A stretch of DNA of 64,000 nucleotides from an uncultured Granulosicoccaceae bacterium. Its GTDB lineage: Bacteria > Pseudomonadota > Gammaproteobacteria > Granulosicoccales > Granulosicoccaceae. Made by a program: the position numbers and the translations under genes. Numbering within the stretch: position 1 is the first letter of the stretch; each line of letters starts with the position of its first letter. This document shows positions 1 to 64,000 of this stretch, one piece after another. The notes under the pieces were generated by a model. That model had not been told where the DNA came from, ran no database searches, and worked only from the letters and a program-made list of their open reading frames with translations. Where the stretch lies: the NCBI GenBank assembly GCA_938003855.1, contig CALKXD010000151.1, positions 1 through 64,000 of the forward strand, written 5' to 3'.

Positions 1-141
1 GTTGTTTTTGTCAGGGTCTGAGCTGACATCAACCCCTCACCGGGGATGATGCTGGTGTTCTTTTATCCTGTCTGTTGAGGCAATAGTCCCGTATGAGATC
101 TGTGTTGGAGTGCACTACGTAGATCATGCCGTAAGCACACT

Positions 142-3100
142 CTAGAAGTTCGGCGACTCTGACCAGTATGTGCGTCGTGTCAAATTGACGGTAGGAGTAT
201 CAATAGTGTTGAGGCCCGTTACCGCGTCGACCGACCACTCATTTTCCGTGGTATCGCCACTGATTATTACTGACACTGAACCCGCGATGCCGGATTGATC
301 AATATCATCGTAGCGATTGCCGGGGTCGGTGCCATTAACCGGTGTTGCGTCAAGGAGGCTGACCACGTAACTGCGATTGTGGCCCGTTGCCGGTTGGCAG
401 GCGTCATTCGTCTGGCCACTTCCGTCCGGCAGGTAGGTGGCAAACACGACACTGTGATCAATGGTGACTGATGTCCCCAGTACTTTCTCTCCATTGTCGT
501 CAAGCTTTAACATCCATCCCGGGGCATCTTCCAATGCGTCTTTTGCGGCCAGGGCAATTTCGCTGTCTGTATTTTCAATATCATTAGCTGTCGCGTCATA
601 GAGGTCTGCCTCTTCAACAGCCCGGTATGTCGCTGGGTCTCCGGATGTTCCAATCCCGTAGGCTTCCGGCGCTTTGTAGACTTGATCCTGTCTGATCATA
701 TAGAAACGATTGTCGACATTGCTGCCCAGCGGATGCGATCGATTGCCGGAGCCAATGGAAAGCGTTAGAAAGGTCTTGCCCTGTTTTGCAGTAATGGCAA
801 CATCAGGCGGGTAGAAAAATCGCCGGTTGTTTTTTTCGTCTGATGCGGCCAGATCGGCGATAAGCCCGCCGGTAATTAAATCTGAGGCGCCGGTGGCGTC
901 GTGGTTGAAGTCGAATCGCCAGATTTGTCCTCCCAGATCCCCGATATACATCTGATCGGTTATACCGTCGCCGTCAACATCAACCAGACTCGGGTCAGAT
1001 GGCATGCTATAGAGCATCTGTGAGTAGTCCGAGCCTGTGTCAGTGGCGGTTTTCCAGATCAAAGAGCCATCTACAGCATCAACAATAAAAAGAGTATTGC
1101 CTATGGTATCGGCCGATCTAGTGGTCGCATAGTCCTGTGCGGGGTCATAGCCACCGCCGAATATTAATACGTCTTTTATTGTGCCGCCAATGTGTATTTT
1201 CGCTTTGGTTGGTTTGGACCAGGATTGTCCCAGTTCTGCAAAATCGCCGGAACCGCCTTTAATAGCCCATAAATACTTTGGATTATTTTTTTCGGTAACA
1301 TCCAGAGCATAGTAATTTTGTCCGCCCCGACGCATGCCAATGTACAGATAAGCCTGTTCTGTTTGTGAGTCGACAGTGCCATTACGGTTTGTATCATCCA
1401 CCCAGAGCGTAATATCGCCATCGAGTCCGTACGGCCTGACCAGGCCAGTGTTGTTCTCGTAGAAGACGTTCAGATTGCCCAGCAGGTCGGTGGGAATAAA
1501 CGAAAATAATTCGGACCCGTCGATGCTGCTGATTGCGTGCAGATACCCCTCGTTGGTGCCGACAAACACGACAGAGTCCGGTTCGCTTGTGGTGCTGTCG
1601 TAGGTCAGGATTGTCGGGCGTGAATGCAGCGGGTCGCCCATTTGCTGGCGGGTATCTGTTATTGAACCATCGCTGTCTTCGTCATCGACATCGACGCCAC
1701 GCGCCCAGGCCAGCAGGTTGCTTAGCTGATCACCGGTTTCAGTAAACCAGCTACCCAGTGCTGCAGCATTGTCTTCGTGGATCCGGTTGCGACTATCGAG
1801 CAAATAGTTGCCGCCGTTACCGGTGTAGGTGGTGAGCTTGCGAGTGGCAGCATCAAGCTCACCAGCGGCACCACCACGTTGCGTATAAGCACCGTCGGCG
1901 GTATCGCTCCAAAAGCTCTGAGCGTCTGCGGCGAAACTGGCCGTGCTGCGGTCTAGGGCGTTTTTGTTGTTCTGATCTTTGAGCGTGGGTGGACTGCCCG
2001 AGAAATTGTAGCGCTTCAGATTGCCCGGCCATCGCATAGAGTTAGTCGGCTGAAACAAGGCGAGGTAGGCGTCATCTCGGTGCGACATCTGGCTGAGCTG
2101 GTCGATGGTGACAGCCGGTGTAACAAAGGTTGTAGATTGATCGAATGCGGCATCCATGATTGACTCAAACGCTGTGAGCAATTGATCAGACGTACCTACC
2201 GAGTAGTAGCCTCCGCCACCGGCGGTTGCCATGTCGTCGAGCCAGGGCATATCGAGACTGAGGCCTATTGTGTGTGTAGTTATGCTGTTTATACCACGAA
2301 CGGTTGGGTAGTGATCGTTCTCCTTCATGTATTTAGCGAGCTCGATACCACAGTTGCCCCGGATTCTATTGTCCCCTCGATTAGTGGCGCAATCACTGCC
2401 GATATAGTCACCGATAGAAGGCCAGGAACTTCCACCGTAAGGTTCGCCGTCGGTCAGGAGGACAATATGGTTGCTTTGACACTGCACCAGCGGTGGCTGG
2501 CCGCTGCTGTTGATTTCCTCCATAACTATCGGTGCTTCACCGCGGAAATGGCGCATCGCCTCGAACATCGCGCTTTGCGTGGGTGTGCCACCAGAGGCGT
2601 ACAAGCTATCTATGTGGCTGATCAGTGAATCTCTCGATTCTGTCAGCGGTTTAATTTCATCTCGCAGGCTGAACTGACCACGAGTGTAACTGGAGTAGGT
2701 CATCAACCCGGCATTGAAACTGTCACTTGACTCCAGCAGTGTACTGAGTGCAACTTTGGTTCGCTCCAATCGTGTGCGCCACTTCTGGTCGAGGTGTTGT
2801 TCGACGATCTTGATTTCGGATTCGCTGAGCATTCGATCGTAGACGATCAGTTCTGCTAACTCATGGTCACTGACACCTCTGCCAAAATACATTCCGCCCG
2901 ATGATGCAGCCGGTGCCGCACCCGGATCGATAGCACTAAAACTGCCGTTGTTCAGTGATATACCGTTCTGGTTTCCCGCTACCGTCTTGAACGCAGTCAG
3001 CTGTGCTACTTCACCGACGGCGGTGGGACGGCGGATAATGGATCGATCGTTGCCAATACTGCCGGCGTCCCAGTACCAGTTGCGGTTATTGCTCCATGGG

Positions 3101-3675
3101 GTATGAAGGCTTATGCGGCCGGTATAAGAGGTGTCGTCACCATTGAAATTAAGAAAAAAATTTTTACTCTGAGCATTCTCCTGCTGGACAAGAAAAATAG
3201 TCGCTTCGCTCATGGTGCCGCCGAAAATATCGGGGCCGGTCATGATGTCGTCGGTGAAGCGCACAGTACTCAGTCCGTTGATATTGCCGAGTGTTGCAGT
3301 GGAGCCGGTCAGGTGATTTCCCTTGCCGGATTTATCCATCCATGTCGATACATAGCCGGAGAACCGGCCCCAGCTAGCGAGGTCCCCCTGTGCGTCCAGC
3401 AGGGTGTTCTTATCCGCCGCGTCCAGCCACAGAACATTACCCGGGATATCGGGCAAGGGTGTCCCGTCTGTCCAGTTCATTGATCCGGACACATCCACGA
3501 TAAACATAATGTTGGGTGGGATGTTTTCTGCGTTGAAAAATATTTCGGTATCGTCTGCTGTCGTTGTGTCGATTAACAGGCAAGTCATTGCGACGCCAAG
3601 CAGCACTGTGGCTTTTTTCTGTGGCGTGCGCGCAATGGAACCCGGCGACCGGGTAATAACGCAGTCGGCGGGCAC
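142..3675 (-). CDS. pilY1: PilY1-like pilus-tip / adhesin protein with split VWA domain
   Basis: Type IV pilus tip protein of the PilC/PilY1 family, expected to be exported and to act in pilus assembly and surface or calcium sensing. Numbered from the GTG at 3675: a hydrophobic signal segment at about 20-40; a VWA domain with MIDAS motif DVSGS at 61-65, GGTPT near 362 and LLTDG near 409; and a C-terminal PilC-type beta-propeller from about 680 (DPLHSRP, VFVGTNEGYLHA). An EF-hand-like calcium loop DVDGDGITD lies at 899-907 and a second acidic loop near 760. A LamG/concanavalin-like domain (about 76-299, WLDAAD, DKSGKGN) interrupts the VWA domain just after the MIDAS strand. Three starts are possible: GTG 3942, ATG 3762 and GTG 3675. 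I chose 3675 because AAGGAAG lies 11 nt upstream and it gives a normal signal peptide. No minor-pilin genes are adjacent. Confidence 0.85.
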   Translation of the reverse strand: MPADCVITRSPGSIARTPQKKATVLLGVAMTCLLIDTTTADDTEIFFNAENIPPNIMFIVDVSGSMNWTDGTPLPDIPGNVLWLDAADKNTLLDAQGDLASWGRFSGYVSTWMDKSGKGNHLTGSTATLGNINGLSTVRFTDDIMTGPDIFGGTMSEATIFLVQQENAQSKNFFLNFNGDDTSYTGRISLHTPWSNNRNWYWDAGSIGNDRSIIRRPTAVGEVAQLTAFKTVAGNQNGISLNNGSFSAIDPGAAPAASSGGMYFGRGVSDHELAELIVYDRMLSESEIKIVEQHLDQKWRTRLERTKVALSTLLESSDSFNAGLMTYSSYTRGQFSLRDEIKPLTESRDSLISHIDSLYASGGTPTQSAMFEAMRHFRGEAPIVMEEINSSGQPPLVQCQSNHIVLLTDGEPYGGSSWPSIGDYIGSDCATNRGDNRIRGNCGIELAKYMKENDHYPTVRGINSITTHTIGLSLDMPWLDDMATAGGGGYYSVGTSDQLLTAFESIMDAAFDQSTTFVTPAVTIDQLSQMSHRDDAYLALFQPTNSMRWPGNLKRYNFSGSPPTLKDQNNKNALDRSTASFAADAQSFWSDTADGAYTQRGGAAGELDAATRKLTTYTGNGGNYLLDSRNRIHEDNAAALGSWFTETGDQLSNLLAWARGVDVDDEDSDGSITDTRQQMGDPLHSRPTILTYDSTTSEPDSVVFVGTNEGYLHAISSIDGSELFSFIPTDLLGNLNVFYENNTGLVRPYGLDGDITLWVDDTNRNGTVDSQTEQAYLYIGMRRGGQNYYALDVTEKNNPKYLWAIKGGSGDFAELGQSWSKPTKAKIHIGGTIKDVLIFGGGYDPAQDYATTRSADTIGNTLFIVDAVDGSLIWKTATDTGSDYSQMLYSMPSDPSLVDVDGDGITDQMYIGDLGGQIWRFDFNHDATGASDLITGGLIADLAASDEKNNRRFFYPPDVAITAKQGKTFLTLSIGSGNRSHPLGSNVDNRFYMIRQDQVYKAPEAYGIGTSGDPATYRAVEEADLYDATANDIENTDSEIALAAKDALEDAPGWMLKLDDNGEKVLGTSVTIDHSVVFATYLPDGSGQTNDACQPATGHNRSYVVSLLDATPVNGTDPGNRYDDIDQSGIAGSVSVIISGDTTENEWSVDAVTGLNTIDTPTVNLTRRTYWSESPNF

Positions 3676-4173
3676 GGCACCGCCGTCTTCCTTAATAAGT
3701 CGGCCGGTTGGTGGGCGTAATCGCTGGCAACGATCGCGCAGTGCAATCAATAATCCTGTCATTCCATGATCCAGACGATGTTGATAAAGTTCAGCAGAGG
3801 CCGGTGTTCCGTCGGGCCATCTCCTTTTTAGGGGAGTACTGTATACAGCGGAGTCGGATCTACACACAAAGACCCGTTGATTTCCCCTGTAAGTATCGGC
3901 AAGCGATCCGGAATATTTGGTTATCTCTACCGATATACGCACCGGTCTGTGGTGTTATCGCCAGCCGTATGACGGTAACGTTGTGATCCTGGTGAGTTTG
4001 TTTGCCTGTGGTGGCAATGGAGATGCGGGCAAAGCGACAAGCGTGTGTCTGCTCTTTACCTCAGGCCTTTGTCTGTTAAAAGGCCTGTCGTCCTATTCCG
4101 GTCAATCAGCCGGCTCAGCCGGGTTTGTTGTCTTGCAATTTCCTGCAGACGGGCGGTCTGTTTGTCAGGGGTA
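3676..4173. other. gap between pilY1 start and ALDH end; one hairpin
   Basis: If pilY1 starts at 3675 this stretch has no gene. It must hold the pilY1 promoter and the end of the aldehyde dehydrogenase transcript, both on the minus strand. An 8-bp inverted repeat (AGGCCTTT 4063-4070 with AAAGGCCT 4079-4086, 8-nt loop) could end the dehydrogenase mRNA, but no T-tract follows it on that strand. A second, shorter GCCGG hairpin lies near 4109-4122. Confidence 0.4.
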
Positions 4174-5655
4174 TCAATCGGGTTTTGGGATATCAAGATT
4201 GACGGTAACGCTCTTCTTTTGCGTAAAGCTGTCGAGCATACTTTCCAGTGAATACTCACGGCCGATACCGCTTTGCTTAACGCCACCGTAGGATTGACCG
4301 GGTAGCTGCCCGATACCCTGATTGACCTGTACCCAACCGGCTTCTACCCGATGTGCAGTGCGCAGGGCCTGACCGATATCGCGCGACCAGACGAACGCAG
4401 CCAGGCCATAGTGACTATCGTTTGCCATACGTACCACCTCATCTTCATCGCTCCAGCGTATTGCCATTAATACCGGACCGAAAATCTCTTCCCGGGATAA
4501 ACGCCAGTCGTTGCGGGCATCGGCGAAGATGGTCGGCCGCGCAAAATACCCTTCGCTCAGTGGGCCTTGCGTGTCCGGCATGCCACCGGTGACGAGCCGT
4601 GCATCGGGGAGCGACAGTCCTTCGTCTATGTAGCTGCAAACCTTGTCGAATTGCTTTTTGTTGATGATCGCTCCCATATCGGTTGCCTCATCGAGCGGGT
4701 CCCCCATTTTAAGTGTTGACGCTTTTGCCGCCAGTTTGTCCAGAAAGGAGTCATAGATATCTTCGTGCAGGAACAACCGTGAACCCGCAGTGCACGACTG
4801 GCTTTGGCGGGTAAAGCGCATAGCGGAGATAATGCCGTCCACCACCCAGTCGTGGTTGGCATCGGCAAAAACAATCGATGGACTCTTGCCACCAAGTTCC
4901 AGTGATATGGGTGCGACACGCTGCGAGGCCGCCTGCATGATTGATTTGCCGACAGCGGTTGATCCGGTAAAGGACAGCTTCAGGATATCGGGATGCTCTG
5001 CCATTGCGGCACCGCATTCGTGGCCCAGACCGGTAAGTACATTGAGCACAGCGGGGGGCAGAACTTCGTCGCACGCTTTAGCCACTAACAGTACCCCCAA
5101 AGGTGCATCCTCGGCGGTTTTAAGTACCATGGTGTTGCCGGCGCACAATGCCGGGGCGATTTTCAGTGCGGCTAACAACACAGGTGCATTCCACGGAATG
5201 ATGGCACCGACGACGCCGATCGGTTCACGCCGTGAGTAACTCAGCATGCTTTCGTTAATAGGAATCTGCTCGCCTTTCAGCTCGCCGGCAAGTCCACCGA
5301 AATAGCGAAATATATCGGCCGCGGCAATGGCTTCGGGTCTGGCCTGGGTGCGAATAGCATTGCCAGTTTCCATGGCGATGGTGTGTGCCATCGCTTCTAT
5401 GCGCTGCTCCAGCAGTTCGGCGATTTTCAGCAATAGCCTGCCTCGTTCGCGCGGGGCAACGCGACACCAGTCTGTAAAGGCTTTTTGTGCGGCGGTAACC
5501 GCGTTGTTGACATCGTCGGCCTGCGCTCTTGGCACCGACGCTACAATGCGGCGTCTGCCCGGGTTTTCAACGTCAATGGTCTGACCGGCAAGTGCATCGG
5601 TCCACTGACCGGCGATTAACATCTGATGGTGGGTTACGGAGGTTTGGTCGTGCAT
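4174..5655 (-). CDS. NAD(P)-dependent aldehyde dehydrogenase
   Basis: Aldehyde dehydrogenase superfamily enzyme of 493 residues, the usual length, oxidising an aldehyde to its acid in the cytoplasm. Visible family motifs are PWNAP (about 154-158), the cofactor-binding SFTGSTAVGK (about 229), the general base Glu253 in LELGGKSP, the nucleophile Cys288 in QSCTAGSRL, and EEIFGPVL near the C-terminus. A longer reading to 5790 would overlap the DUF3422 gene and lacks homology-like sequence, so I start at the ATG at 5655 (MHDQ). The DUF3422 gene is upstream on the same strand with a 113-bp gap. The substrate cannot be told from the sequence; resemblance is to betaine-aldehyde or gamma-glutamyl-semialdehyde-type enzymes rather than to a class with a fixed substrate. 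Confidence 0.9.
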   Translation of the reverse strand: MHDQTSVTHHQMLIAGQWTDALAGQTIDVENPGRRRIVASVPRAQADDVNNAVTAAQKAFTDWCRVAPRERGRLLLKIAELLEQRIEAMAHTIAMETGNAIRTQARPEAIAAADIFRYFGGLAGELKGEQIPINESMLSYSRREPIGVVGAIIPWNAPVLLAALKIAPALCAGNTMVLKTAEDAPLGVLLVAKACDEVLPPAVLNVLTGLGHECGAAMAEHPDILKLSFTGSTAVGKSIMQAASQRVAPISLELGGKSPSIVFADANHDWVVDGIISAMRFTRQSQSCTAGSRLFLHEDIYDSFLDKLAAKASTLKMGDPLDEATDMGAIINKKQFDKVCSYIDEGLSLPDARLVTGGMPDTQGPLSEGYFARPTIFADARNDWRLSREEIFGPVLMAIRWSDEDEVVRMANDSHYGLAAFVWSRDIGQALRTAHRVEAGWVQVNQGIGQLPGQSYGGVKQSGIGREYSLESMLDSFTQKKSVTVNLDIPKPD

Positions 5656-5768
5656 GGCGTTGTGTTGTCCGGAAGTTTTTTCCGATGTTACCGCAGTTTC
5701 TGCGTTTGGTAGAATTTTGCTGCTGCATCGGTGATGGTGCCGCAGCTGATCTGGCGGCGTCGCAAAGG

Positions 5769-7022
5769 CTAGTGGAATTCTTTTTCCCACTTAGTGCGTT
5801 TGTAGTGCAGGAAAGACCAGACGCAGGCCAGTACGATCGGCACGCTCAAGGCAATGGCTAGGTTCTGCGACACCGGCAGCCAGCTTTTTACGCCTTTCAT
5901 CGCGTACGAGATCAGCCCGATTGTGTAGTAGGTTATGGCGACAGCGGACAACCCTTCGACCGCCTGTGCGATAACCACTTGCTGCCGGTGCCTTGCGTCC
6001 ATAGATTTTAGCAGTGCCTGGTTATCGCGGTTCAGGCCGATATCAATGCGGGTGCGCAACAGAGTCAGAGCGTTGTTGAGGTCTTCTGCCAGTGTCGTCT
6101 GTCGCTTCGCCACGCTGTCTATGGTTGCCATGCCGGGTTCCAGTCGCGAGCGTACAAAGCCACTGATGGTCTGCAGCTTGTGGTCTTTTTTTTCCTCGAG
6201 GGAATCGAGCCGCTGCTGAGCCAGATCAAAGTAGGCGCGACTGGCCGAGAAACGAAAGCGGGTGTCGGCAAGCAGCCGGTTGTTGTCCTGCGAGAGCTGC
6301 GTCAGTGTATTGAATAGATCCTGGTAGTGTTCTGACCGGTCGGTGTTCATTTGAGTGATCACCTGATTAACACCGCGCTCAAGTGACTGAAGTCTCTCGC
6401 TGCAGCGTCGGGCTGCCGGCAAGCCAAGCAGGCACATGGTTCTATAGGTCTCCATCTCAAGCAGCCGCTGTACTCTTCTGCCAGTCTCTTCCTCAGGGCC
6501 GTTTTGCGCATGAACAACATACACCAGGCAGCCGTCATAGTTCGGTACCAATGAGGATCGAACCTTGATTGCTCCGCGCATCGATCCGCCGTAGACGGTG
6601 TGATTCTCTGGAAGCTGTTCCTGCAGTCTGGTTTCAGAGTCGCACATAATGATTTGCGTCATGGCGATCATCTCCACCCGTGATGTACCGAGCAGAGAAT
6701 CGAGGACGGTATAGATGTCGTCGCGGGTGTTGCCCCCTCGCGTCTGGCAGGTTAACGATATAAACTCGGTATGGTGTTCGAGCTTGATGCGTACTTTGTC
6801 GAATGTTCTGGTGTAGTGGCGTCGTGAAGAACCGGTTGTCCCGGAGTCAAGTTTTTCCACCAGCCGGTTTAGGTCGGCGTCGTTACAGGAGAAGCCCAGA
6901 TGCACAATAAAGTCAGTCGAAGAGACTGGCAGTGAAGGTCGTGCATGGGGTTCGGTGATTACCGCCTCGCGGTCGGGGTGGTACCTCCAGCGGGGCTGCT
7001 CCGTCGATGAGTGGGTGTTCAT
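5769..7022 (-). CDS. DUF3422 family membrane protein
   Basis: Member of the uncharacterised proteobacterial DUF3422 family (417 residues, normal length). The N-terminal HARPSLP-type signature (about residues 26-32) is family-typical. A helical, probably coiled middle region runs over about 200-340. Two hydrophobic segments near the C-terminus (TYYTIGLISYAMKG, then about 385-405) should anchor it in the inner membrane, ending in a basic tail. The function is not known for the family. It starts with ATG at 7022, head-to-head with the CoA-transferase gene. The aldehyde dehydrogenase follows on the same strand and may share its transcript. Confidence 0.85.
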   Translation of the reverse strand: MNTHSSTEQPRWRYHPDREAVITEPHARPSLPVSSTDFIVHLGFSCNDADLNRLVEKLDSGTTGSSRRHYTRTFDKVRIKLEHHTEFISLTCQTRGGNTRDDIYTVLDSLLGTSRVEMIAMTQIIMCDSETRLQEQLPENHTVYGGSMRGAIKVRSSLVPNYDGCLVYVVHAQNGPEEETGRRVQRLLEMETYRTMCLLGLPAARRCSERLQSLERGVNQVITQMNTDRSEHYQDLFNTLTQLSQDNNRLLADTRFRFSASRAYFDLAQQRLDSLEEKKDHKLQTISGFVRSRLEPGMATIDSVAKRQTTLAEDLNNALTLLRTRIDIGLNRDNQALLKSMDARHRQQVVIAQAVEGLSAVAITYYTIGLISYAMKGVKSWLPVSQNLAIALSVPIVLACVWSFLHYKRTKWEKEFH

Positions 7023-7177
7023 AGCAGTAGTAAATGGTCAGAGTCGTGTTTCGACTGTACAACAATGCCTGTTACAGGGCAGCTGTTTTCAACAGGCAAA
7101 AATCGGCTGGTTACGATAGCGGGTGGTGTATAGATGAAAATGACTGGACAAAATTACCACTGGCTGTGGGCTGTCTT

Positions 7178-8584
7178 GTGACTGAGATCAATGGCGGGCT
7201 GGCCGAGTTATTAACGCTTAGCGATGATTTAACCGGTAACGTCACAATCAATCGAGGTGCCCCGGTTTATCCCGGAGACTTCAGACTAGCTGAAACTGCC
7301 GCCACGGTATTAGCCGCCGTAGCCTCGGCGGTGAGTTCTGTCTGGCAGCTGAAAACCGGTCGCAGTCAGGGTGCGGAGGTAGATACGCGGTGTGCGGCAG
7401 CAGCAATCGATAGCTATCGTTTTCTGCAGCAACGCGGGTGTGACGGGCAGTACCGGACGCTTGAAAATTCCGCCGCCGCAGACAATGCCTACCGGATTAC
7501 ACAGCCATTCCTGACTCGTGACAAGCGCTGGTTTTTACCGCATTTCGGGATGTTGCACCTGAAGCAGAAGATGCTTGGGTTGCTGCAGTGCACTGATACC
7601 CCCGAGGCGGTGGCCGGCGCGGTTGCAAGATGGGATGCCGTTGCGCTTGAGGATGCCGTTGCCGCAATCGGTGCCTGTGGTGGCGTGGTACGCACGGTGG
7701 ATGAATGGCGCAGCCATCCACAGGGGCGTGCGATGATCAGGACACCAGTGGTCGATATAGAAAAAATAGCCGACAGCGAACCGCGGCCTTTCAATGACAG
7801 AGGTGCGCCTCTGCACGGTATTCGAGTGCTTGATCTGACCCGGATATTAGCCGGCCCCGTGGCGGCGCGAACCTGTGCCGAGCAGGGGGCGGATGTGCTT
7901 ATGGTGGCCGCACGTCGCACGCCACAGATAAAAAACTTTGTGATGGATTTGTCGCACGGCAAGCGCAGTTGTTTTCTGGACCTTGATAGTCCCTGTGATG
8001 CAGACCTGCTGCGAGCCTTAGTGTCACAGTGCGATGTGTTTTCGCAAAGTTATCGCCCTGGTGCCCTGCAGGCACGAGGCTTTGGTGCCTGCGAACTCGC
8101 GACAATTCGCCCTGGTATTATTTACCTGACCACCAGTTGCTATGGCCCGCAGGGCCCGTGGGCTGCGCGTGCCGGGTGGGAGCAGGTGGCGCAGGCAGTA
8201 AGCGGGGTGTGTAATCGGGTTGATCCGCTACGGCCCGGTTTGTTGCCGGTCAATGCTTGCGACTACCTGACCGGTTATCTTGGCGCTTATGGCATATTGC
8301 TGGCGCTGTTGCGCCGCGCTCGTGAGGGGGGCAGTTACCACGTCAATGTCTCGTTATGTCAGTCGGCATCGTTTCTACTGCGCCAGACGCCGCGACCAGT
8401 GACTGATCAGGCTCTAGAGCTCAGTACTGATGAAATAGCCGCTATGCAGATAACCACTGAAACACCTTATGGCTCGCTTAGACACCTGAGCCCGGTGATT
8501 AATTTCAGTGAGACGGAATCGCTGTGGCGGCATCCGTCACCGGCGCTTGGAGGTGATCAGCCGGAGTGGCTGGAAAATCCCTGA
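7178..8584 (+). CDS. CaiB/BaiF class III CoA-transferase family protein
   Basis: Family III CoA-transferase-like protein, which moves CoA between carboxylic acids by way of an aspartyl intermediate. The core signature GIRVLDLTRILAGP begins near 7817 and is followed by ADVLMV and FVMDLSHGKRS. The catalytic Asp is the one in NACDYLTGYLGAYG (about 8260), the equivalent of CaiB Asp169. The N-terminal third resembles a second, degenerate CaiB half, as in two-domain family members. The open frame extends to ATG 7034, but that leaves only 11 bp to the divergent DUF3422 gene and adds sequence unlike the family. I therefore prefer GTG 7178, with no strong ribosome site at either. The substrate is unknown. 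It converges with the discoidin-domain gene 20 bp downstream. Confidence 0.8.
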   Translation: MTEINGGLAELLTLSDDLTGNVTINRGAPVYPGDFRLAETAATVLAAVASAVSSVWQLKTGRSQGAEVDTRCAAAAIDSYRFLQQRGCDGQYRTLENSAAADNAYRITQPFLTRDKRWFLPHFGMLHLKQKMLGLLQCTDTPEAVAGAVARWDAVALEDAVAAIGACGGVVRTVDEWRSHPQGRAMIRTPVVDIEKIADSEPRPFNDRGAPLHGIRVLDLTRILAGPVAARTCAEQGADVLMVAARRTPQIKNFVMDLSHGKRSCFLDLDSPCDADLLRALVSQCDVFSQSYRPGALQARGFGACELATIRPGIIYLTTSCYGPQGPWAARAGWEQVAQAVSGVCNRVDPLRPGLLPVNACDYLTGYLGAYGILLALLRRAREGGSYHVNVSLCQSASFLLRQTPRPVTDQALELSTDEIAAMQITTETPYGSLRHLSPVINFSETESLWRHPSPALGGDQPEWLENP

Positions 8585-8604
8585 GGTGGCGTCGACTGTT
8601 GTCG

Positions 8605-9510
8605 CTATGGATCGCTGTAGAGCAAATCCAGCGGCCAGGCCGGGCCCAGCTCAAAGCAGCCGGCAGCGCCTCTGTCGACGCGTCCCGGGCAGCCACTTTG
8701 AAGATTTTCGTCAGGGGCGTTGTTGGCTGGGCCATGTCCGCAGGCTATGGTGTTATAGGGGATACGGTCACTGATTCGACCAGTGCCGAAGGTGGCTTTG
8801 ATATCCTCGCAGATCTGCACAACGCTCCGACGTTGCCCGTCCGGGGTACTGACCATTATCTCACCGATGCCGTGGTCGTAGTTCGTTGAATCACAGTAAC
8901 AAATGCCATCGACAGCGTAACTGTCGCGCCAACCGGCAACAGGCCTCCAGTGCCGGTTAGTTGTCTGTCTGTTGTTATGTGTCACTTCAGGGGTTGAATC
9001 TATAACGTCAGCATCGGCGGTTGCAGTGCTTGCAGCATGCACGTTTATTTCGTGTATCGACCACCAGTGATGCGCGTCGTTGCCGGTTTGCTCAACACGG
9101 ATTGAGCGGGCCGGTCGCGGTGCGAATTGAATGACCGTATTACCGTCCGGGTCACCATTGCCTGTGGCTGCCACTGTGTCCGCAGTGTGGTCGTTCTGCC
9201 CGGTGGTGATATATACAATATATGAGCGCGGTTGATCGTTATCACTCGGGGTCGATCCCAGTACGATGCGATCTATCGTTTGCAGGTGGTTCAGGTGGAC
9301 AGTAAAGGATTGCCCCGGGCTCTGTGGTTGCCGGGTGGTCCAACGAGTCGCGCTGTTGCCGTCTATGGCAAAGTGCCGGTCCGTTGTGTTGTGGCTGCTC
9401 GCCAGCGTCCAGCCGTTGCGATCTATCAGTGCCGCAGCGGCTGACTGCGAGAAAAGTATCAGGGCCAGAGGCAGGGCCGGAATCAAGCGTATTGGAGTTT
9501 GCTTTTTCAT
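8605..9510 (-). CDS. secreted discoidin (F5/8 type C) protein with six-Cys C-terminal module
   Basis: Exported 301-residue protein. A signal peptide (MKKQTPIRL, hydrophobic to about residue 26) precedes an F5/8 type C (discoidin-like) carbohydrate-binding domain at about 28-160, with features AIDGNSATRW and IDRIVLG. A short linker leads to a C-terminal module at about 194-299 with six cysteines (204, 206, 234, 257, 274, 285). The same module occurs inside the Kelch/RTX protein at 26364-28727. The frame also opens at GTG 9525, but ATG 9510 gives a cleaner signal peptide. It probably binds polysaccharide at or outside the cell surface. No catalytic motif is seen. Confidence 0.8.
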   Translation of the reverse strand: MKKQTPIRLIPALPLALILFSQSAAAALIDRNGWTLASSHNTTDRHFAIDGNSATRWTTRQPQSPGQSFTVHLNHLQTIDRIVLGSTPSDNDQPRSYIVYITTGQNDHTADTVAATGNGDPDGNTVIQFAPRPARSIRVEQTGNDAHHWWSIHEINVHAASTATADADVIDSTPEVTHNNRQTTNRHWRPVAGWRDSYAVDGICYCDSTNYDHGIGEIMVSTPDGQRRSVVQICEDIKATFGTGRISDRIPYNTIACGHGPANNAPDENLQSGCPGRVDRGAAGCFELGPAWPLDLLYSDP

Positions 9511-9682
9511 GGAGACCGGGTCCACGGATGTCGGGTCGATGCACCAGAGTATAGTCGGTGGAATCTGAACCGGGCGCGGGTCAGTGTTGCGTAGCGTTAG
9601 TCACTGCCCCCTGACCTGATCGAATGCGGTCGCTGCAGGCAGGTAACCGGATAGCCTTCGGCAACCCGGCTTGCCTCTTTTG

Positions 9683-9907
9683 CTAGCTGGCTTTGGGTTC
9701 CCACTTGATTTGAAATTCAATTTCCTCTTCGGCGTCACCACGTTCGTGCTCAATGGAATAGCCGGCTCGAACAGGTACGTAGATGCGTTCTCCAGCGATT
9801 TGAATTTCGAATTGCTCGCCTGCTTCGATGCAGTCGGCGAGTCGTCTGAGTTTTTCAACAAACTCTTTGTCGGTGTAGCTTTTTTCCAGATCTCTGTCGG
9901 GTTTCAT
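9683..9907 (-). CDS. amphi-Trp domain-containing small protein
   Basis: Small protein of 74 residues matching the amphi-Trp domain family, which has no established function: KSYTDKEFVEKLRRLADCI, then an alternating beta-rich half ending FQIKWEP. The start at ATG 9907 is supported by AAGGAG 10 nt upstream (complement of 9917-9922). It lies alone between convergent or same-strand neighbours with about 230 bp upstream, so it probably has its own promoter. No membrane segment or signal peptide is visible. Confidence 0.8.
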   Translation of the reverse strand: MKPDRDLEKSYTDKEFVEKLRRLADCIEAGEQFEIQIAGERIYVPVRAGYSIEHERGDAEEEIEFQIKWEPKAS

Positions 9908-10069
9908 GCGGGCTTGCTCCTTATGATGAGGGTTATCAGAACTCTACTCACCGCCAAGCCTACCACGATAACCTGCCCGGGTGACCTCGAGCCTGATGAG
10001 GCAGTGTTGCTGTTTCGTCAACCCTGTGGCGACTGTCACCAGAAGAGGGGGCAGCCTGCGATCCGACAG

Positions 10070-10092
10070 CCAGATCCTGAAACCGGATCTGG
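10070..10092. repeat. perfect 8-bp hairpin, possible terminator of the DUF1127 gene
   Basis: CCAGATCC (10070-10077) and GGATCTGG (10085-10092) are separated by 7 nt. It sits about 50-70 bp downstream of the DUF1127 gene on the minus strand. No T-tract follows, so it may be a weak terminator or an mRNA 3'-end stabiliser. Confidence 0.4.
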
Positions 10093-10139
10093 CCTATTGA
10101 TCCAGTCGCTCTGCGAGGCAGCCCATCGGGCAGCGCCCC

Positions 10140-10631
10140 TTACGCGGCGACCTGCCTGTTGCTGCCGGCAGTCGGACTGGTCGGCTCTGGCGTATTTTCA
10201 GGTTTGGTATTTGCGGCAACGTCGTCCCGGCCAACCGAGGCCGTAGAGATAGAGTCCCGGGCAAGCTGCTCGAGAACCCGGCTTGACGCTGGCGTTGCCT
10301 GTACACCGGCGCGTCCGTAGCGAACGGCAGAGACTATTTCTCCACGTGTGATACCGATATCCCGCAGGTCGTGGTCAGACAGTGCGCGTAATTCCCTGAT
10401 CGCTTTTGCCTCGGCGCGCTGGGACAGCTGCTCTGATTTGGCAGGCATGGGCTGGTCAGCCTCGCGCCAGGGCCAGTAGGCAACGCCTTTTTCGAGAAGG
10501 CTGCGGGAAATACCCATATCCTGTAGAGTTCGGGTGCTCTGGTTCATCAGAACAGATCGTGATCTCTGGCGGCCCACATTGATCATGTAGTTGTTGTATC
10601 GATTACCGATAGTTTTTAACAAAATAGACAT
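10140..10631 (-). CDS. DUF1127 (YjiS-like) protein with two repeat units
   Basis: Cytosolic 163-residue protein. The clear DUF1127 motif is at about 75-105 (ELRALSDHDLRDIGITRGEI, then VRYGR). An earlier, more degenerate copy is at about 31-55 (LQDMGISRSLLE). DUF1127 proteins are small, often RNA- or protein-interacting adaptor-like proteins; YjiS itself is poorly characterised. The C-terminal 50 residues are low complexity. The ATG at 10631 has GGAGAA 4 nt upstream (complement of 10636-10641). It is divergent from the LysR gene, 155 bp away, which could regulate it. Confidence 0.75.
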   Translation of the reverse strand: MSILLKTIGNRYNNYMINVGRQRSRSVLMNQSTRTLQDMGISRSLLEKGVAYWPWREADQPMPAKSEQLSQRAEAKAIRELRALSDHDLRDIGITRGEIVSAVRYGRAGVQATPASSRVLEQLARDSISTASVGRDDVAANTKPENTPEPTSPTAGSNRQVAA

Positions 10632-10786
10632 AGTATTCTCCGTACAATTAACATCTGCAGTGGTATGGTCTCAATGCTTTTTTGCACCGGGCCAACTGCC
10701 TGGTAAGTAACATACGGCTGAGATCGGCTGTTCACAAACGATAGTTTCTAAAGGCTGTCGATAGTAAAACTTAAAGCGACGATAAA

Positions 10787-11722
10787 TTGGCTGGACCGTT
10801 ACCCCTCAATGCCCTTAACGCCTTTTTGGTGGCGTCGCGTCGTGGCAGTTTCAGCAAGGCCGCAGAAGAGCTTCACGTGACCCCTGCAGCAGTCAGTCAG
10901 CAGATACGTTCGCTAGAAGAGTCTCTAGGTGTACAGCTTTTCCATCGGTTAAACCGTGGCTTAGCGCTGACAGATGCGGGCGAGTCCGGAGTCGCAAGGT
11001 TGCAGGCAGGCTTTGACAACATTCAGCAATCGGTCGATATCATGCGCTCGGGCAATGTCAGCAACGAGCTGAATATCTGGACGTCCCCATCGTTCGCGTC
11101 AAAGTGGCTTATGCCGCGTATGCACCGCTTTATTGAAAAGAACTCATCAATTGATTTGCGTATCTCTGGCAGCGTTGCGCTGATCGACTCCGATTCCACC
11201 GCACCGTCGCTTAGTGCGGAAACCCTTAAAGCCCACAACATTGATGTGGCTATCCGCTTTGGCAGTGGCAATTATCCCGGCTGTGAGGTTCAGCGGCTTA
11301 TGGATGTTGTTGCAATGCCTTTGTGCAGTCCGGCGTTGCTGGAAAAAGACGCCAGACTGCCGCTCGCCAAACCGTCTGACTTGCTGCAGCACACACTGCT
11401 GCACGATGAGTCACCGTATGAAGGCAGGCCAACCTGGGCCAGCTGGTTTCAGGAGGCCGGTATGGCCGGTGAGGTGGCAAAGCGCAATCTCTATTTTAAT
11501 AGTGTTTCGCTGGCGCTGACCGCAGCCATTGAAGGACAGGGTGTGGTGCTGACGCTAGAGCAGTTAGCCCGCAACGACATGAACAACAAACGACTGGTTC
11601 CGCTGTTTGACCGACCCATGGAAGTCTCTCATGCGTATCATCTGGTGACACTCGAAAATGCAGAAGATGACCCCCGGGTCAGAGCATTCAGTGACTGGAT
11701 TTCCGACGAAATACGTGACTGA
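10787..11722 (+). CDS. LysR-family transcriptional regulator, GcvA-like
   Basis: LysR-type regulator of 311 residues. The N-terminal winged helix-turn-helix covers about residues 6-65 (LNALNAFLVASRRGSFSKAA, HVTPAAVSQQI, LGVQLFHR), and the remainder is a substrate-binding-like effector domain. The PLNAL opening and overall form match the GcvA/AmpR branch. The start is TTG at 10787: a stop codon lies at 10772-10774 in this frame and no ATG occurs until far into the domain. The likely target is the divergent DUF1127 promoter region (10632-10786), or the AEC permease that it meets tail to tail with a 6-bp gap. Confidence 0.9.
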   Translation: MAGPLPLNALNAFLVASRRGSFSKAAEELHVTPAAVSQQIRSLEESLGVQLFHRLNRGLALTDAGESGVARLQAGFDNIQQSVDIMRSGNVSNELNIWTSPSFASKWLMPRMHRFIEKNSSIDLRISGSVALIDSDSTAPSLSAETLKAHNIDVAIRFGSGNYPGCEVQRLMDVVAMPLCSPALLEKDARLPLAKPSDLLQHTLLHDESPYEGRPTWASWFQEAGMAGEVAKRNLYFNSVSLALTAAIEGQGVVLTLEQLARNDMNNKRLVPLFDRPMEVSHAYHLVTLENAEDDPRVRAFSDWISDEIRD

Positions 11723-11728
11723 TCAGTG

Positions 11729-12658
11729 TCACGGATCAGCCCATAGAAATACCACCGTCAGGGTGACGACTGAAACAGCAGTTGTCATTACCACTGAGGC
11801 GGCAGCGCGCTGTACATAGACGTTGTAGCGCTGGGCGACAATAAATATCAGTGCGCCGGCTGGCAGAGCCGCCAGTATCACGGCGCTTTCGAGCCAGAAC
11901 CCCTCAAGGCCGAAAACATAGCGGCCAAGTGCCCAGGTCAGGATCGGGTGCAGCAACAACTTTGCGACAATAACCCAGCTTATCTCACGTGCGCCTGCGG
12001 TAACGCTGAAGCCATAAAGTGACATTCCCATTGCGAATAGCGCAGTGGGGCCGGCCCCGCGAGCGAGAAGGTCGAGAAAGTGCTCTAGTGGTGTATACAA
12101 CGTTAGCCCTGACCACGAGTAACCCACCCCCAGCAGTGGTGCAATGATCAGCGGATTTTTAAACGACGATGTCAGCAGGCTGAAGTTGCTGCTGTTACGT
12201 GTCCTTCTGCTGCTTTCGATCAATACCGCAGAGCCAGTCAGGAACACCAGATTGGTAAACAAGGTGATGATAACCGCCGGCGTTGCCCCGGTTTCGCCAT
12301 AGGCCAGTACCAGTAGCGGGATACCAAGGTACACCGTGTTGGAAAAAATTAATGACATCCCGTGCAGAGTGAGCAACGGCAGTTCAGTGTGGTGAAACAG
12401 CTTAACCGAGACCAGCAGCCCGATCAGTAGTGTCAGCGCGACCCCACTGGTATAGGTGGCCAGAAAAGGCCAGTTGAAAACCTGATCCAGTGGAACCCGG
12501 GCGCAGGACAGAAACAGCAGCGGCGGTAAGGCGATAAAAAATACAAACTTATTTAGCGCTTCAGCGCTGTCAGCCCCGAGCAAACCGGTTTTACGGGATA
12601 GCACGCCAGCCAGAATAATCCCGAATACGGGCAATACGATATTAAGTACGGCGGACAT
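11729..12658 (-). CDS. AEC family (auxin efflux carrier-type) permease
   Basis: Inner-membrane transporter of 309 residues with about ten hydrophobic segments across its length. The opening VLPVFGIILAGVLSRKTG is typical of the AEC family. Bacterial members carry malonate, malate or other organic acids or amino acids; the substrate here is not predictable. The frame extends to 12727, but ATG 12658 starts directly before the first membrane helix as in the family. It is divergent from the GntR regulator with 266 bp between the two starts, a common arrangement for a locally controlled transporter. Confidence 0.88.
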   Translation of the reverse strand: MSAVLNIVLPVFGIILAGVLSRKTGLLGADSAEALNKFVFFIALPPLLFLSCARVPLDQVFNWPFLATYTSGVALTLLIGLLVSVKLFHHTELPLLTLHGMSLIFSNTVYLGIPLLVLAYGETGATPAVIITLFTNLVFLTGSAVLIESSRRTRNSSNFSLLTSSFKNPLIIAPLLGVGYSWSGLTLYTPLEHFLDLLARGAGPTALFAMGMSLYGFSVTAGAREISWVIVAKLLLHPILTWALGRYVFGLEGFWLESAVILAALPAGALIFIVAQRYNVYVQRAAASVVMTTAVSVVTLTVVFLWADP

Positions 12659-12924
12659 CAGGTTCTCACGTGCGGTGTGTGTGTTGTGTTGATAGCAGAG
12701 GTATCGGTGTGGGTAGTGCAGCGGCAAGTCAGAATAGTTTTATTGAGCGCCGGGCGTGTGGGCTTTAGCCGGTGGTATCTGCGTTGTGTTTTCTGAATAC
12801 CAGTTATGCCAGAATAGTGGCCTGGGAGTGCCGCTGCCAGCAGCTGCGTGCAACAGCAGGCACCCGCAACGGGCGGTTATCTGCATACCGCTGGACCGAA
12901 TCTTTTCATTACGTGTGAACCAAC
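12659..12924. promoter_or_regulatory. divergent promoter region, AEC permease / GntR regulator
   Basis: This 266-bp spacer lies between two divergent starts and should hold both promoters and, by analogy with FCD-type GntR genes, the regulator's operator. I cannot assign a convincing operator by eye. Confidence 0.4.
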
Positions 12925-13650
12925 ATGCCACGTACTTCATCCTCAACTGACGCGGTGACACTCAGAGAGCTGCTCACGGAAGATCTTGCTGCAGAGCCGC
13001 GACCAAGCCTGGCGGTAGTGGCAGCCGAGAAGCTGCGCGAGCTTATTCTACTTGGCAAACTGCCCCCGGGTACAGCGCTGAACGAACGCGATCTGTCCGA
13101 TATTCTCGGTATCAGCAGAACGCCCGTGCGCGAAGCGATCCGGCAGCTGGAACTCGATGGTCTGGTGGAATACACAGAGACGCGTCGTCCCAGCGTTGCC
13201 GATCCGTCGATGCAAACGCTTAGGCAGTGGTTAATGATTCAGGGGGCGCTGGAGGGCCTTGCCGGTGAGCAGGCTTGCGTGCTGGCGACTGACAGCCAGC
13301 TAGCCGTCATAGCCGATCTGCACCAACAGATGATCAGTATGGCCGGCAGTGATGCGCTGGAGCTTTTTCGTGTCGATATGGCCTTTCATTGTCATATTGT
13401 TGCCGCCGCAGATAACCCGCCGCTCGCCACAACGCATGCTCAATACAACGCGCGGTTGTGGCGCGCGCGATTTATCTCATGTCAGCGGCGTTCCAGTCGC
13501 ACGCTGCAAACGCAGAAGCACCAGGACATCGTCGATGCACTATTGGCTCGTGACGGTAACAGCGTTTCGCAGGCACTGCGCGTGCATCTGGACAACACCC
13601 TGACCAACATTGAGGCGGCTCGCCTCGAACAGGCTTCTGATGACGCGTGA
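12925..13650 (+). CDS. GntR-family regulator with FCD domain
   Basis: Transcription factor of 241 residues. The GntR winged helix is at about 28-95 (KLRELILLGKLPPGTALNERDL, GISRTPVREAIRQLELDGLV). The C-terminal FCD-type all-helical effector domain (about 100-230) carries spaced Asp/His metal-binding positions, including FRVDMAFHCHIV. FadR/FCD regulators usually respond to organic acids or sugars acids. The gene faces away from the AEC permease, which makes that permease the most likely target. It starts at ATG 12925. Confidence 0.9.
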   Translation: MPRTSSSTDAVTLRELLTEDLAAEPRPSLAVVAAEKLRELILLGKLPPGTALNERDLSDILGISRTPVREAIRQLELDGLVEYTETRRPSVADPSMQTLRQWLMIQGALEGLAGEQACVLATDSQLAVIADLHQQMISMAGSDALELFRVDMAFHCHIVAAADNPPLATTHAQYNARLWRARFISCQRRSSRTLQTQKHQDIVDALLARDGNSVSQALRVHLDNTLTNIEAARLEQASDDA

Positions 13651-13680
13651 GTGGTCGGCGGTGGTACTCACCGGGATAAG

Positions 13681-14370
13681 CTAGCGTCGCAGCAGCAGCG
13701 GTAACCAGCGCCAGACCTGTAACAGCGACGCCAGCGCACCTGCCGCATAAGTTAGCGCCGCTGCACGCAAAATACGTTTGGCGGCCGGTGCCTGAGCCTC
13801 GCTGATGTACTCACCGTCCAACAAGATCGGCATCGCTTTGTTGAAACTGGCGTCCCATTCCTCTGGCAGTACGATCAGGTAGGTTGCCGCGCCACACAGC
13901 GCAGCGATCAAGCCACCGGCCATCGGCAACGCCACACCGACCGGGCTGCGGGTCAGCAGGCCAATAATTGGCGCGAGTGAAAACATCATGATGCCGGCTT
14001 GCTGCAATCGTCTTGCTACCGGGATGAATTTTGCGCGCAATCTGAATACCGGCTCGTTCTTGTGCCATTGGATAGCATGGCCGACCTCATGGGCGGCAAC
14101 GGCAATGGCCGTCAGTGATTTGCCGTTGTAGTTGTCCGGCGACAGGCGTACCGCCGGCGCGCTGCTGTCGAAGTGGTCACGACCGGGTTGTGTCTCTTCA
14201 ACATTAACCGCCTCAATGGCAAAGCGCTGGATCAGATGTTCCGCCAGTTGCCCGCCCGTGCCCGGCGCATCAGGCAAGTCTGATTTGTAGCGAAAAAATA
14301 CCCACCGGATCCACATTTGTGGCCCGACAATGAGAGCAATGATCAGAATAATAATGAATACAATATGCAT
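13681..14370 (-). CDS. YugP-type zinc-dependent membrane metallopeptidase
   Basis: Neutral zinc metallopeptidase of the YugP family, 229 residues. An N-terminal membrane helix (about 3-20) precedes the zinc motif HEVGH at 94-98 within AVAAHEVGHAIQ. Two or three further hydrophobic segments follow (about 125-175, 205-222). The family is widespread and its substrates are not established. It converges with the GntR gene, with a 30-bp gap that holds only a weak CGGTG/CACCG hairpin. The start is ATG 14370. Confidence 0.88.
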   Translation of the reverse strand: MHIVFIIILIIALIVGPQMWIRWVFFRYKSDLPDAPGTGGQLAEHLIQRFAIEAVNVEETQPGRDHFDSSAPAVRLSPDNYNGKSLTAIAVAAHEVGHAIQWHKNEPVFRLRAKFIPVARRLQQAGIMMFSLAPIIGLLTRSPVGVALPMAGGLIAALCGAATYLIVLPEEWDASFNKAMPILLDGEYISEAQAPAAKRILRAAALTYAAGALASLLQVWRWLPLLLRR

Positions 14371-15516
14371 AGTGGTGGATACGATAGCAGACTATTGCGG
14401 GGATCACTTTCCTGTGTACCTAACACCGGCTGACCGGGCGCCCCACACACCCGGTAAAAGTGAGTCTGTGTATCCGGCCCGCGTATTGGCAACACCACGC
14501 TGCGGCTTCGGGCTGACGCAGAATCTGCAGGCTTTCGAAATCAAGTATTGAATGCAGCTTTGTGTTGCCAGCGCTAAGACTCACTGCGTTGCTGATTGTG
14601 ACTTTGATTGCGATGTCCATTGATGTGGTAAGGCAATGTCATTAGCCGGGTCTCCGATGCATCAGTATCGGGTCTGTTGCGTTGAGGAACTCATCAACTC
14701 TGCAAGGCGTCTCTTTTACAAGGGCTATATATTACCGGAGCCCGGCATCCCGAAAGTGCAGCGGTTCGTTGTCATCACTCTATGGTGAGGTTGTCGGTTA
14801 TTTGGTTATCGTGCCGGTGGTGGGTCGGAAGGGGGAGGTCGTTGGCAGCACAGATCCGATTGGGTTGCGGGCGTGTTTAAAGTGCGTTGTCAGTCAATGG
14901 CAGACAGGGCTTGTAACGAGAGTGAGCCTATTTAATGTCAGGGCACAGAACTCGTTCGCATTTTTGCCAGTCCTGCGCCGCCAGGCACCTGATCGATGAC
15001 TTTCACTGCACGCTATAAATAGCTGTCTATAAACTAAATCCGCATGTGAATAGTGTTGCTGCAGTTGCAATGCTGTCCCCTCCGGTAACATGCCATCTGC
15101 GATTTTGTAAGTCGCTTGCGCTAGGACAAGGCTCGTGGCTCCGGCCAGTGGCGCGTCCCCGGGTTAAACAGGGTTGTCGCTTTATTTATGTCAGTCTGGT
15201 CATTGGAGTTAGTTGCGTCTGCGCCGACAGATAGGCCTGTTGACCGGGTTGAGCGGTATGTCTCAAAACTAATTATTGCTTGTCTTTGTGTATTTTTTGC
15301 GCATCGTCAAAAACCAGCAGGGTATGACTCAGTCATGAATCGAACTGTTTTTTAACTTCCGTGCGTTTTCTGACCGCTTTTATGGTGTCGGTGAACCAAA
15401 ACACTCCTCCGTCTATGCAGATTTGTGCGTTGGTGAATGTTCTTACAGTGCTTAACCGCTATACGAAAAACCCTGTTTCGGCTATTGTTCCGAGGCTGAA
15501 CTCAAGGAAGTTTTAG
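14371..15516. other. 1.1-kb stretch without a recognisable gene
   Basis: No frame gives a protein with family resemblance; the longest open frame (about 105 codons near 14682) looks random. No tRNA-like or riboswitch-like fold stands out. The right part must contain the promoter and 5' leader of the large adhesin gene, and it is AT-richer than its surroundings from about 15250. The left part carries the YugP promoter. A long adhesin leader, an unannotated small RNA or decayed gene remnants are all possible. Confidence 0.4.
15324..15336. promoter_or_regulatory. palindrome ATGACTCAGTCAT upstream of the adhesin gene
   Basis: A perfect 6-bp inverted repeat around a single C, about 180 bp before the adhesin start. 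Its form suits a dimeric regulator site, but no factor is assigned. Confidence 0.25.
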
Positions 15517-18500
15517 ATGCAAATTATTGGTGAAATTCAAGGCCTGAAGCGACTGTTTTATGGTCTTGTTGTTTGTGCAGCATCACAGTTTTGTCTATTG
15601 TCTGTAGCTCATGCCGCGCCCTCAATAAGCAGCCATGCACCCGGCGATGTTCTGGTTAATGGATCAACTGTGATTGTCGATGCTGATGATGATCCATTTG
15701 ATCAATGGAGGCTCACAGTTGGTGAAACGCGTGCCCGGCCCTGGGGCTTGTACAGTAGTGGCGAGCGATCAGTTGGTGACCCACTGAAGGCTGTTTTAAA
15801 GCGAATTCCGGCAAATGGCGAAGCGCTGTATGTGCGTCTTTCGCACCGCCTCGCCAATGCTGGATGGAAGCACGTCAACTATGAATTCATTGCGGCTAAT
15901 GCCGATGAGGTAGCTCGCATCACCAGCCCGGCACTCGAGTCTCCGCTGGCCAGTGGCATGATAGTGAGTTGGCAGCCCGGTATCAGTCTTTTTGATCAGT
16001 GGCGACTCACCACCGGCACATCGGCGGCCCGGCCGTGGGGTGTTTTCAGTAGTGGCGTAAAAGACGCAAGCGCACCTTTGCAGGTACCGTTAAGTCGCAT
16101 TGCAACAGATGGTGGTTCTGTTTTCATGCGCCTGTCGCTACGGGTGACCGGTTCCAGCTGGAATCACTTTGACTACCAATACACGGCAGCGACTGCACAG
16201 CAGACAGCGCGGATTGTCCAGCCGGTGACAGAGGGTACTGTGGCCAACGGCCAGACGCTTCAATGGCTGCCGGGTCTTAGCCGTTTTGACCAGTGGCGTA
16301 TCACTACAGGTGCCACCAAAGCCCGTCCCTGGGGAAACTATAACAGTGGTGATAAAAGCGCTGATGATCCCCTTGAAGTAACCTTGAGTAAAATTCCAAC
16401 GGATGGCAGCCCGGTCTATGTGCGTTTGTGGCATCGTGTTGCGGGGGGCAGATGGAGCTTTGTCGACAGTGTCTATGAGTCGACGGTACCGGCACCGCCA
16501 CCGGTCGCGAGTAACGATGTGGCATCGCTGGTACAAAGCGAGCAGCGCACCCTTGATGTGCTGGACAATGATACCTCGGATCTGCCACTTGATCGGAGCA
16601 GCATTCTGATCACACTGAGCCCACAGCATGCCAGTGATTTCCAGGTGAATGAAAACGGCACCGTTTCCTATACCCACCGGGGTGATGGCAGCACAGAAGA
16701 TCGCTTCCGATATATTGTGTTCAGCAACACCGGACTTGAGTCAAACGAGGCGGAAGTAACACTGACAATAGAACCGTTACCTAATGTGTTGCCAGTTGCC
16801 GCCAATGACACTGTCTCTCTGATCAGGGGAACGCAGGCGATGGTTGCCGTACTGAGTAACGACACTGATTCAGATGGCGTAGATGCTACGTCGATTGAAG
16901 TTGTCCGCGATGCTACCCATGGAGAGCTGTCATTGCAGGCGGACGGCACAATTCAGTATCAGCATGATGGAAGTGCTGATACTGTTGATGCCTTTGACTA
17001 TACCGTTAAAGATACGCAGGGTGGTCTCTCAAATGTTGCCACCGTAACGGTGACGATTGATCCGGTGCCGGCACCGCAGGCGGGCGACGACAGCTTGTCT
17101 TTGGTTCAGGGCGAGGAAAAAGTAATCAATGTTCTGGCTAATGATTCATCAGCGACAGGGCTTGATGTCAGCAGCATTTTGATTACCACCGGCCCGCTGC
17201 ACGCTGACGGGTTTAAGGTAAACGGGGACGGTACAATTGCCTATAGACATGATGCCAGTGGCAGCACCGATGATAGCTTTACCTATACCGTCGCAACGCC
17301 GACAGGCGTCGTGTCCAATGAGGCCACGGTTTTGGTTTCGATCGAACCTCTGCCGAACCTGGCGCCGGTGGCCGCCAATGATGCGGTGAATGTGTATCGG
17401 GGACTGGTCTCACCTATAGAAGTATTGCTCAATGATACCGATGCCGATGGCAGTATTAACGCCGACAGCATAGCCGTGGTTGTTGATGCGAGGCATGGTT
17501 CGCTGGACGTCGCAGATGGCCGGATTGTGTATCATCACGATGGCAGCGCCGGCACAGATGATACCTTCAGTTATACGGTCAAAGACGACCTGGGAGAGCT
17601 GTCTAATGTAGCCGTGGTGACAGTGACAGTTGATCCGGTTCCCGCGCCACAGGCGGTGGATGATGCCAGTGTATTGTCTGATGCAAGCACGGTACTAATC
17701 GATGTTCTGTCGAATGATATCTCAATTGCACCGCTGGATAGCACCAGTATTCTTATCACCCGGGGGCCGCAGTTTGATGACGGCTTTCAGGTTAACGGTG
17801 ACGGCACAATTAGCTACACGCACGACGGTAAAGGTGCGGCTAAGGATAGCTTCCAGTACAAAGTAGCGACCACCAGTGGTGTGCAGTCCAACGAAGCCAC
17901 TGTAGCAATCACAATAGAGCAACCCACCGTAGTGCTGGCTAATAACGATGAAGTCACTTTGACCGCTGGCGTAGCTCAAGCGATTGATGTGCTGGCCAAC
18001 GATATTCCGGCAGGCAGCATCGATGTGACAAGTGTGGTGGTCACGGTCGAGCCCGGCCATGCGCAAAGCTATAACGTCAATGCTGACGGCACTGTCTCGT
18101 TCACTGCCGGGGGCGATGGCGTACTGGCGGACAGCTTCAGCTATAAGTTCTCAACGCTTGACGGGACTGAATCAAACACAGCGCAAGTGTTGATTACCAT
18201 TGAAGAGCCGATCGTTAATATTGCTCCGGCCGCAGAGAATGATGCTGCCATGCTTGATACGCTAACCGTCAGGCAGATTCCGGTACTGGCTAATGATACC
18301 GACAGCGACGGTGCGCTTGATGTCACCTCTGTTGCCATCGTTGAAGCGCCACTCCACGGTGAGGTAGTGGTCCACGATGATGGCTCGGTCAGTTACACGC
18401 ACCAGGATGCTGACACCCTTGCGGACAGCTTCAGTTACACCGTGAATGATGACAAAGGGCTGCCGTCAAACGTGGCTGTTGTGACTGTGACCATGGTGGT

Positions 18501-20487
18501 TCCGAATCAGCCGCCGGTGGCTGTCGCTGATGCTGTGATCGTCTACTATGGCGGTGGCAAAGCTATCGATGTGCTGGCAAACGATACTGACAACGACGGC
18601 TCGCTTGACCCTGCCACGGTAACTGTTGTCGATGCGCCGTTACATGGCAGCGTTGTCGTTCTGGAAGATGGCAGCGTGTTGTACTCCAGTGAGAGTGCGC
18701 TGAGCGATGAAGACAGTTTCAGCTATACCGTCGCGGATGCTGCAGGACTGGTGTCAAATACAGCGATTGTCGGTATCACTCTGCAGGACGCTGCGGATGA
18801 AGCACCGGTTGCGGTAAACGATACTGTGACTGTGGTGGCGGGTAAATCAAAGGCGATCAACGTGACGCTGAACGACAGCGATCTCAATGGCGATATTGAT
18901 CCCGGTACACTTAATATAGTGATGCATCCGGAGAATGGCACAGCGATTGTCACCGACGGCAATATTCTCTATACCCACACTGACCTCACCTCCACTACTG
19001 ATACCTTGTACTACACGGTCGCAGACTACGCTGATCTTGAATCCAATGTGGCCACAGTCAAAATAACAATTGAACCGGTCAGTAGTCCCGAGGCATTTGA
19101 TGATCTGGCGGCAATGCCACCCGGCGGAGATGCCATTATAGATGTTCTCGCCAATGATACGGCCAATACCGAGCTGGATAACACCAGCGTCATTGTTATT
19201 CTCACACCGGAGCATGCCAGTGAGTTTGATGTCAGAGATGATGGCTCTGTTTACTACCAGCATGATGGTGGTGGCAGTCGCACTGACAGCTTCGTGTATA
19301 AGGTCTACAACGTTCAGGGGATGGCGTCGAACGAGGGGCGGGTGGATATCACCATCGGGCCGAAGCTGCTGACGATCAACGACTTGAGCTACGAAGGGGC
19401 GTTTGCCTTACCTTCTGACCAGTACGGGGAGTCCAGCCTTAACTATGCCAGTGGCATCATTGAGGTCGATGGCAATTCGCTCTATATCGCCGGGCATACC
19501 CATGATGACGCTATTGCCGAGTTCGCGATACCGGCGTTGGTGAACAGCCGGTCCATTGCCGATCTGAACACTCCGGCTTCGCCAACTCAGTCTTTTATCA
19601 AGGTTATCGACAGGGCAACCGGTGGCAATCCGGATTCACTTGATCAGATTGTCGGTATGGAAGCGGTCAATGGCAGCCTGGTGGTCAATCTGATGGAGTA
19701 CTACGATGGCCCCGGCGACAACACCTTCACGACGCTGGTGGTGGAAGACGCTGGCGATCTTTCGGTATCGAATGTGTCGGCCATACATCAGATGGAAGGG
19801 CGTGCGCGTTCGGCCGGCTGGCTTAGTCCGGTGCCTGTCGAGTGGCGTGATCAACTGGGTGGTGATTACATTGCCGGTAACTCCAGTGGCCACCCGATCA
19901 TCTCCAGGCTCAGTGTCGGTCCCTCGGCGTTCGCCGTTAACCTTCCGGACACGCTGACATCGAGCGCCCGGCAGTCGATTGCTGCGACAGAGTTGCAGGG
20001 GTATTCATTGACTCATCCGCTGCATGAAGATTTGTTTAACGATGATTCCTCAAACACCCTCTGGAACCACATGAGTCTGGCTCGCTATGGATTTATCGTT
20101 CCGGGCACCAGCACCTATCTGACCGTTGGCTGGTCAGCCGGGCATCAATCCGGGGTTGGCTATAAAAATCGCCTTGAAGACGGGTCCGAGTGTCCGGGCT
20201 ATTGTGCAAATTCGTCGGCCGACGCGCACAACTATTACTGGTTGTGGAACGTTGACGACTGGATGGCGGTTCAAGCCGGTGACAAAGCGCCACACGAAGT
20301 AGCGCCGTACGAGTGGGGCCAGCTTGATCTGCCGTTTCAGACGGATACCTACCTCAACGAGGTTGGTGGTGCCTCATACGATGCCGCCAGCGGCCTGCTG
20401 TATATGTCGATTCTGCGTGCTAACGACACGATTGGTCCATACGACAATCCACCGGTGATCGTCGCCTACAGGATCAGCACGCAGTAA
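15517..20487 (+). CDS. giant secreted multi-Ig (cadherin-like) surface protein
   Basis: Exported 1656-residue protein. A signal peptide covers about residues 1-33. Three tandem modules of about 97 residues follow (34-324), each with FDQWR, ARPWG, SG and a VRL...W core, resembling beta-sandwich modules with a TDG...VYVRLW motif. Ten Big_9/cadherin-like Ig repeats of about 95 residues run over 327-1281 (VLANDT, DG, DSFSYTV, SNVA). The C-terminal 375 residues look beta-propeller-like (SLYIAGHTHDD, PPVIVAYRI) and match no family I can name. The start has AAGGAAG 7 nt upstream. No LPXTG, RTX tail or C-terminal sorting helix is seen, so the route to the surface is unclear. Likely role: adhesion or cell-cell contact. 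A T-tract terminator follows. Confidence 0.85.
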   Translation: MQIIGEIQGLKRLFYGLVVCAASQFCLLSVAHAAPSISSHAPGDVLVNGSTVIVDADDDPFDQWRLTVGETRARPWGLYSSGERSVGDPLKAVLKRIPANGEALYVRLSHRLANAGWKHVNYEFIAANADEVARITSPALESPLASGMIVSWQPGISLFDQWRLTTGTSAARPWGVFSSGVKDASAPLQVPLSRIATDGGSVFMRLSLRVTGSSWNHFDYQYTAATAQQTARIVQPVTEGTVANGQTLQWLPGLSRFDQWRITTGATKARPWGNYNSGDKSADDPLEVTLSKIPTDGSPVYVRLWHRVAGGRWSFVDSVYESTVPAPPPVASNDVASLVQSEQRTLDVLDNDTSDLPLDRSSILITLSPQHASDFQVNENGTVSYTHRGDGSTEDRFRYIVFSNTGLESNEAEVTLTIEPLPNVLPVAANDTVSLIRGTQAMVAVLSNDTDSDGVDATSIEVVRDATHGELSLQADGTIQYQHDGSADTVDAFDYTVKDTQGGLSNVATVTVTIDPVPAPQAGDDSLSLVQGEEKVINVLANDSSATGLDVSSILITTGPLHADGFKVNGDGTIAYRHDASGSTDDSFTYTVATPTGVVSNEATVLVSIEPLPNLAPVAANDAVNVYRGLVSPIEVLLNDTDADGSINADSIAVVVDARHGSLDVADGRIVYHHDGSAGTDDTFSYTVKDDLGELSNVAVVTVTVDPVPAPQAVDDASVLSDASTVLIDVLSNDISIAPLDSTSILITRGPQFDDGFQVNGDGTISYTHDGKGAAKDSFQYKVATTSGVQSNEATVAITIEQPTVVLANNDEVTLTAGVAQAIDVLANDIPAGSIDVTSVVVTVEPGHAQSYNVNADGTVSFTAGGDGVLADSFSYKFSTLDGTESNTAQVLITIEEPIVNIAPAAENDAAMLDTLTVRQIPVLANDTDSDGALDVTSVAIVEAPLHGEVVVHDDGSVSYTHQDADTLADSFSYTVNDDKGLPSNVAVVTVTMVVPNQPPVAVADAVIVYYGGGKAIDVLANDTDNDGSLDPATVTVVDAPLHGSVVVLEDGSVLYSSESALSDEDSFSYTVADAAGLVSNTAIVGITLQDAADEAPVAVNDTVTVVAGKSKAINVTLNDSDLNGDIDPGTLNIVMHPENGTAIVTDGNILYTHTDLTSTTDTLYYTVADYADLESNVATVKITIEPVSSPEAFDDLAAMPPGGDAIIDVLANDTANTELDNTSVIVILTPEHASEFDVRDDGSVYYQHDGGGSRTDSFVYKVYNVQGMASNEGRVDITIGPKLLTINDLSYEGAFALPSDQYGESSLNYASGIIEVDGNSLYIAGHTHDDAIAEFAIPALVNSRSIADLNTPASPTQSFIKVIDRATGGNPDSLDQIVGMEAVNGSLVVNLMEYYDGPGDNTFTTLVVEDAGDLSVSNVSAIHQMEGRARSAGWLSPVPVEWRDQLGGDYIAGNSSGHPIISRLSVGPSAFAVNLPDTLTSSARQSIAATELQGYSLTHPLHEDLFNDDSSNTLWNHMSLARYGFIVPGTSTYLTVGWSAGHQSGVGYKNRLEDGSECPGYCANSSADAHNYYWLWNVDDWMAVQAGDKAPHEVAPYEWGQLDLPFQTDTYLNEVGGASYDAASGLLYMSILRANDTIGPYDNPPVIVAYRISTQ
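15616..16488 (+). repeat. three tandem WR-PWG modules in the adhesin
   Basis: Three in-frame copies of about 97 codons encode [FD]QWR[LI]T.G...ARPWG followed by I..[DN]G and [FY][VM]RL. Copies 2 and 3 are closest to each other. Confidence 0.7.
16495..19359 (+). repeat. ten tandem Big_9-like Ig repeats in the adhesin
   Basis: Ten in-frame copies of about 95 codons. Two subtypes are visible: one with SILIT and F.VN.DGTI.Y.HDG (repeats 1, 3, 5, 6, 10), the other with NDTDSDG and HG...DG.V.Y (2, 4, 7, 8, 9). Repeats 1-5 alternate strictly. Confidence 0.75.
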
Positions 20488-20533
20488 CCGGGCTGCCACT
20501 GCCTTTATAGCGCCGCTTAATCCATCGCTGAAC

Positions 20534-20560
20534 AAGGCAGTGCGTTTCGCACTGCCTTTT
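20534..20560 (+). terminator. Rho-independent terminator of the adhesin gene
   Basis: A perfect 11-bp stem AAGGCAGTGCG (20534-20544) / CGCACTGCCTT (20548-20558) with a TTT loop, ending in a short T-run, 46 bp after the adhesin stop. Confidence 0.85.
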
Positions 20561-20769
20561 ACTTTGTGTAGCCCACGGGTGCTTTGCCCAGCCCGGCGCC
20601 ACAGGGTTGATGCGCCCGCAGTGCTGGTGAGCGCTTGCTCGCGCGGCTCGCCGGCTGAACGATGGCTGGTCAATCGTGACAAAACTTGAACTATTTGCAT
20701 GATTTTTAGTGCCTCAAGTATTCTAGCTACACGATTCACCAGGCTGGCATCCCAAAGGCACACAATCTT

Positions 20770-23157
20770 ATGAGTATTGACGTCCCCGCAGCGCACTTCT
20801 ATCTGGGCAAACGCACCAAAGACGATACGCCGCTGTTTTTCGAAGCGGCAGACCTGACCACCCATGGCGTGATCGTCGGTATGACTGGATCGGGCAAAAC
20901 CGGTCTGGGTGTGGTGATGCTCGAAGAAGCGCTGTCCTCCGGTATTCCCACCCTGATTATCGATCCCAAAGGCGATATGGGTAATCTGCTGCTGACCTTC
21001 CCGCAGTTGTTGCCGACGGACTTCATGCCCTGGATCAGCGAGTCTGAAAGCAACGGCGATCCTGTCCAGGCGGCGGTGGAAAAAGCAGAGCTATGGAAAT
21101 CGGGATTGCAGCGTTCCGGCATTGAGCCCGAGCGTATTGCCAGTCTGCGTGAGAACGTTGATTTCACGATCTACACGCCGGGTTCATCGGCCGGAATACC
21201 GCTTAATATCATCGGCAATCTGGACGCACCCGCTGAAGGTGCCGATCAGGAAAGCATGCAGGACGAGATCGAGGGATTTGCCTCGGCACTGCTGGGCCTG
21301 GTCGGGATCGAGGCTGACCCGCTCGGCAGTCGTGAGCATATATTGCTGTCTAACATAATTCACTGGTCCTGGTCGCGCGGGCAGGGGCTTGATCTTGGCA
21401 CCCTGATCGGGCTGGTGCAGCAGCCACCGATGCGCAAGCTCGGTGTGATCGATCTTGATACCTTTTTCCCGATGACCGATCGCGTCAAACTGGCGATGAA
21501 ACTCAACGGGCTGGCAGCCTCTCCGGCGTTTGCCAGCTGGACCGAAGGACAGACTCTCGATATGCAGCGGATGTTGTACGGCGAGAATGGCAAACCGCAG
21601 GCGGCGATTGTGTCTCTGGCGCACCTCAGCGAAGAGGAACGGCAATTTGTCGTAACGCTGTTGCTGTCGAAGATGGTGACCTGGATGCGGTCACAGCCCG
21701 GTACCACTGATTTGCGAGCGTTGGTGTACATGGATGAAGTATTCGGCTACGTGCCACCGACTGGTGCGCCACCGAGTAAAAAGCCGATTCTGACGATACT
21801 CAAGCAAGCGCGTGCGTTTGGTGTGGGTATGGTGCTGTCGACGCAGAATCCAGTCGATATCGACTACAAAGCCCTGTCCAATGCTGGCACCTGGATGATC
21901 GGTCGCCTGCAAACCGAGCGCGACAAAGACCGCTTGCTGAATGGCATGGGCGCCTCGGACGGCTCTGTGGATGTAGCGGCAATCGGCAAGACTATTTCTG
22001 CGCTCGACAAGCGTCAGTTTATTTTCCATTCAACGCGCACCAGTGAGCCGCAGGTGTTCGGGACGCGCTGGGCGATGTCGTATTTACCCGGGCCCCTGAC
22101 ACGTGATCAGATACGGCAGCTTACCAGTGACGAGCAGCGCGCCGCCTCCACTGCCGGCGCCAGTGATGCGACGGGCAAGGCCGGGGCGCCGGTTGCACTG
22201 GCCGACAACGAAAGTGCCGTAGAGCCTCAGATTGCAGACACCGTTCGTGTGCGCTATCTCGATCCCGGTGTCGACTACGCTGAGGCGATTGGTGCGTCAG
22301 CAACCGGTAAACGTCTTCAGGCCGGAGTGGCGGTGCGGGTGGAATTGCTGTTTGACGATACCAAGGCAAAATTGCGCCATGAGGCAGAGTGGGAAGCGAT
22401 CATTACCCCGTTAGACGGCCCGCTGGATGTGGATGATGCGATTAGCGTTGATTACGATGATCGCGATCTCAGTGCCAAGGCACCAGAGGGTGCAATCTAT
22501 GTATTGCCCGATGCGAAAATCAAAAACAAAACCTATTTCAAATCTGCGCAGACGGCGATCAAGGATCACCTGTACCGCAATGAGGAGCTGGAACTATTCT
22601 ATAACCCGTCGCTCAAGCTCTACTCGCGGGTGGGTGAAAGCAGCAGTGACTTTGAAGCCCGCTGCCGACAGCAGGCTGACAATTGCGTCGATACCGAAGC
22701 CGATAAGCTACGTGTGGTGCTGGTTAAAAAACTCGACCGCATTAACACCGCCATTGAAAAAGCAGAGGATCGGGTACGCGAAGCCCAGTTTGATGCAGAA
22801 AGTCGCAAGCGGGATCAGCGCAATACCCAGATACTCGATCTGGCCGGTGGACTGCTGGGTGGGCTGCTGGGCGGGCGCAGCAGTACCCGCTCGATGATAA
22901 CCGGGGGCATTCGGCGCAACCAAAGCAAAGGGCGCATGGCGCAAAAATCCGCCGAGCGGCTTAAAACCGCGGAAAATCGCTACAATGAGCTCATGAACGA
23001 CCGCGAAGAGTTAACCGACGAAGTCAGAGAGGATCTCTTCGCCATTCAGGATGAGTATGAGCAGAAGGCGCGCGATATCGAAAAGATGGTGGTCGGTCTG
23101 GAAAAAACCGATATCGCGATCGACGAAGTTGCCCTGGTGTGGATTCCAGTGGACTGA
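20770..23157 (+). CDS. HerA-like P-loop ATPase with C-terminal coiled coil
   Basis: Cytoplasmic 795-residue ATPase of the HerA/DUF87-like, FtsK-HerA superfamily. Walker A is GMTGSGKT at 37-44, followed by LIIDPKGDMGNL. Walker B is ALVYMDEVFGY at about 317-327. The sensor region LSTQNPVDIDYKALSNAGTW follows as in HerA/VirB4-like ATPases. After the ATPase core (to about 440) comes an unassigned beta-rich part, then a charged coiled coil (about 640-790) interrupted by a Gly-rich GGLLGGLLGGR hinge. It has no signal peptide, membrane helix or neighbouring nuclease, so it is neither a conjugation ATPase nor a classic HerA-NurA pair. It is a single gene between a terminator upstream and a convergent hairpin downstream. 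Role unknown: DNA or protein translocation is plausible. Confidence 0.8.
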   Translation: MSIDVPAAHFYLGKRTKDDTPLFFEAADLTTHGVIVGMTGSGKTGLGVVMLEEALSSGIPTLIIDPKGDMGNLLLTFPQLLPTDFMPWISESESNGDPVQAAVEKAELWKSGLQRSGIEPERIASLRENVDFTIYTPGSSAGIPLNIIGNLDAPAEGADQESMQDEIEGFASALLGLVGIEADPLGSREHILLSNIIHWSWSRGQGLDLGTLIGLVQQPPMRKLGVIDLDTFFPMTDRVKLAMKLNGLAASPAFASWTEGQTLDMQRMLYGENGKPQAAIVSLAHLSEEERQFVVTLLLSKMVTWMRSQPGTTDLRALVYMDEVFGYVPPTGAPPSKKPILTILKQARAFGVGMVLSTQNPVDIDYKALSNAGTWMIGRLQTERDKDRLLNGMGASDGSVDVAAIGKTISALDKRQFIFHSTRTSEPQVFGTRWAMSYLPGPLTRDQIRQLTSDEQRAASTAGASDATGKAGAPVALADNESAVEPQIADTVRVRYLDPGVDYAEAIGASATGKRLQAGVAVRVELLFDDTKAKLRHEAEWEAIITPLDGPLDVDDAISVDYDDRDLSAKAPEGAIYVLPDAKIKNKTYFKSAQTAIKDHLYRNEELELFYNPSLKLYSRVGESSSDFEARCRQQADNCVDTEADKLRVVLVKKLDRINTAIEKAEDRVREAQFDAESRKRDQRNTQILDLAGGLLGGLLGGRSSTRSMITGGIRRNQSKGRMAQKSAERLKTAENRYNELMNDREELTDEVREDLFAIQDEYEQKARDIEKMVVGLEKTDIAIDEVALVWIPVD

Positions 23158-23215
23158 GACACCATTGATCAGCGTGGTGAAATAAACACACGGTATAACC
23201 AACCGCTGTATGGCA

Positions 23216-23248
23216 GTGGCGGCGTACCGGCACAACGCCTGCCGCCAC
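23216..23248. terminator. hairpin between convergent HerA-like and GH12 genes
   Basis: GTGGCGGC (23216-23223) pairs with GCCGCCAC (23241-23248), extended inward by GT/AC with one bulge. It could serve both strands. No T-tract follows. Confidence 0.4.
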
Positions 23249-23263
23249 CACGCCATCCTGGTG

Positions 23264-25063
23264 CTATGAAGATGCTGCTTTTCTTGCGCGCCGTAGTCCA
23301 CCAAGAGCCAGCAGCGCCAGTAAGTAGAAAGTCGTGTCGAACCCGGAACCGCCTAGCGTGCACCCGGAGGTCTGGGTTCGCAGGATGATGTCGCCTGTTG
23401 GCACTGAATCATTCTGAATGGCGAATGGCTCGACAGGGTCCGGTTCAGCGAGTGGGGTCTCCGTCGCCGGACCGGTCGCGGGCAGATCGTTGCCTGGTGG
23501 ATCTACAAGCAGTGGTGCTATTGGCGCAAGTGTGCGCTGTATGGTCCACTCATCGGCTTGAAAATAACCGCTGCCCCACCAGATTTCGGTGCCTAACAGA
23601 ATGTTGGCCATGCACCAGTCGTCTTCGATTTTCACGGTGTTTGAACCGCGCCCGAAGGACTCGGCAAGCTGATGCGAGTAAGTCCGTGACCATTCTATAA
23701 AAGTGGACCAGTTGATTTGTCCGGATGTGGTGGGTTGCTGTGCCACAAAGGCGATGTATTCAGGGTCGCTTGGTTTGGTATAGACATCGTAGCCCTTGCC
23801 ATCCAGTTCTATCGAGGTGACAAAATCTCTGCTGCCGGACGGTAGCCGCTCCGGCCCTCTATCGAGCCATAGCATGATCTCGAAGCGTTGATTACTGTCG
23901 CGGCCGTTACGCACCAGAGAGTTTACGTCGCACTCGCCGTCGAGCTCATGGAAAAATGATTCCACCGCGATGTTGCGTTCGCCATGGACTGTCTGGCCGT
24001 CGTGTTCCTTGCTGCGTGTGGTGTCGTGATCACTGCTGAACGTATAGGTAAACTGGTAGAACGGCATGCTGTCGACGCGTGCCGGCAGTCCGGTTTCTGC
24101 CGGTGTTTCCAGTAATGATGATCCAGAGTACTCACCCGGTGATTTGACACCATAGATGATTTCAGGGTAAGACTTTACCAGCCAGACCTCACCGTTCACA
24201 TCGGACTCATTGCCCCAGTCATAGGTCCAGCGCGGGGTAACGTTTCCTGCAATCGAGTCAACCGAGATGCATTGCTCCCAATCGGGCAGGGTTGACGCGC
24301 AGAAGTTCCAGGCGTTGCTTGCCAGTATAAAGTCGCCAAAGGCCAGGTTGGGGTGGTACAGAACAACAGGGCAGTTGCCGCGCTCGTTCATCAATGGCTG
24401 ACCCGTCGAATCTATGGCAGGGCGCAGACACAGCGGACCATTGGTTGACCCTATCGGGCTCATGCTGCTGACGTAGGTGGTGCCCCCTGCAGGTGGGCTG
24501 GTATTGAGCGTGCTGCTGTAGCGTGGTGGTTCTGGTTCTGGTTGGGGCTCGGCAGGTGGTGAGGTGTCGTCGCTGTTTGCCAGTGCGTCGGCACTGCTAT
24601 CTCCTTCGTTGCAGGCTTCGGTGCTGATGGTCCATTGCTGTGGTGGTGAGGTGATCAGTTGTCCGTCATCGTCACCGTCGAATCCGGTCAGTACAGCGGC
24701 CACTTCGGACACAATGCCTGCTGGCGTATCCGGTTTTAACTCAAAAGACAGTGTGTGTGACGGCCAGCTGATCGCCGGTAGCCGGCTGTAGATATGGGCA
24801 TTGGTCAATTTGACCAGTTTGAAATACCGTTCCGGTGTGTTGCCGCTACTGTCGTCGGTGGCATTGCTGTCGGCCCATGCGGCGATGCGCACCACGCCAT
24901 CGCAGGCACTTTGACTCGGGCTGTCGCCGACACTGAACGATAATTCCTCTGTCTGCACCTCTGTAATTTGAGCGGTGGCTGATGAGCCTGTGGCAATAGC
25001 TGCAAGCGCAACAGCGGCTGCCAAACGCCGCGCCAGGGACGGGCTTTTTACCGTAAACGTCAC
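23264..25063 (-). CDS. GH12-like secreted beta-glucanase with JDVT-CTERM-like tail
   Basis: Exported 599-residue protein. It has a signal peptide (about 1-32), an N-terminal beta-rich domain (about 35-150), a Pro/Glu-rich linker, and a domain at about 205-515 with glycoside hydrolase family 12 hallmarks. These are WLVKSYPEIIYG, the nucleophile-type Glu (about 395) in RFEIMLWLD, and the acid/base-type Glu (about 493) in LLGTEIWWGSG. GH12 enzymes cut beta-1,4-glucans or xyloglucan. The C-terminus has a Cys followed by GFDTT, a short hydrophobic helix and an Arg-rich end, the layout of JDVT-CTERM sorting signals (Cys, D-x-T, helix, basic). GTG 25063 is preferred: AAAAGGA (complement of 25071-25077) is 7 nt away, but only 1 nt from the alternative TTG at 25069. 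Confidence 0.75.
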   Translation of the reverse strand: MTFTVKSPSLARRLAAAVALAAIATGSSATAQITEVQTEELSFSVGDSPSQSACDGVVRIAAWADSNATDDSSGNTPERYFKLVKLTNAHIYSRLPAISWPSHTLSFELKPDTPAGIVSEVAAVLTGFDGDDDGQLITSPPQQWTISTEACNEGDSSADALANSDDTSPPAEPQPEPEPPRYSSTLNTSPPAGGTTYVSSMSPIGSTNGPLCLRPAIDSTGQPLMNERGNCPVVLYHPNLAFGDFILASNAWNFCASTLPDWEQCISVDSIAGNVTPRWTYDWGNESDVNGEVWLVKSYPEIIYGVKSPGEYSGSSLLETPAETGLPARVDSMPFYQFTYTFSSDHDTTRSKEHDGQTVHGERNIAVESFFHELDGECDVNSLVRNGRDSNQRFEIMLWLDRGPERLPSGSRDFVTSIELDGKGYDVYTKPSDPEYIAFVAQQPTTSGQINWSTFIEWSRTYSHQLAESFGRGSNTVKIEDDWCMANILLGTEIWWGSGYFQADEWTIQRTLAPIAPLLVDPPGNDLPATGPATETPLAEPDPVEPFAIQNDSVPTGDIILRTQTSGCTLGGSGFDTTFYLLALLALGGLRRARKAASS

Positions 25064-25070
25064 ATTCAAA

Positions 25071-25077
25071 TCCTTTT
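25071..25077 (-). promoter_or_regulatory. ribosome binding site deciding the GH12 start
   Basis: AAAAGGA on the minus strand. Spacing is 7 nt to GTG 25063 and 1 nt to TTG 25069, favouring the shorter reading. Confidence 0.6.
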
Positions 25078-25280
25078 GAATAACTGATTATATTAACGAC
25101 TGAATGGTTTCCCATTCCGCTGACGTATCGCAAGTTTAGGACCGCATGGGCGCTGACTGAGGTCATAGGCAGGTATTGGCGGGTATTTGATGTTCGCCCC
25201 TGGCTGCATCAGCGGTGTGCTTTAAGCGGACGCAAGGGTGGTCCAGGTAACGCCACGAGTCTGACGTTGAACGGCGAATT

Positions 25281-26141
25281 CTAACAACCCGGTGTGGGCG
25301 GGTCGCTGAAACAGCGACGCAGATTGCCGGCGACAATTAGCCCGCATGCCTCAGGGTTATCTGCGGTGCCCGACCAGACGGTCGACAGCACATTGTGTAC
25401 AAAGGCAAACCGGGCAATACGATCATAGGAGTAGCCGAGAACGTCGCTCGTTGTGCGCAGAAGCCGCCGTGTGCGAGCAAGCTGCCCGCACAATGGTGCG
25501 GATCGCAGCGGGTTGGCAAACAAGTTGGATACCTCATAGGCGGGATCGCCAAACAGACCTTTCGGGTCAATCGCCAGCCAGCCTCGATTACTTTTCATGA
25601 TGTTGTGATGATGAAGATCGCCGTGCAGAGGGACTTCGGCTTCGGTGGTTTCGAGCAGCGAGTCTGCAATGGCCGCCGCCTCTCTTATCAGGGGGTTCCG
25701 GCTGGTGCTGGCGGCGTGGTACAGATCACTGAACCGTGAGCGCAGCGGAATGAGTTCGGCAGGTGGGGCGCATCTGCGATGCTCATGAAGTTTCTGCACG
25801 ACACTGCAGATTATCGCAGAGGCTTTATCATCGTGCCCGGCGTAGACTAACTCTGCAAGCTCGCCCCCCGGGGCATATTCCAGCAACAGTGCGTCTGCGT
25901 TCGCATTGATCAGTTCTACCGCGCCATGTCCGTCGTACCAGTGCAGTAGTGCTGCTGCGTGCTTTTCGTCCTCTCTGCCAACAGCGTTGAGTACCTTCAA
26001 TACTGCCAGCATGCCATCTGCCTGCGCGGCCCGGTATAACGTTGAGGTTGCGGTGGTGGCGATCTTCTGCTCGACACGAAGCGCCCAGTCGTCGGCGATA
26101 GTGTTAATGGCCAGGGTCTCAGCTATTAGTGCAGTCAGCAT
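25281..26141 (-). CDS. aminoglycoside/hydroxyurea phosphotransferase, StrB-like kinase
   Basis: Cytoplasmic 286-residue kinase of the APH(6)/hydroxyurea antibiotic resistance kinase family, which includes streptomycin 6-kinase. Visible motifs are LLLEYAPGGELA (hinge region), the catalytic loop HGDLHHHN with its Asp, and the metal-binding DPKGLFGDPAYE. Whether it confers resistance is unknown; many chromosomal homologues phosphorylate unknown small molecules. It lies 210 bp upstream of the GH12 gene on the same strand. It starts at ATG 26141 with only a weak, closely spaced GAGG. Confidence 0.85.
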   Translation of the reverse strand: MLTALIAETLAINTIADDWALRVEQKIATTATSTLYRAAQADGMLAVLKVLNAVGREDEKHAAALLHWYDGHGAVELINANADALLLEYAPGGELAELVYAGHDDKASAIICSVVQKLHEHRRCAPPAELIPLRSRFSDLYHAASTSRNPLIREAAAIADSLLETTEAEVPLHGDLHHHNIMKSNRGWLAIDPKGLFGDPAYEVSNLFANPLRSAPLCGQLARTRRLLRTTSDVLGYSYDRIARFAFVHNVLSTVWSGTADNPEACGLIVAGNLRRCFSDPPTPGC

Positions 26142-26363
26142 ACCTCATGAAAAACTACACCGTCTAATCACGGCTGGTGCAACCGTGTCAGCAATGCCGG
26201 TTGTTCACGCAGGCCTTGTGGTGGTAGATGTTGGCTGCTCGACTGGTCGAGTTGCAGCTCTTTTTTACTTTTTTTACGGCGGCTGTCGAATATTTAAGAA
26301 TTATGCAGATACCGACCGGTCAGGTTGAACCGGTGGTCTATAGTTGTGTCTGCGATGTAGCGA

Positions 26364-28727
26364 TCAGGATTCGCAGGCCACTGCAGAGGCGTCGTTGCCC
26401 GGTGCTGTCTGGCAGTGGTCATTACCCTGGCCACCATCGATAATAGTATCGTCGCCTGATTGTCCACGTACGTCATCGTCTCCCGGTCCTCCGTAGACTC
26501 TGTCAGCGCCGTTACCGCCACGAACCGTATCATTCCCGGACTGACCGTACACCTTGTCGTTTCCATCACCGCCGGACAGGAAGCTGTCATCACCGTTGCC
26601 CCCTAGAATGAAATCGATGCCGCTCTCGCCCCAGATGCGATCATCGTCATTGCCACCGTACAGGCGATCATTACCCAGGCCGCCGTAGAGTTTGTCATTG
26701 CCATCGTCGCCGTACAGAGTGTCGTTACCACCCTGGCCGTGCAGCCGGTCGTGGCCAGTGCCGCCCGCCAGAACATCGCGCCCGTATCCACCGTATAAGC
26801 GATCACTGCCAGCGTCCCCGTTAATGTTGTCTTCGCCGTTACCGCCGTCGATCCAGTCGCTGCCGTCACCGCCATTGATGGTGTCGGTGCCGTCAAGCCC
26901 GCAGATGGTGTCGTGACCACCCAGGCCATTGATTGTGTCGCTGCCGGAGGTGCCGACAATGACATCATTGCCATTGGTGGGTGTTTGGCCGTTGGCAATC
27001 ATTACGGTAGCCGGCAAGCCGTTACACATATGCACCAGTGAGCTATCGATAGTAAACGCACGATCGTTGATGCTGCTATTACCGTGTGCATCGACCGCCT
27101 TGATCAGCAAGCGATACCGGCCATCGTTGAGGGATTGCGGTAGTGCCCAGTGTGTAGTGACAGCACCACTTGAAATATCGCTGACCGGTATAAAAGACTC
27201 CGCGACCTCGACGCCTTCCCGGTTAATGGTCTGATTGCTGTGTGTGTCAATGAGTAGATAGCTAATGTTGCGTGCAGGGCTCCCGCTTTCGTTGCTGACA
27301 GCCCCGCGCAGGTCTGAGTTACCGGAGATGGTCATGTCGTCGCTCGCCGGATGCGTAATGACGGTGTGGGTTTCAGAATCGTAAACCGTGTCCAGATTCC
27401 ACAGTGCGCCGCGTTCGAAGCAACGATAGCCGGTATAGTTTCCGGGTCTGCGCGGAATCCCCGGGCAAACCCACTCATCACTGATTTTATCCAGATTGGT
27501 GGGACCGAAACCGCACTGTACCGTATTGTAGTAGGTTCGTCCTGTCGCTCTGCCTTCACCATGTATCTGATTAACGGCATTGCACACCTGCTTGATCGTT
27601 TTAATGCCGGCCGGGGTGCTGTATTCGATGTTTGCGATTTGATGGTCGTAAGTGGTATCGCAGTAGCATTGACCGTCAACCGAGTAGGAGTCTGACCAAA
27701 TCGTTTTTTCGGTGGGTGTAGGGATAATATCTCCCTGGTAGCCTTCTAGAAATGAATCGGGCAACTGCATCACACGGGTAGAGGTCTTGGCGTTGGTTAC
27801 CGGACTGCCGCCCAGTGCCACAATAAATTGATTACCGATGATTCTGGCTGAGGGGGCCATAATGTATTCTGGCAACTCCAGCCATTTTTCTTCTGTCCAT
27901 TCGTTCAGCAACGGCTTATAGGACAGTACTTTTTTTGCCTGTGTTTTTCCACCAACGATAAAAATAGTGTTGTTGTACAGAAACGACGCGGGTTCTGAAT
28001 GGGAGCGTGGAAACGGGAGATCCGCCAGTCGCTGCCAACGGTTTTCAAGCGGATAATAAACATGGGCGTGGTCAACCTCGACGGTTGGTTCGTTGCCGCA
28101 TACATCATGGTTATTCTGCCCACCGAGTGTGTAGATATTGTTTTGAAATACGACCGTTGAAAAATGATTGCGAGCCATCGGCATGGCAGCAGAATCGGTT
28201 ATGTCGCTCCAGCCGGTATTGCCTTTTATGTCGTAGACAAAGTGATGGTCCACATCGCAGGCAGCGTTGCTGTCGAGTCCGCCAATGACATGCAGTTTGT
28301 GATTGATCACAGCAGCACCACCAGAGGCGAAAGGTGCTGGTAAATCAGGGCCGCGTCGCCAGTTGTTGTTTTTTATAGAGTAGATCCAGATTTTGTTGCT
28401 GACGATGCCGGGGTGATGGCCAATCCGACCACCGACTAACCAGACTTCGTCTTCGTATAAAACGGTACCCGCGTGCGTCACGGCGTTGGCCAGACCGATA
28501 TCGGTATCGTTGAGCAGCGTCCAGGTGTTTGTCCGGGGATCGTATTCCTCTACAGAGTTTTGCAGTTTTACCGAGGGGGAGAAGCCGTTGAAAACGATTA
28601 ACTTGCCGTTGTACAGTACCGTGCTGGTTTCGTAGCGTGGAAAACCAGCCTGACCAATATTCTGCCACTCTGCCTGGGCAACACTACAGGTACACATTGC
28701 GAGAAAGCAGAGAATATTTCTGAGCAT
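26364..28727 (-). CDS. secreted Kelch / six-Cys / RTX calcium-binding protein
   Basis: Exported 787-residue mosaic protein. It has a signal peptide (1-19, ending VAQA), five or six Kelch blades forming a propeller (about 28-310; VWLVGG, LHVIGG, IYTLGG, IFIVGG), and a six-cysteine module at 344-449 (Cys 354, 356, 382, 405, 421, 436). This module matches the C-terminus of the discoidin protein at 8605-9510. An Ig-like or linker region follows (about 455-570). About eighteen GGxGxDxLxG-type RTX nonapeptides cover 586-770, and the protein ends in a Cys-containing cap. The presence of both a Sec signal and RTX repeats is unusual, since classical RTX proteins leave through type I systems without a signal peptide; none is encoded here. 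The likely role is calcium-dependent surface or carbohydrate binding. Confidence 0.85.
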   Translation of the reverse strand: MLRNILCFLAMCTCSVAQAEWQNIGQAGFPRYETSTVLYNGKLIVFNGFSPSVKLQNSVEEYDPRTNTWTLLNDTDIGLANAVTHAGTVLYEDEVWLVGGRIGHHPGIVSNKIWIYSIKNNNWRRGPDLPAPFASGGAAVINHKLHVIGGLDSNAACDVDHHFVYDIKGNTGWSDITDSAAMPMARNHFSTVVFQNNIYTLGGQNNHDVCGNEPTVEVDHAHVYYPLENRWQRLADLPFPRSHSEPASFLYNNTIFIVGGKTQAKKVLSYKPLLNEWTEEKWLELPEYIMAPSARIIGNQFIVALGGSPVTNAKTSTRVMQLPDSFLEGYQGDIIPTPTEKTIWSDSYSVDGQCYCDTTYDHQIANIEYSTPAGIKTIKQVCNAVNQIHGEGRATGRTYYNTVQCGFGPTNLDKISDEWVCPGIPRRPGNYTGYRCFERGALWNLDTVYDSETHTVITHPASDDMTISGNSDLRGAVSNESGSPARNISYLLIDTHSNQTINREGVEVAESFIPVSDISSGAVTTHWALPQSLNDGRYRLLIKAVDAHGNSSINDRAFTIDSSLVHMCNGLPATVMIANGQTPTNGNDVIVGTSGSDTINGLGGHDTICGLDGTDTINGGDGSDWIDGGNGEDNINGDAGSDRLYGGYGRDVLAGGTGHDRLHGQGGNDTLYGDDGNDKLYGGLGNDRLYGGNDDDRIWGESGIDFILGGNGDDSFLSGGDGNDKVYGQSGNDTVRGGNGADRVYGGPGDDDVRGQSGDDTIIDGGQGNDHCQTAPGNDASAVACES
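26418..26972 (-). repeat. RTX nonapeptide-encoding repeats
   Basis: About eighteen degenerate 27-bp units encode G-G-x-G-x-D-x-[LI]-x calcium-binding turns at the C-terminus of the Kelch/RTX protein. Confidence 0.85.
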
Positions 28728-29081
28728 GAGTAATGCATCCGATACTTAAGGTAGTCGGGCAGCATGCACAGACTTGTCTGAAAATACCGGTGATTGCGTA
28801 TCAGTCTCGGGTGGCACCGTGAAAACCGAACGGTATTCTGTGATGTAAATAACGGTTATTGTGGCTGTTTAGTGCGGGCTCAGAGAAAAAGACAAATCGA
28901 TGGTCATTCGGGGGCGTGCAGTTACACCGGACGATGATGGCTGTGTAGTCACGTTAGATTGCGATGGGGTGCATGCATAGAATGTTTTAGGTGCGGGGTT
29001 TGCCGGCCGGGGCAATGTTGTCGACCTGTCGCCTCGAGCGTTGTATGTTTGCAAGTCTGTTACTGCCGTTTTGGAGCCACA
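28728..29081. promoter_or_regulatory. divergent promoter region, Kelch/RTX and PotD-like genes
   Basis: This 354-bp spacer lies between two divergent starts. Frames running into it from the plus-strand gene encode an improbable Cys-rich leader. No palindrome or RNA-like structure stands out. Confidence 0.35.
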
Positions 29082-30131
29082 ATGAATCTACTGTGTTGGG
29101 AAGGCTATGAAGCCGACAACATCCTGGGAGAGTTTTCCCGTCAGCGCAATATTCAGTGCCACGCACAAACCCTGCTCAGTGATAACGGCACAGCGCAAAT
29201 GGTGGCGGAGCGTCAAACCCATGATTGGGACTTAATCAATATCAATAATCCCTGGGTGCGCGACTATTTATGCCATCAGGGTATCATAGCAACGCTGGAT
29301 GAAGACCGCTTTGCCTATACGCAGGAAAAGCTGCTGCCGGAGTGGGAGCGTTTGTCACATTGGGTGCGGGATGATCGGGGGTCTTTGATTGGTGTCGGGC
29401 AGCGCTTCGGGGCGTTTAACTTTGTTGTGAACACCGATCGAATTGACCGGCGCTCGGCGGAAGATCAAAGTTATGATCTCACCTCTGACGGTCGCTTGCG
29501 TTTTGGAATTCTGACCTATGACGATTTTAATGTGTTCCATATCTGCATTGGTGCCGGTCTGAATCCATTTGAGAAACTCGACGAATCAGCCCGGGCGCTA
29601 TTCAGCGCAACTGCCAGTGACTGGTTCGGGCGCGCCAGTGTGATCACTGATGACCATCTTGCGCTGAATCGCGCGCTGATAGCGGGTGACATTGATTTTT
29701 ACATCAGCGGCGGGGTATACACCGTCTCTGAGGCACGGCTGGCCGGCTACAATCAGCTGCGCTCTATTACGCCGTCGCGCGGCTGTATTAATGGGCGTGG
29801 GGGTATTGTGTTTGCCGAGATTACCTCTGCATTTGCAATGGCAAAGAGGTTGCCGGATGCATTGGAATTTCTAGAGTATATGGTCCGGCCAGAAATTGCA
29901 GTCAGGATCGCTGCCACCGAAAACACATTGAATCCGGTGGCACAGATGGGCGACCCCAATGTGTTTTCCAGATTCACCACTGCACAACTCGATGCCATAC
30001 AGTGGGAGTCATTGTCAGAGGATGTGGCACGTTGCGCTATGTACCGAATCCCGCCTGATTTTCAGGACCTGCATCAGCGATTGCATGCGGCAAAGCGAAG
30101 CGGCGCACTGTGCGGCCAGCAAAAAAAATAG
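29082..30131 (+). CDS. PotD-like solute-binding protein without signal peptide
   Basis: 349-residue protein with the fold signature of spermidine/putrescine-type ABC substrate-binding proteins: LLCWEGYEADNILGEFSRQ at the start, DLININNPWV, TYDDFN, FYISGGVYT, ALEFLEYMVRPE. ATG 29082 is preferred (GGAG at 29073-29076, 5 nt away). The frame reaches back to 28959, but the extra 41 residues are Cys-rich and not a signal peptide. The protein begins directly with the first beta strand, so it should stay in the cytoplasm. No permease or ATPase gene is adjacent. It could be a cytoplasmic ligand-binding protein derived from a transporter subunit, or it may have lost its signal sequence. The gene converges with the esterase gene, 21 bp away. 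Confidence 0.75.
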   Translation: MNLLCWEGYEADNILGEFSRQRNIQCHAQTLLSDNGTAQMVAERQTHDWDLININNPWVRDYLCHQGIIATLDEDRFAYTQEKLLPEWERLSHWVRDDRGSLIGVGQRFGAFNFVVNTDRIDRRSAEDQSYDLTSDGRLRFGILTYDDFNVFHICIGAGLNPFEKLDESARALFSATASDWFGRASVITDDHLALNRALIAGDIDFYISGGVYTVSEARLAGYNQLRSITPSRGCINGRGGIVFAEITSAFAMAKRLPDALEFLEYMVRPEIAVRIAATENTLNPVAQMGDPNVFSRFTTAQLDAIQWESLSEDVARCAMYRIPPDFQDLHQRLHAAKRSGALCGQQKK

Positions 30132-30152
30132 CCTGTGCGCCGCTACGTCAGC

Positions 30153-31991
30153 TTATGGGCAGGTGATCATCAGCCTGGTGCCGATGCCGGTTGATACCGG
30201 CACCGACGCGGCAGTGACCAGATCGTTGTTATCGACGGCAGCGGTGCCACTGGCGACTTGCGTATTGTCACTATTGCGGTTGGCAGTCCAGCTGCATTGT
30301 GTGCCGGAGGATGGCTTGAATGCCTGCGTATTGCGTGGCGTCACAGAAACCGTCTGGTCAAACGTGAGTGATCGCAGGGAGATTTCATAGCGGTTCTGGC
30401 TGTCGACAATATTCTGGTGGAACGAGTAATGCGGGGACGACCACTCGATAGACGTATTGTACTCGTCATCGCCGGTATCACCCGGTGGCAGTGGGCCTGA
30501 GCCGCTGGCGAACTGCAGACCGACAAAGCTCAGTGAGTTGGGATAAGACCAGGGTTCGAAGTTGCCGGAGGTGCCAAACATATATTGGTTGACTGCGTTA
30601 AATCCCAGCCAGTCATGCCCGATACCGCCGAGAGCAGTCGCAATAAACCCGGTTTTGCTGTTGTTAAGGGCCTGTATCATCGGCTTGCCCTGTGTCTGCC
30701 AGTCGATCACGGTGTCGGCCTTGCCGAAGTCCATCATCATGAAGGCAAAATTATCACCGGGGCGATCATTCAGCTGCTGCTGGTGATTCATCCAGGTCCA
30801 CACGCCCGTGCCGTCGTAGGCCTTGATATCCCCGGCGTCTGGTCCGCCATTGGTGATTGGCAGATTGCTGGACTGCTCGCCCCATATCTGCACCAGCGTC
30901 GATTGAAAGCCTGGGCTGCTCGCGTAATTGGTCATGGGTTCGCTGGCGTAAATACCAGAGAAAACTGACGGGTAGCGCATCGCTAAGCTGACTGACCCCG
31001 ATGCTCCCATTGAGTTTCCGTAGGCGTGGATAAGGTCGGTGTTGACGTTGAAGCTGGCATCACTGACTACGGCATTGATTGCGCTGATCACTCGCTGCTC
31101 GGTGAAATTTTCAATCCGTCCAGTCGACGGGATGGTGCCTTGAGTCAGGTAATTGTGATCGGCAGCATGACCGTACCACCAGGTGTGCAATGTGTTTTGC
31201 CTTCCGCCCGGGTCATTTGGAAACAGCTGTATTGTTTCCCAGTCGTACTGGGATTGCGTGACGACTACAGCTTTATCACCGTAGGCATGCAGGTGTACCT
31301 GAAGTGGGTATGACTGCGCTGGATTGTAGTTGGATGGTAGCGCGACCGTGTAATTGAACGCGTAGCCGTTGTGGGTTGGATTCCAGTTTGCGTAGTCCAT
31401 GTACTGCGTATAGATACGCGCTTTGCCGTCGTTCACGGAAGTAGTCAGCACCGGCGTTGGCGTGGCCACAGATTCCTGAACCGCGTTTGTTGTGGCATTC
31501 GCGCCTGCGACGATGGTTATATTTTCGTCGTTGTTTTCGACGGTAGTCACGGCGTAGTAGGCATTGCCTGCCTGAGCTGTCTGTGTGGTGTGAACAAACA
31601 GTCCGGTGTCAGCGTTCAGTGGAGTGTTGAGGTCCTCAACAACGAAGAACCCGGGTACGTCCTCGGAGCCGTATTTGTTGACCGATGTGTCCTGATCCAG
31701 TGGTCCCCAGCGATCTGTCAGTCGTGTCGCCGAGGAAAGATTATCGCTGGTAATCGGTTGGTCCGACCGGTAAACGTGATAATTTGCGGTTGCTGAGGAC
31801 TCGTTCCACACCAGAAAGGTCTGGCCGCTGCGATGGCGTATCGACAAATCTGATACCGGGCCACCGGTTCCGGTGTTATTGGTTCCACCGGTGTCGGTAT
31901 TGCAGTTGGCTTCATCCATACAGATGATCAGGCTGTCGTCAGAGCAGCCGGCAATTGCCAATAGAATGATGGCCCCGAGGAATGGTTTCAC
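30153..31991 (-). CDS. esterase-like alpha/beta-hydrolase lipoprotein
   Basis: Lipoprotein of 612 residues. The lipobox LAIAGC (about 11-16) is followed by a Gly/Thr-rich spacer. A fibronectin III-like or beta domain comes next (about 45-180; TFLVWNES, NYHVYR). The alpha/beta-hydrolase domain (about 200-480) carries nucleophile Ser327 in GNSMGAS and a likely catalytic His in GGIGHDW. A beta-rich C-terminus ends with a Cys pair. It resembles PHB-depolymerase/feruloyl-esterase-type secreted hydrolases, but the substrate is unknown. The start is GTG 31991. It is part of the run of exported proteins in this half of the window and could remove ester groups from polysaccharides. Confidence 0.75.
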   Translation of the reverse strand: MKPFLGAIILLAIAGCSDDSLIICMDEANCNTDTGGTNNTGTGGPVSDLSIRHRSGQTFLVWNESSATANYHVYRSDQPITSDNLSSATRLTDRWGPLDQDTSVNKYGSEDVPGFFVVEDLNTPLNADTGLFVHTTQTAQAGNAYYAVTTVENNDENITIVAGANATTNAVQESVATPTPVLTTSVNDGKARIYTQYMDYANWNPTHNGYAFNYTVALPSNYNPAQSYPLQVHLHAYGDKAVVVTQSQYDWETIQLFPNDPGGRQNTLHTWWYGHAADHNYLTQGTIPSTGRIENFTEQRVISAINAVVSDASFNVNTDLIHAYGNSMGASGSVSLAMRYPSVFSGIYASEPMTNYASSPGFQSTLVQIWGEQSSNLPITNGGPDAGDIKAYDGTGVWTWMNHQQQLNDRPGDNFAFMMMDFGKADTVIDWQTQGKPMIQALNNSKTGFIATALGGIGHDWLGFNAVNQYMFGTSGNFEPWSYPNSLSFVGLQFASGSGPLPPGDTGDDEYNTSIEWSSPHYSFHQNIVDSQNRYEISLRSLTFDQTVSVTPRNTQAFKPSSGTQCSWTANRNSDNTQVASGTAAVDNNDLVTAASVPVSTGIGTRLMITCP

Positions 31992-32039
31992 GATATTTTA
32001 CTCAACAATAACGGGTGGTTAGTTCGAAAGGTGTTGACA

Positions 32040-32075
32040 GTGGCCGCTCACATCTTAAGGAAACATAGCGGCCAC
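32040..32075 (-). terminator. hairpin downstream of the AIM24 gene
   Basis: A perfect 9-bp inverted repeat GTGGCCGCT (32040-32048) / AGCGGCCAC (32067-32075) with an 18-nt loop, 67 bp past the AIM24 stop on the minus strand. No T-run follows. Confidence 0.4.
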
Positions 32076-32141
32076 GCCGCGCTAATAAACAGCCTAAACT
32101 GGCGGGTAGGTCAGTAATTCGCACTATATCGGATTGACGGG

Positions 32142-32924
32142 CTATCTGTCGCCAAACATATCGCCCAATCCTCCCAGTACCGAGCCCTCGCCGCGACTGC
32201 CGCCAATGGATGCGGCCTGCAAGACCCGATTGGCCAGACGCGAAAAAGGCAGACTCTGCAGGTACACCGTACCGGTGCCCCGTAGTGTGGCGACAAAAAG
32301 GCCTTCGCCGCCGAACACCATTGATTTTAAATTGCCAGCACGCTCGATATCGTACTCGACCCCGCTGGTAAACGCGGCCAGACAGCCGGTGTCTACTCGC
32401 AGGGTCTCTCCGCGCAATTCGCGCTTGATCACTGTGCCCCCCACATGGATGAAAGCCATGCCGTCGCCGCGAAGTCGCTGCAGGATGAATCCTTCACCAC
32501 CAAAGAACCCGGTCCCCAGCTTTTTCTGAAAAGCAATGTCAACGGAGGTACCAAGTGCGGCGCAGAGGAATGCGTCTTTCTGGCATATCAGTTCATCGCC
32601 GACGGTAGCCATATCCAGCGGAATGATTTTGCCGGGGTAGGGTGCGGCAAATGCAACGCGCTGCTTGGCGGTGCCGGAGTTACTGAAGTGAGTCATGAAG
32701 ATGGACTCACCGGTGAGTACACGCTTGCCCACATGCATGAGTGAGTCGAGTATACCGCCCACCGGTTTTGAGCCGTCGCCCATTTTGGTTTCAAAGGTGA
32801 TGTCCTGCTCCATGTAGTTCATCGCGCCGGCTTCAGCGATCACGGTTTCCCGAGGATCGAGCTCGACTTCGACAATTTGCATGTCATCCCCGAAAATCTC
32901 ATAGTCTACTTCATGGCATTGCAT
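32142..32924 (-). CDS. TIGR00266 / AIM24 family protein
   Basis: 260-residue cytosolic beta-rich protein of the AIM24 (TIGR00266) family. It opens with [19 protein letters not shown] and EAGAMNYM and has repeated [13 protein letters not shown]-type strands. Bacterial members have no settled function; the yeast namesake is mitochondrial. It follows the OYE-type oxidoreductase by 36 bp on the same strand, so the two are probably co-transcribed. The C-terminal Gly/Ser-rich tail is typical. Confidence 0.88.
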
Positions 32925-32960
32925 AGAATTTTCCCGTGGCTTTTTTCCAGAGTTGTTTGC

Positions 32961-34085
32961 TTATCGCATACCGATTTTAGTGTCACCGAACAAACGCCCG
33001 GCCGCCGCCGGTGAGCAACGCCAGTATTGCTGCGGTGCGCTGACGGTAGCACCCAGTTCTGCAGCGGCGTGCCACACCCATCGAGGGTTGTATAGAAATG
33101 CCCGGGCCAGCGCGACCATATCGGCCTGATTTTTTCCGACAATGTGCTCGGCTTCGGTGGCGTCGGTGATCAGCCCGACTGCCATTACCGGCATTGATAC
33201 GGCTTTTTTTATGGCGTCGGCAAAATGAACCTGATAGCCGGGCTTCAGCGCTATTTTCTGATTCGCTGACACCCCGCCGCTGGAGACATCAATCCAGTCG
33301 CATCCGGCGGCCTGCAGTTGCCCGGCAAACTGCACACACTCGGTGATATTCCAGCTGCTGTCGGTATCCCAGTCGCACGCTGATACTCTCACGCCCATCG
33401 GTTTGCTTTCCGGCCAGGCCTGTCGCATGGCAGTGAACAGTTCCAGTGGGTAGCGCATCCTGTTAGCCAGCGATCCACCGTACTTGTCGGTTCGCTGGTT
33501 CGAGAGCGGTGATAAAAACTGGTGTATCAGGTAGCCGTGGGCAGCATGCAGTTCGATCGCATCTATACCCAGCCGGTCGCAACGCTCTACGGCCTGCAGA
33601 AACGTTTGTGTCAGTTTGCCTAACGCCGCCTCGTCCAGTGCAACCGGTAACATCTCTGTCGGCAGATGGGGCACGGCGCTGGGCGCTACGCAATCCCATC
33701 CGCCGGACTCAGGTGTAATCTGCTGCCCGCCGTTCCATGGTGTGTTGCTCGATGCCTTGCGACCGGCGTGCCCGAGTTGCAGGCAGATCGGGACCTGCTT
33801 TTGCGGGTTCAGCGCCCGAATAGTGCCAAGCATCTGTGCGATTGCCGCTTCGTTTTGATCGTTATACAAGCCAAGACAGCTTGGGGTTATGCGGCCAATC
33901 GCCTCTACGGCAGTTGCCTCCAGAATTAACATACCAGCGGAAGATAATGCCAGCTGCCCATAGTGAACGCTGTGCCATGCCTGTGCGATCCCGTCGATTG
34001 AGGAATACTGGCACATTGGTGAGATGATCACGCGGTTGTCGAGTTGCAGTTCTCTGAGAGACAAAGGCTGGAATAATGCGGACAC
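32961..34085 (-). CDS. Old Yellow Enzyme, YqjM-type NADPH:flavin oxidoreductase
   Basis: FMN-dependent ene-reductase of 374 residues, which reduces activated C=C bonds with NAD(P)H. The YqjM-subclass Cys is in ISPMCQYSS (about residue 25). The substrate-binding region is ELHAAHGYLIHQFLSPLSNQRTD, and the FMN-phosphate region is VGLITDA through ALARAFLYNPRW. The start is GTG 34085, with AGGA 6 nt upstream (complement of 34092-34095). AIM24 follows it in the same direction. Upstream, 169 bp separate it from the divergent Rieske oxygenase, so a joint response to an aromatic or unsaturated compound is possible but not shown. Confidence 0.9.
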   Translation of the reverse strand: MSALFQPLSLRELQLDNRVIISPMCQYSSIDGIAQAWHSVHYGQLALSSAGMLILEATAVEAIGRITPSCLGLYNDQNEAAIAQMLGTIRALNPQKQVPICLQLGHAGRKASSNTPWNGGQQITPESGGWDCVAPSAVPHLPTEMLPVALDEAALGKLTQTFLQAVERCDRLGIDAIELHAAHGYLIHQFLSPLSNQRTDKYGGSLANRMRYPLELFTAMRQAWPESKPMGVRVSACDWDTDSSWNITECVQFAGQLQAAGCDWIDVSSGGVSANQKIALKPGYQVHFADAIKKAVSMPVMAVGLITDATEAEHIVGKNQADMVALARAFLYNPRWVWHAAAELGATVSAPQQYWRCSPAAAGRLFGDTKIGMR

Positions 34086-34254
34086 AGTTTTTCCTGAAAG
34101 TGGTGGTTTTTTATGAGTACTAGCAGTGCGACGATAAAGCTTGCGGTGTGCGGGTAGCGAATGTGTGATAGAAATATACTATAAACGTTGCGTTGCAATA
34201 CGAACGCTTGTTTTAAGCGCGTCAGTGCGCAGCAACGAAAGGGGAAGAGCTGGC

Positions 34255-35610
34255 ATGAACGATATCAGGCAGAAGCGCCGTGCGTTTAACGGGTATTATC
34301 GATCAACCGTGGCAAAGGAAGATGCCGAGCTTACCCACACCGGTCCCGGTACCCCCGCCGGAGAGTACTTTCGGCGCTTCTGGCAGCCGGTAGCAATGAC
34401 CGAACAGGTGGGTGACTTGCCGCTGGCGCTGCAAATTCTTGGTGAAGAACTAGTACTGTTCCGCGATCTCAGCGGCCAGCTCGGCCTGCTTCATAAGTAT
34501 TGCAGTCATCGGCGCGCCTCTCTTGAGTACGGAATAATCTCTGAGCGGGGGATTCGTTGTTGTTACCACGGTTGGCTATACGATGTCGACGGCACCCTGC
34601 TGGAGGTTCCAGGTGAGCCTGACAACAGCCCGATACCAAAGAAAATATGCCACGGGGCTTATCCTGTGCACGAGTACAAAGGGCTGGTGTTTGCATGGAT
34701 GGGTCCGCCGGATCAGATGCCTGACTTCCCGGTCTTCGATACACTGGATCAAATCGACAATGACATGGTCCCCTATTCAATTGACTACCCGTGTAACTGG
34801 TTGCAGGTTGCCGAAAATCCTATGGATCCGTTTCATAGTGTGTTTCTGCACACGCGCGTGACACGCGCGCACTTTAATCCGGCCTGGGGCGCGATGCCTG
34901 TCGTTGAATGGCATAATATGGATAATGATCAGGGTATCTATCTGACCAATACCCGACGGTGGAAAGACTACCTATGGATACGGACGGCGGAGGTCTTTCT
35001 TCCTGCTATCGCGCAGCCGCCGGATATTTATCAAAACGCCGAGACCGAAAAATTTTTCCCACGGGTCGGAATCACCAAGTGGACCGTGCCGGTTAATGAC
35101 ACTCACTGTCGCATCATAGCCTGGCGCCACTTTAACGACACTCTGGATCAGGACGGAAAAGGCGATCGAACAAAGGTTGGACTAGGCTGTGTAGATTTTG
35201 TTGGACAGACCGGCACTGAACGATCCTACGAGGAGGGGCAACGCTCACCGGGTGACTACGAAGCTCAGGTGTCACAGGGAAAAATAACGGTTCATGCGGA
35301 TGAGATGCTTGGCCGAACTGATATCGGCGTGTCGAGTTACCGCAAGCTGCTGCGTGATGCAATACGCGCCACGGCCGCTGGAACTGACCTTCCAAAGCCA
35401 CGGTTAAACGCCGACGGAGTGATCCCCACTATGGCCGGGGACGTCATCATTGCTGTGCCTGAAGCCGAAGACGATATCGCCTTACAGCGTGAAGCAGGCA
35501 GTGTTGTTGGCAGGATAGTGCGGGAGTCGTTGTTGCTGTCATGGAAAGACCGGCCACGGGAGATCGAAAAACGTGTGCGCGAATGGATGGCACTGAAAGC
35601 CGCTTTGTAG
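34255..35610 (+). CDS. Rieske non-heme iron ring-hydroxylating oxygenase, alpha subunit
   Basis: Oxygenase component of 451 residues. The Rieske [2Fe-2S] ligands Cys83, His85, Cys102 and His105 lie in YCSHRRASL and CCYHGWLYD. The mononuclear iron site is ENPMDPFHSVFLHT (Asp191, His194, His199). It resembles single-component-type oxygenases of the phthalate/vanillate/phenoxybenzoate group, which need a separate reductase; none is encoded nearby. ATG 34255 is chosen over the frame start at 34141 because an AGGGGA-type ribosome site precedes it by 9 nt and the family begins here. The substrate is not predictable. A strong hairpin follows the stop. Confidence 0.9.
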   Translation: MNDIRQKRRAFNGYYRSTVAKEDAELTHTGPGTPAGEYFRRFWQPVAMTEQVGDLPLALQILGEELVLFRDLSGQLGLLHKYCSHRRASLEYGIISERGIRCCYHGWLYDVDGTLLEVPGEPDNSPIPKKICHGAYPVHEYKGLVFAWMGPPDQMPDFPVFDTLDQIDNDMVPYSIDYPCNWLQVAENPMDPFHSVFLHTRVTRAHFNPAWGAMPVVEWHNMDNDQGIYLTNTRRWKDYLWIRTAEVFLPAIAQPPDIYQNAETEKFFPRVGITKWTVPVNDTHCRIIAWRHFNDTLDQDGKGDRTKVGLGCVDFVGQTGTERSYEEGQRSPGDYEAQVSQGKITVHADEMLGRTDIGVSSYRKLLRDAIRATAAGTDLPKPRLNADGVIPTMAGDVIIAVPEAEDDIALQREAGSVVGRIVRESLLLSWKDRPREIEKRVREWMALKAAL

Positions 35611-35626
35611 TTGACGTTTGCCAACC

Positions 35627-35645
35627 CGGGGCGGCCGTCGCCCCG
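35627..35645. terminator. GC-rich hairpin between convergent Rieske and lipoprotein genes
   Basis: A 7-bp stem CGGGGCG (35627-35633) / CGCCCCG (35639-35645) with a 5-nt loop, 17 bp after the Rieske stop. It can form on either strand. No T-tract. Confidence 0.5.
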
Positions 35646-35661
35646 CGGGGGTAATCAGGTG

Positions 35662-36264
35662 CTAGCGAAAGCCAACGCCTACACGGTAGTCAACCCGAGC
35701 ATCGGCAATCACATAGTCGGGTGGTACCGAGCCGGCCACGCTTACGCGCAGCACATAACCGCCCGGTGCTTCAATGTAGTCACGGATGTCGGCGTTTGTC
35801 ACGGTGAGATTCAGCACTCGTGTGCCGCTGCCGAATTGCGGGTCACCGTCCGGCAGGCTGGCCACGCGTACTTCCTGCAACTGCCCGTCGATGGTGGCCT
35901 TCAGGAAGATTTCCAGGCCGGTGATGAAATCGAAGTCATCCATATTGCCGTCTTCGCCAGCGGGGTCTTCATCGGGTGATTCCGATATAGGCAATATACT
36001 CAGCTGCAGTGCTTTTAGCGTAACCTCCGTAACGTAGTCAAAATCGTTTTTTGAGTAGTCTTCGGACTCGGTAATATTCAGGTCGAATTCAAACGATAGT
36101 GGCTCAGTGGTCTGCAACGTAATCAGCGTAGTGCCGGGTATTTTTAGCGGAGAGGGGAGGTTCTCCGACGCAGAGAAACTACCCAGTGTGGTGTCACTGC
36201 AGCCGGTCATCAGAAGTCCCAGCAGGCAGGCTGCTGTTGACAGATACTTGAAATTTTTATTCAT
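35662..36264 (-). CDS. hypothetical lipoprotein
   Basis: 200-residue protein with a clear lipoprotein signal (hydrophobic 8-19, lipobox LMTGC). The mature part is beta-strand rich and acidic (PDEDPAGEDGNMDDFDF), and I recognise no family. The last residues (DARVDYRVGVGF) resemble an amphipathic terminal strand. Its closest context is the convergent Rieske gene, which probably has no functional link. Confidence 0.7.
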   Translation of the reverse strand: MNKNFKYLSTAACLLGLLMTGCSDTTLGSFSASENLPSPLKIPGTTLITLQTTEPLSFEFDLNITESEDYSKNDFDYVTEVTLKALQLSILPISESPDEDPAGEDGNMDDFDFITGLEIFLKATIDGQLQEVRVASLPDGDPQFGSGTRVLNLTVTNADIRDYIEAPGGYVLRVSVAGSVPPDYVIADARVDYRVGVGFR

Positions 36265-36603
36265 TGTTTTTACTTCTTTGGGGAGACTAAAACACCTGGT
36301 GAAAAGACACGGTCAGTGAATGACAATAACTTCCGGTAGTTATAACGCATGAATCAATCGCGCACTGATGATATCGGTGTAATTTTTTATTGTTAACACA
36401 TCTGGTTGCATGCACAGCCGGTTCTGCAGCGCGCTCTAAATTGACCGCTGATCTATGCCGGCTGTGCCATTTGGGTATATTGATATTGCGGTGGCAGGCA
36501 GGCTGCGATTATAGTTGATGCGGCAGCGGCATTACCGCAGACTTAATTGTGTATGCTGCGTGTTTCGGCGACTTGTCCAGCCAATAAGAAAGAACCCCAA
36601 CAG
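36265..36603. promoter_or_regulatory. divergent promoter region, lipoprotein / sulfatase
   Basis: A 339-bp AT-richer spacer between two divergent starts. I see no defined operator or RNA element. Confidence 0.3.
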
Positions 36604-38265
36604 ATGCAAAAGCGCAAAAATATCCTGTTCATTATGTTTGATCAGCTCAGGTGGGACTACCTCAGTTGTTACGGACACGCCACGCTCGATACGCCTCACA
36701 TCGATCGTCTGGCATCGAAGGGAGTCCGGTTTAATCGCGCCTACGTGCAAGCGCCGATTTGTGGTGCGTCGCGGATGTCAACCTATACGGGGCGATACGT
36801 ACACAGCCACGGAGCCAGCTGGAATAATGTCCCGCTGAAAGTGGGTGAACTCACCATGGGTGATCACTTACGCAAAGCAGGCACCAGCTGCTGGCTGGTC
36901 GGCAAAACCCATATGAAGGCAGATACGGAAGGGATGGCGCGGTTGGGGTTGCAACCGGAGAGCATCATTGGGGCGCGTTTGTCAGAGTGTGGGTTCGATG
37001 TCTTTGAGCGTGACGATGGGATGCGTCCCGAAGGCCCGGATGGCTTCTATGATGAAAAGGGCGCGTTAAATTATAACGAGTACCTGCGTGATAAAGGCTA
37101 TCAGTCGGATAACCCGTGGCACGACTACGCTAACTCCGGAATTGATCCTGAAGGTAACGTACTGTCAGGCTGGTTTCTGGGTAATTCCGACCAGGCGGCT
37201 AACATTGTCGAAGAACACAGCGAGACACCTTATCTGACTCGACGGGGTATTGAGTTCATCGAGCAGGCAGAGCAGCCGTGGCTATGCCATCTTTCTTATA
37301 TAAAGCCGCACTGGCCCTATATCGTCCCGGAACCCTATGCAAGCATGTATGGTCCGCAGGATGTGCAAGCGCCGGTACGCAGCCAGTCCGAATACGATAA
37401 CGCCCACCCGGTGCACCGTCGCTTCATGGATAGTCCGCTGGGACGGGCATTTGCTCGTGACGATGTCCGTGACAAAGTCATACCGGCCTATATGGGGTTG
37501 ATCAAACAGTGCGATGATCAAATGGGGGTACTGTTCGACTGGCTCGAAAAAACCGGTCGTATGCAGGACACCATTATTGCACTGACCTCGGATCATGGTG
37601 ATTTTCTGGGGGATCACTGGATGGGTGAAAAAATGTTTTTTCAGGATGCGTCCACTCGCGTGCCGTTGATCATCTACGATCCCTCCGCAGAGGCTGATTC
37701 TACCCGGGGCACCGTGTCCGATGCGCTGGTCGAGAGTATTGATTTATTGCCGACCTTTCTCGATTACTGTGGTGGTGACGCCTTGCCGCATATTCTCGAG
37801 GGTCACTCACTGCGACCGTTACTAATTGGCACCGCCACCGAGCTGGAGCGCGACATTGCGATCTGTGAGTACGACTACTCGGCCACCCCGCTGGTCAACG
37901 TACTGGAAGTTGATGTGCGCGATGCCCGCATCTTTATGGTCGCCAGTAAGCAGTGGAAGCTGATCCACTTTGAAGGTGGCTTTGACCCCATGTTGTTTGA
38001 CCTGGTTGCCGATCCGGATGAACTGACCGATCTAGGTACCAGTGAGGCGCATACAGCCGTAATAGAAGAAATGTATCAGCATCTGGCTGTGTGGGCGCGT
38101 CGCCTTTCACAGCGCACGACGGTATCTCGCGAGAAACTTGAAGCCATGCGAGCCAGATCTCAGGGGCAGGGTGTATTGCTGGGTGTCGTTGATCCCGCCG
38201 ATGTAAAAAATGATGCAGCAATAAAGTATGTTAATCGCAAGGCGGACAACTACACTGGTCAGTAA
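36604..38265 (+). CDS. sulfatase-family hydrolase, formylglycine type
   Basis: Alkaline-phosphatase-superfamily sulfatase or phosphonate monoester hydrolase of 553 residues with no signal peptide. Metal ligand Asp is in MFDQLRWDYL. The catalytic Cys53 lies in ICGASRMSTYTGR, the C-x-[PA]-x-R box that is converted to formylglycine. The second metal site is TSDHGDFLGDHWMGEK. Overall form is closest to the cytoplasmic arylsulfatase/phosphonate monoester hydrolase branch, so activity on small sulfate or phosphonate esters is as likely as on polysaccharide. ATG 36604 is preferred over ATG 36547, since the family begins with KxNILFIM. No maturase gene is nearby. Confidence 0.88.
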   Translation: MQKRKNILFIMFDQLRWDYLSCYGHATLDTPHIDRLASKGVRFNRAYVQAPICGASRMSTYTGRYVHSHGASWNNVPLKVGELTMGDHLRKAGTSCWLVGKTHMKADTEGMARLGLQPESIIGARLSECGFDVFERDDGMRPEGPDGFYDEKGALNYNEYLRDKGYQSDNPWHDYANSGIDPEGNVLSGWFLGNSDQAANIVEEHSETPYLTRRGIEFIEQAEQPWLCHLSYIKPHWPYIVPEPYASMYGPQDVQAPVRSQSEYDNAHPVHRRFMDSPLGRAFARDDVRDKVIPAYMGLIKQCDDQMGVLFDWLEKTGRMQDTIIALTSDHGDFLGDHWMGEKMFFQDASTRVPLIIYDPSAEADSTRGTVSDALVESIDLLPTFLDYCGGDALPHILEGHSLRPLLIGTATELERDIAICEYDYSATPLVNVLEVDVRDARIFMVASKQWKLIHFEGGFDPMLFDLVADPDELTDLGTSEAHTAVIEEMYQHLAVWARRLSQRTTVSREKLEAMRARSQGQGVLLGVVDPADVKNDAAIKYVNRKADNYTGQ

Positions 38266-38797
38266 TAACCGATAACTCTGCAGCGCTTTAGCACGGGGTT
38301 GTGTCATCGTTATATTGCGCTGATCATGAAAGCTGCGATTTTCATTTTTGATCACAACACTGTGGACTACCCCGCTGACCGTGTAGCGGTCTGCTGATCT
38401 ACTGATTGCCCTGGCAGCGCCGGCAGTCAAGCCTTGTTGTAATACTTACTGGCATTTATGCTGTGTTCGGGCATCGTATGCAAGTTCGTGAAAGCGGCCA
38501 TGCAAACATAAAAACAATGGCAGCTTTGTCTTTTAAAACTAGACTCCCCCTGATCAGATTTTTACCGCTGCTGGCAGCCGATGCACGGCCAGTGCGGTAT
38601 AGCGTACGGCAGCCGGCTACCAGCCGGTGGTACCGCCGGAGTCGCCGGCTGAGTTGGGTCGGGTCACTTTTTTGTGAATTGAGGCACATAATTCGCTGTA
38701 GTGTCAATTCGACATCGCTTTGACGCTATGTTAATGACGTAAAGAATGGAATGGTTTATATGGTCTGGATGCTGTTTTTTTTACGATCCAATAACTG
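38266..38797. other. 532-bp gap between sulfatase and GGDEF-EAL genes
   Basis: No recognisable gene. A weak terminator-like element for the sulfatase is present at 38326-38349 (ATGAAA/TTTCAT stem then TTTT), framed by two TGATCA sites (38321, 38349). The GGDEF-EAL promoter should lie in the AT-rich part after about 38670. One 105-codon open frame looks random. Confidence 0.4.
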
Positions 38798-41551
38798 ATG
38801 ACTACTGCCGCCCGATTACTGGTCGAACCCGGCCTGCTGTCGTTGCTGCGTACCTGCACGGACGCCTGCGGATTGACGGTGGCCGAAGATGCAGAGGTGC
38901 GAACAAGCTACCTGTCTGGCCGTTTGAACCTGAGCGCGGACCAACCCGTGGCGATAGTTCTAGACGGGCGTTTTAACTCCGCCGACATCAAGCGCTACCT
39001 GCAGGGGACCATAGCCCCGACTCTGCTTTATCCGTTGATCATTATTGTGGAAAGGCTTGATGATGCCCGGTTCGACTGCGTGCCGCGGAGTTGTCATCTG
39101 GCGACACCGCAAGAAGTAGGCAGTGGCAGGCTTGCGCGGCTTCTAAAAAGCCTGGCCGCAGACACCCGCAGGGAGATCTGCAGCGGTTCACCGGATGCCG
39201 GTAAATTGCAACTGCAGTCGCTTACCGAAAAAACACGGGCGATGGTGAGCCTCAATCAGATTGCCGTCGAGATGATGAACCGTGTCGAACTCCCATCCCT
39301 GCTGCAGCATATTGCCGCCAAAACGGCTGACCTGACCAGCGCTGACTATGCCTATGTTGCGATGGTGCATGAATCCGGAGACTACCTTGAGACCGTAGCG
39401 GCCAATGATAACTTCAGAAGCCTGAAGTCAGTGCGCCACAGACACGGTGAAGGGATTGGCGGTCAGGTATGGGCGAGCGGGCAGACCGTATGCGTACCCG
39501 ATTATCAGAACTATCCGCACCGCCTCCCGGGCCTTACAACGGCACGGCAGGCGTGCAGCGTGCCGTTAAAGTTGTGTGATGAAGTGATTGGTGTAATTGG
39601 TATTTTATATGAGAGCAATGACTTTGCGGTAGAGAATCAGGTTGATCTGCTGGAGATGTTTGCACCTCTCGCCTCGGTTGCCATCGAGAATGCCACACTG
39701 TATGAAAATACCCTGACTGAGCTGGCACGTACACAGGCCATCAGCAATATCAGCCGGGCAATCTATGGTGCTGCTAGTTTTGACGATATTATTGATCAGA
39801 TCTGTATTACATTGATAGACGTGTTTGATTCGACCAAAGTGCATTTGTACAAGCTTGAGGACGATAATTCCTTTACGCCTCTGGCGGCCTGGGAGAATAT
39901 CGACAATGCGATCGTGCCGACTATGCAGTCTGGCGGTAAGGTGGTGGCGACTTCTGTGGCACGCTGGTGTGTGGTTCATCAAAAGACCGGGTTCATCCGG
40001 CGTGGTGTCAATGATGAAAGAGAAAGTGCCGAGGTGCATCGAATTCGGGCCAGATGGAAGCTTGGTTCAACGCTGTGCCTGCCATTGGTTTATGAAAATA
40101 AATCGTGGGGTGTGCTGTTTGCGCATCGCTCTCTGGAGCGCTCTGACTTCTCTGTCAGAGAGCGTCATCTGTTTGAATTAGTCTGCGCACAGATATCGGT
40201 TGCTTTGCTGCGCAGGGAGTTAATGGAGAAGGTTCAGTATCAGGCCTACCACGACAGCCTGACCGGACTCACTAATCGCTACCGCTTCGAAAAGCTACTG
40301 GCGTATTCCGTAGAACGTCTGGTAGACACCGAAGACTGGTTCGCCGTACTGTTTATAGATCTCGACGGATTTAAAAATATAAATGACTACCACGGTCACG
40401 GTGTCGGTGATTGCTTATTGCAACAGGTTGCTGAAATTCTCAAAAGTCATATGGCTGAGACGGACGTGCTGGCACGCATGGGCGGTGATGAATTCGCAGC
40501 GTTGATATCCTCGCCGGGTGAGCGCACAGAGGTCATCGCTATTGCCGAGCGAATCAACGCCAGTTTAAGTGTCAGCGTGCCGGTACAGGATTTGAAGGTT
40601 GATATCGGCTGCAGCATCGGCGTCAGTTTCTACCCTGGTGATGCGTGCACCTCTGAGGAGGTACTCAAGCATGCAGACTTTGCCATGTACCATGCCAAGG
40701 GGGCGGGGCAAAGTGGGGTGTCGGTGTTTAACAAGTCCCACCTCGAATACCATGAAAAACGCATTCAAACAGAGCTCGATCTGCACCGTGCCGTTGAGGC
40801 CGGTGAGTTTCTGCTCTACTACCAGCCCAAGGTCTGCGGTCGAACGGGTATAGTCGACGGTGTCGAGGCGCTGATTCGCTGGAACCACCCGACGCTTGGG
40901 TTTATTTCACCCGCAGAATTTATCCCGGCGGCCGAGCGCTGTGGTCTGATTGAAGTCATTGGCCACTGGGTGCTGGATGAGGCCTGCCGGCAATGTGCAG
41001 AGTTTTTACAACGTGGGTTGCCACTGAGTATGGCGGTAAATATCTCTGCCCGACAGTTCAGCGTTGAGAATTTTGTGCAGGGCGTCTTTAACCTGCTTGG
41101 CAAGCACCGGTTGCCCGCCAGTTGCCTGGAGCTAGAGGTCACTGAGTCGGTGGTCATGAAAGACGTCGCGATGGTCGTCAATAAACTGGCTCAGCTGCGA
41201 AGCTGCGGGATTAAAATTGCGATCGATGATTTCGGTACCGGCTACTCATCACTGCAGTACCTTGCAGAGCTGCCGCTTGACGTCCTGAAAATAGATAAGT
41301 CGTTCGTCGATAAACTGTGTAATGCCGCGGAAGAGCATTTACTGGTCAAGACGATTGTAATGTTGGCCAGTGAGTTACAGTTAAAAACGGTGGCCGAGGG
41401 TGTTGAGACCGACCTGCAGCTGCAGAAGCTTACGGCGTTGGGTTGCGACTACATTCAAGGGTACTATTACTCAAGACCAGTGCCCGCTTCGGAGTTGCCA
41501 GCGGTGGTCGCGGCGATAAATCAATCCTCGCTGCATCGCGAAGCCGCCTGA
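38798..41551 (+). CDS. GAF-GAF-GGDEF-EAL cyclic di-GMP enzyme
   Basis: 917-residue cytoplasmic signalling protein. It has an N-terminal receiver-like or unassigned region (1-130), GAF domains at about 150-300 and 310-475, a GGDEF domain with intact MGGDEF at 561-566, and an EAL domain at about 655-905. The EAL domain has EALIRW (690), NISARQF, ELEVTES, IDDFGTGYSSL, KIDKSFV and AEGVE. Catalytic residues of both the diguanylate cyclase and the phosphodiesterase appear present. The inhibitory RxxD site is absent (AETD). No membrane helices, so input is probably a soluble ligand bound by the GAF domains. It would link to pilus or surface-attachment control, but no direct target is adjacent. Confidence 0.9.
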   Translation: MTTAARLLVEPGLLSLLRTCTDACGLTVAEDAEVRTSYLSGRLNLSADQPVAIVLDGRFNSADIKRYLQGTIAPTLLYPLIIIVERLDDARFDCVPRSCHLATPQEVGSGRLARLLKSLAADTRREICSGSPDAGKLQLQSLTEKTRAMVSLNQIAVEMMNRVELPSLLQHIAAKTADLTSADYAYVAMVHESGDYLETVAANDNFRSLKSVRHRHGEGIGGQVWASGQTVCVPDYQNYPHRLPGLTTARQACSVPLKLCDEVIGVIGILYESNDFAVENQVDLLEMFAPLASVAIENATLYENTLTELARTQAISNISRAIYGAASFDDIIDQICITLIDVFDSTKVHLYKLEDDNSFTPLAAWENIDNAIVPTMQSGGKVVATSVARWCVVHQKTGFIRRGVNDERESAEVHRIRARWKLGSTLCLPLVYENKSWGVLFAHRSLERSDFSVRERHLFELVCAQISVALLRRELMEKVQYQAYHDSLTGLTNRYRFEKLLAYSVERLVDTEDWFAVLFIDLDGFKNINDYHGHGVGDCLLQQVAEILKSHMAETDVLARMGGDEFAALISSPGERTEVIAIAERINASLSVSVPVQDLKVDIGCSIGVSFYPGDACTSEEVLKHADFAMYHAKGAGQSGVSVFNKSHLEYHEKRIQTELDLHRAVEAGEFLLYYQPKVCGRTGIVDGVEALIRWNHPTLGFISPAEFIPAAERCGLIEVIGHWVLDEACRQCAEFLQRGLPLSMAVNISARQFSVENFVQGVFNLLGKHRLPASCLELEVTESVVMKDVAMVVNKLAQLRSCGIKIAIDDFGTGYSSLQYLAELPLDVLKIDKSFVDKLCNAAEEHLLVKTIVMLASELQLKTVAEGVETDLQLQKLTALGCDYIQGYYYSRPVPASELPAVVAAINQSSLHREAA

Positions 41552-41736
41552 CCCGCGACCGCTTTAAATCGTCGAAAGCCGGTGGCCGTGTATTGCAAGT
41601 GTTGATTTGTTACTGGCAGGCAATAGGCGCATGACGCCACTCTGTAAATTGCTTTCCCGTCAAGAGGGAAAACGCGTCAAATTTAATAAATAAATGCTGA
41701 CCCTAGTGTCTATGTAATGAAGGGTTATAGTAATTC

Positions 41737-44700
41737 GTGCTAGCCGTCAGTGGTAGCCGTGACAGGTCTGCAATCTCATTTAAACTAATGCCTAAGTTGC
41801 CGTGTGGTGGGGCTAAGATATGCGCATTCGGCAGCGACAAAGAGCAAAAGTCAGACGTGCTAAATCAGTATCACATTGATGATGTAGTAGAAGAAGAAAT
41901 CCCCCTGCAGCTGCCCGCACTGCAACGACGCAGCAACTCTTCCACTGACGCAAGCGCAGAGCGCCTGCTGGCCGCTGCGGTGGCATTTGAACCAGGCGTT
42001 GATGGCCGTCATCACGACTGGAGCGAGAGTGTTCTACGTGACTGCCGGCAAAAGCACCGGGACTTTGCCGAGCCGCACCTGACACAGCCGACTGCGGCTG
42101 AGTGGCAGGTACTGTTTGCAGGGGTACAGCTGTCGCTCTTGTGTGGTGATACCGAGCAGAGTCAGCTCGATCAAATGTCTGCCTGGCTCGATGGCAGTAC
42201 CAGCGCTGCGGCCTCTGCAGTGCGTGCCCAGCTGGCGTTTTTTGCGCATCAGCCACAGCGGGTGGTCGACCACTATCAGGTCGCCTGCGGTGATCCCGAT
42301 GACCTTTCAGCGGCTGGTCGCTCTGCGATCCCCGCCACACTGAAACCCGGGTTGTCGGCGGTGGTGTATGCACTGGCGTTGTTGCAGCTGAAAACCCAGA
42401 ATGTATCTGCCGACAGTGACGGCAGTTTCAGCAGTGCGGACACTAAGCAAATAGAGGCTCTGGTTGATCAGCTCAACACGCTGGCCAACCAATATCAGTC
42501 ACAGCATGCAGGCGACCCTTTCATTCCGGTGCTCAGGGTGCTGACCGATTTCATGCGGGTGGTGTGTGGTCAGCGTGAGATCAGTCAAACAATCTGGCTC
42601 GGTGGTCTGCATATCGACGCCAGCCCCTGGCTCGACCTGTTCCTGAATCTCTGCAGGCACTGGTTAGGCGAGAAGCCTGACGAGAATCTTGTGGCGCGGC
42701 TTGTCTCGCATGTGGATCAAGCCTCCGAAATTGGCTTGCACTGGTTTGTTGATGAAGCTCTGACACTGCTGTCAGCGCAGGGAGTACATCGCGAGAACAG
42801 TGAATTTCAGCCGCAAATTCGTTCCACCGGCTGGTTGCTGACTGTCTATCAAAAGCAAACCGATTGGCAGTCCGGTCTGGATGCATTAACGCTGGCTGTC
42901 AATCGTCATGCGCGTGTTTCGGGCAGTGTGGACAACGTCGGCAACCGCAGAATGAGCTGGTGGGTGGAAGCCGCGGAGGGTTGCCTTCGCATTGAACCAC
43001 GTGAACAACGGTCAGCAAAAAGTGGTCGCTGGACCCGTGGCAAGCGTTTTCCGCTGAAGCTGTTACTCGACGAGTGCGGCACGCTGGATTTCCTTTGCGA
43101 CCACGATCTAAAACTCTGCGCGCACCTGCGCAATCAGCTGCAGCTTAATCATGCCCTGTATTTTGAGAAGTGCTTTGAGCTGACGGATGTCGAGTCGCTG
43201 CAACTGATCATGCAGCATCCGCGACTGTTTCGCTGTGATAGCGAGCTCGACGAACCGGTACGGGTATCGATGCAGGTGACTGAGTCGGCCTTGCACGTCG
43301 TGACCGACAACGCGCTGCAGGAAATTTCCCTGTCCATGCAGCCTTTTCCGTCCAGCTCGTTTAAATCCAGCAGCGATTTCAGTTGCCAGTGGGAGGACAA
43401 TACGCTGTCAATACATCGCTACACCGAGGGGCAACTGGATCTGGCGCGGGCACTGACCTACCAGGGGCTGACTGTGCCGGTGGACGCCATTGAATCGGTG
43501 CTGGAATCCTTGCGCTCGATGGCGGCGCTGGTTGAGGTGCATTCGGATATCACCACTGTCGATGCCCACACGGTAAGTGCCCTGACGAGGCTGTCTTTTC
43601 ATTTGCGCCCTCTGGATGCGGGCCTTGATGTTGCGGCCTGTCTTTATCCGCTGGGTGAGCAGGGGCCCTGTGTTCTGCCCGGACAAGGCAAGCCCGGGCT
43701 GTTCGCGATGATTGGAAACCGACCCAGCAATACGCAGCGAGACCTCGACACCGAGCTAAGTGAATCACGCGACACTATAAATCAGCTGCCATTGCCAAAC
43801 GGCGGGGCGGGGTGGCAATGGTCGATCACTGATACCGAGCAGGCGCTGGAAGTACTGGCGGCCCTACAGGACATGGGAGACAAGGTCGCGCTGCTATGGC
43901 CTGCCGGTGAGCGCATTGCGCTGAGCTCTATGATTGACTGCGACAGCATGCAGGTGCATTTTGGTTCGCAGCGTAATGGCATTGATGTGGCCGGTGAGCT
44001 GAAAATCGACAAGGGGCAGGCCGGTAAATACGGCTCTATAGAATTAACTCAGGCGGACAGCAACACCTTTGGCAGTACCCGGATCGATCTGAAAAAACTG
44101 CTTGCCTCACTGGATAAGGCAGACGGGCGGTTCCTGCGGCTTGACGATGGCAAAATACTCCAGCTGAGCCGGCGTCTGCGGCTGCAGCTCGACGCCCTCA
44201 ATGCCGTCTGCGATGACGGTGTCGCGCATGATCTGGCGGTGCCGATGCTTGAGCACGCCTCACGCGGCATGGTGTTGCAGGACGACGACAACTGGCAACA
44301 GCAGCTTGATCGTCTGCGTGAAGCCGAAGCGCTGGTGCCTGATCCACCGGCGGCACTGCAGGCGAATCTGCGCGACTATCAGCTCGAGGGCTTCCGCTGG
44401 ATGGCGCGTCTTGCCCATTGGGGGGCGGGTGCCTGTCTGGCCGACGATATGGGGCTGGGTAAAACGATGCAAAGCCTCGCGCTGATGTTGCTGCGTGCCG
44501 ATGGCGGTCCGACGCTGGTGGTGGCGCCTACCTCAGTATGCGGTAACTGGATGGCCGAGGCGGAGCGTTTTGCGCCGTCGCTGCGCTTGCGCTGGCTTGG
44601 CAACGGCAACCGTCATCGAATGCTGCGCGATGCGCAGGCCGGTGACTTGTTTGTCTGCAGCTACGGAGTACTGCAAAACGAAATCGACTTGCTGCAGGAG

Positions 44701-45780
44701 ATCGAGTGGCGCACCATTGTGGCTGATGAGGCCCAGTCGTTTAAAAATTCAGGGACAAGACGATCACAGGCGATGATGTCGCTGCGGGGTGAGTTTCGCA
44801 TGATCGCCACTGGCACCCCGATAGAGAATCATCTCGGTGAGCTGTGGAATCTGTTTCGCTTTATCAACCCGGGGCTGCTGGGTTCCAGTCAGCAATTCAA
44901 AGAGCGCTACGCGCACCCGATAGAGCATCGTGATGACGACAGTGCCAGAGACCGGCTGAAAACCCTTATTCGTCCCTTTATCCTGCGACGCATGAAGCGT
45001 GAAGTCCTCACCGAGCTGCCAGAGCGGACCGAGATTACTCATCTGGTCGAGTTCAATGAAGAGGAAAACCACTTCTATGAAGGTCTGCGCGCGCAGGCGC
45101 TGCAGCGTATCAGTGAATTAGCCGATCTGGATTCAGAGCAGCGCTTCCGGGTATTGGCAGAGATCACTACCTTGCGTCAGGCCAGCTGTCATCCGGCGCT
45201 GGTGACCGACAATCCACCCTGTGGCAGTGCCAAGCTGCGGGCCTTTGCAGAGATTGTCGATGACCTCCTTCTTAACGATCATCGCTGCCTGGTGTTCAGT
45301 CAGTTTGTCGGTCACTTGTCGCTGATTCGAGAGCATCTGGATGCCAGGGGTATCAGTTATCAGTACCTCGACGGATCAACCAGTGTTACTAAACGCAAAC
45401 AGGCGGTCGATGATTTTCAGGCCGGTCAGGGCGAGTTGTTTTTAATCAGTCTGAAAGCCGGTGGCTCGGGGCTGAACCTGACGGCCGCAGACTATGTGAT
45501 TCATATGGACCCGTGGTGGAACCCTGCAGTGGAAGACCAGGCTTCTGATCGTGCTTATCGCATGGGGCAGAAGCGTCCGGTGACGATTTACCGCATGGTT
45601 GTGAAGAACACCATCGAAGAGAAAATTGTCAATCTGCACGAGCAAAAGCGTGATCTGGCCAATGCCCTGCTTGAAGGGACCGACAGTGGTTCGCGGCTGT
45701 CCGTCGAGCAATTGGTCGAGCTTATAGACACCGAGCATACCGACGAAGAATCCGTCGACGATACCCATACCGTGCTCTAG
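41737..45780 (+). CDS. SNF2-family DEAD/DEAH ATPase
   Basis: Large 1347-residue SF2 ATPase. The C-terminal SNF2 core has motif I DDMGLGKTMQ (about 900), motif II ADEAQSFKN (about 996), motif III GTPIENHLGELWNLFRF and motif VI AYRMGQKRPVTIYR. The first 860 residues are repeat-like and helical, then beta-rich, matching the SNF2 helicase-associated layout of bacterial proteins. No SWIM zinc finger is seen. Members remodel protein-DNA complexes or act on stalled polymerase. The start is uncertain: GTG 41737 opens the frame, and ATG 41788 or a later codon is equally possible. A strong hairpin after the stop separates it from the patatin gene. Confidence 0.85.
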   Translation: MLAVSGSRDRSAISFKLMPKLPCGGAKICAFGSDKEQKSDVLNQYHIDDVVEEEIPLQLPALQRRSNSSTDASAERLLAAAVAFEPGVDGRHHDWSESVLRDCRQKHRDFAEPHLTQPTAAEWQVLFAGVQLSLLCGDTEQSQLDQMSAWLDGSTSAAASAVRAQLAFFAHQPQRVVDHYQVACGDPDDLSAAGRSAIPATLKPGLSAVVYALALLQLKTQNVSADSDGSFSSADTKQIEALVDQLNTLANQYQSQHAGDPFIPVLRVLTDFMRVVCGQREISQTIWLGGLHIDASPWLDLFLNLCRHWLGEKPDENLVARLVSHVDQASEIGLHWFVDEALTLLSAQGVHRENSEFQPQIRSTGWLLTVYQKQTDWQSGLDALTLAVNRHARVSGSVDNVGNRRMSWWVEAAEGCLRIEPREQRSAKSGRWTRGKRFPLKLLLDECGTLDFLCDHDLKLCAHLRNQLQLNHALYFEKCFELTDVESLQLIMQHPRLFRCDSELDEPVRVSMQVTESALHVVTDNALQEISLSMQPFPSSSFKSSSDFSCQWEDNTLSIHRYTEGQLDLARALTYQGLTVPVDAIESVLESLRSMAALVEVHSDITTVDAHTVSALTRLSFHLRPLDAGLDVAACLYPLGEQGPCVLPGQGKPGLFAMIGNRPSNTQRDLDTELSESRDTINQLPLPNGGAGWQWSITDTEQALEVLAALQDMGDKVALLWPAGERIALSSMIDCDSMQVHFGSQRNGIDVAGELKIDKGQAGKYGSIELTQADSNTFGSTRIDLKKLLASLDKADGRFLRLDDGKILQLSRRLRLQLDALNAVCDDGVAHDLAVPMLEHASRGMVLQDDDNWQQQLDRLREAEALVPDPPAALQANLRDYQLEGFRWMARLAHWGAGACLADDMGLGKTMQSLALMLLRADGGPTLVVAPTSVCGNWMAEAERFAPSLRLRWLGNGNRHRMLRDAQAGDLFVCSYGVLQNEIDLLQEIEWRTIVADEAQSFKNSGTRRSQAMMSLRGEFRMIATGTPIENHLGELWNLFRFINPGLLGSSQQFKERYAHPIEHRDDDSARDRLKTLIRPFILRRMKREVLTELPERTEITHLVEFNEEENHFYEGLRAQALQRISELADLDSEQRFRVLAEITTLRQASCHPALVTDNPPCGSAKLRAFAEIVDDLLLNDHRCLVFSQFVGHLSLIREHLDARGISYQYLDGSTSVTKRKQAVDDFQAGQGELFLISLKAGGSGLNLTAADYVIHMDPWWNPAVEDQASDRAYRMGQKRPVTIYRMVVKNTIEEKIVNLHEQKRDLANALLEGTDSGSRLSVEQLVELIDTEHTDEESVDDTHTVL

Positions 45781-45791
45781 AAACCAGAGAG

Positions 45792-45816
45792 CCGGCACCT
45801 GCGTGGCAGGTGTCGG
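45792..45816 (+). terminator. hairpin terminator after the SNF2 gene
   Basis: An 11-bp stem CCGGCACCTGC (45792-45802) / GCAGGTGTCGG (45806-45816) with one G-T pair and a GTG loop, 11 bp past the stop. No T-tract, so efficiency is uncertain. Confidence 0.6.
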
Positions 45817-46024
45817 TGATTGCCCTTCACAGCCTCTGTCAATACGCCACGTATTGATTACGACACACGTCGAAACTGCCGGCGCTTTGCGTAACACAAA
45901 GACACCCCCCGCCACTATCTGGCTGCCGTCCCGTGACAGGTGGTAATCAGGACAGTTGCCGGGGAGCGTAGCTATTTGCCTGCTAAATTGGCTACACTCT
46001 GCAGCAAACAGGGAGAGGACGGCA

Positions 46025-48709
46025 ATGGCTAACATAGAAAGCTGGAATGACTGGTTTGTGCAGCAGCGCTATGAAGATGTGGGTATCTTTCCCGCCGCCC
46101 TGTGTGGTCGCCGCTGGAACCCGTCTGAACATGATCAGCGCGCCGCCTGGTTGCTCTATACAGAGCTTCGCACCCGCATAACCACACAGCCTCTGCATTA
46201 TCTCGATGGTTCCGAGCAAGCTACCCTCGACAGTCTGCATCAGCTGTTTGAGCTGGTCAGAGAGTTAGTCAAAGACAAAAGCCTGCCAGAGGCCCGGCAC
46301 TTTTCCGAACTGACGATCTATTTTCTCAACAAGGTAGTGCGTCCGTTTACGGCAAAGTGGCACAGTCAGAGTCTTAGCGGCCAACTGAAAAACTACGATA
46401 TAAAAGGTGAGTTTCGCGTCGAGCTGATCGCGCTGCAAGCCAGAATCCGTCGCTTTACGGTATTGATCGGAGCGCTGGCGCGCGGTGATGACGTGTTGTC
46501 GGAAGAAGCCATCGCAGACATCAATGAATGGCAGGATGAAGATCAGCAGGAGCACTGGCAAGACACCGAAACGCCAGTCAGTCAGAATGCGCTGGTTTAT
46601 GCCACCATCGACCAACCGGCCAACGCCGCCACAGATGCGATCACCAATGCCAGCGTTGCCACTCTGGTGCAGGTAATCGACAGTGAGCGTCAGGCGTTGC
46701 TGCAAAGGCGTGGTCAAGCCAGTAGTGACTTTAATGATATTGCAGGCCTTGCCATTTCCGGCGGTGGTATACGATCTGCCACGCTGGCGCTTGGTGTTGT
46801 GCAGCGATTAGGCAAAACCGGTGTGCTCCAACAGATTGACTACCTGTCAACGGTGTCCGGCGGCGGTTACATCGGGTCACTGATCAGTCGCTACCTGAAT
46901 GAATCCGCAGAGCAAAAAGAAAAACTGGCCGACAGTCCGGCAAATAAAGGCGTTAATGTCGGCCTCGGACGCGACGATGATCCCTTCGGTATCGATAGCG
47001 AAGTCTCTCCGGTATTGCAGCACCTGCGTAACAACAGTAAGTATCTGCTGCAAGACTTATTGCGCCCGGCGACGCAAGTGCTGTACGGCATTGCGGTGCA
47101 ATTGCTGGTCGTGTTGAGTGTTGTGGTGATGGTGGCATTGTGTGCTTACGGCATTGATGCGATGGTCGACAGCACACTAAAGCGCTTTACGTCTGCCTAT
47201 ACCGGCGGCTGGTTTTTCGGTGTGCTTGCTGCGCTCTCCGGCGTGTGGGCGGTATTGCTGGTCTTTCTGCCAGTGGCGTTGACCGGTTTGCCGGAACGCG
47301 CGGCCAAATGGGAGACCGCCACCTTTGTCATCGGGCTGGCAACTGCTGCGCTGTGGCTGCTCTATGGTGCTGTCACTGCACTCGATAACGTTGTGTTAAG
47401 TGCCAGAGTGATTGGCTACTGTGGCGGCCTGATCGTTGGCCTGCCAGTGCTGATGGCGATTACGGGGCTGATGCTGTCCGGTAAGCCAATCGGGGCATTA
47501 CTCGTCCGGCTGGCAGTTTTGTTGTTCACCCTGCTGTTGCTGGCCGGTACTGTCGCGGCAACACTGTGCTTAATTGCCAATCCGGAACAGATCGGTGAAT
47601 TTCTCGGCAGTTATCCACTCGGCACGTTCATCGCGTTCGCAGCCATGGTGGTGATACTGTTGTTTCTCGATGTCAATAAAATCACTTTGCATCGTTTCTA
47701 TAAAAACCGCCTGTCGCGTGGCTATCTAATCAAGCGTGACACCTACCTGCCAATCGCCAGCAAACCGGCTGATCAAAAGTTGTCGGAGCTACGCGCCGAT
47801 CCGGCTAACCCCTATCACTTAATCAATACCACTATTAACGGGCCGCGTTCGGATAAAAGTACCTCCAGTCAGCGTCGTATGGACTACTTTCTGTTCAGTG
47901 AAAAATACACCGGCTGTGATGAGCTGGGCTACTACGAAACCACTGCTATGGAAGCGGTTAACCCTGATGTGACTCTAGGCACTGCGATGGCCGTATCGGG
48001 GGCGGCAGTGTCACCGGAGATGGGAGATAATTCCGCCGGTTTTGCCGGCAAGCTGCTCAGTCTGGCAAATATCCGCATGAACTTCTGGCTGCGCAAGCCG
48101 GACGCCAGCGGGTTCTTTAAACACCCCGGACTAATCTATTTATGGCGTGAATACCGCAACAGCACCACCATGGATAAAGACTATGTTTATCTATCAGACG
48201 GGGGGCATATAGAAAACCTGGCGTTGTTTGAGTTACTGCGGCGTCGTTGCCGGTTTATTATTGCCATTGATGGCGAGTCTGATGTCATGATGACCCGGTC
48301 CGCGATAAACCGGGTAATACGCCTTGCGCGGCAGGATCTGCAGATCAATCTGGAGATCGATACGTCGCGGCTGGCGTTGACAGAGGAGCATGTCTCTCAT
48401 GCGCACTTTGCCTTTGGGACAATACGTTACCCGGAGGGTTTCGTCGGTCACCTGTTGTACTTTAAATCATCTATGACCGGCAACGAGCCTGCCGATGTGC
48501 TGGACTATAAACGGCGTAATCCTACCTTCCCCCATCAATCGACCGCTGACCAGTTTTTTGATGAAGAACAGTTTGAAGCCTATCGCGCGCTGGGTTATCA
48601 CATGTGCGAAGAGATTTTTGCAAACGAACTGGTCGGCAGTCACCGTCGTGGTACAGATCTGCGGATTGATCGATTGTTCAGTCAGTTGCGCCGGCGGCTG
48701 TTGCGTTAG
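46025..48709 (+). CDS. membrane patatin-like phospholipase
   Basis: 894-residue patatin-like lipid acyl hydrolase. The oxyanion loop GGGIRSA is at about 244-250, the nucleophile Ser lies in LSTVSGGGYIGS (about 277), and the dyad Asp in YLSDGGHIENLALFELL (about 725). A block of five or so membrane helices (about 352-545) is inserted between the Ser and Asp halves. The N-terminal 240 residues are soluble and helical. This architecture is known for uncharacterised bacterial membrane patatins. ATG 46025 is chosen because GGGAGAGG lies just upstream (46011-46018); the frame itself begins at 45956. It probably cleaves membrane phospholipids. The upstream SNF2 gene is on the same strand, but a terminator intervenes. 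Confidence 0.88.
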   Translation: MANIESWNDWFVQQRYEDVGIFPAALCGRRWNPSEHDQRAAWLLYTELRTRITTQPLHYLDGSEQATLDSLHQLFELVRELVKDKSLPEARHFSELTIYFLNKVVRPFTAKWHSQSLSGQLKNYDIKGEFRVELIALQARIRRFTVLIGALARGDDVLSEEAIADINEWQDEDQQEHWQDTETPVSQNALVYATIDQPANAATDAITNASVATLVQVIDSERQALLQRRGQASSDFNDIAGLAISGGGIRSATLALGVVQRLGKTGVLQQIDYLSTVSGGGYIGSLISRYLNESAEQKEKLADSPANKGVNVGLGRDDDPFGIDSEVSPVLQHLRNNSKYLLQDLLRPATQVLYGIAVQLLVVLSVVVMVALCAYGIDAMVDSTLKRFTSAYTGGWFFGVLAALSGVWAVLLVFLPVALTGLPERAAKWETATFVIGLATAALWLLYGAVTALDNVVLSARVIGYCGGLIVGLPVLMAITGLMLSGKPIGALLVRLAVLLFTLLLLAGTVAATLCLIANPEQIGEFLGSYPLGTFIAFAAMVVILLFLDVNKITLHRFYKNRLSRGYLIKRDTYLPIASKPADQKLSELRADPANPYHLINTTINGPRSDKSTSSQRRMDYFLFSEKYTGCDELGYYETTAMEAVNPDVTLGTAMAVSGAAVSPEMGDNSAGFAGKLLSLANIRMNFWLRKPDASGFFKHPGLIYLWREYRNSTTMDKDYVYLSDGGHIENLALFELLRRRCRFIIAIDGESDVMMTRSAINRVIRLARQDLQINLEIDTSRLALTEEHVSHAHFAFGTIRYPEGFVGHLLYFKSSMTGNEPADVLDYKRRNPTFPHQSTADQFFDEEQFEAYRALGYHMCEEIFANELVGSHRRGTDLRIDRLFSQLRRRLLR

Positions 48710-48854
48710 CAGGGCAGGTGATTTACGCCGTTACGGGTGACTGTGTTATGCGCATCAGTGATCCATATAACGCTGTGACTGCTGGTTAAACTCCACACTC
48801 GCGCACCGCAGCAGTATCATGCGGGTGAAATACGGGTAGAAAGTCGACAAGCAA

Positions 48855-49646
48855 ATGCATAACTTTGAAAACCGCGTGGCGGTTGTTACCGGCGCCGGCG
48901 CCGGAATAGGCTTCCAGATAGCTCTGCAACTGGCCAGCGCCGGTGCTGGTGTGGTCGTCAATGATTCAGATAAGCAGCAGGCCGATGCGGCAGTCGCCGC
49001 CATAGAGGAACAGGGCGGTCGTGCTGTGGCCGTGGTCGGTGATTGCAGTGAGCTTGCGGTCATAGACACACTGATCGATCAAGCGGACGCTATCTTCGGC
49101 CGGCTTGATTTTGCCATTGCTAACGCTGGTATCACCACGTTTGGACGTTTTCTGGATTATCCCCCGGAGGATTTCCAGCGCCTGGTGGATATTAATTTGC
49201 GCGGCAGCTTTTATCTGGCGCAGCGGGCTGCACGCCGGATTATCGCGCAGAACAACACCGCGGCGGACAGCCAGCCAATAGCCGGTGGCCGATTACTGCT
49301 GATGTCGTCAGTGACGGGGATTCAGTATCACCCCGATCTGACCGCCTATGCGATGTCGAAAGCGGCGATTCGCATGATGGCAAAAAGTCTCGGTGCGGAG
49401 TTGGGACAATACGGAATTACCGTCAATGCCATAGCGCCCGGCGCGACCCTGACAGAGCGCACGATGAACGATCAAAACTACAATGCCGTCTGGTCGCAGA
49501 TAACGCCAACCGGGCGGCCAGCGACGCCCGGCGATATTGCTGATACTGCGTTGTTTTTATTGTCACCGTCGGCAAGCCAGATTACCGGGCAGACATTAGT
49601 GGTGGATGGTGGTTGGACATCTGTCAGCCCGCCGCCATTGGAGTAG
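48855..49646 (+). CDS. short-chain dehydrogenase/reductase (SDR)
   Basis: Classical SDR of 263 residues. NAD(P) binding motif TGAGAGIG is at 12-19, followed by NAG (ANAGIT), the catalytic Ser in LLMSSVTG, and YAMSK with the catalytic Tyr and Lys. The C-terminus VVDGGWT is typical. An acidic residue after the second strand (VVNDSD) suggests NAD preference. Sugar, polyol or hydroxy-acid dehydrogenase is likely; the substrate is unknown. It stands alone, 145 bp after the patatin gene, with a weak ribosome site, and converges with a lipoprotein gene. Confidence 0.9.
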   Translation: MHNFENRVAVVTGAGAGIGFQIALQLASAGAGVVVNDSDKQQADAAVAAIEEQGGRAVAVVGDCSELAVIDTLIDQADAIFGRLDFAIANAGITTFGRFLDYPPEDFQRLVDINLRGSFYLAQRAARRIIAQNNTAADSQPIAGGRLLLMSSVTGIQYHPDLTAYAMSKAAIRMMAKSLGAELGQYGITVNAIAPGATLTERTMNDQNYNAVWSQITPTGRPATPGDIADTALFLLSPSASQITGQTLVVDGGWTSVSPPPLE

Positions 49647-49766
49647 GCTTTGGACGCTCTTGATTTAGCTGCAGGCTGGCGTCGTTTTTTTCAGGCGATT
49701 AACCGATCGCGACGTCGCGGTGGTCTATTTCTGCAGCGCATTGCGCGATGCCTCCGCCCGACGACT

Positions 49767-49790
49767 ACCGGCAACCGTGTGGCTGCCGGT
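49767..49790. terminator. hairpin between convergent SDR and lipoprotein genes
   Basis: A 10-bp stem with one mismatch, ACCGGCAACC (49767-49776) / GGCTGCCGGT (49781-49790), with a 4-nt loop. It can form on both strands. Confidence 0.45.
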
Positions 49791-49802
49791 GGTAATGCCG
49801 GC

Positions 49803-50573
49803 TTAACTGCTGCAGCGAGTCAAAGACGTGTTGCTGTTCCAGGCGCTTAGGCTTCCGGTACCCACAGCCACGTTGTTCAGTACCCGTCCACCTTCAAGAG
49901 TCAGTACACCGTTGGCAAATGACCAGGTCGTGTTGGCGCCACCGTCAGCTGACCCGGTGCTATCGTCATTCAGCACAAGGGCAAAGGCCGCCAGTGCGGC
50001 GTCATCTTCCCAGATCTGGCTGGTCTCGTTAAACAGCCGCGGCGTGCAGGTGTATGAGCCCGCCAGTGAGGCGATATCGGCGTTGGCTGTTGCGTAAACA
50101 TGCGGAAAATCAGTTGCCGAACCCGGTGTGCAACCGCCGGTCGGGCAGCCGTTGATGGGGGCAAAAATTGCTGCAGTGATCTGACTGCCCGCAGCGGCCG
50201 TGGTATCGCGGCAGGTTTGTCCGGTGCCACGGATAAATCCCCAGTCATCGCCATCGGCGTTTTCCTGGCCACCCGGACAGGCCCATGCGCAGTAGGTGTT
50301 GTTTACCCGTGCCCAGCCGGTAAAGCTGCCGGTGACGCTGGCCGGGCATACGGTGGTTGTCGCGTCGAGCCCGTTGGCGGCAGTTGCGGTGTCGCCGAAA
50401 TCGCCGGTCTCGCCTCCGATTGGCCCTCCCGTACCGTCTGTTCCGTCGGTACCATCAGTCCCGTCCGTACCGTCTGTTCCATCGGTGGGAGTGCTACCAC
50501 CACTACTACTGCTGCCGCCACATGCTGACACAGTCAATGCAAGAACGCTTATCGCCAGTAACTTTTTAATCAC
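49803..50573 (-). CDS. hypothetical lipoprotein with TDG repeats
   Basis: 256-residue lipoprotein. The signal has lipobox VSAC, followed by a Ser/Gly spacer and a TDG tandem stretch (about 29-47) that should be a flexible stalk. The C-terminal domain (about 75-256) has about eight cysteines in three clusters (NTYCAWACPGG, NGCPTGGC, YTCTP) and a final SLTRCSS, suggesting disulfides and a surface or periplasmic position. No family is recognised. The start is GTG 50573 with GGAGAA 5 nt upstream. Confidence 0.7.
   Translation of the reverse strand: MIKKLLAISVLALTVSACGGSSSSGGSTPTDGTDGTDGTDGTDGTDGTGGPIGGETGDFGDTATAANGLDATTTVCPASVTGSFTGWARVNNTYCAWACPGGQENADGDDWGFIRGTGQTCRDTTAAAGSQITAAIFAPINGCPTGGCTPGSATDFPHVYATANADIASLAGSYTCTPRLFNETSQIWEDDAALAAFALVLNDDSTGSADGGANTTWSFANGVLTLEGGRVLNNVAVGTGSLSAWNSNTSLTRCSS
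50434..50487 (-). repeat. six tandem 9-bp units encoding the TDG stalk
   Basis: Units of the form CCRTCNGTN on the plus strand repeat six times with third-position variation. Copy number could vary between strains without frameshifting. Confidence 0.8.
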
Positions 50574-51049
50574 AATATTCTCCGATACCGATCGAGCCTT
50601 CCGAGTGAAGTGTCAGGCGCGACGGGGTTATGAGTTAGGGGTCTCACAGGATGAGACATGAGTTGGAGTGCCTGGTCTCTATGGCACGCATATCAACGGT
50701 CTCTGGTTCGTGCGTCTAACGGTACCAGAGGCGTGGTACATCTGCCGCAAACCCAATCCGCCATAAGTCTCATATCACGGCGTTGTAGTAACAACTGTTA
50801 TGGGCAGATCGGGGTAATTTTTGAATTTCAGTGTCAGTGCCAGCCAACATCGCGGCTAAACCGAGCTCACAATTATGAGCTAATCTGGCGTGAATAGCGA
50901 CCAGTGCAAAAAATTCAGTGCCACTGAACAAACAACGCGATGCGACAGAAAGCAGTGTCGTTTTTGACGATCACTGGTGACTACCGACGGCTGGCAGGCG
51001 GGCTGAGGTCACTAGCGATCATCCACCGCGGGTTTTTACCTGCGATGGT
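50574..51049. other. 476-bp gap between lipoprotein and PhyH genes
   Basis: No gene recognised. It holds the lipoprotein promoter (near 50574), a 6-bp inverted repeat GTCTCA/TGAGAC at 50641-50657, and the terminator of the dioxygenase gene at 50908-50928. Confidence 0.4.
50908..50928 (-). terminator. Rho-independent terminator of the PhyH-family gene
   Basis: The palindrome TTCAGTG-C-CACTGAA (50914-50928) is followed on the minus strand by six T's (complement of 50908-50913). It lies about 120 bp past the dioxygenase stop. Confidence 0.55.
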
Positions 51050-51847
51050 TTATTCGTGTCCGACACTGAAATTATTGCGCCCGCTGCGGTCTTCGCCACG
51101 CAACAGCCACAGCGGTCTTTTTGAGAAATCGATTTTATAACCTGATTTGTCGGACGGCTGGATGATATCGCGCTCGAACACCGAGCTGGCCGGCATGTAG
51201 CGGATTGCCAGTCCGGCGCGACGATTGACCGATGTGTTGACGTTAGAGCCGTGCACCAGATAGACATCGTGCAGCGACATCTGTCCGGCCTGTAGTTCTA
51301 TGTCGGCAAATTTGTCTTCGTCCAGGTGTTGCGGTTCTATGGCCTGCTTTAGGGTAAGCCGTTCGCGATCATCGGTGTAGTGTGAGTAAAGGGTTTCATC
51401 ACAGTGCGAGCCGGGCAGCACTCGCAGGCAGCCATTGGACACCAGGCTGTCATCGATGGCAATCCATACCGTACAGGTGGCCAGTGGTCGAATCGGCCAG
51501 TACTGTCCATCCTGATGCCAGGGCACTTCCATACCGTCACCAGCGGGTTTGCAGAACAGCTGACAGCCCCAGAGAATGATATCCGGCCCAATGGCTGATT
51601 CGACAAGATCGAGAATCTGCGGGTGTTTAGCCAGCTCTAGTAGTTCGGCGGCGCCTTGCACGCCTTCAGCGGTAGGCTTGGCAATGTGTGCGTTAACCAG
51701 TTGCTCAGGACGGACGTCCGGGTTTGAGGCAATCAATGAGTCCACCGTGTCTCTGAGGGAGGCTACCTGATCCGCTGGTAGTTGAAAGTCAGGCACGACA
51801 TAGCCGTTTGTCTGGTAGTGTGATTTTTCCCGGGCACTCAATGGCAT
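51050..51847 (-). CDS. phytanoyl-CoA dioxygenase (PhyH) family Fe(II)/2-oxoglutarate oxygenase
   Basis: 265-residue oxygenase of the PhyH family. The iron-binding HxD is in VPWHQDGQYWP, and the distal His with its surroundings is in MSLHDVYLVHGSN; the 2-oxoglutarate-binding Arg is probably in RRAGLAIRY. The segment VSNGCLRVLPGSH is family-typical. Bacterial PhyH enzymes hydroxylate varied small molecules, including marine metabolites, so the substrate is open. ATG 51847 has GAGGAG upstream. It is divergent from the ydcF-like gene across a 248-bp spacer and ends with a T-tract terminator. Confidence 0.9.
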   Translation of the reverse strand: MPLSAREKSHYQTNGYVVPDFQLPADQVASLRDTVDSLIASNPDVRPEQLVNAHIAKPTAEGVQGAAELLELAKHPQILDLVESAIGPDIILWGCQLFCKPAGDGMEVPWHQDGQYWPIRPLATCTVWIAIDDSLVSNGCLRVLPGSHCDETLYSHYTDDRERLTLKQAIEPQHLDEDKFADIELQAGQMSLHDVYLVHGSNVNTSVNRRAGLAIRYMPASSVFERDIIQPSDKSGYKIDFSKRPLWLLRGEDRSGRNNFSVGHE

Positions 51848-52095
51848 GATATTTTCTCCTCGTTCACTCCTGCATCATACATGCGTTTTTATATTGGCGG
51901 CACAGTCTGGCGTCGATCGCGGTGACGGTGTGGCTGGTGTGACGGTCGTCGGATGTATGCCGGCTTGCGGCCGGTGCCAGATCGGGCAAAAGAGCGGGTG
52001 CACTCCAGGCACCCGGCCGATACCTTGGATTGTTGTTAAAACCGGATCGATCAGCCGATGGATCAATGTGCCTACCGTTGCAACCGGGTTAATTA

Positions 52096-52875
52096 TTGGT
52101 GATTAGATTACTGTTAAAAACGTTCCTGGTACCTCCGGCGATCAACATTGTGTTGATCCTGATCGGCTTGTTGCTGATGCGCCGGTTTTATCGCAGCGGG
52201 CTAGTCATTGCGATGGCCGGGGTGCTGAGTCTGGGGCTGCTGTCGACGCTGGTGGTGGCCGGGCGACTCGCCGTTTCTCTAGATCATTACCCGGCATTTA
52301 ACGTTAGAGCAGCCTCGCAGCCACAGGCGATTGTGGTGCTTGGGGCTGGTCACCGTGATGGCGCGGCAGAGTATGGATCATCGACACCGACGGACGAAGG
52401 GCTGGTGCGTCTGCATTATGCGGCCAGTCTGCATCGTCGCACCGGAATGCCAATTATGCTGACCGGTGGCCCGATGAATCTGCGTGGCAGCATACACTCA
52501 CAAGTGCTGGCTGACAGCCTTGAGCGGGTGTTTGGTCTGCAGGCCCAATGGCTCGAACGGAAAAGCACAACCACCTGGCAAAATGCTTTGTACGCCGCTG
52601 AAATACTGCTGCCTGAAGGGATTACTGATATCGCGCTGGTCACGCATTCCTACCACATGCCACGTTCGGTAAAGTTGTTTGAGCTGGCCGGATTCAACGT
52701 CACACCGGCACCGACCAAGTTCGGTGGAAACTATGACTGGCGCAGGTTGGCCCATTGGTTGCCGAGGATGGATGCGCTGACGCTATCGGCCAGAGTCCTT
52801 TATGAGTACCTTGGCTTGCTGTGGTACAGCGTGGCCTCACCGGTCGGCGACGGTATGGCCAACGCCCGCACTTAA
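52096..52875 (+). CDS. YdcF/DUF218 family protein
   Basis: 259-residue DUF218 (YdcF-like) protein. Two N-terminal membrane helices (about 2-45) precede the soluble DUF218 domain, with AIVVLGAGHRDGAAEYG, MLTGGPMN, STTTWQNALYAAE and ALVTHSYHMPRS. Relatives (SanA, ElyC) act in envelope integrity or cell-wall lipid-carrier metabolism. The start is TTG 52096 or the adjacent GTG 52099; no strong ribosome site distinguishes them. A perfect hairpin follows the stop by 4 bp. Confidence 0.88.
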   Translation: MVIRLLLKTFLVPPAINIVLILIGLLLMRRFYRSGLVIAMAGVLSLGLLSTLVVAGRLAVSLDHYPAFNVRAASQPQAIVVLGAGHRDGAAEYGSSTPTDEGLVRLHYAASLHRRTGMPIMLTGGPMNLRGSIHSQVLADSLERVFGLQAQWLERKSTTTWQNALYAAEILLPEGITDIALVTHSYHMPRSVKLFELAGFNVTPAPTKFGGNYDWRRLAHWLPRMDALTLSARVLYEYLGLLWYSVASPVGDGMANART

Positions 52876-52879
52876 CGCT

Positions 52880-52902
52880 CCCCGGATTGCAGTTATCCGG
52901 GG
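52880..52902. terminator. hairpin between convergent ydcF-like and aldolase genes
   Basis: A perfect 8-bp stem CCCCGGAT (52880-52887) / ATCCGGGG (52895-52902) with a 7-nt loop, in a 43-bp gap between convergent stops. It is likely bidirectional. Confidence 0.6.
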
Positions 52903-52918
52903 CACAATCACCTGTTGG

Positions 52919-53698
52919 TTACGCGTCGCAACTGGCGCGCAGGGACTGTGATGCCTGAGTCATTGCCTCCTGCAGTAACCAGCAATCCCCCGACACAGCG
53001 ATGAAATCAAAGCCCTGTTTGTAGGCAATTGCCCCGTCACTGCTGTTGCCAACCACGCGGCCGACAGGTTTGCCTGCGGCCTTGGCGGCGGCCAGTAGCT
53101 TATCGACGCTGCGGGTGAAGTCGGGGTGCTCAAACTGACCCGGAATGCCGAGGCTGCAGGACAGGTCGAAGTGTCCGAGCCACAGGCCATCGATGCCGTC
53201 GACTGCGGTGATTGCTTCAACGTTCTCGATACCGTCGCGGGTTTCGATCAGCGGGAATATCTGGGTGCGTTCATTGGCGGCGTTTAATTTGTCGATGACC
53301 GGTCCGGGCTGGTAGCGGTCATGGGCTATACCCAATGCCACGCCTCGACCGCCACGTGGCTCGTACTTGGTGTCAGCAACGATTCTGGCGGCTTCCTCGC
53401 CGCTGCCTACCATCGGCAGAATTAATCCTTCGGCGCCAATGTCGAGCACGCGGGCCATATCGTAGTAGTCTTTGCCGGCCGGGCGCACAAAGGCGGGCAG
53501 ATCGGCGGCTTCAAAGTAACGCAGCAAGGTTTTCATGGCGCCGACATCAAAGCCCGAGTGTTCCATATCGATGAACACATAGTCACAGCCACCGTTCTTT
53601 AAAATGTGGCCGATACCCGGGGTATTGAATTCGCACATGAAGGTGCCGACTTTCAATCCGCTGGATTGGCAGAGTGAGCGCAACGTTGTATTGGCCAT
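52919..53698 (-). CDS. HpcH/HpaI family class II aldolase
   Basis: Metal-dependent aldolase of the HpaI type, 259 residues, cleaving or forming C-C bonds with pyruvate-like donors. Motifs are FIDMEHSGFDV near the start, VRPAG, the metal ligand Glu in FPLIETRDGIEN, GLWLGHFDLSCSLG with the ligand Asp, and YEPRGGRGVA. The 2-keto acid substrate is unknown. GAGGAA precedes ATG 53698. The HD-domain gene is 139 bp upstream on the same strand. Confidence 0.9.
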   Translation of the reverse strand: MANTTLRSLCQSSGLKVGTFMCEFNTPGIGHILKNGGCDYVFIDMEHSGFDVGAMKTLLRYFEAADLPAFVRPAGKDYYDMARVLDIGAEGLILPMVGSGEEAARIVADTKYEPRGGRGVALGIAHDRYQPGPVIDKLNAANERTQIFPLIETRDGIENVEAITAVDGIDGLWLGHFDLSCSLGIPGQFEHPDFTRSVDKLLAAAKAAGKPVGRVVGNSSDGAIAYKQGFDFIAVSGDCWLLQEAMTQASQSLRASCDA

Positions 53699-53837
53699 GT
53701 TGTTCCTCGCTTGATAGACGCCGGATATCGTCAGGGATAGTGTGGTGCCGACGGTCCGGATTCATTGTACGGCACCCTGGTCATCATACGGCTGTCGGCC
53801 TGGCAGTCCATAGTTGTCATAACCGCCGCCCCTTGCG

Positions 53838-54425
53838 TCACGCAGAGGCGGCAAACCACGCTTTGATCCGACCCTGCAGGATCGCCCAGATTGCCGGAGC
53901 GCCCCGGCTCACCTTAACGCCGACACGTGATTCTAGTTGCTCGGCGGTGACGTTGAACGCGGGCCAGGTACCGCCGTTAGTCTCAAGGTTGGCGATCACC
54001 GGTTGTACCCGGTCAATGGATTTTGCAAAAATTGCATCGTCGGTTTCGGCAGCTTCGAACTCATCCCAGAGTTGGCGATACCCGGCTGCCTGATCATCCG
54101 GCAGCAAGCCGAATATCCGCGCGGCGGCTGCCTGTTCCGCTGCAAGATGTGCCGCCTGGTCGTAGTCGGCGTGAATCGGGACGTCACCGGCGTCAATTTC
54201 GACCAGATCATGGATCAGCAGCATTCTGATCACCCTGGATACATCGATCGGTCGATTGGCGTGTTCCGCCAGAGTCATAGCATAAAGCGCAATGTGCCAG
54301 GAGTGCTCACCGGAATTTTCACGTCGCGAGCCATCACACAGCCGGGTGGCGCGCAAGGTGGATTTAAGTTTGTCGGCTTCCGTGAGAAAAGCCAGCTGTT
54401 GTGTCAGGCGATCATTGTTTGTCAT
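53838..54425 (-). CDS. HD-domain hydrolase, YfbR/HDDC2-like
   Basis: 195-residue HD-superfamily metal-dependent phosphohydrolase. Ligand His is in NSGEHSWHIALYA, HD in LLIHDLVEIDAGD, and a later Asp in the AKSIDRVQP region. YfbR and HDDC2 are 5'-deoxynucleotidases, and that activity is a reasonable guess. ATG 54425 (MTNNDRL) is preferred over the frame start at 54500, which would run into the divergent sulfatase's promoter and leader. The gene lies back to back with that sulfatase, 93 bp apart. Confidence 0.88.
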   Translation of the reverse strand: MTNNDRLTQQLAFLTEADKLKSTLRATRLCDGSRRENSGEHSWHIALYAMTLAEHANRPIDVSRVIRMLLIHDLVEIDAGDVPIHADYDQAAHLAAEQAAAARIFGLLPDDQAAGYRQLWDEFEAAETDDAIFAKSIDRVQPVIANLETNGGTWPAFNVTAEQLESRVGVKVSRGAPAIWAILQGRIKAWFAASA

Positions 54426-54504
54426 TCGGTTATAGTAACAAACCTCGCGGTTCCTATTGCAGCGGCAATACGCCAGTGACCGCCGTTGGATTGCATTCAT
54501 CGAT

Positions 54505-54509
54505 AGGAG
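54505..54509 (+). promoter_or_regulatory. ribosome binding site deciding the second sulfatase start
   Basis: AGGAG, 9 nt before ATG 54519. The in-frame TTG at 54510 abuts it and cannot be the start. Confidence 0.65.
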
Positions 54510-54518
54510 TTGATCCCC

Positions 54519-55964
54519 ATGCGAAACGCCGGGCAGTGCAGTAACCTGCTTGTAATCATGTCAGATGAACATCGCAAGGACGCCATGGGCTGCGTCGGCC
54601 ATGCGCAGGTGCAGACACCTAATCTCGATCTACTGGCCAGCCGTGGCACATTATTTTCCAATGCCTATACGCCATCCCCGATGTGTGTTCCCACGCGTGC
54701 CGGTATTGCCTGTGGCGACTATATAAACAAGCTTGGTTACTGGGACAGTGCCACCCCCTATGACGGCCGTGTGCGCAGCTGGATGCGTCAGCTCAGTGAT
54801 CAGGGGGTTCCTGTCACATCGATTGGCAAGCTGCACTTTCGCTCTGCTGACGATAACAATGGCTTTGTCGAAGAGCTCCTGCCGATGCATGTGGTGGGCA
54901 ACGTTGGCTGGACCGTCGGCCTGCTGCGCCGCGATGCGCCGGTTTACAGTGCCGCCGCCGAGCTTGCCGCAGAGGTTGGCGTGGGGGCCAGCAGTTACAC
55001 CGACTACGACAACAACATCACAAGCGTTGCCGGATCCTGGCTTGCGGCAAAAAAAGGTACCACTGAGCCCTGGGCTGCGGTGGTGTCACTGGTCAGTCCG
55101 CACTATCCGTTAACATGCCCTGAGCCATTCTCTGATCTCTATCAAGCTGACAGCATGGAGTTACCTGTCGGCTACGGTGATCAACCGCAACACGCAGAGC
55201 TTAAAAAGGTGCGTGAGTTTTTCAATTATGAAAAATACTTTGACGAGCAAAAAATGCGTGAAGCCAAAGCCGCTTATTTTGGCTTGACCAGTTTTATGGA
55301 TAATTGTGTCGGGCAACTCCACCAGGCGCTGGAAAACAGTGGTCAGCTGCAAAACACGGTAGTGATTTATATGTCTGATCATGGCGATATGCTGGGGGAT
55401 CAGGGGTTCTGGACCAAGCAGGTAATGTATGAGCAATCCGCAGGCGTACCGTTAATTGCCGCCGGACCCGGTTTTACTGCAGGAAAAGAAGTAACAACGG
55501 CGGTGTCACTGACCGACATCGCAGCGACAGCAATCGATGTGTGCGGTGCAAAGCATGATGATCAGAGTCGTGCCTTGCCCGGCGTTTCTTTGCGCCGGAT
55601 AGCAAATTCCGCTGACGATCCCGAGCGCACCATACTCAGTGAGTATCACGATGGCGGTTCTACCACCGGAACGTTTATGGTTCGATGGCAAAACTGGAAG
55701 TATGTTCATTATGTTGATCATCGACCGCAGCTGTTTAATCTGCATGATGATCCACATGAACTGCACAATCTGGCGGATGGCAGCATCCGTCGTGGGGTGG
55801 CAGATGCCCTGCTGGAAGGTGAACGTAGACTTCGCGGGTTCTGTGATCCGGATGAGGTCAATGCCCGCTGCTTTGAGGATCAGAGTCGGCGGATCGAGGT
55901 GCTTGGCGGGCGACAGGCGTGTCTTGAGTCTTATGTATTTAATCACACACCGGCACCCACCTGA
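54519..55964 (+). CDS. sulfatase-family hydrolase, Cys-type, second locus
   Basis: 481-residue sulfatase without a signal peptide. Metal-ligand Asp is in VIMSDEHRKD. The formylglycine Cys56 lies in the canonical box PMCVPTRAGI. The further metal motif is MSDHGDMLGDQGFWTK, and HYPLTCPEP is choline-sulfatase/heparan-type in flavour. It is shorter than the first sulfatase at 36604-38265 and belongs to a different branch. The start at ATG 54519 is set by AGGAG. The substrate is not predictable. A 407-bp gap separates it from lodA. Confidence 0.88.
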   Translation: MRNAGQCSNLLVIMSDEHRKDAMGCVGHAQVQTPNLDLLASRGTLFSNAYTPSPMCVPTRAGIACGDYINKLGYWDSATPYDGRVRSWMRQLSDQGVPVTSIGKLHFRSADDNNGFVEELLPMHVVGNVGWTVGLLRRDAPVYSAAAELAAEVGVGASSYTDYDNNITSVAGSWLAAKKGTTEPWAAVVSLVSPHYPLTCPEPFSDLYQADSMELPVGYGDQPQHAELKKVREFFNYEKYFDEQKMREAKAAYFGLTSFMDNCVGQLHQALENSGQLQNTVVIYMSDHGDMLGDQGFWTKQVMYEQSAGVPLIAAGPGFTAGKEVTTAVSLTDIAATAIDVCGAKHDDQSRALPGVSLRRIANSADDPERTILSEYHDGGSTTGTFMVRWQNWKYVHYVDHRPQLFNLHDDPHELHNLADGSIRRGVADALLEGERRLRGFCDPDEVNARCFEDQSRRIEVLGGRQACLESYVFNHTPAPT

Positions 55965-56371
55965 GGGCCGGTGGTTTCTCAATCCCCGCAGGCGCGCACC
56001 AGAGCGCTGGTCTCCCTCTATAAAAATAACCTGTTCATCTGGCCACCGGCATTGAATGCTGATGGTCCGGTCAGGGAAGGTGGAAATGGAACAGTCGATC
56101 AGGTAGCGCTAGTGGCCTTATCAGTGCCGGGTTATGTCAGAAGCAAGGTGGGTTGATTTCTAGATCCTGCCGCACAATACCGGTTGATCGCGGAGGCGGT
56201 TTCCGGTGGTGTAGAACGGGCCAAAAAATGGTACTTTGTCTCTGCCAGTGACTGACGACTCCATGTGGCGGTGGACTCGACGCCGACTGGTTGCAGGGCA
56301 GCGGTAAAAAGCACACAGCCGGTCGGGTGTATCTGATGCCGGCTGCGGTCACGTGATACAAGGAGGAAATC
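55965..56371. promoter_or_regulatory. gap holding the lodA promoter
   Basis: A 407-bp stretch without a recognisable gene; the one 61-codon open frame (near 55971) has no family resemblance. The end carries the strong ribosome site AGGAGG (56361-56366) of lodA. Confidence 0.4.
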
Positions 56372-58444
56372 ATGGCGAGTCAATTCAGAATCCATCCATC
56401 GGTTGGATTTGCACGGGTAGGGAATTCCCCTCAATATCTGCTCGAACCCCAAACCATGGCCGGTGTGCCTCAGGGAGCCGGGGTTGATCAGACCGGTGGG
56501 TTACCTATCGTCCCCGGTACCGAGTCACAAACGGTTGTTGCCAGTCAGCTGCGTGATGATCAGGATCGTCTTAAACGTCAGGCATCGCGCTTTAAACTAT
56601 TTGCCTATCCGGTGCAGGAAAATGAAACCTACCCGATGGGGGAACAAGGCGTTGAGGTCCACGTCGGCGACACGGTAGATGGCAAAAAAGTCCGTGAAAT
56701 ATTATGGTCAGTGCATCTGGCTAACAAAAAAGCCAACTGGTATAAGGTGCCGACTGAAAAAGGGGTGATGGCCTACCTAGACGGGGCCACGCCGGAAATT
56801 CGCAACCCTGCCTGCAAGGGTGATAAAAATGACGGTAGTCATAGCGGTATTAATGATCCCTATCGGTTAAACAGACTGGTGATCGACCCCGGCCCACGGG
56901 CAATCAGTAGTACCGCTGATACGGCTGTGGCGTTCGACCGGCAAACACCAGCCAGTATAGTCAAAGACGCAGGGATACAGCAGCTGGATCTCTATAACAA
57001 GCGCTTTCCGGGGGATAACGGTGAGGATATCTATTATCCGCAGGATACCCTCGACAGTCTGGGGGAATTGCAAACAGACGAACACGGCAGGCTGATCGTC
57101 ACAGGCGGCTATGGTCGTACTGCCGCGTTGCTGATTGACGGCAAGCCCGCGCCGCTGGAAGACGATACCAACAACGATGGCTGGTTCGACGACTGTGCCG
57201 ATGGCCCGGTTACCGCGACGGTTGTCTTTGACGATGGCACTACGCTTAGCGCCGCGCAGGGAGCCTGGGTGGTAGCGACAGATCCTGCTTTCGCGCCGCA
57301 GATCACCAATTCGGTGACTCTCTGGGATGACCTCTTTGATGTCTGGGTCAGGCATCTGGATCTGCGACCGGATATTTTCAAGCGGGCTCCGGCAGACCCG
57401 GATGATGATGGCTTTCAAGACGGTTTCAAACCATCGTTTGATACCCACATCAGTCCGGTGCTGCGAAGCGCTGACTTACACCGGTGGGCAACGAATCTAA
57501 ATGAACTGGGCATCACCAATCACAAGATTACCGCCGCGATCACGCCATCCACCAATCCGCATGAGAGTGTGCTGGGCGGCATGAGCGCGATACGCGATCC
57601 GGCGCATAAAAATCCGGCTATTGGTCAATCGCTGATGCCACTGTCAATGGGGGATGCCGGTCACGACTTCTTATCGCTGCGCAGAACGCAGTATTTTTTT
57701 CTCCGGCAATGGAGTGTCGGCAAGGCAATCGAAACACCTGACAGCACCTTGAACGAAGGCGAAACACTCGATAAAACTGTATTGTTCAATTGTCAGGGCG
57801 GGCGTTTGAGTCCGGGTATTGAATTGAGTATCTGCGGTCGCGATCCGGCTATCTGGGTGACTGACTGGCGTACCAGTGGTGGCGGTCCTTTTCGCGTAAA
57901 GCACAAGCCACTAAACTACACAGCAGGCAGTACAAGCGGGGACCCCCTGCTTACGGGCGGTTACGTGCCGGATTTTAAAAACAACCCCGAGACTAATCAA
58001 ACCCCGGTCAGCGCCATTCAGAATGGTGCGGGGCTGGAGCCTGGTGATTTATCTAAATTTATGGCGCTACCGTGGCACACCGACTATAACTCTTGTGCGA
58101 CGCATCCGGCTGACAATGGCATTCTGTATTGGTCATGGCCGGCACAGCGACCGGTTGCGGTCTACCTCGCCAGTGAGGTCACCAGTCCTGACGTACTGCC
58201 CGAGCAGCGCTGGTCTGTGCGTGGCAAGGGGGCGGAGGAATCTACCGTGCCTCGCGAGCAGGGCAGGTTTGCGCCAATGGCGCCCATCGTCAATCGCTGG
58301 CAGGATATCGGTATTGTGGTTCAGGCAACCGCTATTGACGATAATCGAAACTACGACCCGCATTCCTATCTTGAAGTGGCCAGTCTGATGGGTGACACCA
58401 GTCAGCCGGTAGCCCCATGGCCGACTAAGTCTGACCCCGACTAG
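56372..58444 (+). CDS. lodA: LodA-like CTQ-dependent amino-acid/amine oxidase
   Basis: 690-residue quinoprotein of the LodA/GoxA family. Characterised members oxidise lysine or glycine, release ammonia and hydrogen peroxide, and carry a cysteine tryptophylquinone (CTQ) formed from their own residues. Family signatures seen: the opening FRIHPSVGFARVGNS, AYLDGATPEIRNPACKG, FNCQGGRLSPGIEL (Cys474), LPWHTDYNSC (Trp568, Cys575) and WSWPAQRPVAVY (Trp587, Trp589). I take Cys474 and Trp568 as the likeliest CTQ pair, but cannot prove this by eye. There is no Sec signal, as in other LodA proteins. AGGAGG is 5 nt before ATG 56372. The partner flavoprotein begins 1 bp after the stop. In known systems the peroxide is antibacterial and biofilm-active. 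Confidence 0.88.
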   Translation: MASQFRIHPSVGFARVGNSPQYLLEPQTMAGVPQGAGVDQTGGLPIVPGTESQTVVASQLRDDQDRLKRQASRFKLFAYPVQENETYPMGEQGVEVHVGDTVDGKKVREILWSVHLANKKANWYKVPTEKGVMAYLDGATPEIRNPACKGDKNDGSHSGINDPYRLNRLVIDPGPRAISSTADTAVAFDRQTPASIVKDAGIQQLDLYNKRFPGDNGEDIYYPQDTLDSLGELQTDEHGRLIVTGGYGRTAALLIDGKPAPLEDDTNNDGWFDDCADGPVTATVVFDDGTTLSAAQGAWVVATDPAFAPQITNSVTLWDDLFDVWVRHLDLRPDIFKRAPADPDDDGFQDGFKPSFDTHISPVLRSADLHRWATNLNELGITNHKITAAITPSTNPHESVLGGMSAIRDPAHKNPAIGQSLMPLSMGDAGHDFLSLRRTQYFFLRQWSVGKAIETPDSTLNEGETLDKTVLFNCQGGRLSPGIELSICGRDPAIWVTDWRTSGGGPFRVKHKPLNYTAGSTSGDPLLTGGYVPDFKNNPETNQTPVSAIQNGAGLEPGDLSKFMALPWHTDYNSCATHPADNGILYWSWPAQRPVAVYLASEVTSPDVLPEQRWSVRGKGAEESTVPREQGRFAPMAPIVNRWQDIGIVVQATAIDDNRNYDPHSYLEVASLMGDTSQPVAPWPTKSDPD

Positions 58445-58445
58445 C

Positions 58446-59582
58446 GTGCTGCAGTCACAGCCCTCGCAGTCTGACTACGATGTGATCGTGGTTGGAGGCG
58501 GGCCAGCCGGTTCGGCGACGGCCATGTCTCTGGTGCAGGCGGGTGTCAGTTCTGTTTTACTCCTCGAAGCATCGCAGTACCGCCAGTCGCGTGTCGGTGA
58601 ATCCCTGATACCGGACGTACGGCAGTGCTTTAACCGGCTTGCTATGAGTCACGAGTTTCTCGATGCCTGCCATGTTAGAACACCCGGCACAGCGTCTAGC
58701 TGGGGTTCCGGTACGCTTGGCTATAACGATTTTGTCTGTCATCCACTGGGAAACGGGTGGCATCTGGACCGCCGTGCGTTTGATCATCATCTGGCGCTGA
58801 CGGCTGCTGAACGCGGGGTGGAGGTCTGTGTTAACTGCCGCTGTCAGGAGGTGACCGATACCACAGCAGGGAGTGGATTGCGTGTCACCGTGAAGACCGA
58901 TGCCGGTCACCGGCAGGTCGAGACCGGTTATATAGTCGACGCTACAGGATTGTCCGCCCGTATAGCGCGACAACAAGGCGCGCATCGAACAATAGCCGAT
59001 CAGCTTACCGTGATTTACGGGTATTTTTCGTTGCCTGAAAGTTCTGCGCCCGGTGACCAGACGCTGCTGGAGGCCTGTGAGTATGGGTGGTGGTATAGAT
59101 CACGGTTGCCCGACAACAAAATGATAGTCTCTGTGTCCTGCGACAGCAGCTATTTCAGCCGGCAGCGCCTGCATAACTGGCAGTGCTGGCTGGACTGCCT
59201 GGCTGGTACCCGATACCTGTCCGGCGGGCTTTGCGGCGCACGATTTGACCCCGCGTCGTTGAAATCTACAGCCACAGTCACCGGTCGTCTATGGCCGCAA
59301 TACGGACCCGGCTGGATGGCGGTTGGAGATGCCGCCACAAGCGTTGATCCGGTTCTCGGTATAGGGATAGTTAAATCCCTTGATGATGGTATAAATGCCG
59401 GGTTGGTCATTGCCAAAGCACTTGCCGGTGATCGGACTGCCGGCGATCAGCATCAGGCCTTGCGGGATCAATGGTACCGGGATTATCTGCAACAGCATCA
59501 GTATCTATACGGGCTTGAACGGCGCTGGCCGGACTCGGAGTTCTGGCGACAACGGCATCATATGGCAGCCCCCGAAGCCTGA
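58446..59582 (+). CDS. lodB: LodB-like FAD-dependent maturation oxidoreductase
   Basis: 378-residue flavoprotein with an N-terminal Rossmann motif VVGGGPAGSATA (about 12-23), a tryptophan-halogenase/GoxB-like fold (GESLIPDVRQCF) and the FAD-binding AVGDAATSVDPVLGIGIVKSL toward the C-terminus. Partners of LodA-type oxidases (LodB, GoxB) are needed to form the CTQ cofactor. It starts with GTG 58446, one base after the lodA stop, so the two are almost certainly translated from one mRNA. No ribosome site is needed if translation is coupled. Confidence 0.88.
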   Translation: MLQSQPSQSDYDVIVVGGGPAGSATAMSLVQAGVSSVLLLEASQYRQSRVGESLIPDVRQCFNRLAMSHEFLDACHVRTPGTASSWGSGTLGYNDFVCHPLGNGWHLDRRAFDHHLALTAAERGVEVCVNCRCQEVTDTTAGSGLRVTVKTDAGHRQVETGYIVDATGLSARIARQQGAHRTIADQLTVIYGYFSLPESSAPGDQTLLEACEYGWWYRSRLPDNKMIVSVSCDSSYFSRQRLHNWQCWLDCLAGTRYLSGGLCGARFDPASLKSTATVTGRLWPQYGPGWMAVGDAATSVDPVLGIGIVKSLDDGINAGLVIAKALAGDRTAGDQHQALRDQWYRDYLQQHQYLYGLERRWPDSEFWRQRHHMAAPEA

Positions 59583-59585
59583 ATA

Positions 59586-59622
59586 GCAGACGTCTGGCTA
59601 GGGGTTACTATTTGACGTCTGC
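59586..59622. terminator. hairpin between convergent lodB and diheme lipoprotein genes
   Basis: A perfect 9-bp repeat GCAGACGTC (59586-59594) / GACGTCTGC (59614-59622) with a 19-nt loop, 3 bp past the lodB stop. No T-tract. Confidence 0.45.
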
Positions 59623-59764
59623 AATCCATGGCGTAAGACAGGTCAGGCTGTCTGTCTGTCTGTGGCACGGTGACCCTATTAAGACGCCTTCAACAATCTG
59701 AAACCTTGTGGTATTGCGTCACCGCATGAGGTGCCCAGGTAAGTTTCCACCCGTCTGGCATTCT

Positions 59765-61015
59765 CTATTGCGCTGGCCCGAATGTCTGGATATTGCAGTC
59801 TGCAGGCACGGTATTGTTTAACGGTTTATAGTTTCCTATCGGATTGAGGCAATTCAGATAAGCTTCTTCCGTTGGCAGGCAAGCCAGTATCTGGCCCACT
59901 GAGTCGGCGTAGAATTCGCGCCATTTATCGAGCGTCATGTTGTGGGCAACCGCCATTGGCATCCAGTGTGAGTCGGGGTAGGTCTGAGCCTTTGCAGAGA
60001 ACGGCGGGAAAAAATTTCGAGCTTCGCAATACGCTTTGTGTGCTTCGGGCGGATTGGTTTGTCCGATACTAAATGCCAGCAGTCTTGCGTAGCGCGTGCC
60101 GTGGCCTGCCACGTGGCAGGTCACGCATTTGTTTCCTTCCGGGCGTATATATTTTGGCGGATTCCATTGGTTAAAGGCTGCACCGAGCAGACGATAATTG
60201 TTTGCCGCGTCGGTCGATACCGGATAAACCACCGGCTCACCGTCTTTCAGTACCTGGGAAATATAAGGCGAGCGAATGAAAGGACCGGATGCATGGCATT
60301 GCGGGCACCCGATTTCTGCGGCTTCAACAGGCGGCAGCCAGAACTGTTCTGCGGTCTTGCACCTGGCATTGGGGTCCGAGGGCGTTTTGCAGGTCTCCGG
60401 TGTTTTGTCCGCGGGTTCTGCGGGCGGTGGCACGCGGCTGGCGTTGATTTTCTCGACCTGGTTGTCCGCTGGAGGTTCGTGTTGAAAAAAGCAGGTGTCG
60501 CCAGTGGATTTGCGATGCTGGATGATGGCGACATCTTCAAAATAGGGATCCTGCGGTGACTCTACATAGCTATAGCGTCGGCAGATAAATATGTTTTGTA
60601 CATCGTCATCGGGCTGGCCGTTGGCGTCCAGATTGGGAAGTCGTCCAACACGGGCGTTGGGGTGGCACCCGGAGGTGTATTTGCCGCCCAGCCAGCTGGG
60701 TCGGTCACAGGTTTCCGGTAGCGGGTCACTGCCGGTCTTACTGATGCCGTCTACCTGGATAGGTATGATTTCACCGTCGAGACAGCTAAACGGTCTGATC
60801 ATACCGATAGCCGCGGTGCATTGACTCCCCATGTGATTGATGTCGTTGGGCAGGCTGGACAGCAGCGCCTCTGTGACGGGTGCCGCCCCGCCGCTGCTTG
60901 TCGTTGTGGTTGTTGCCACCGGCTGTGGTGCCGTATCTGTGGCATCCTGATTACAGGAGGCCAGGCTGCTGAATGCAGCCAATGTGATCGAAATTAAAAA
61001 CAATCCCTGTTTCAT
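59765..61015 (-). CDS. diheme c-type cytochrome lipoprotein
   Basis: 416-residue lipoprotein (lipobox LASC, Cys21). Two heme c sites are present, CPQCH at 237-241 and CVTCH at 297-301. More than a dozen other cysteines, including TSGCHP and CRRYS, suggest disulfides. Further His and Met residues downstream (for example SHWMPMAVAH) could be axial ligands. It should be attached to a membrane facing the periplasm or surface and carry electrons. I recognise no named family. It starts at ATG 61015 with GGAGGA 7 nt upstream (complement of 61023-61028), only 35 bp after the cyclase-AAA-TPR gene, so the two are probably an operon. It converges on lodAB. Confidence 0.8.
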   Translation of the reverse strand: MKQGLFLISITLAAFSSLASCNQDATDTAPQPVATTTTTSSGGAAPVTEALLSSLPNDINHMGSQCTAAIGMIRPFSCLDGEIIPIQVDGISKTGSDPLPETCDRPSWLGGKYTSGCHPNARVGRLPNLDANGQPDDDVQNIFICRRYSYVESPQDPYFEDVAIIQHRKSTGDTCFFQHEPPADNQVEKINASRVPPPAEPADKTPETCKTPSDPNARCKTAEQFWLPPVEAAEIGCPQCHASGPFIRSPYISQVLKDGEPVVYPVSTDAANNYRLLGAAFNQWNPPKYIRPEGNKCVTCHVAGHGTRYARLLAFSIGQTNPPEAHKAYCEARNFFPPFSAKAQTYPDSHWMPMAVAHNMTLDKWREFYADSVGQILACLPTEEAYLNCLNPIGNYKPLNNTVPADCNIQTFGPAQ

Positions 61016-61050
61016 TGTGCTGTCCTCCGTTACTGCATGGCGCTATCCCG

Positions 61051-64000
61051 TCAGGGTTTGTTGCGGGATTGCTCAAGCGCTGCCAGTTTATCGTACACTA
61101 TTTTTACCTTGGCGCGATGATCGGCGTGGTCCGGTAGCGTGCAGCTTTTTAGTAACTGAACAGCCTCCGCCGTGCGTGCTGTCGAGTGCAGCAATTCGGC
61201 CAGCAGCAGGCTTGAATCGATCTCATGAATGACCATCGATAAGCGTCGGCTGTATTCTATGGAGCGTCGAAAACTGTTTTCTGCCAGTGTGGCGTCATCG
61301 TTCATTAGTGCCAGACGACCTTGCAGCCGCAGCATATAGGGCGCATCCCAACTCATGCCTGATTTGGTAAACCAGTCTATTGAGCGCTGCACCATGCTCA
61401 GGCCTTTGTCTACTTCGCCCATAATGCGATAGCCGTCTGCGATCAGACCTATGGCATAGTTGCTGAAGCCGGATTCTTCCATGTCCTCTAGTATTTTAAT
61501 GCCTTTGCGCATTTCAGCCATCCCCGCCTCCGCCTTGCCACCTTTCAGTTTGATCCAGCCTCTGATGGCGAGTCCCAGACCGAGTGACCAGGGGAGTGAA
61601 TAGGATTCACTGAGCTTGACCAGTTCTTCGACCTGAGTGACAGAGCGATCCCACTGTTCAGAGAACTGGTTCAGCATGCCAGTCCAGACCAGTGCCATGC
61701 CCAGCGTATAGGGTTGATTCAGCTCTCTGGCGAGCGCCAGTCCTCTATTGTTATATTGCCGGGCCTCTGTATGTTTACCAAGCAGCCACGACGACAGCGC
61801 GCCGCAGTATTCCAGGGACACGACGGGATCCTGTCCGATCATAAACATCGGGGCCCCGATCTGGCTGCGCTGATCCGGGCTGTATATCGACAGGCCTTTA
61901 CGCACATGGGTCAGTGCGTTTTCAAACTGACCGATATGGAAATACGTATTTGCGATTGTCATGTGGGCAACGATGCCGGGTACCGGTCCGGTCGCGGTGC
62001 CGGCGGCTTGCAGCAGTTGCTCGGCGACTTCCTGGGCCTGTTTCAGCTCGGAGTTTGCAATCATGCCGCGCCACAGGCCAAGCAACGCTAGAAATAACTC
62101 TGCGTCATTTGACGTTTGACGGCTGAGCTCCTCAGCGCGGATGAAAGAGCCATGGCCCTCTCTTTTGCCATTGCCTTTCGACATATTAGTGGCATGGCCA
62201 ATGGTGTTGAGTAGGGTGATTTCAAATTCTTGACGTGTCTCCGGCGTGGCGATTTCGGTCAGTAACCGGATACCGCGATCGGCACTCTGGCGTGACTCTT
62301 TATACGCTGAGCGACTCAATGCCCGCCGTGCGGCAATGGACCAGTAGTCGACTGCCTCGACAGCCATTTTTGCATTGGCATAGTGGTGGGCAATTCTTTC
62401 CGGCTGTGTTTGCGCAACATGCGGGAACAGCTTTACCAGCACTTGTGCGCAGCTGGCGTGATACCGGGTCCTGACCGGTTTCAGCAGTGATTGGTAGGCG
62501 GCTTCCTGTACCAGTGCGTGGTTAAAAAAGTACACCGCATTCGGTGCGGTGCCCTGGGCGGTAACCAGTTCGGATTGCAGCAGCCGTTGTAGCAACTCGG
62601 CGAGGTCCTGGCTTGATCTGGACAGTACCGCAACAATGATTCCGTGCTCGAATTGGCGACCGATCACCGCCCCCAGCTGGGCGACTAGCTTGGCCGGGCC
62701 CAGTCGATCCAGACGCGCCATGAGTGAGTCCTGCAGGCGTTCAGGTATGGGCGCCAGCAGCTGCCCTGATTCCGGCCCCGGGGAAGTGCTTTTCTGCTGT
62801 TCGTTTTGTGATTGCACGACTTCACGGGTGATCTCCTTCAGGTACAGCGGAATCCCGTCACTGCGCTTGCAAATCATGTCAATGGTGTATTGATTCAACT
62901 GCGTGTCGTTCGCCGTGGCAACCACCAGTGCCTCGGATTCATTTCGGGCCAGCAGGGTCAGTGGCAGGATACGCACATGTTCAGGGGCAGAAAAAGCAAA
63001 TCTGGACTGGCCACGGTGGGTCATAAGCAGATAGACCGGCAGCTCTGCGACGCGGGTGTTTATCAGGTCAATTAGAGTCGCCGTAGAGGGATCTGCCCAC
63101 TGGATGTCTTCGATAACCAGCAGTACCGGTTTCTCGTTTGCGAGTTCGGCGAGGACGTCAACCAGCCCGTCCGGTCGCTGCTCTGATTGCTGGTCAAACT
63201 GGTAGTTGGTCTCGGTGGTATAGCAGGCCTGATCTATAACGTTTTCGATGGCGTTTGATTTTGTGCCCGATTGATTCAGGTAGCGTTTCAGCAGCACCTG
63301 AAGTTTTCGGCGACGTGTACGCGGTGAGTCGCCAAACGCGATTCGGGCCTGGTGACTGAGCTGATCTATTAGCGGGTAGAGGGTGCTTTGTTCGTGGAAT
63401 GCCGAGCATTGAAAAAACAGCACGTGGCTGGTGCTATTGACCAGCTGACCCAGCATGGCGCGCATCAGGCGGCTTTTACCCAGGCCCGGTTGCGAGGAGA
63501 TAACGGTCGTCTGGCCAGCGCCTTCCTGTGCCATCCGCCAGTTGGCACTGAGCTGCCGGAGTTCTGCATCGCGACCGATTAGCGGCTCACTGTCCTCGGT
63601 CCAGATTTCTCCATAGCGGCCTGTTTTTGTGGTTTCGTGCTCTCTGAAGACCTCGTGTGCGCGGACTTTTTGCTGCATGCCTTTCAGGGTCAGGTCCCGA
63701 GCGGCTGACACTTCGAAAGTCGTAGCAACCAGGCTGTGGGTAGTCGCCGAGATAAGCACGGTATCGGGGGCGGCATGTCCCTGCAGTCTGGCAGCCAGGT
63801 TGGGCGTGGTGCCGAACGCCGCGTGCTCCGATTTATCTGACGACGCCGTGGCCAGGACATCGCCGACCACCACCATCCCGGTGGCTATACCGACACGGAC
63901 TGAAATATCGGTGTCACGCCCGTGATTGAGTCTGGTGACAGCAGCGACGATCTGCAGCCCGGCTCTGACGCTGCGAATGGCGTCGTTGTCGTGCGCTGCT
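61051..64000 (-). CDS. class III cyclase / AAA ATPase / TPR regulator (5' end outside window)
   Basis: C-terminal 983 codons of a larger protein whose beginning lies beyond the right edge. The visible frame opens inside a class III adenylyl/guanylyl cyclase domain (VRVGIATGMVVVGD, GTTPNLAARLQG). A signal-transduction ATPase follows, with a P-loop-like SSQPGLGKSRL, whose first conserved Gly is replaced by Ser, and Walker B VLLVIEDIQWADPST. The last 450 residues are tandem TPR-like helices (for example GLSMVQRSIDWF). Such proteins are sensors that couple nucleotide binding to cAMP synthesis or act as AfsR/MalT-like regulators. Whether the cyclase is active cannot be judged because its metal-binding Asp region is off-window. 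The diheme lipoprotein is directly downstream. Confidence 0.85.
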   Translation of the reverse strand, partial: AAHDNDAIRSVRAGLQIVAAVTRLNHGRDTDISVRVGIATGMVVVGDVLATASSDKSEHAAFGTTPNLAARLQGHAAPDTVLISATTHSLVATTFEVSAARDLTLKGMQQKVRAHEVFREHETTKTGRYGEIWTEDSEPLIGRDAELRQLSANWRMAQEGAGQTTVISSQPGLGKSRLMRAMLGQLVNSTSHVLFFQCSAFHEQSTLYPLIDQLSHQARIAFGDSPRTRRRKLQVLLKRYLNQSGTKSNAIENVIDQACYTTETNYQFDQQSEQRPDGLVDVLAELANEKPVLLVIEDIQWADPSTATLIDLINTRVAELPVYLLMTHRGQSRFAFSAPEHVRILPLTLLARNESEALVVATANDTQLNQYTIDMICKRSDGIPLYLKEITREVVQSQNEQQKSTSPGPESGQLLAPIPERLQDSLMARLDRLGPAKLVAQLGAVIGRQFEHGIIVAVLSRSSQDLAELLQRLLQSELVTAQGTAPNAVYFFNHALVQEAAYQSLLKPVRTRYHASCAQVLVKLFPHVAQTQPERIAHHYANAKMAVEAVDYWSIAARRALSRSAYKESRQSADRGIRLLTEIATPETRQEFEITLLNTIGHATNMSKGNGKREGHGSFIRAEELSRQTSNDAELFLALLGLWRGMIANSELKQAQEVAEQLLQAAGTATGPVPGIVAHMTIANTYFHIGQFENALTHVRKGLSIYSPDQRSQIGAPMFMIGQDPVVSLEYCGALSSWLLGKHTEARQYNNRGLALARELNQPYTLGMALVWTGMLNQFSEQWDRSVTQVEELVKLSESYSLPWSLGLGLAIRGWIKLKGGKAEAGMAEMRKGIKILEDMEESGFSNYAIGLIADGYRIMGEVDKGLSMVQRSIDWFTKSGMSWDAPYMLRLQGRLALMNDDATLAENSFRRSIEYSRRLSMVIHEIDSSLLLAELLHSTARTAEAVQLLKSCTLPDHADHRAKVKIVYDKLAALEQSRNKP

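What the first reader, a model, noticed from the sequence alone, without database searches (positions are those of the whole stretch)
8614..8931. Six-cysteine module at the end of the discoidin protein recurs inside the Kelch/RTX protein
Residues 194-299 of the F5/8 protein align with residues 344-449 of the Kelch/RTX protein (minus strand, 27381-27698). Shared points are W.DSY.VDG.CYCD, YDH.I, STP.G, Q[IV]C, YNT[IV].CG.GP.N, CPG and CFE.G. The spacing is C-x-C-x25-27-C-x22-C-x15-16-C-x10-14-C. All six cysteines are kept while the remaining architectures differ (discoidin versus Kelch and RTX). I know no named family with this pattern. It looks like a portable disulfide-stabilised extracellular domain.
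Basis: seen in the sequence. Interest (0 to 1): 0.7.

Follow-up and report, generated by a model that had tools for sequence, protein, structure and literature searches.

The report
Undescribed cysteine-rich secreted domain, bacteria and phages
A protein building block of about 100 amino acids, found twice in this window, belongs to an unnamed family of exported proteins in a group of marine bacteria and in a few phages, and it carries a strictly kept set of residues that looks like a working site, probably for handling sugars outside the cell.

Summary
The two segments align at 44% over 108 residues (E 3e-22), with six cysteines each and the stated spacing. They are two of three copies in this genome. 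The module is in 41 of 48 genomes searched of the same bacterial family (Granulosicoccaceae-like), is rare in wider samples, and occurs in four IMG/VR phage contigs. I found no significant match in Pfam, NCBIfam, PHROGs or the PDB. A model at pLDDT 82.7 has no PDB or BFVD fold match, so the fold may be new. New here: a tree splits the modules into two groups. In group A seven polar residues (D, D-H, N, N, D-E) are invariant in every row that covers them (58/58 to 61/61), phages included. Group B, joined to an outer-membrane-barrel-like part, keeps the cysteine scaffold but mostly loses those residues. That suggests a functional site. Partners are mostly glycan-binding types. Best reading: an exported, probably metal-dependent domain acting on extracellular polysaccharide; catalysis versus recognition is unresolved. 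Cysteines 2 and 3 are lost together in one clade and may be a disulfide pair.

The parts
8605..9525 (-). gene of copy 1: export signal + F5/8 type C domain + C-terminal module (306 aa from GTG 9525; the likely start is ATG 9510)
   Evidence: Pfam PF00754 E 9.6e-14
9433..9510 (-). signal-peptide-like N-terminus (26 residues from ATG 9510)
   Evidence: read by eye from the translation; the crude test passed this protein; no trained signal predictor was run
9046..9399 (-). F5/8 type C (discoidin) domain, residues 43-160
8617..8949 (-). module copy 1 (group A; six Cys, all seven invariant polar residues present)
26364..28727 (-). gene of copy 2: Kelch + module + RTX repeats (787 aa)
27882..28640 (-). 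Kelch repeats (residues about 30-282)
27378..27713 (-). module copy 2 (group A; six Cys, all seven invariant polar residues present)
26406..26984 (-). RTX calcium-binding nonapeptide repeats (residues about 582-774; limits approximate)
   Evidence: PF00353 E 1.3e-38; outer limits follow the repeat-region hits

Best explanation
The segment is a self-contained, exported domain of about 100 residues, probably held by two or three disulfides, that belongs to an undescribed family. Shown: the family, its spread, its mix-and-match architectures and its two groups. Inferred: in group A (both window copies) the invariant residues D5, D20-H21, N57, N67 and D71-E72 (numbering of L012) lie together on the folded scaffold as one metal-dependent site acting on extracellular polysaccharide; F5/8, CBM10 or malectin partners hold the protein on the glycan; group B is a version without the site at the N-terminus of an outer-membrane protein; phages carry the same kit to act on host surface glycan. 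Forced to choose, I favour catalysis (hydrolase or lyase type) over pure recognition, narrowly. The stated confidence is for 'polar, probably metal-type site acting on extracellular carbohydrate, by cutting or gripping', so it overlaps the first rival; within it I put cutting at about 0.3 and gripping at about 0.25. That the family itself is real I hold at 0.97.
For: Seven polar residues are invariant in group A: D5 58/58, D20 58/58, H21 58/58, N57 61/61, N67 61/61, D71 60/60, E72 60/60. In group B the same residue is found at D5 0/22, D20 3/27, N67 4/26, D71 2/23 and E72 4/23, and at H21 and N57 other residues lead, while S6, C13, C15, G33, C41, Q60, C61, G62, C75, C86 and W93 are kept in every B row that covers them. 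The seven hold in the four phage copies and in the copies L011, L012 and L014 from Bdellovibrionota and Myxococcota-type genomes. Partners of 59 group-A proteins: F5/8 10, CBM10 9, Kelch 4, GH114 2, GH115_C 2, malectin 1. Some proteins seem to hold only the module and glycan-binding-type parts: L008 has two F5/8 stretches; L005, L006, L007 and L026 show a discoidin-like part by eye; L019 and L021 show CBM10-type repeats by motif. Two chromosomal members lie among genes that read by eye as polysaccharide synthesis or export (L149, L152). A GH12-type protein lies near copy 2. The model has a defined fold (pLDDT 82.7, pTM 0.75).
Against: No homologue or fold of known function was found, so nothing assigns a chemistry. 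Invariant residues can be structural. The two groups are separated by one deep branch of an unrooted tree with few columns, so presence versus absence of the site is a single contrast. Kelch and F5/8 parts also bind proteins or lipids (recalled).
Confidence: 0.55

Rival explanations
1. A purely non-catalytic carbohydrate-recognition (CBM- or lectin-like) module. The D/N/E residues coordinate Ca2+ and a sugar and bring partner enzymes, the cell or the phage product to a glycan. (This is one branch of the broader best explanation.)
For: Small size; co-occurrence with an enzyme domain (GH114 in 2 of 59, L009 among them) and with other binding domains; C-terminal copies in proteins that read by eye as lipoproteins in Myxococcota-type and Bdellovibrionota genomes; Asn/Asp/Glu are typical Ca2+ ligands (recalled).
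Against: Absolute conservation of the set across phages and three phyla is unusual for a recognition site, which tends to diverge with specificity (inference). An invariant His beside Asp is not a usual Ca2+ ligand (recalled). No fold or profile match to a lectin or CBM.
Confidence: 0.3
2. A structural spacer or anchor: a disulfide-knitted plug that joins or protects modules of surface proteins and has no ligand.
For: Group B keeps only the scaffold and precedes an outer-membrane-barrel-like region (OMP_b-brl in 13 of 26 at E <= 0.01). Cysteines 1, 4, 5 and 6 and several Gly and Trp positions are kept in both groups.
Against: Does not explain seven polar residues kept in every covering row of group A, while cysteines 2 and 3 can be lost.
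Confidence: 0.12
3. A cell-wall or lysis-related function: the module holds surface proteins to the envelope, and phages use it around lysis.
For: Barrel-type partner in group B. Phage copy L065 comes shortly after a holin gene (PHROG 6384, E 1.9e-7). In the L066 stretch RIIA and RIIB lysis-inhibition genes lie about 5 kb before the module gene.
Against: In L158 the gene follows a DNA polymerase, and in L064 it lies beside helicase and DNA-polymerase genes. No peptidoglycan-binding family is among the 25 partner families listed, of 33 found.
Confidence: 0.06

Closest known systems
CBM_10 (PF02013)
   Same: small, cysteine-containing, repeated accessory domain of secreted proteins; found in 9 of 59 group-A proteins
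   Different: the module itself has no CBM_10 match (13 members scanned); it is about 100 residues against 36 profile positions
F5/8 type C / CBM32-like discoidin (PF00754)
   Same: portable extracellular binding domain in the same proteins (10 of 59)
   Different: different sequence; all-beta jelly roll (recalled) against short hairpins and helices in the model
C-type lectin domain
   Same: words such as Y/W-N-D..C and P-x-N-N..E-D-C, Ca2+-type residues, disulfides (resemblance recalled from memory, not from a call)
   Different: order and spacing of the motifs do not fit as I recall them, even as a circular permutation; no PDB sequence match or fold match
EGF_Tenascin (PF18720)
   Same: weak profile similarity in 5 of 13 members, best E 0.026
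   Different: not significant

Membership tests
any Pfam-A family | profile match of the module over the gathering score | tested here: not met
   0 families for copy 1; best over 13 members E 0.026; in the two whole window proteins no listed match lies in the module
any NCBIfam family | profile match over the curated cut-off | tested here: not met
   two families, one of 16 members each, best E 0.044
any PHROG | significant profile match of the module | tested here: not met
   three families, one of 16 members each, best E 0.077
C-type lectin-like domain | CTLD sequence profile or fold | tested here: not met
   PDB profile search lists 7 sequences, best E 0.48, none a lectin; Foldseek best E 4.4; no VIA-align Z of 2 or more among 21 chains. 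Foldseek is weak on permuted folds
CBM_10 | PF02013 match of the module itself | tested here: not met
   in L002 the best CBM_10 stretch is 411-436, after the module; none in the isolated modules
carbohydrate-binding module (functional sense) | measured binding to a glycan | not testable with these tools
   needs protein
metal-dependent hydrolase/lyase (functional sense) | catalysis dependent on the conserved residues | not testable with these tools
   needs protein; only the conservation pattern was seen
Sde182_NH-like (PF07632), for the partner domain only | profile similarity over the domain | tested here: inconclusive
   no Pfam match to it among 6 members of A5; hhalign against one PF07632 member aligned only 31 columns around D...D.DD, probability 1.4, E 0.037; controls gave E 0.69 and 0.39

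The most novel reading that the evidence does not exclude
A new, very small (about 100 aa) disulfide-stabilised secreted enzyme family with a new fold and a D/DH/N/N/DE active site acting on extracellular polysaccharide. It would be a standing part of Granulosicoccaceae surface biology and be used by several unrelated phages, with a site-less, pseudo-enzyme-like group built into an outer-membrane protein.
Probability: 0.25. Interest if true: 0.75.

Novelty: new variant of a known kind. Interest (0 to 1): 0.5.

Why it matters
Granulosicoccus is a common alga-associated genus, and alginate lyase genes are reported in Granulosicoccaceae (passages of PMC9238374). A surface domain present in most genomes of this bacterial family, which the four libraries searched do not name, could be a missing piece of how such bacteria handle algal or their own polysaccharides. 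The same parts in four phage contigs suggest that phages borrowed the kit. Groups with and without the seven residues make the function of the site directly testable.

Tried and rejected
Pfam, NCBIfam, PHROGs and PDB sequence searches with single sequences and profiles gave no assignment. The PDB near-miss (E 0.48) is a binding component of ADP-ribosylating toxins; the alignment covers profile positions 23-84 and does not match the module's cysteines, and I treat it as chance. The C-type-lectin and DRGH-nuclease resemblances came from memory; the Pfam scan and the fold searches gave no support. Prophage origin of the six bacterial members of the Cys2/Cys3-less clade was not supported: the surroundings read as chromosomal-type genes (by eye from ORF translations, no profile scan; one of the six, L154, is only a 6.4-kb contig). 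The joint loss of Cys2 and Cys3 looked at first like repeated covariation, but the tree needs only one change, so it is weak evidence for their pairing. The partner domain as an Sde182 or nucleoside-hydrolase relative stayed inconclusive. Plasmid and INPHARED phage collections held no match. Two first viral scans found no relative. The order search returned the same 48 genomes as the family search.

Limits: wide genome searches scored at most 11-19 first-look candidates per genome, so absences there are lower bounds. The one genome-contig scan used patterns drawn from the first three copies and favours close relatives. Of the 59 proteins in A7, 58 come from the 89-ORF set and one is L158; many of these ORFs are cut by locus or contig ends, so partner counts are lower bounds. 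The 26 of A8 are the other group-B ORFs. Five ORFs (L117, L128, L056, L147 and L144) were left out of both. The tree used 80 of 89 rows (80 or more residues) and its own check warns of few columns and unresolved forks. For the residue counts all 89 rows were used, and I assigned four rows missing from the tree (L142-L145) to group B by eye.

Full report
What is there. The two segments are real and homologous: BLASTP 84.3 bits, E 3e-22, 44% over 108 residues, confined to the module.

Family and spread. A profile of the three copies finds the module in 31 of 57 genomes searched as relatives. With a broader profile, 41 of 48 genomes of the same bacterial family hold it, with up to five matches in one genome (G012, G035). 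Seven of the 48, among them three of the window's own genus, show none. Named members include Granulosicoccaceae MAGs and 'Chromatiales bacterium (ex Bugula neritina AB1)'. The latter (G401) shows the same five matched contig places as genome G012, which is in the window's own genus. Beyond the family it is rare: 4 of 369 genomes of the class, of which three are in the same family and one (G086) is not; 1 of 4 in the family of G086; 1 of 398 in a sample of the phylum, the window's own; 5 of 240 in the class of the Myxococcota locus L014; 1 of 143 in the class of the Bdellovibrionota locus L011. No plasmid record and no INPHARED phage record matched.

Phages. Four IMG/VR contigs encode it: 3300035698_001839 (L062), 3300002054_000061 (L063), 3300001202_000002 (L065) and 3300004887_000001 (L158). 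Nearby genes match PHROGs of different kinds: a helicase and DNA polymerase (L064, same contig as L062); RIIA and RIIB (L066, same contig as L063); an internal virion protein and a holin (L065); a DNA polymerase and exonuclease (L158). In L063 the module follows a Kelch-like part by eye, the same pairing as in the window; 4 of 59 group-A proteins match Kelch. That these phages infect Granulosicoccaceae is an inference; no host link was tested.

No known family. No member reaches significance in Pfam (13 members, best E 0.026), NCBIfam (16 members, best 0.044), PHROGs (16 members, best 0.077) or the PDB by profile (best 0.48). Exact motif words gave 0 papers in the held library of 5.39 million; 'domain of unknown function' with 'Granulosicoccus' gave 0. 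The model of copy 1 is poor (pLDDT 60.3) and its second look found no chain with Z of 2 or more among 124. With three phage rows added and a short member (L012) first, the model reaches pLDDT 82.7 and pTM 0.75, though two of the five models stay near 52: hairpin, short helix, hairpin, helix, then a long region with little regular structure. That model has no PDB match (best E 4.4), no BFVD match (best E 1.7) and no VIA-align match with Z of 2 or more among 21 chains. A new fold is possible but not proven; AlphaFold DB was not available.

Two groups and a conserved polar set. Of 89 distinct modules, 70 show all six cysteines; 9 have cysteines 2 and 3 both replaced; the other 10 are truncated or gapped in some cysteine columns; no row has only one of cysteines 2 and 3 replaced. 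A tree of 80 of them, with the root drawn at the midpoint only, splits into A (57 rows: both window copies, phages, other phyla) and B (23 rows; the 22 with a kinship label are in the window's family) at 100/98 support. In A, D5, D20, H21, N57, N67, D71 and E72 are invariant in every row that covers them (58-61 rows). In B they are mostly replaced (D5 0/22, D20 3/27, N67 4/26, D71 2/23, E72 4/23), while all six cysteines, G33, Q60, G62 and W93 are kept in every covering row. B proteins look alike in layout: module near the N-terminus, a variable linker, and a conserved C-terminal part that matches OMP_b-brl in 13 of 26. A functional site present in A and absent in B is the simplest reading; it is an inference from conservation.

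Disulfides. The nine rows without Cys2 and Cys3 form one side of a branch (96/93 support) that holds the three phage rows of the tree and six bacterial ones, so the joint change is a single event. The fourth phage copy (L158) shows the same pattern. This points to Cys2-Cys3 as a pair, weakly. The other pairings are open.

Function. Partners of the 59 A proteins scanned at E <= 0.001 are: F5/8 10, CBM10 9, Kelch 4, GH114 2, GH115_C 2, malectin 1, RTX 1, and Ig-like, PKD and TSP3-type repeats in one or two each. Two chromosomal members of the Cys2/Cys3-less clade lie among genes that read by eye as polysaccharide synthesis or export (L149, L152); the other four do not (L150, L151, L153, L154). 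Near window copy 2 is a protein with a GH12-like region; the genes scanned beside copy 1 (a CoA-transferase, a DUF3422 protein, a LysR regulator, a transporter) say nothing about sugars. Against over-reading: Kelch and F5/8 also bind proteins and lipids (recalled), and several proteins contain another candidate enzyme. I therefore hold 'acts on extracellular carbohydrate through a metal-type polar site' at 0.55, with catalysis narrowly ahead of recognition.

Ecology from a paper: passages of PMC9238374 name Granulosicoccus among common alga-associated symbionts, report alginate lyase genes in MAGs of Granulosicoccaceae and the alginate export gene algE in Granulosicoccus. For PMC5041132 (Bugula neritina AB1) I saw only the search listing. 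That the genomes found here come from seaweed was not tested.

Noticed in passing
No significant Pfam or PDB match; six IMG/VR contigs encode it. It may be a distant nucleoside-hydrolase-like domain (inconclusive).
   Followed up: partly
L009, L015, L030, L058, L063, L075, L076, L078, L096, L097: A third small cysteine motif (C..L..A...Y...C...R.DCD) recurs in 10 of 185 ORFs searched by regular expression, bacterial and phage; PHROG 15846 weakly matches residues 568-620 of the L066 (= L063) protein at E 0.0077.
   Followed up: no
window 23264-25069 (-): 601-aa protein with a GH12-like region (PF01670 E 4.8e-8), two genes from the Kelch/module gene.
   Followed up: no
window 25281-26141 (-): APH(6)-like small-molecule kinase (PF04655 E 2.3e-56) next to the Kelch/module gene; role unknown.
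   Followed up: no
L066:6278-7366 (+): A phage-encoded dehydrogenase (PHROG 9582, E 3.9e-106) that reads by eye as IMP-dehydrogenase/GMP-reductase-like, just before the Kelch/module phage gene.
   Followed up: no
L096 (G024:C36:33390-33695) and L059 (G537:C44:24255-24560): Two module matches were reported with one stop codon inside (TAA; TAG).
   Followed up: no
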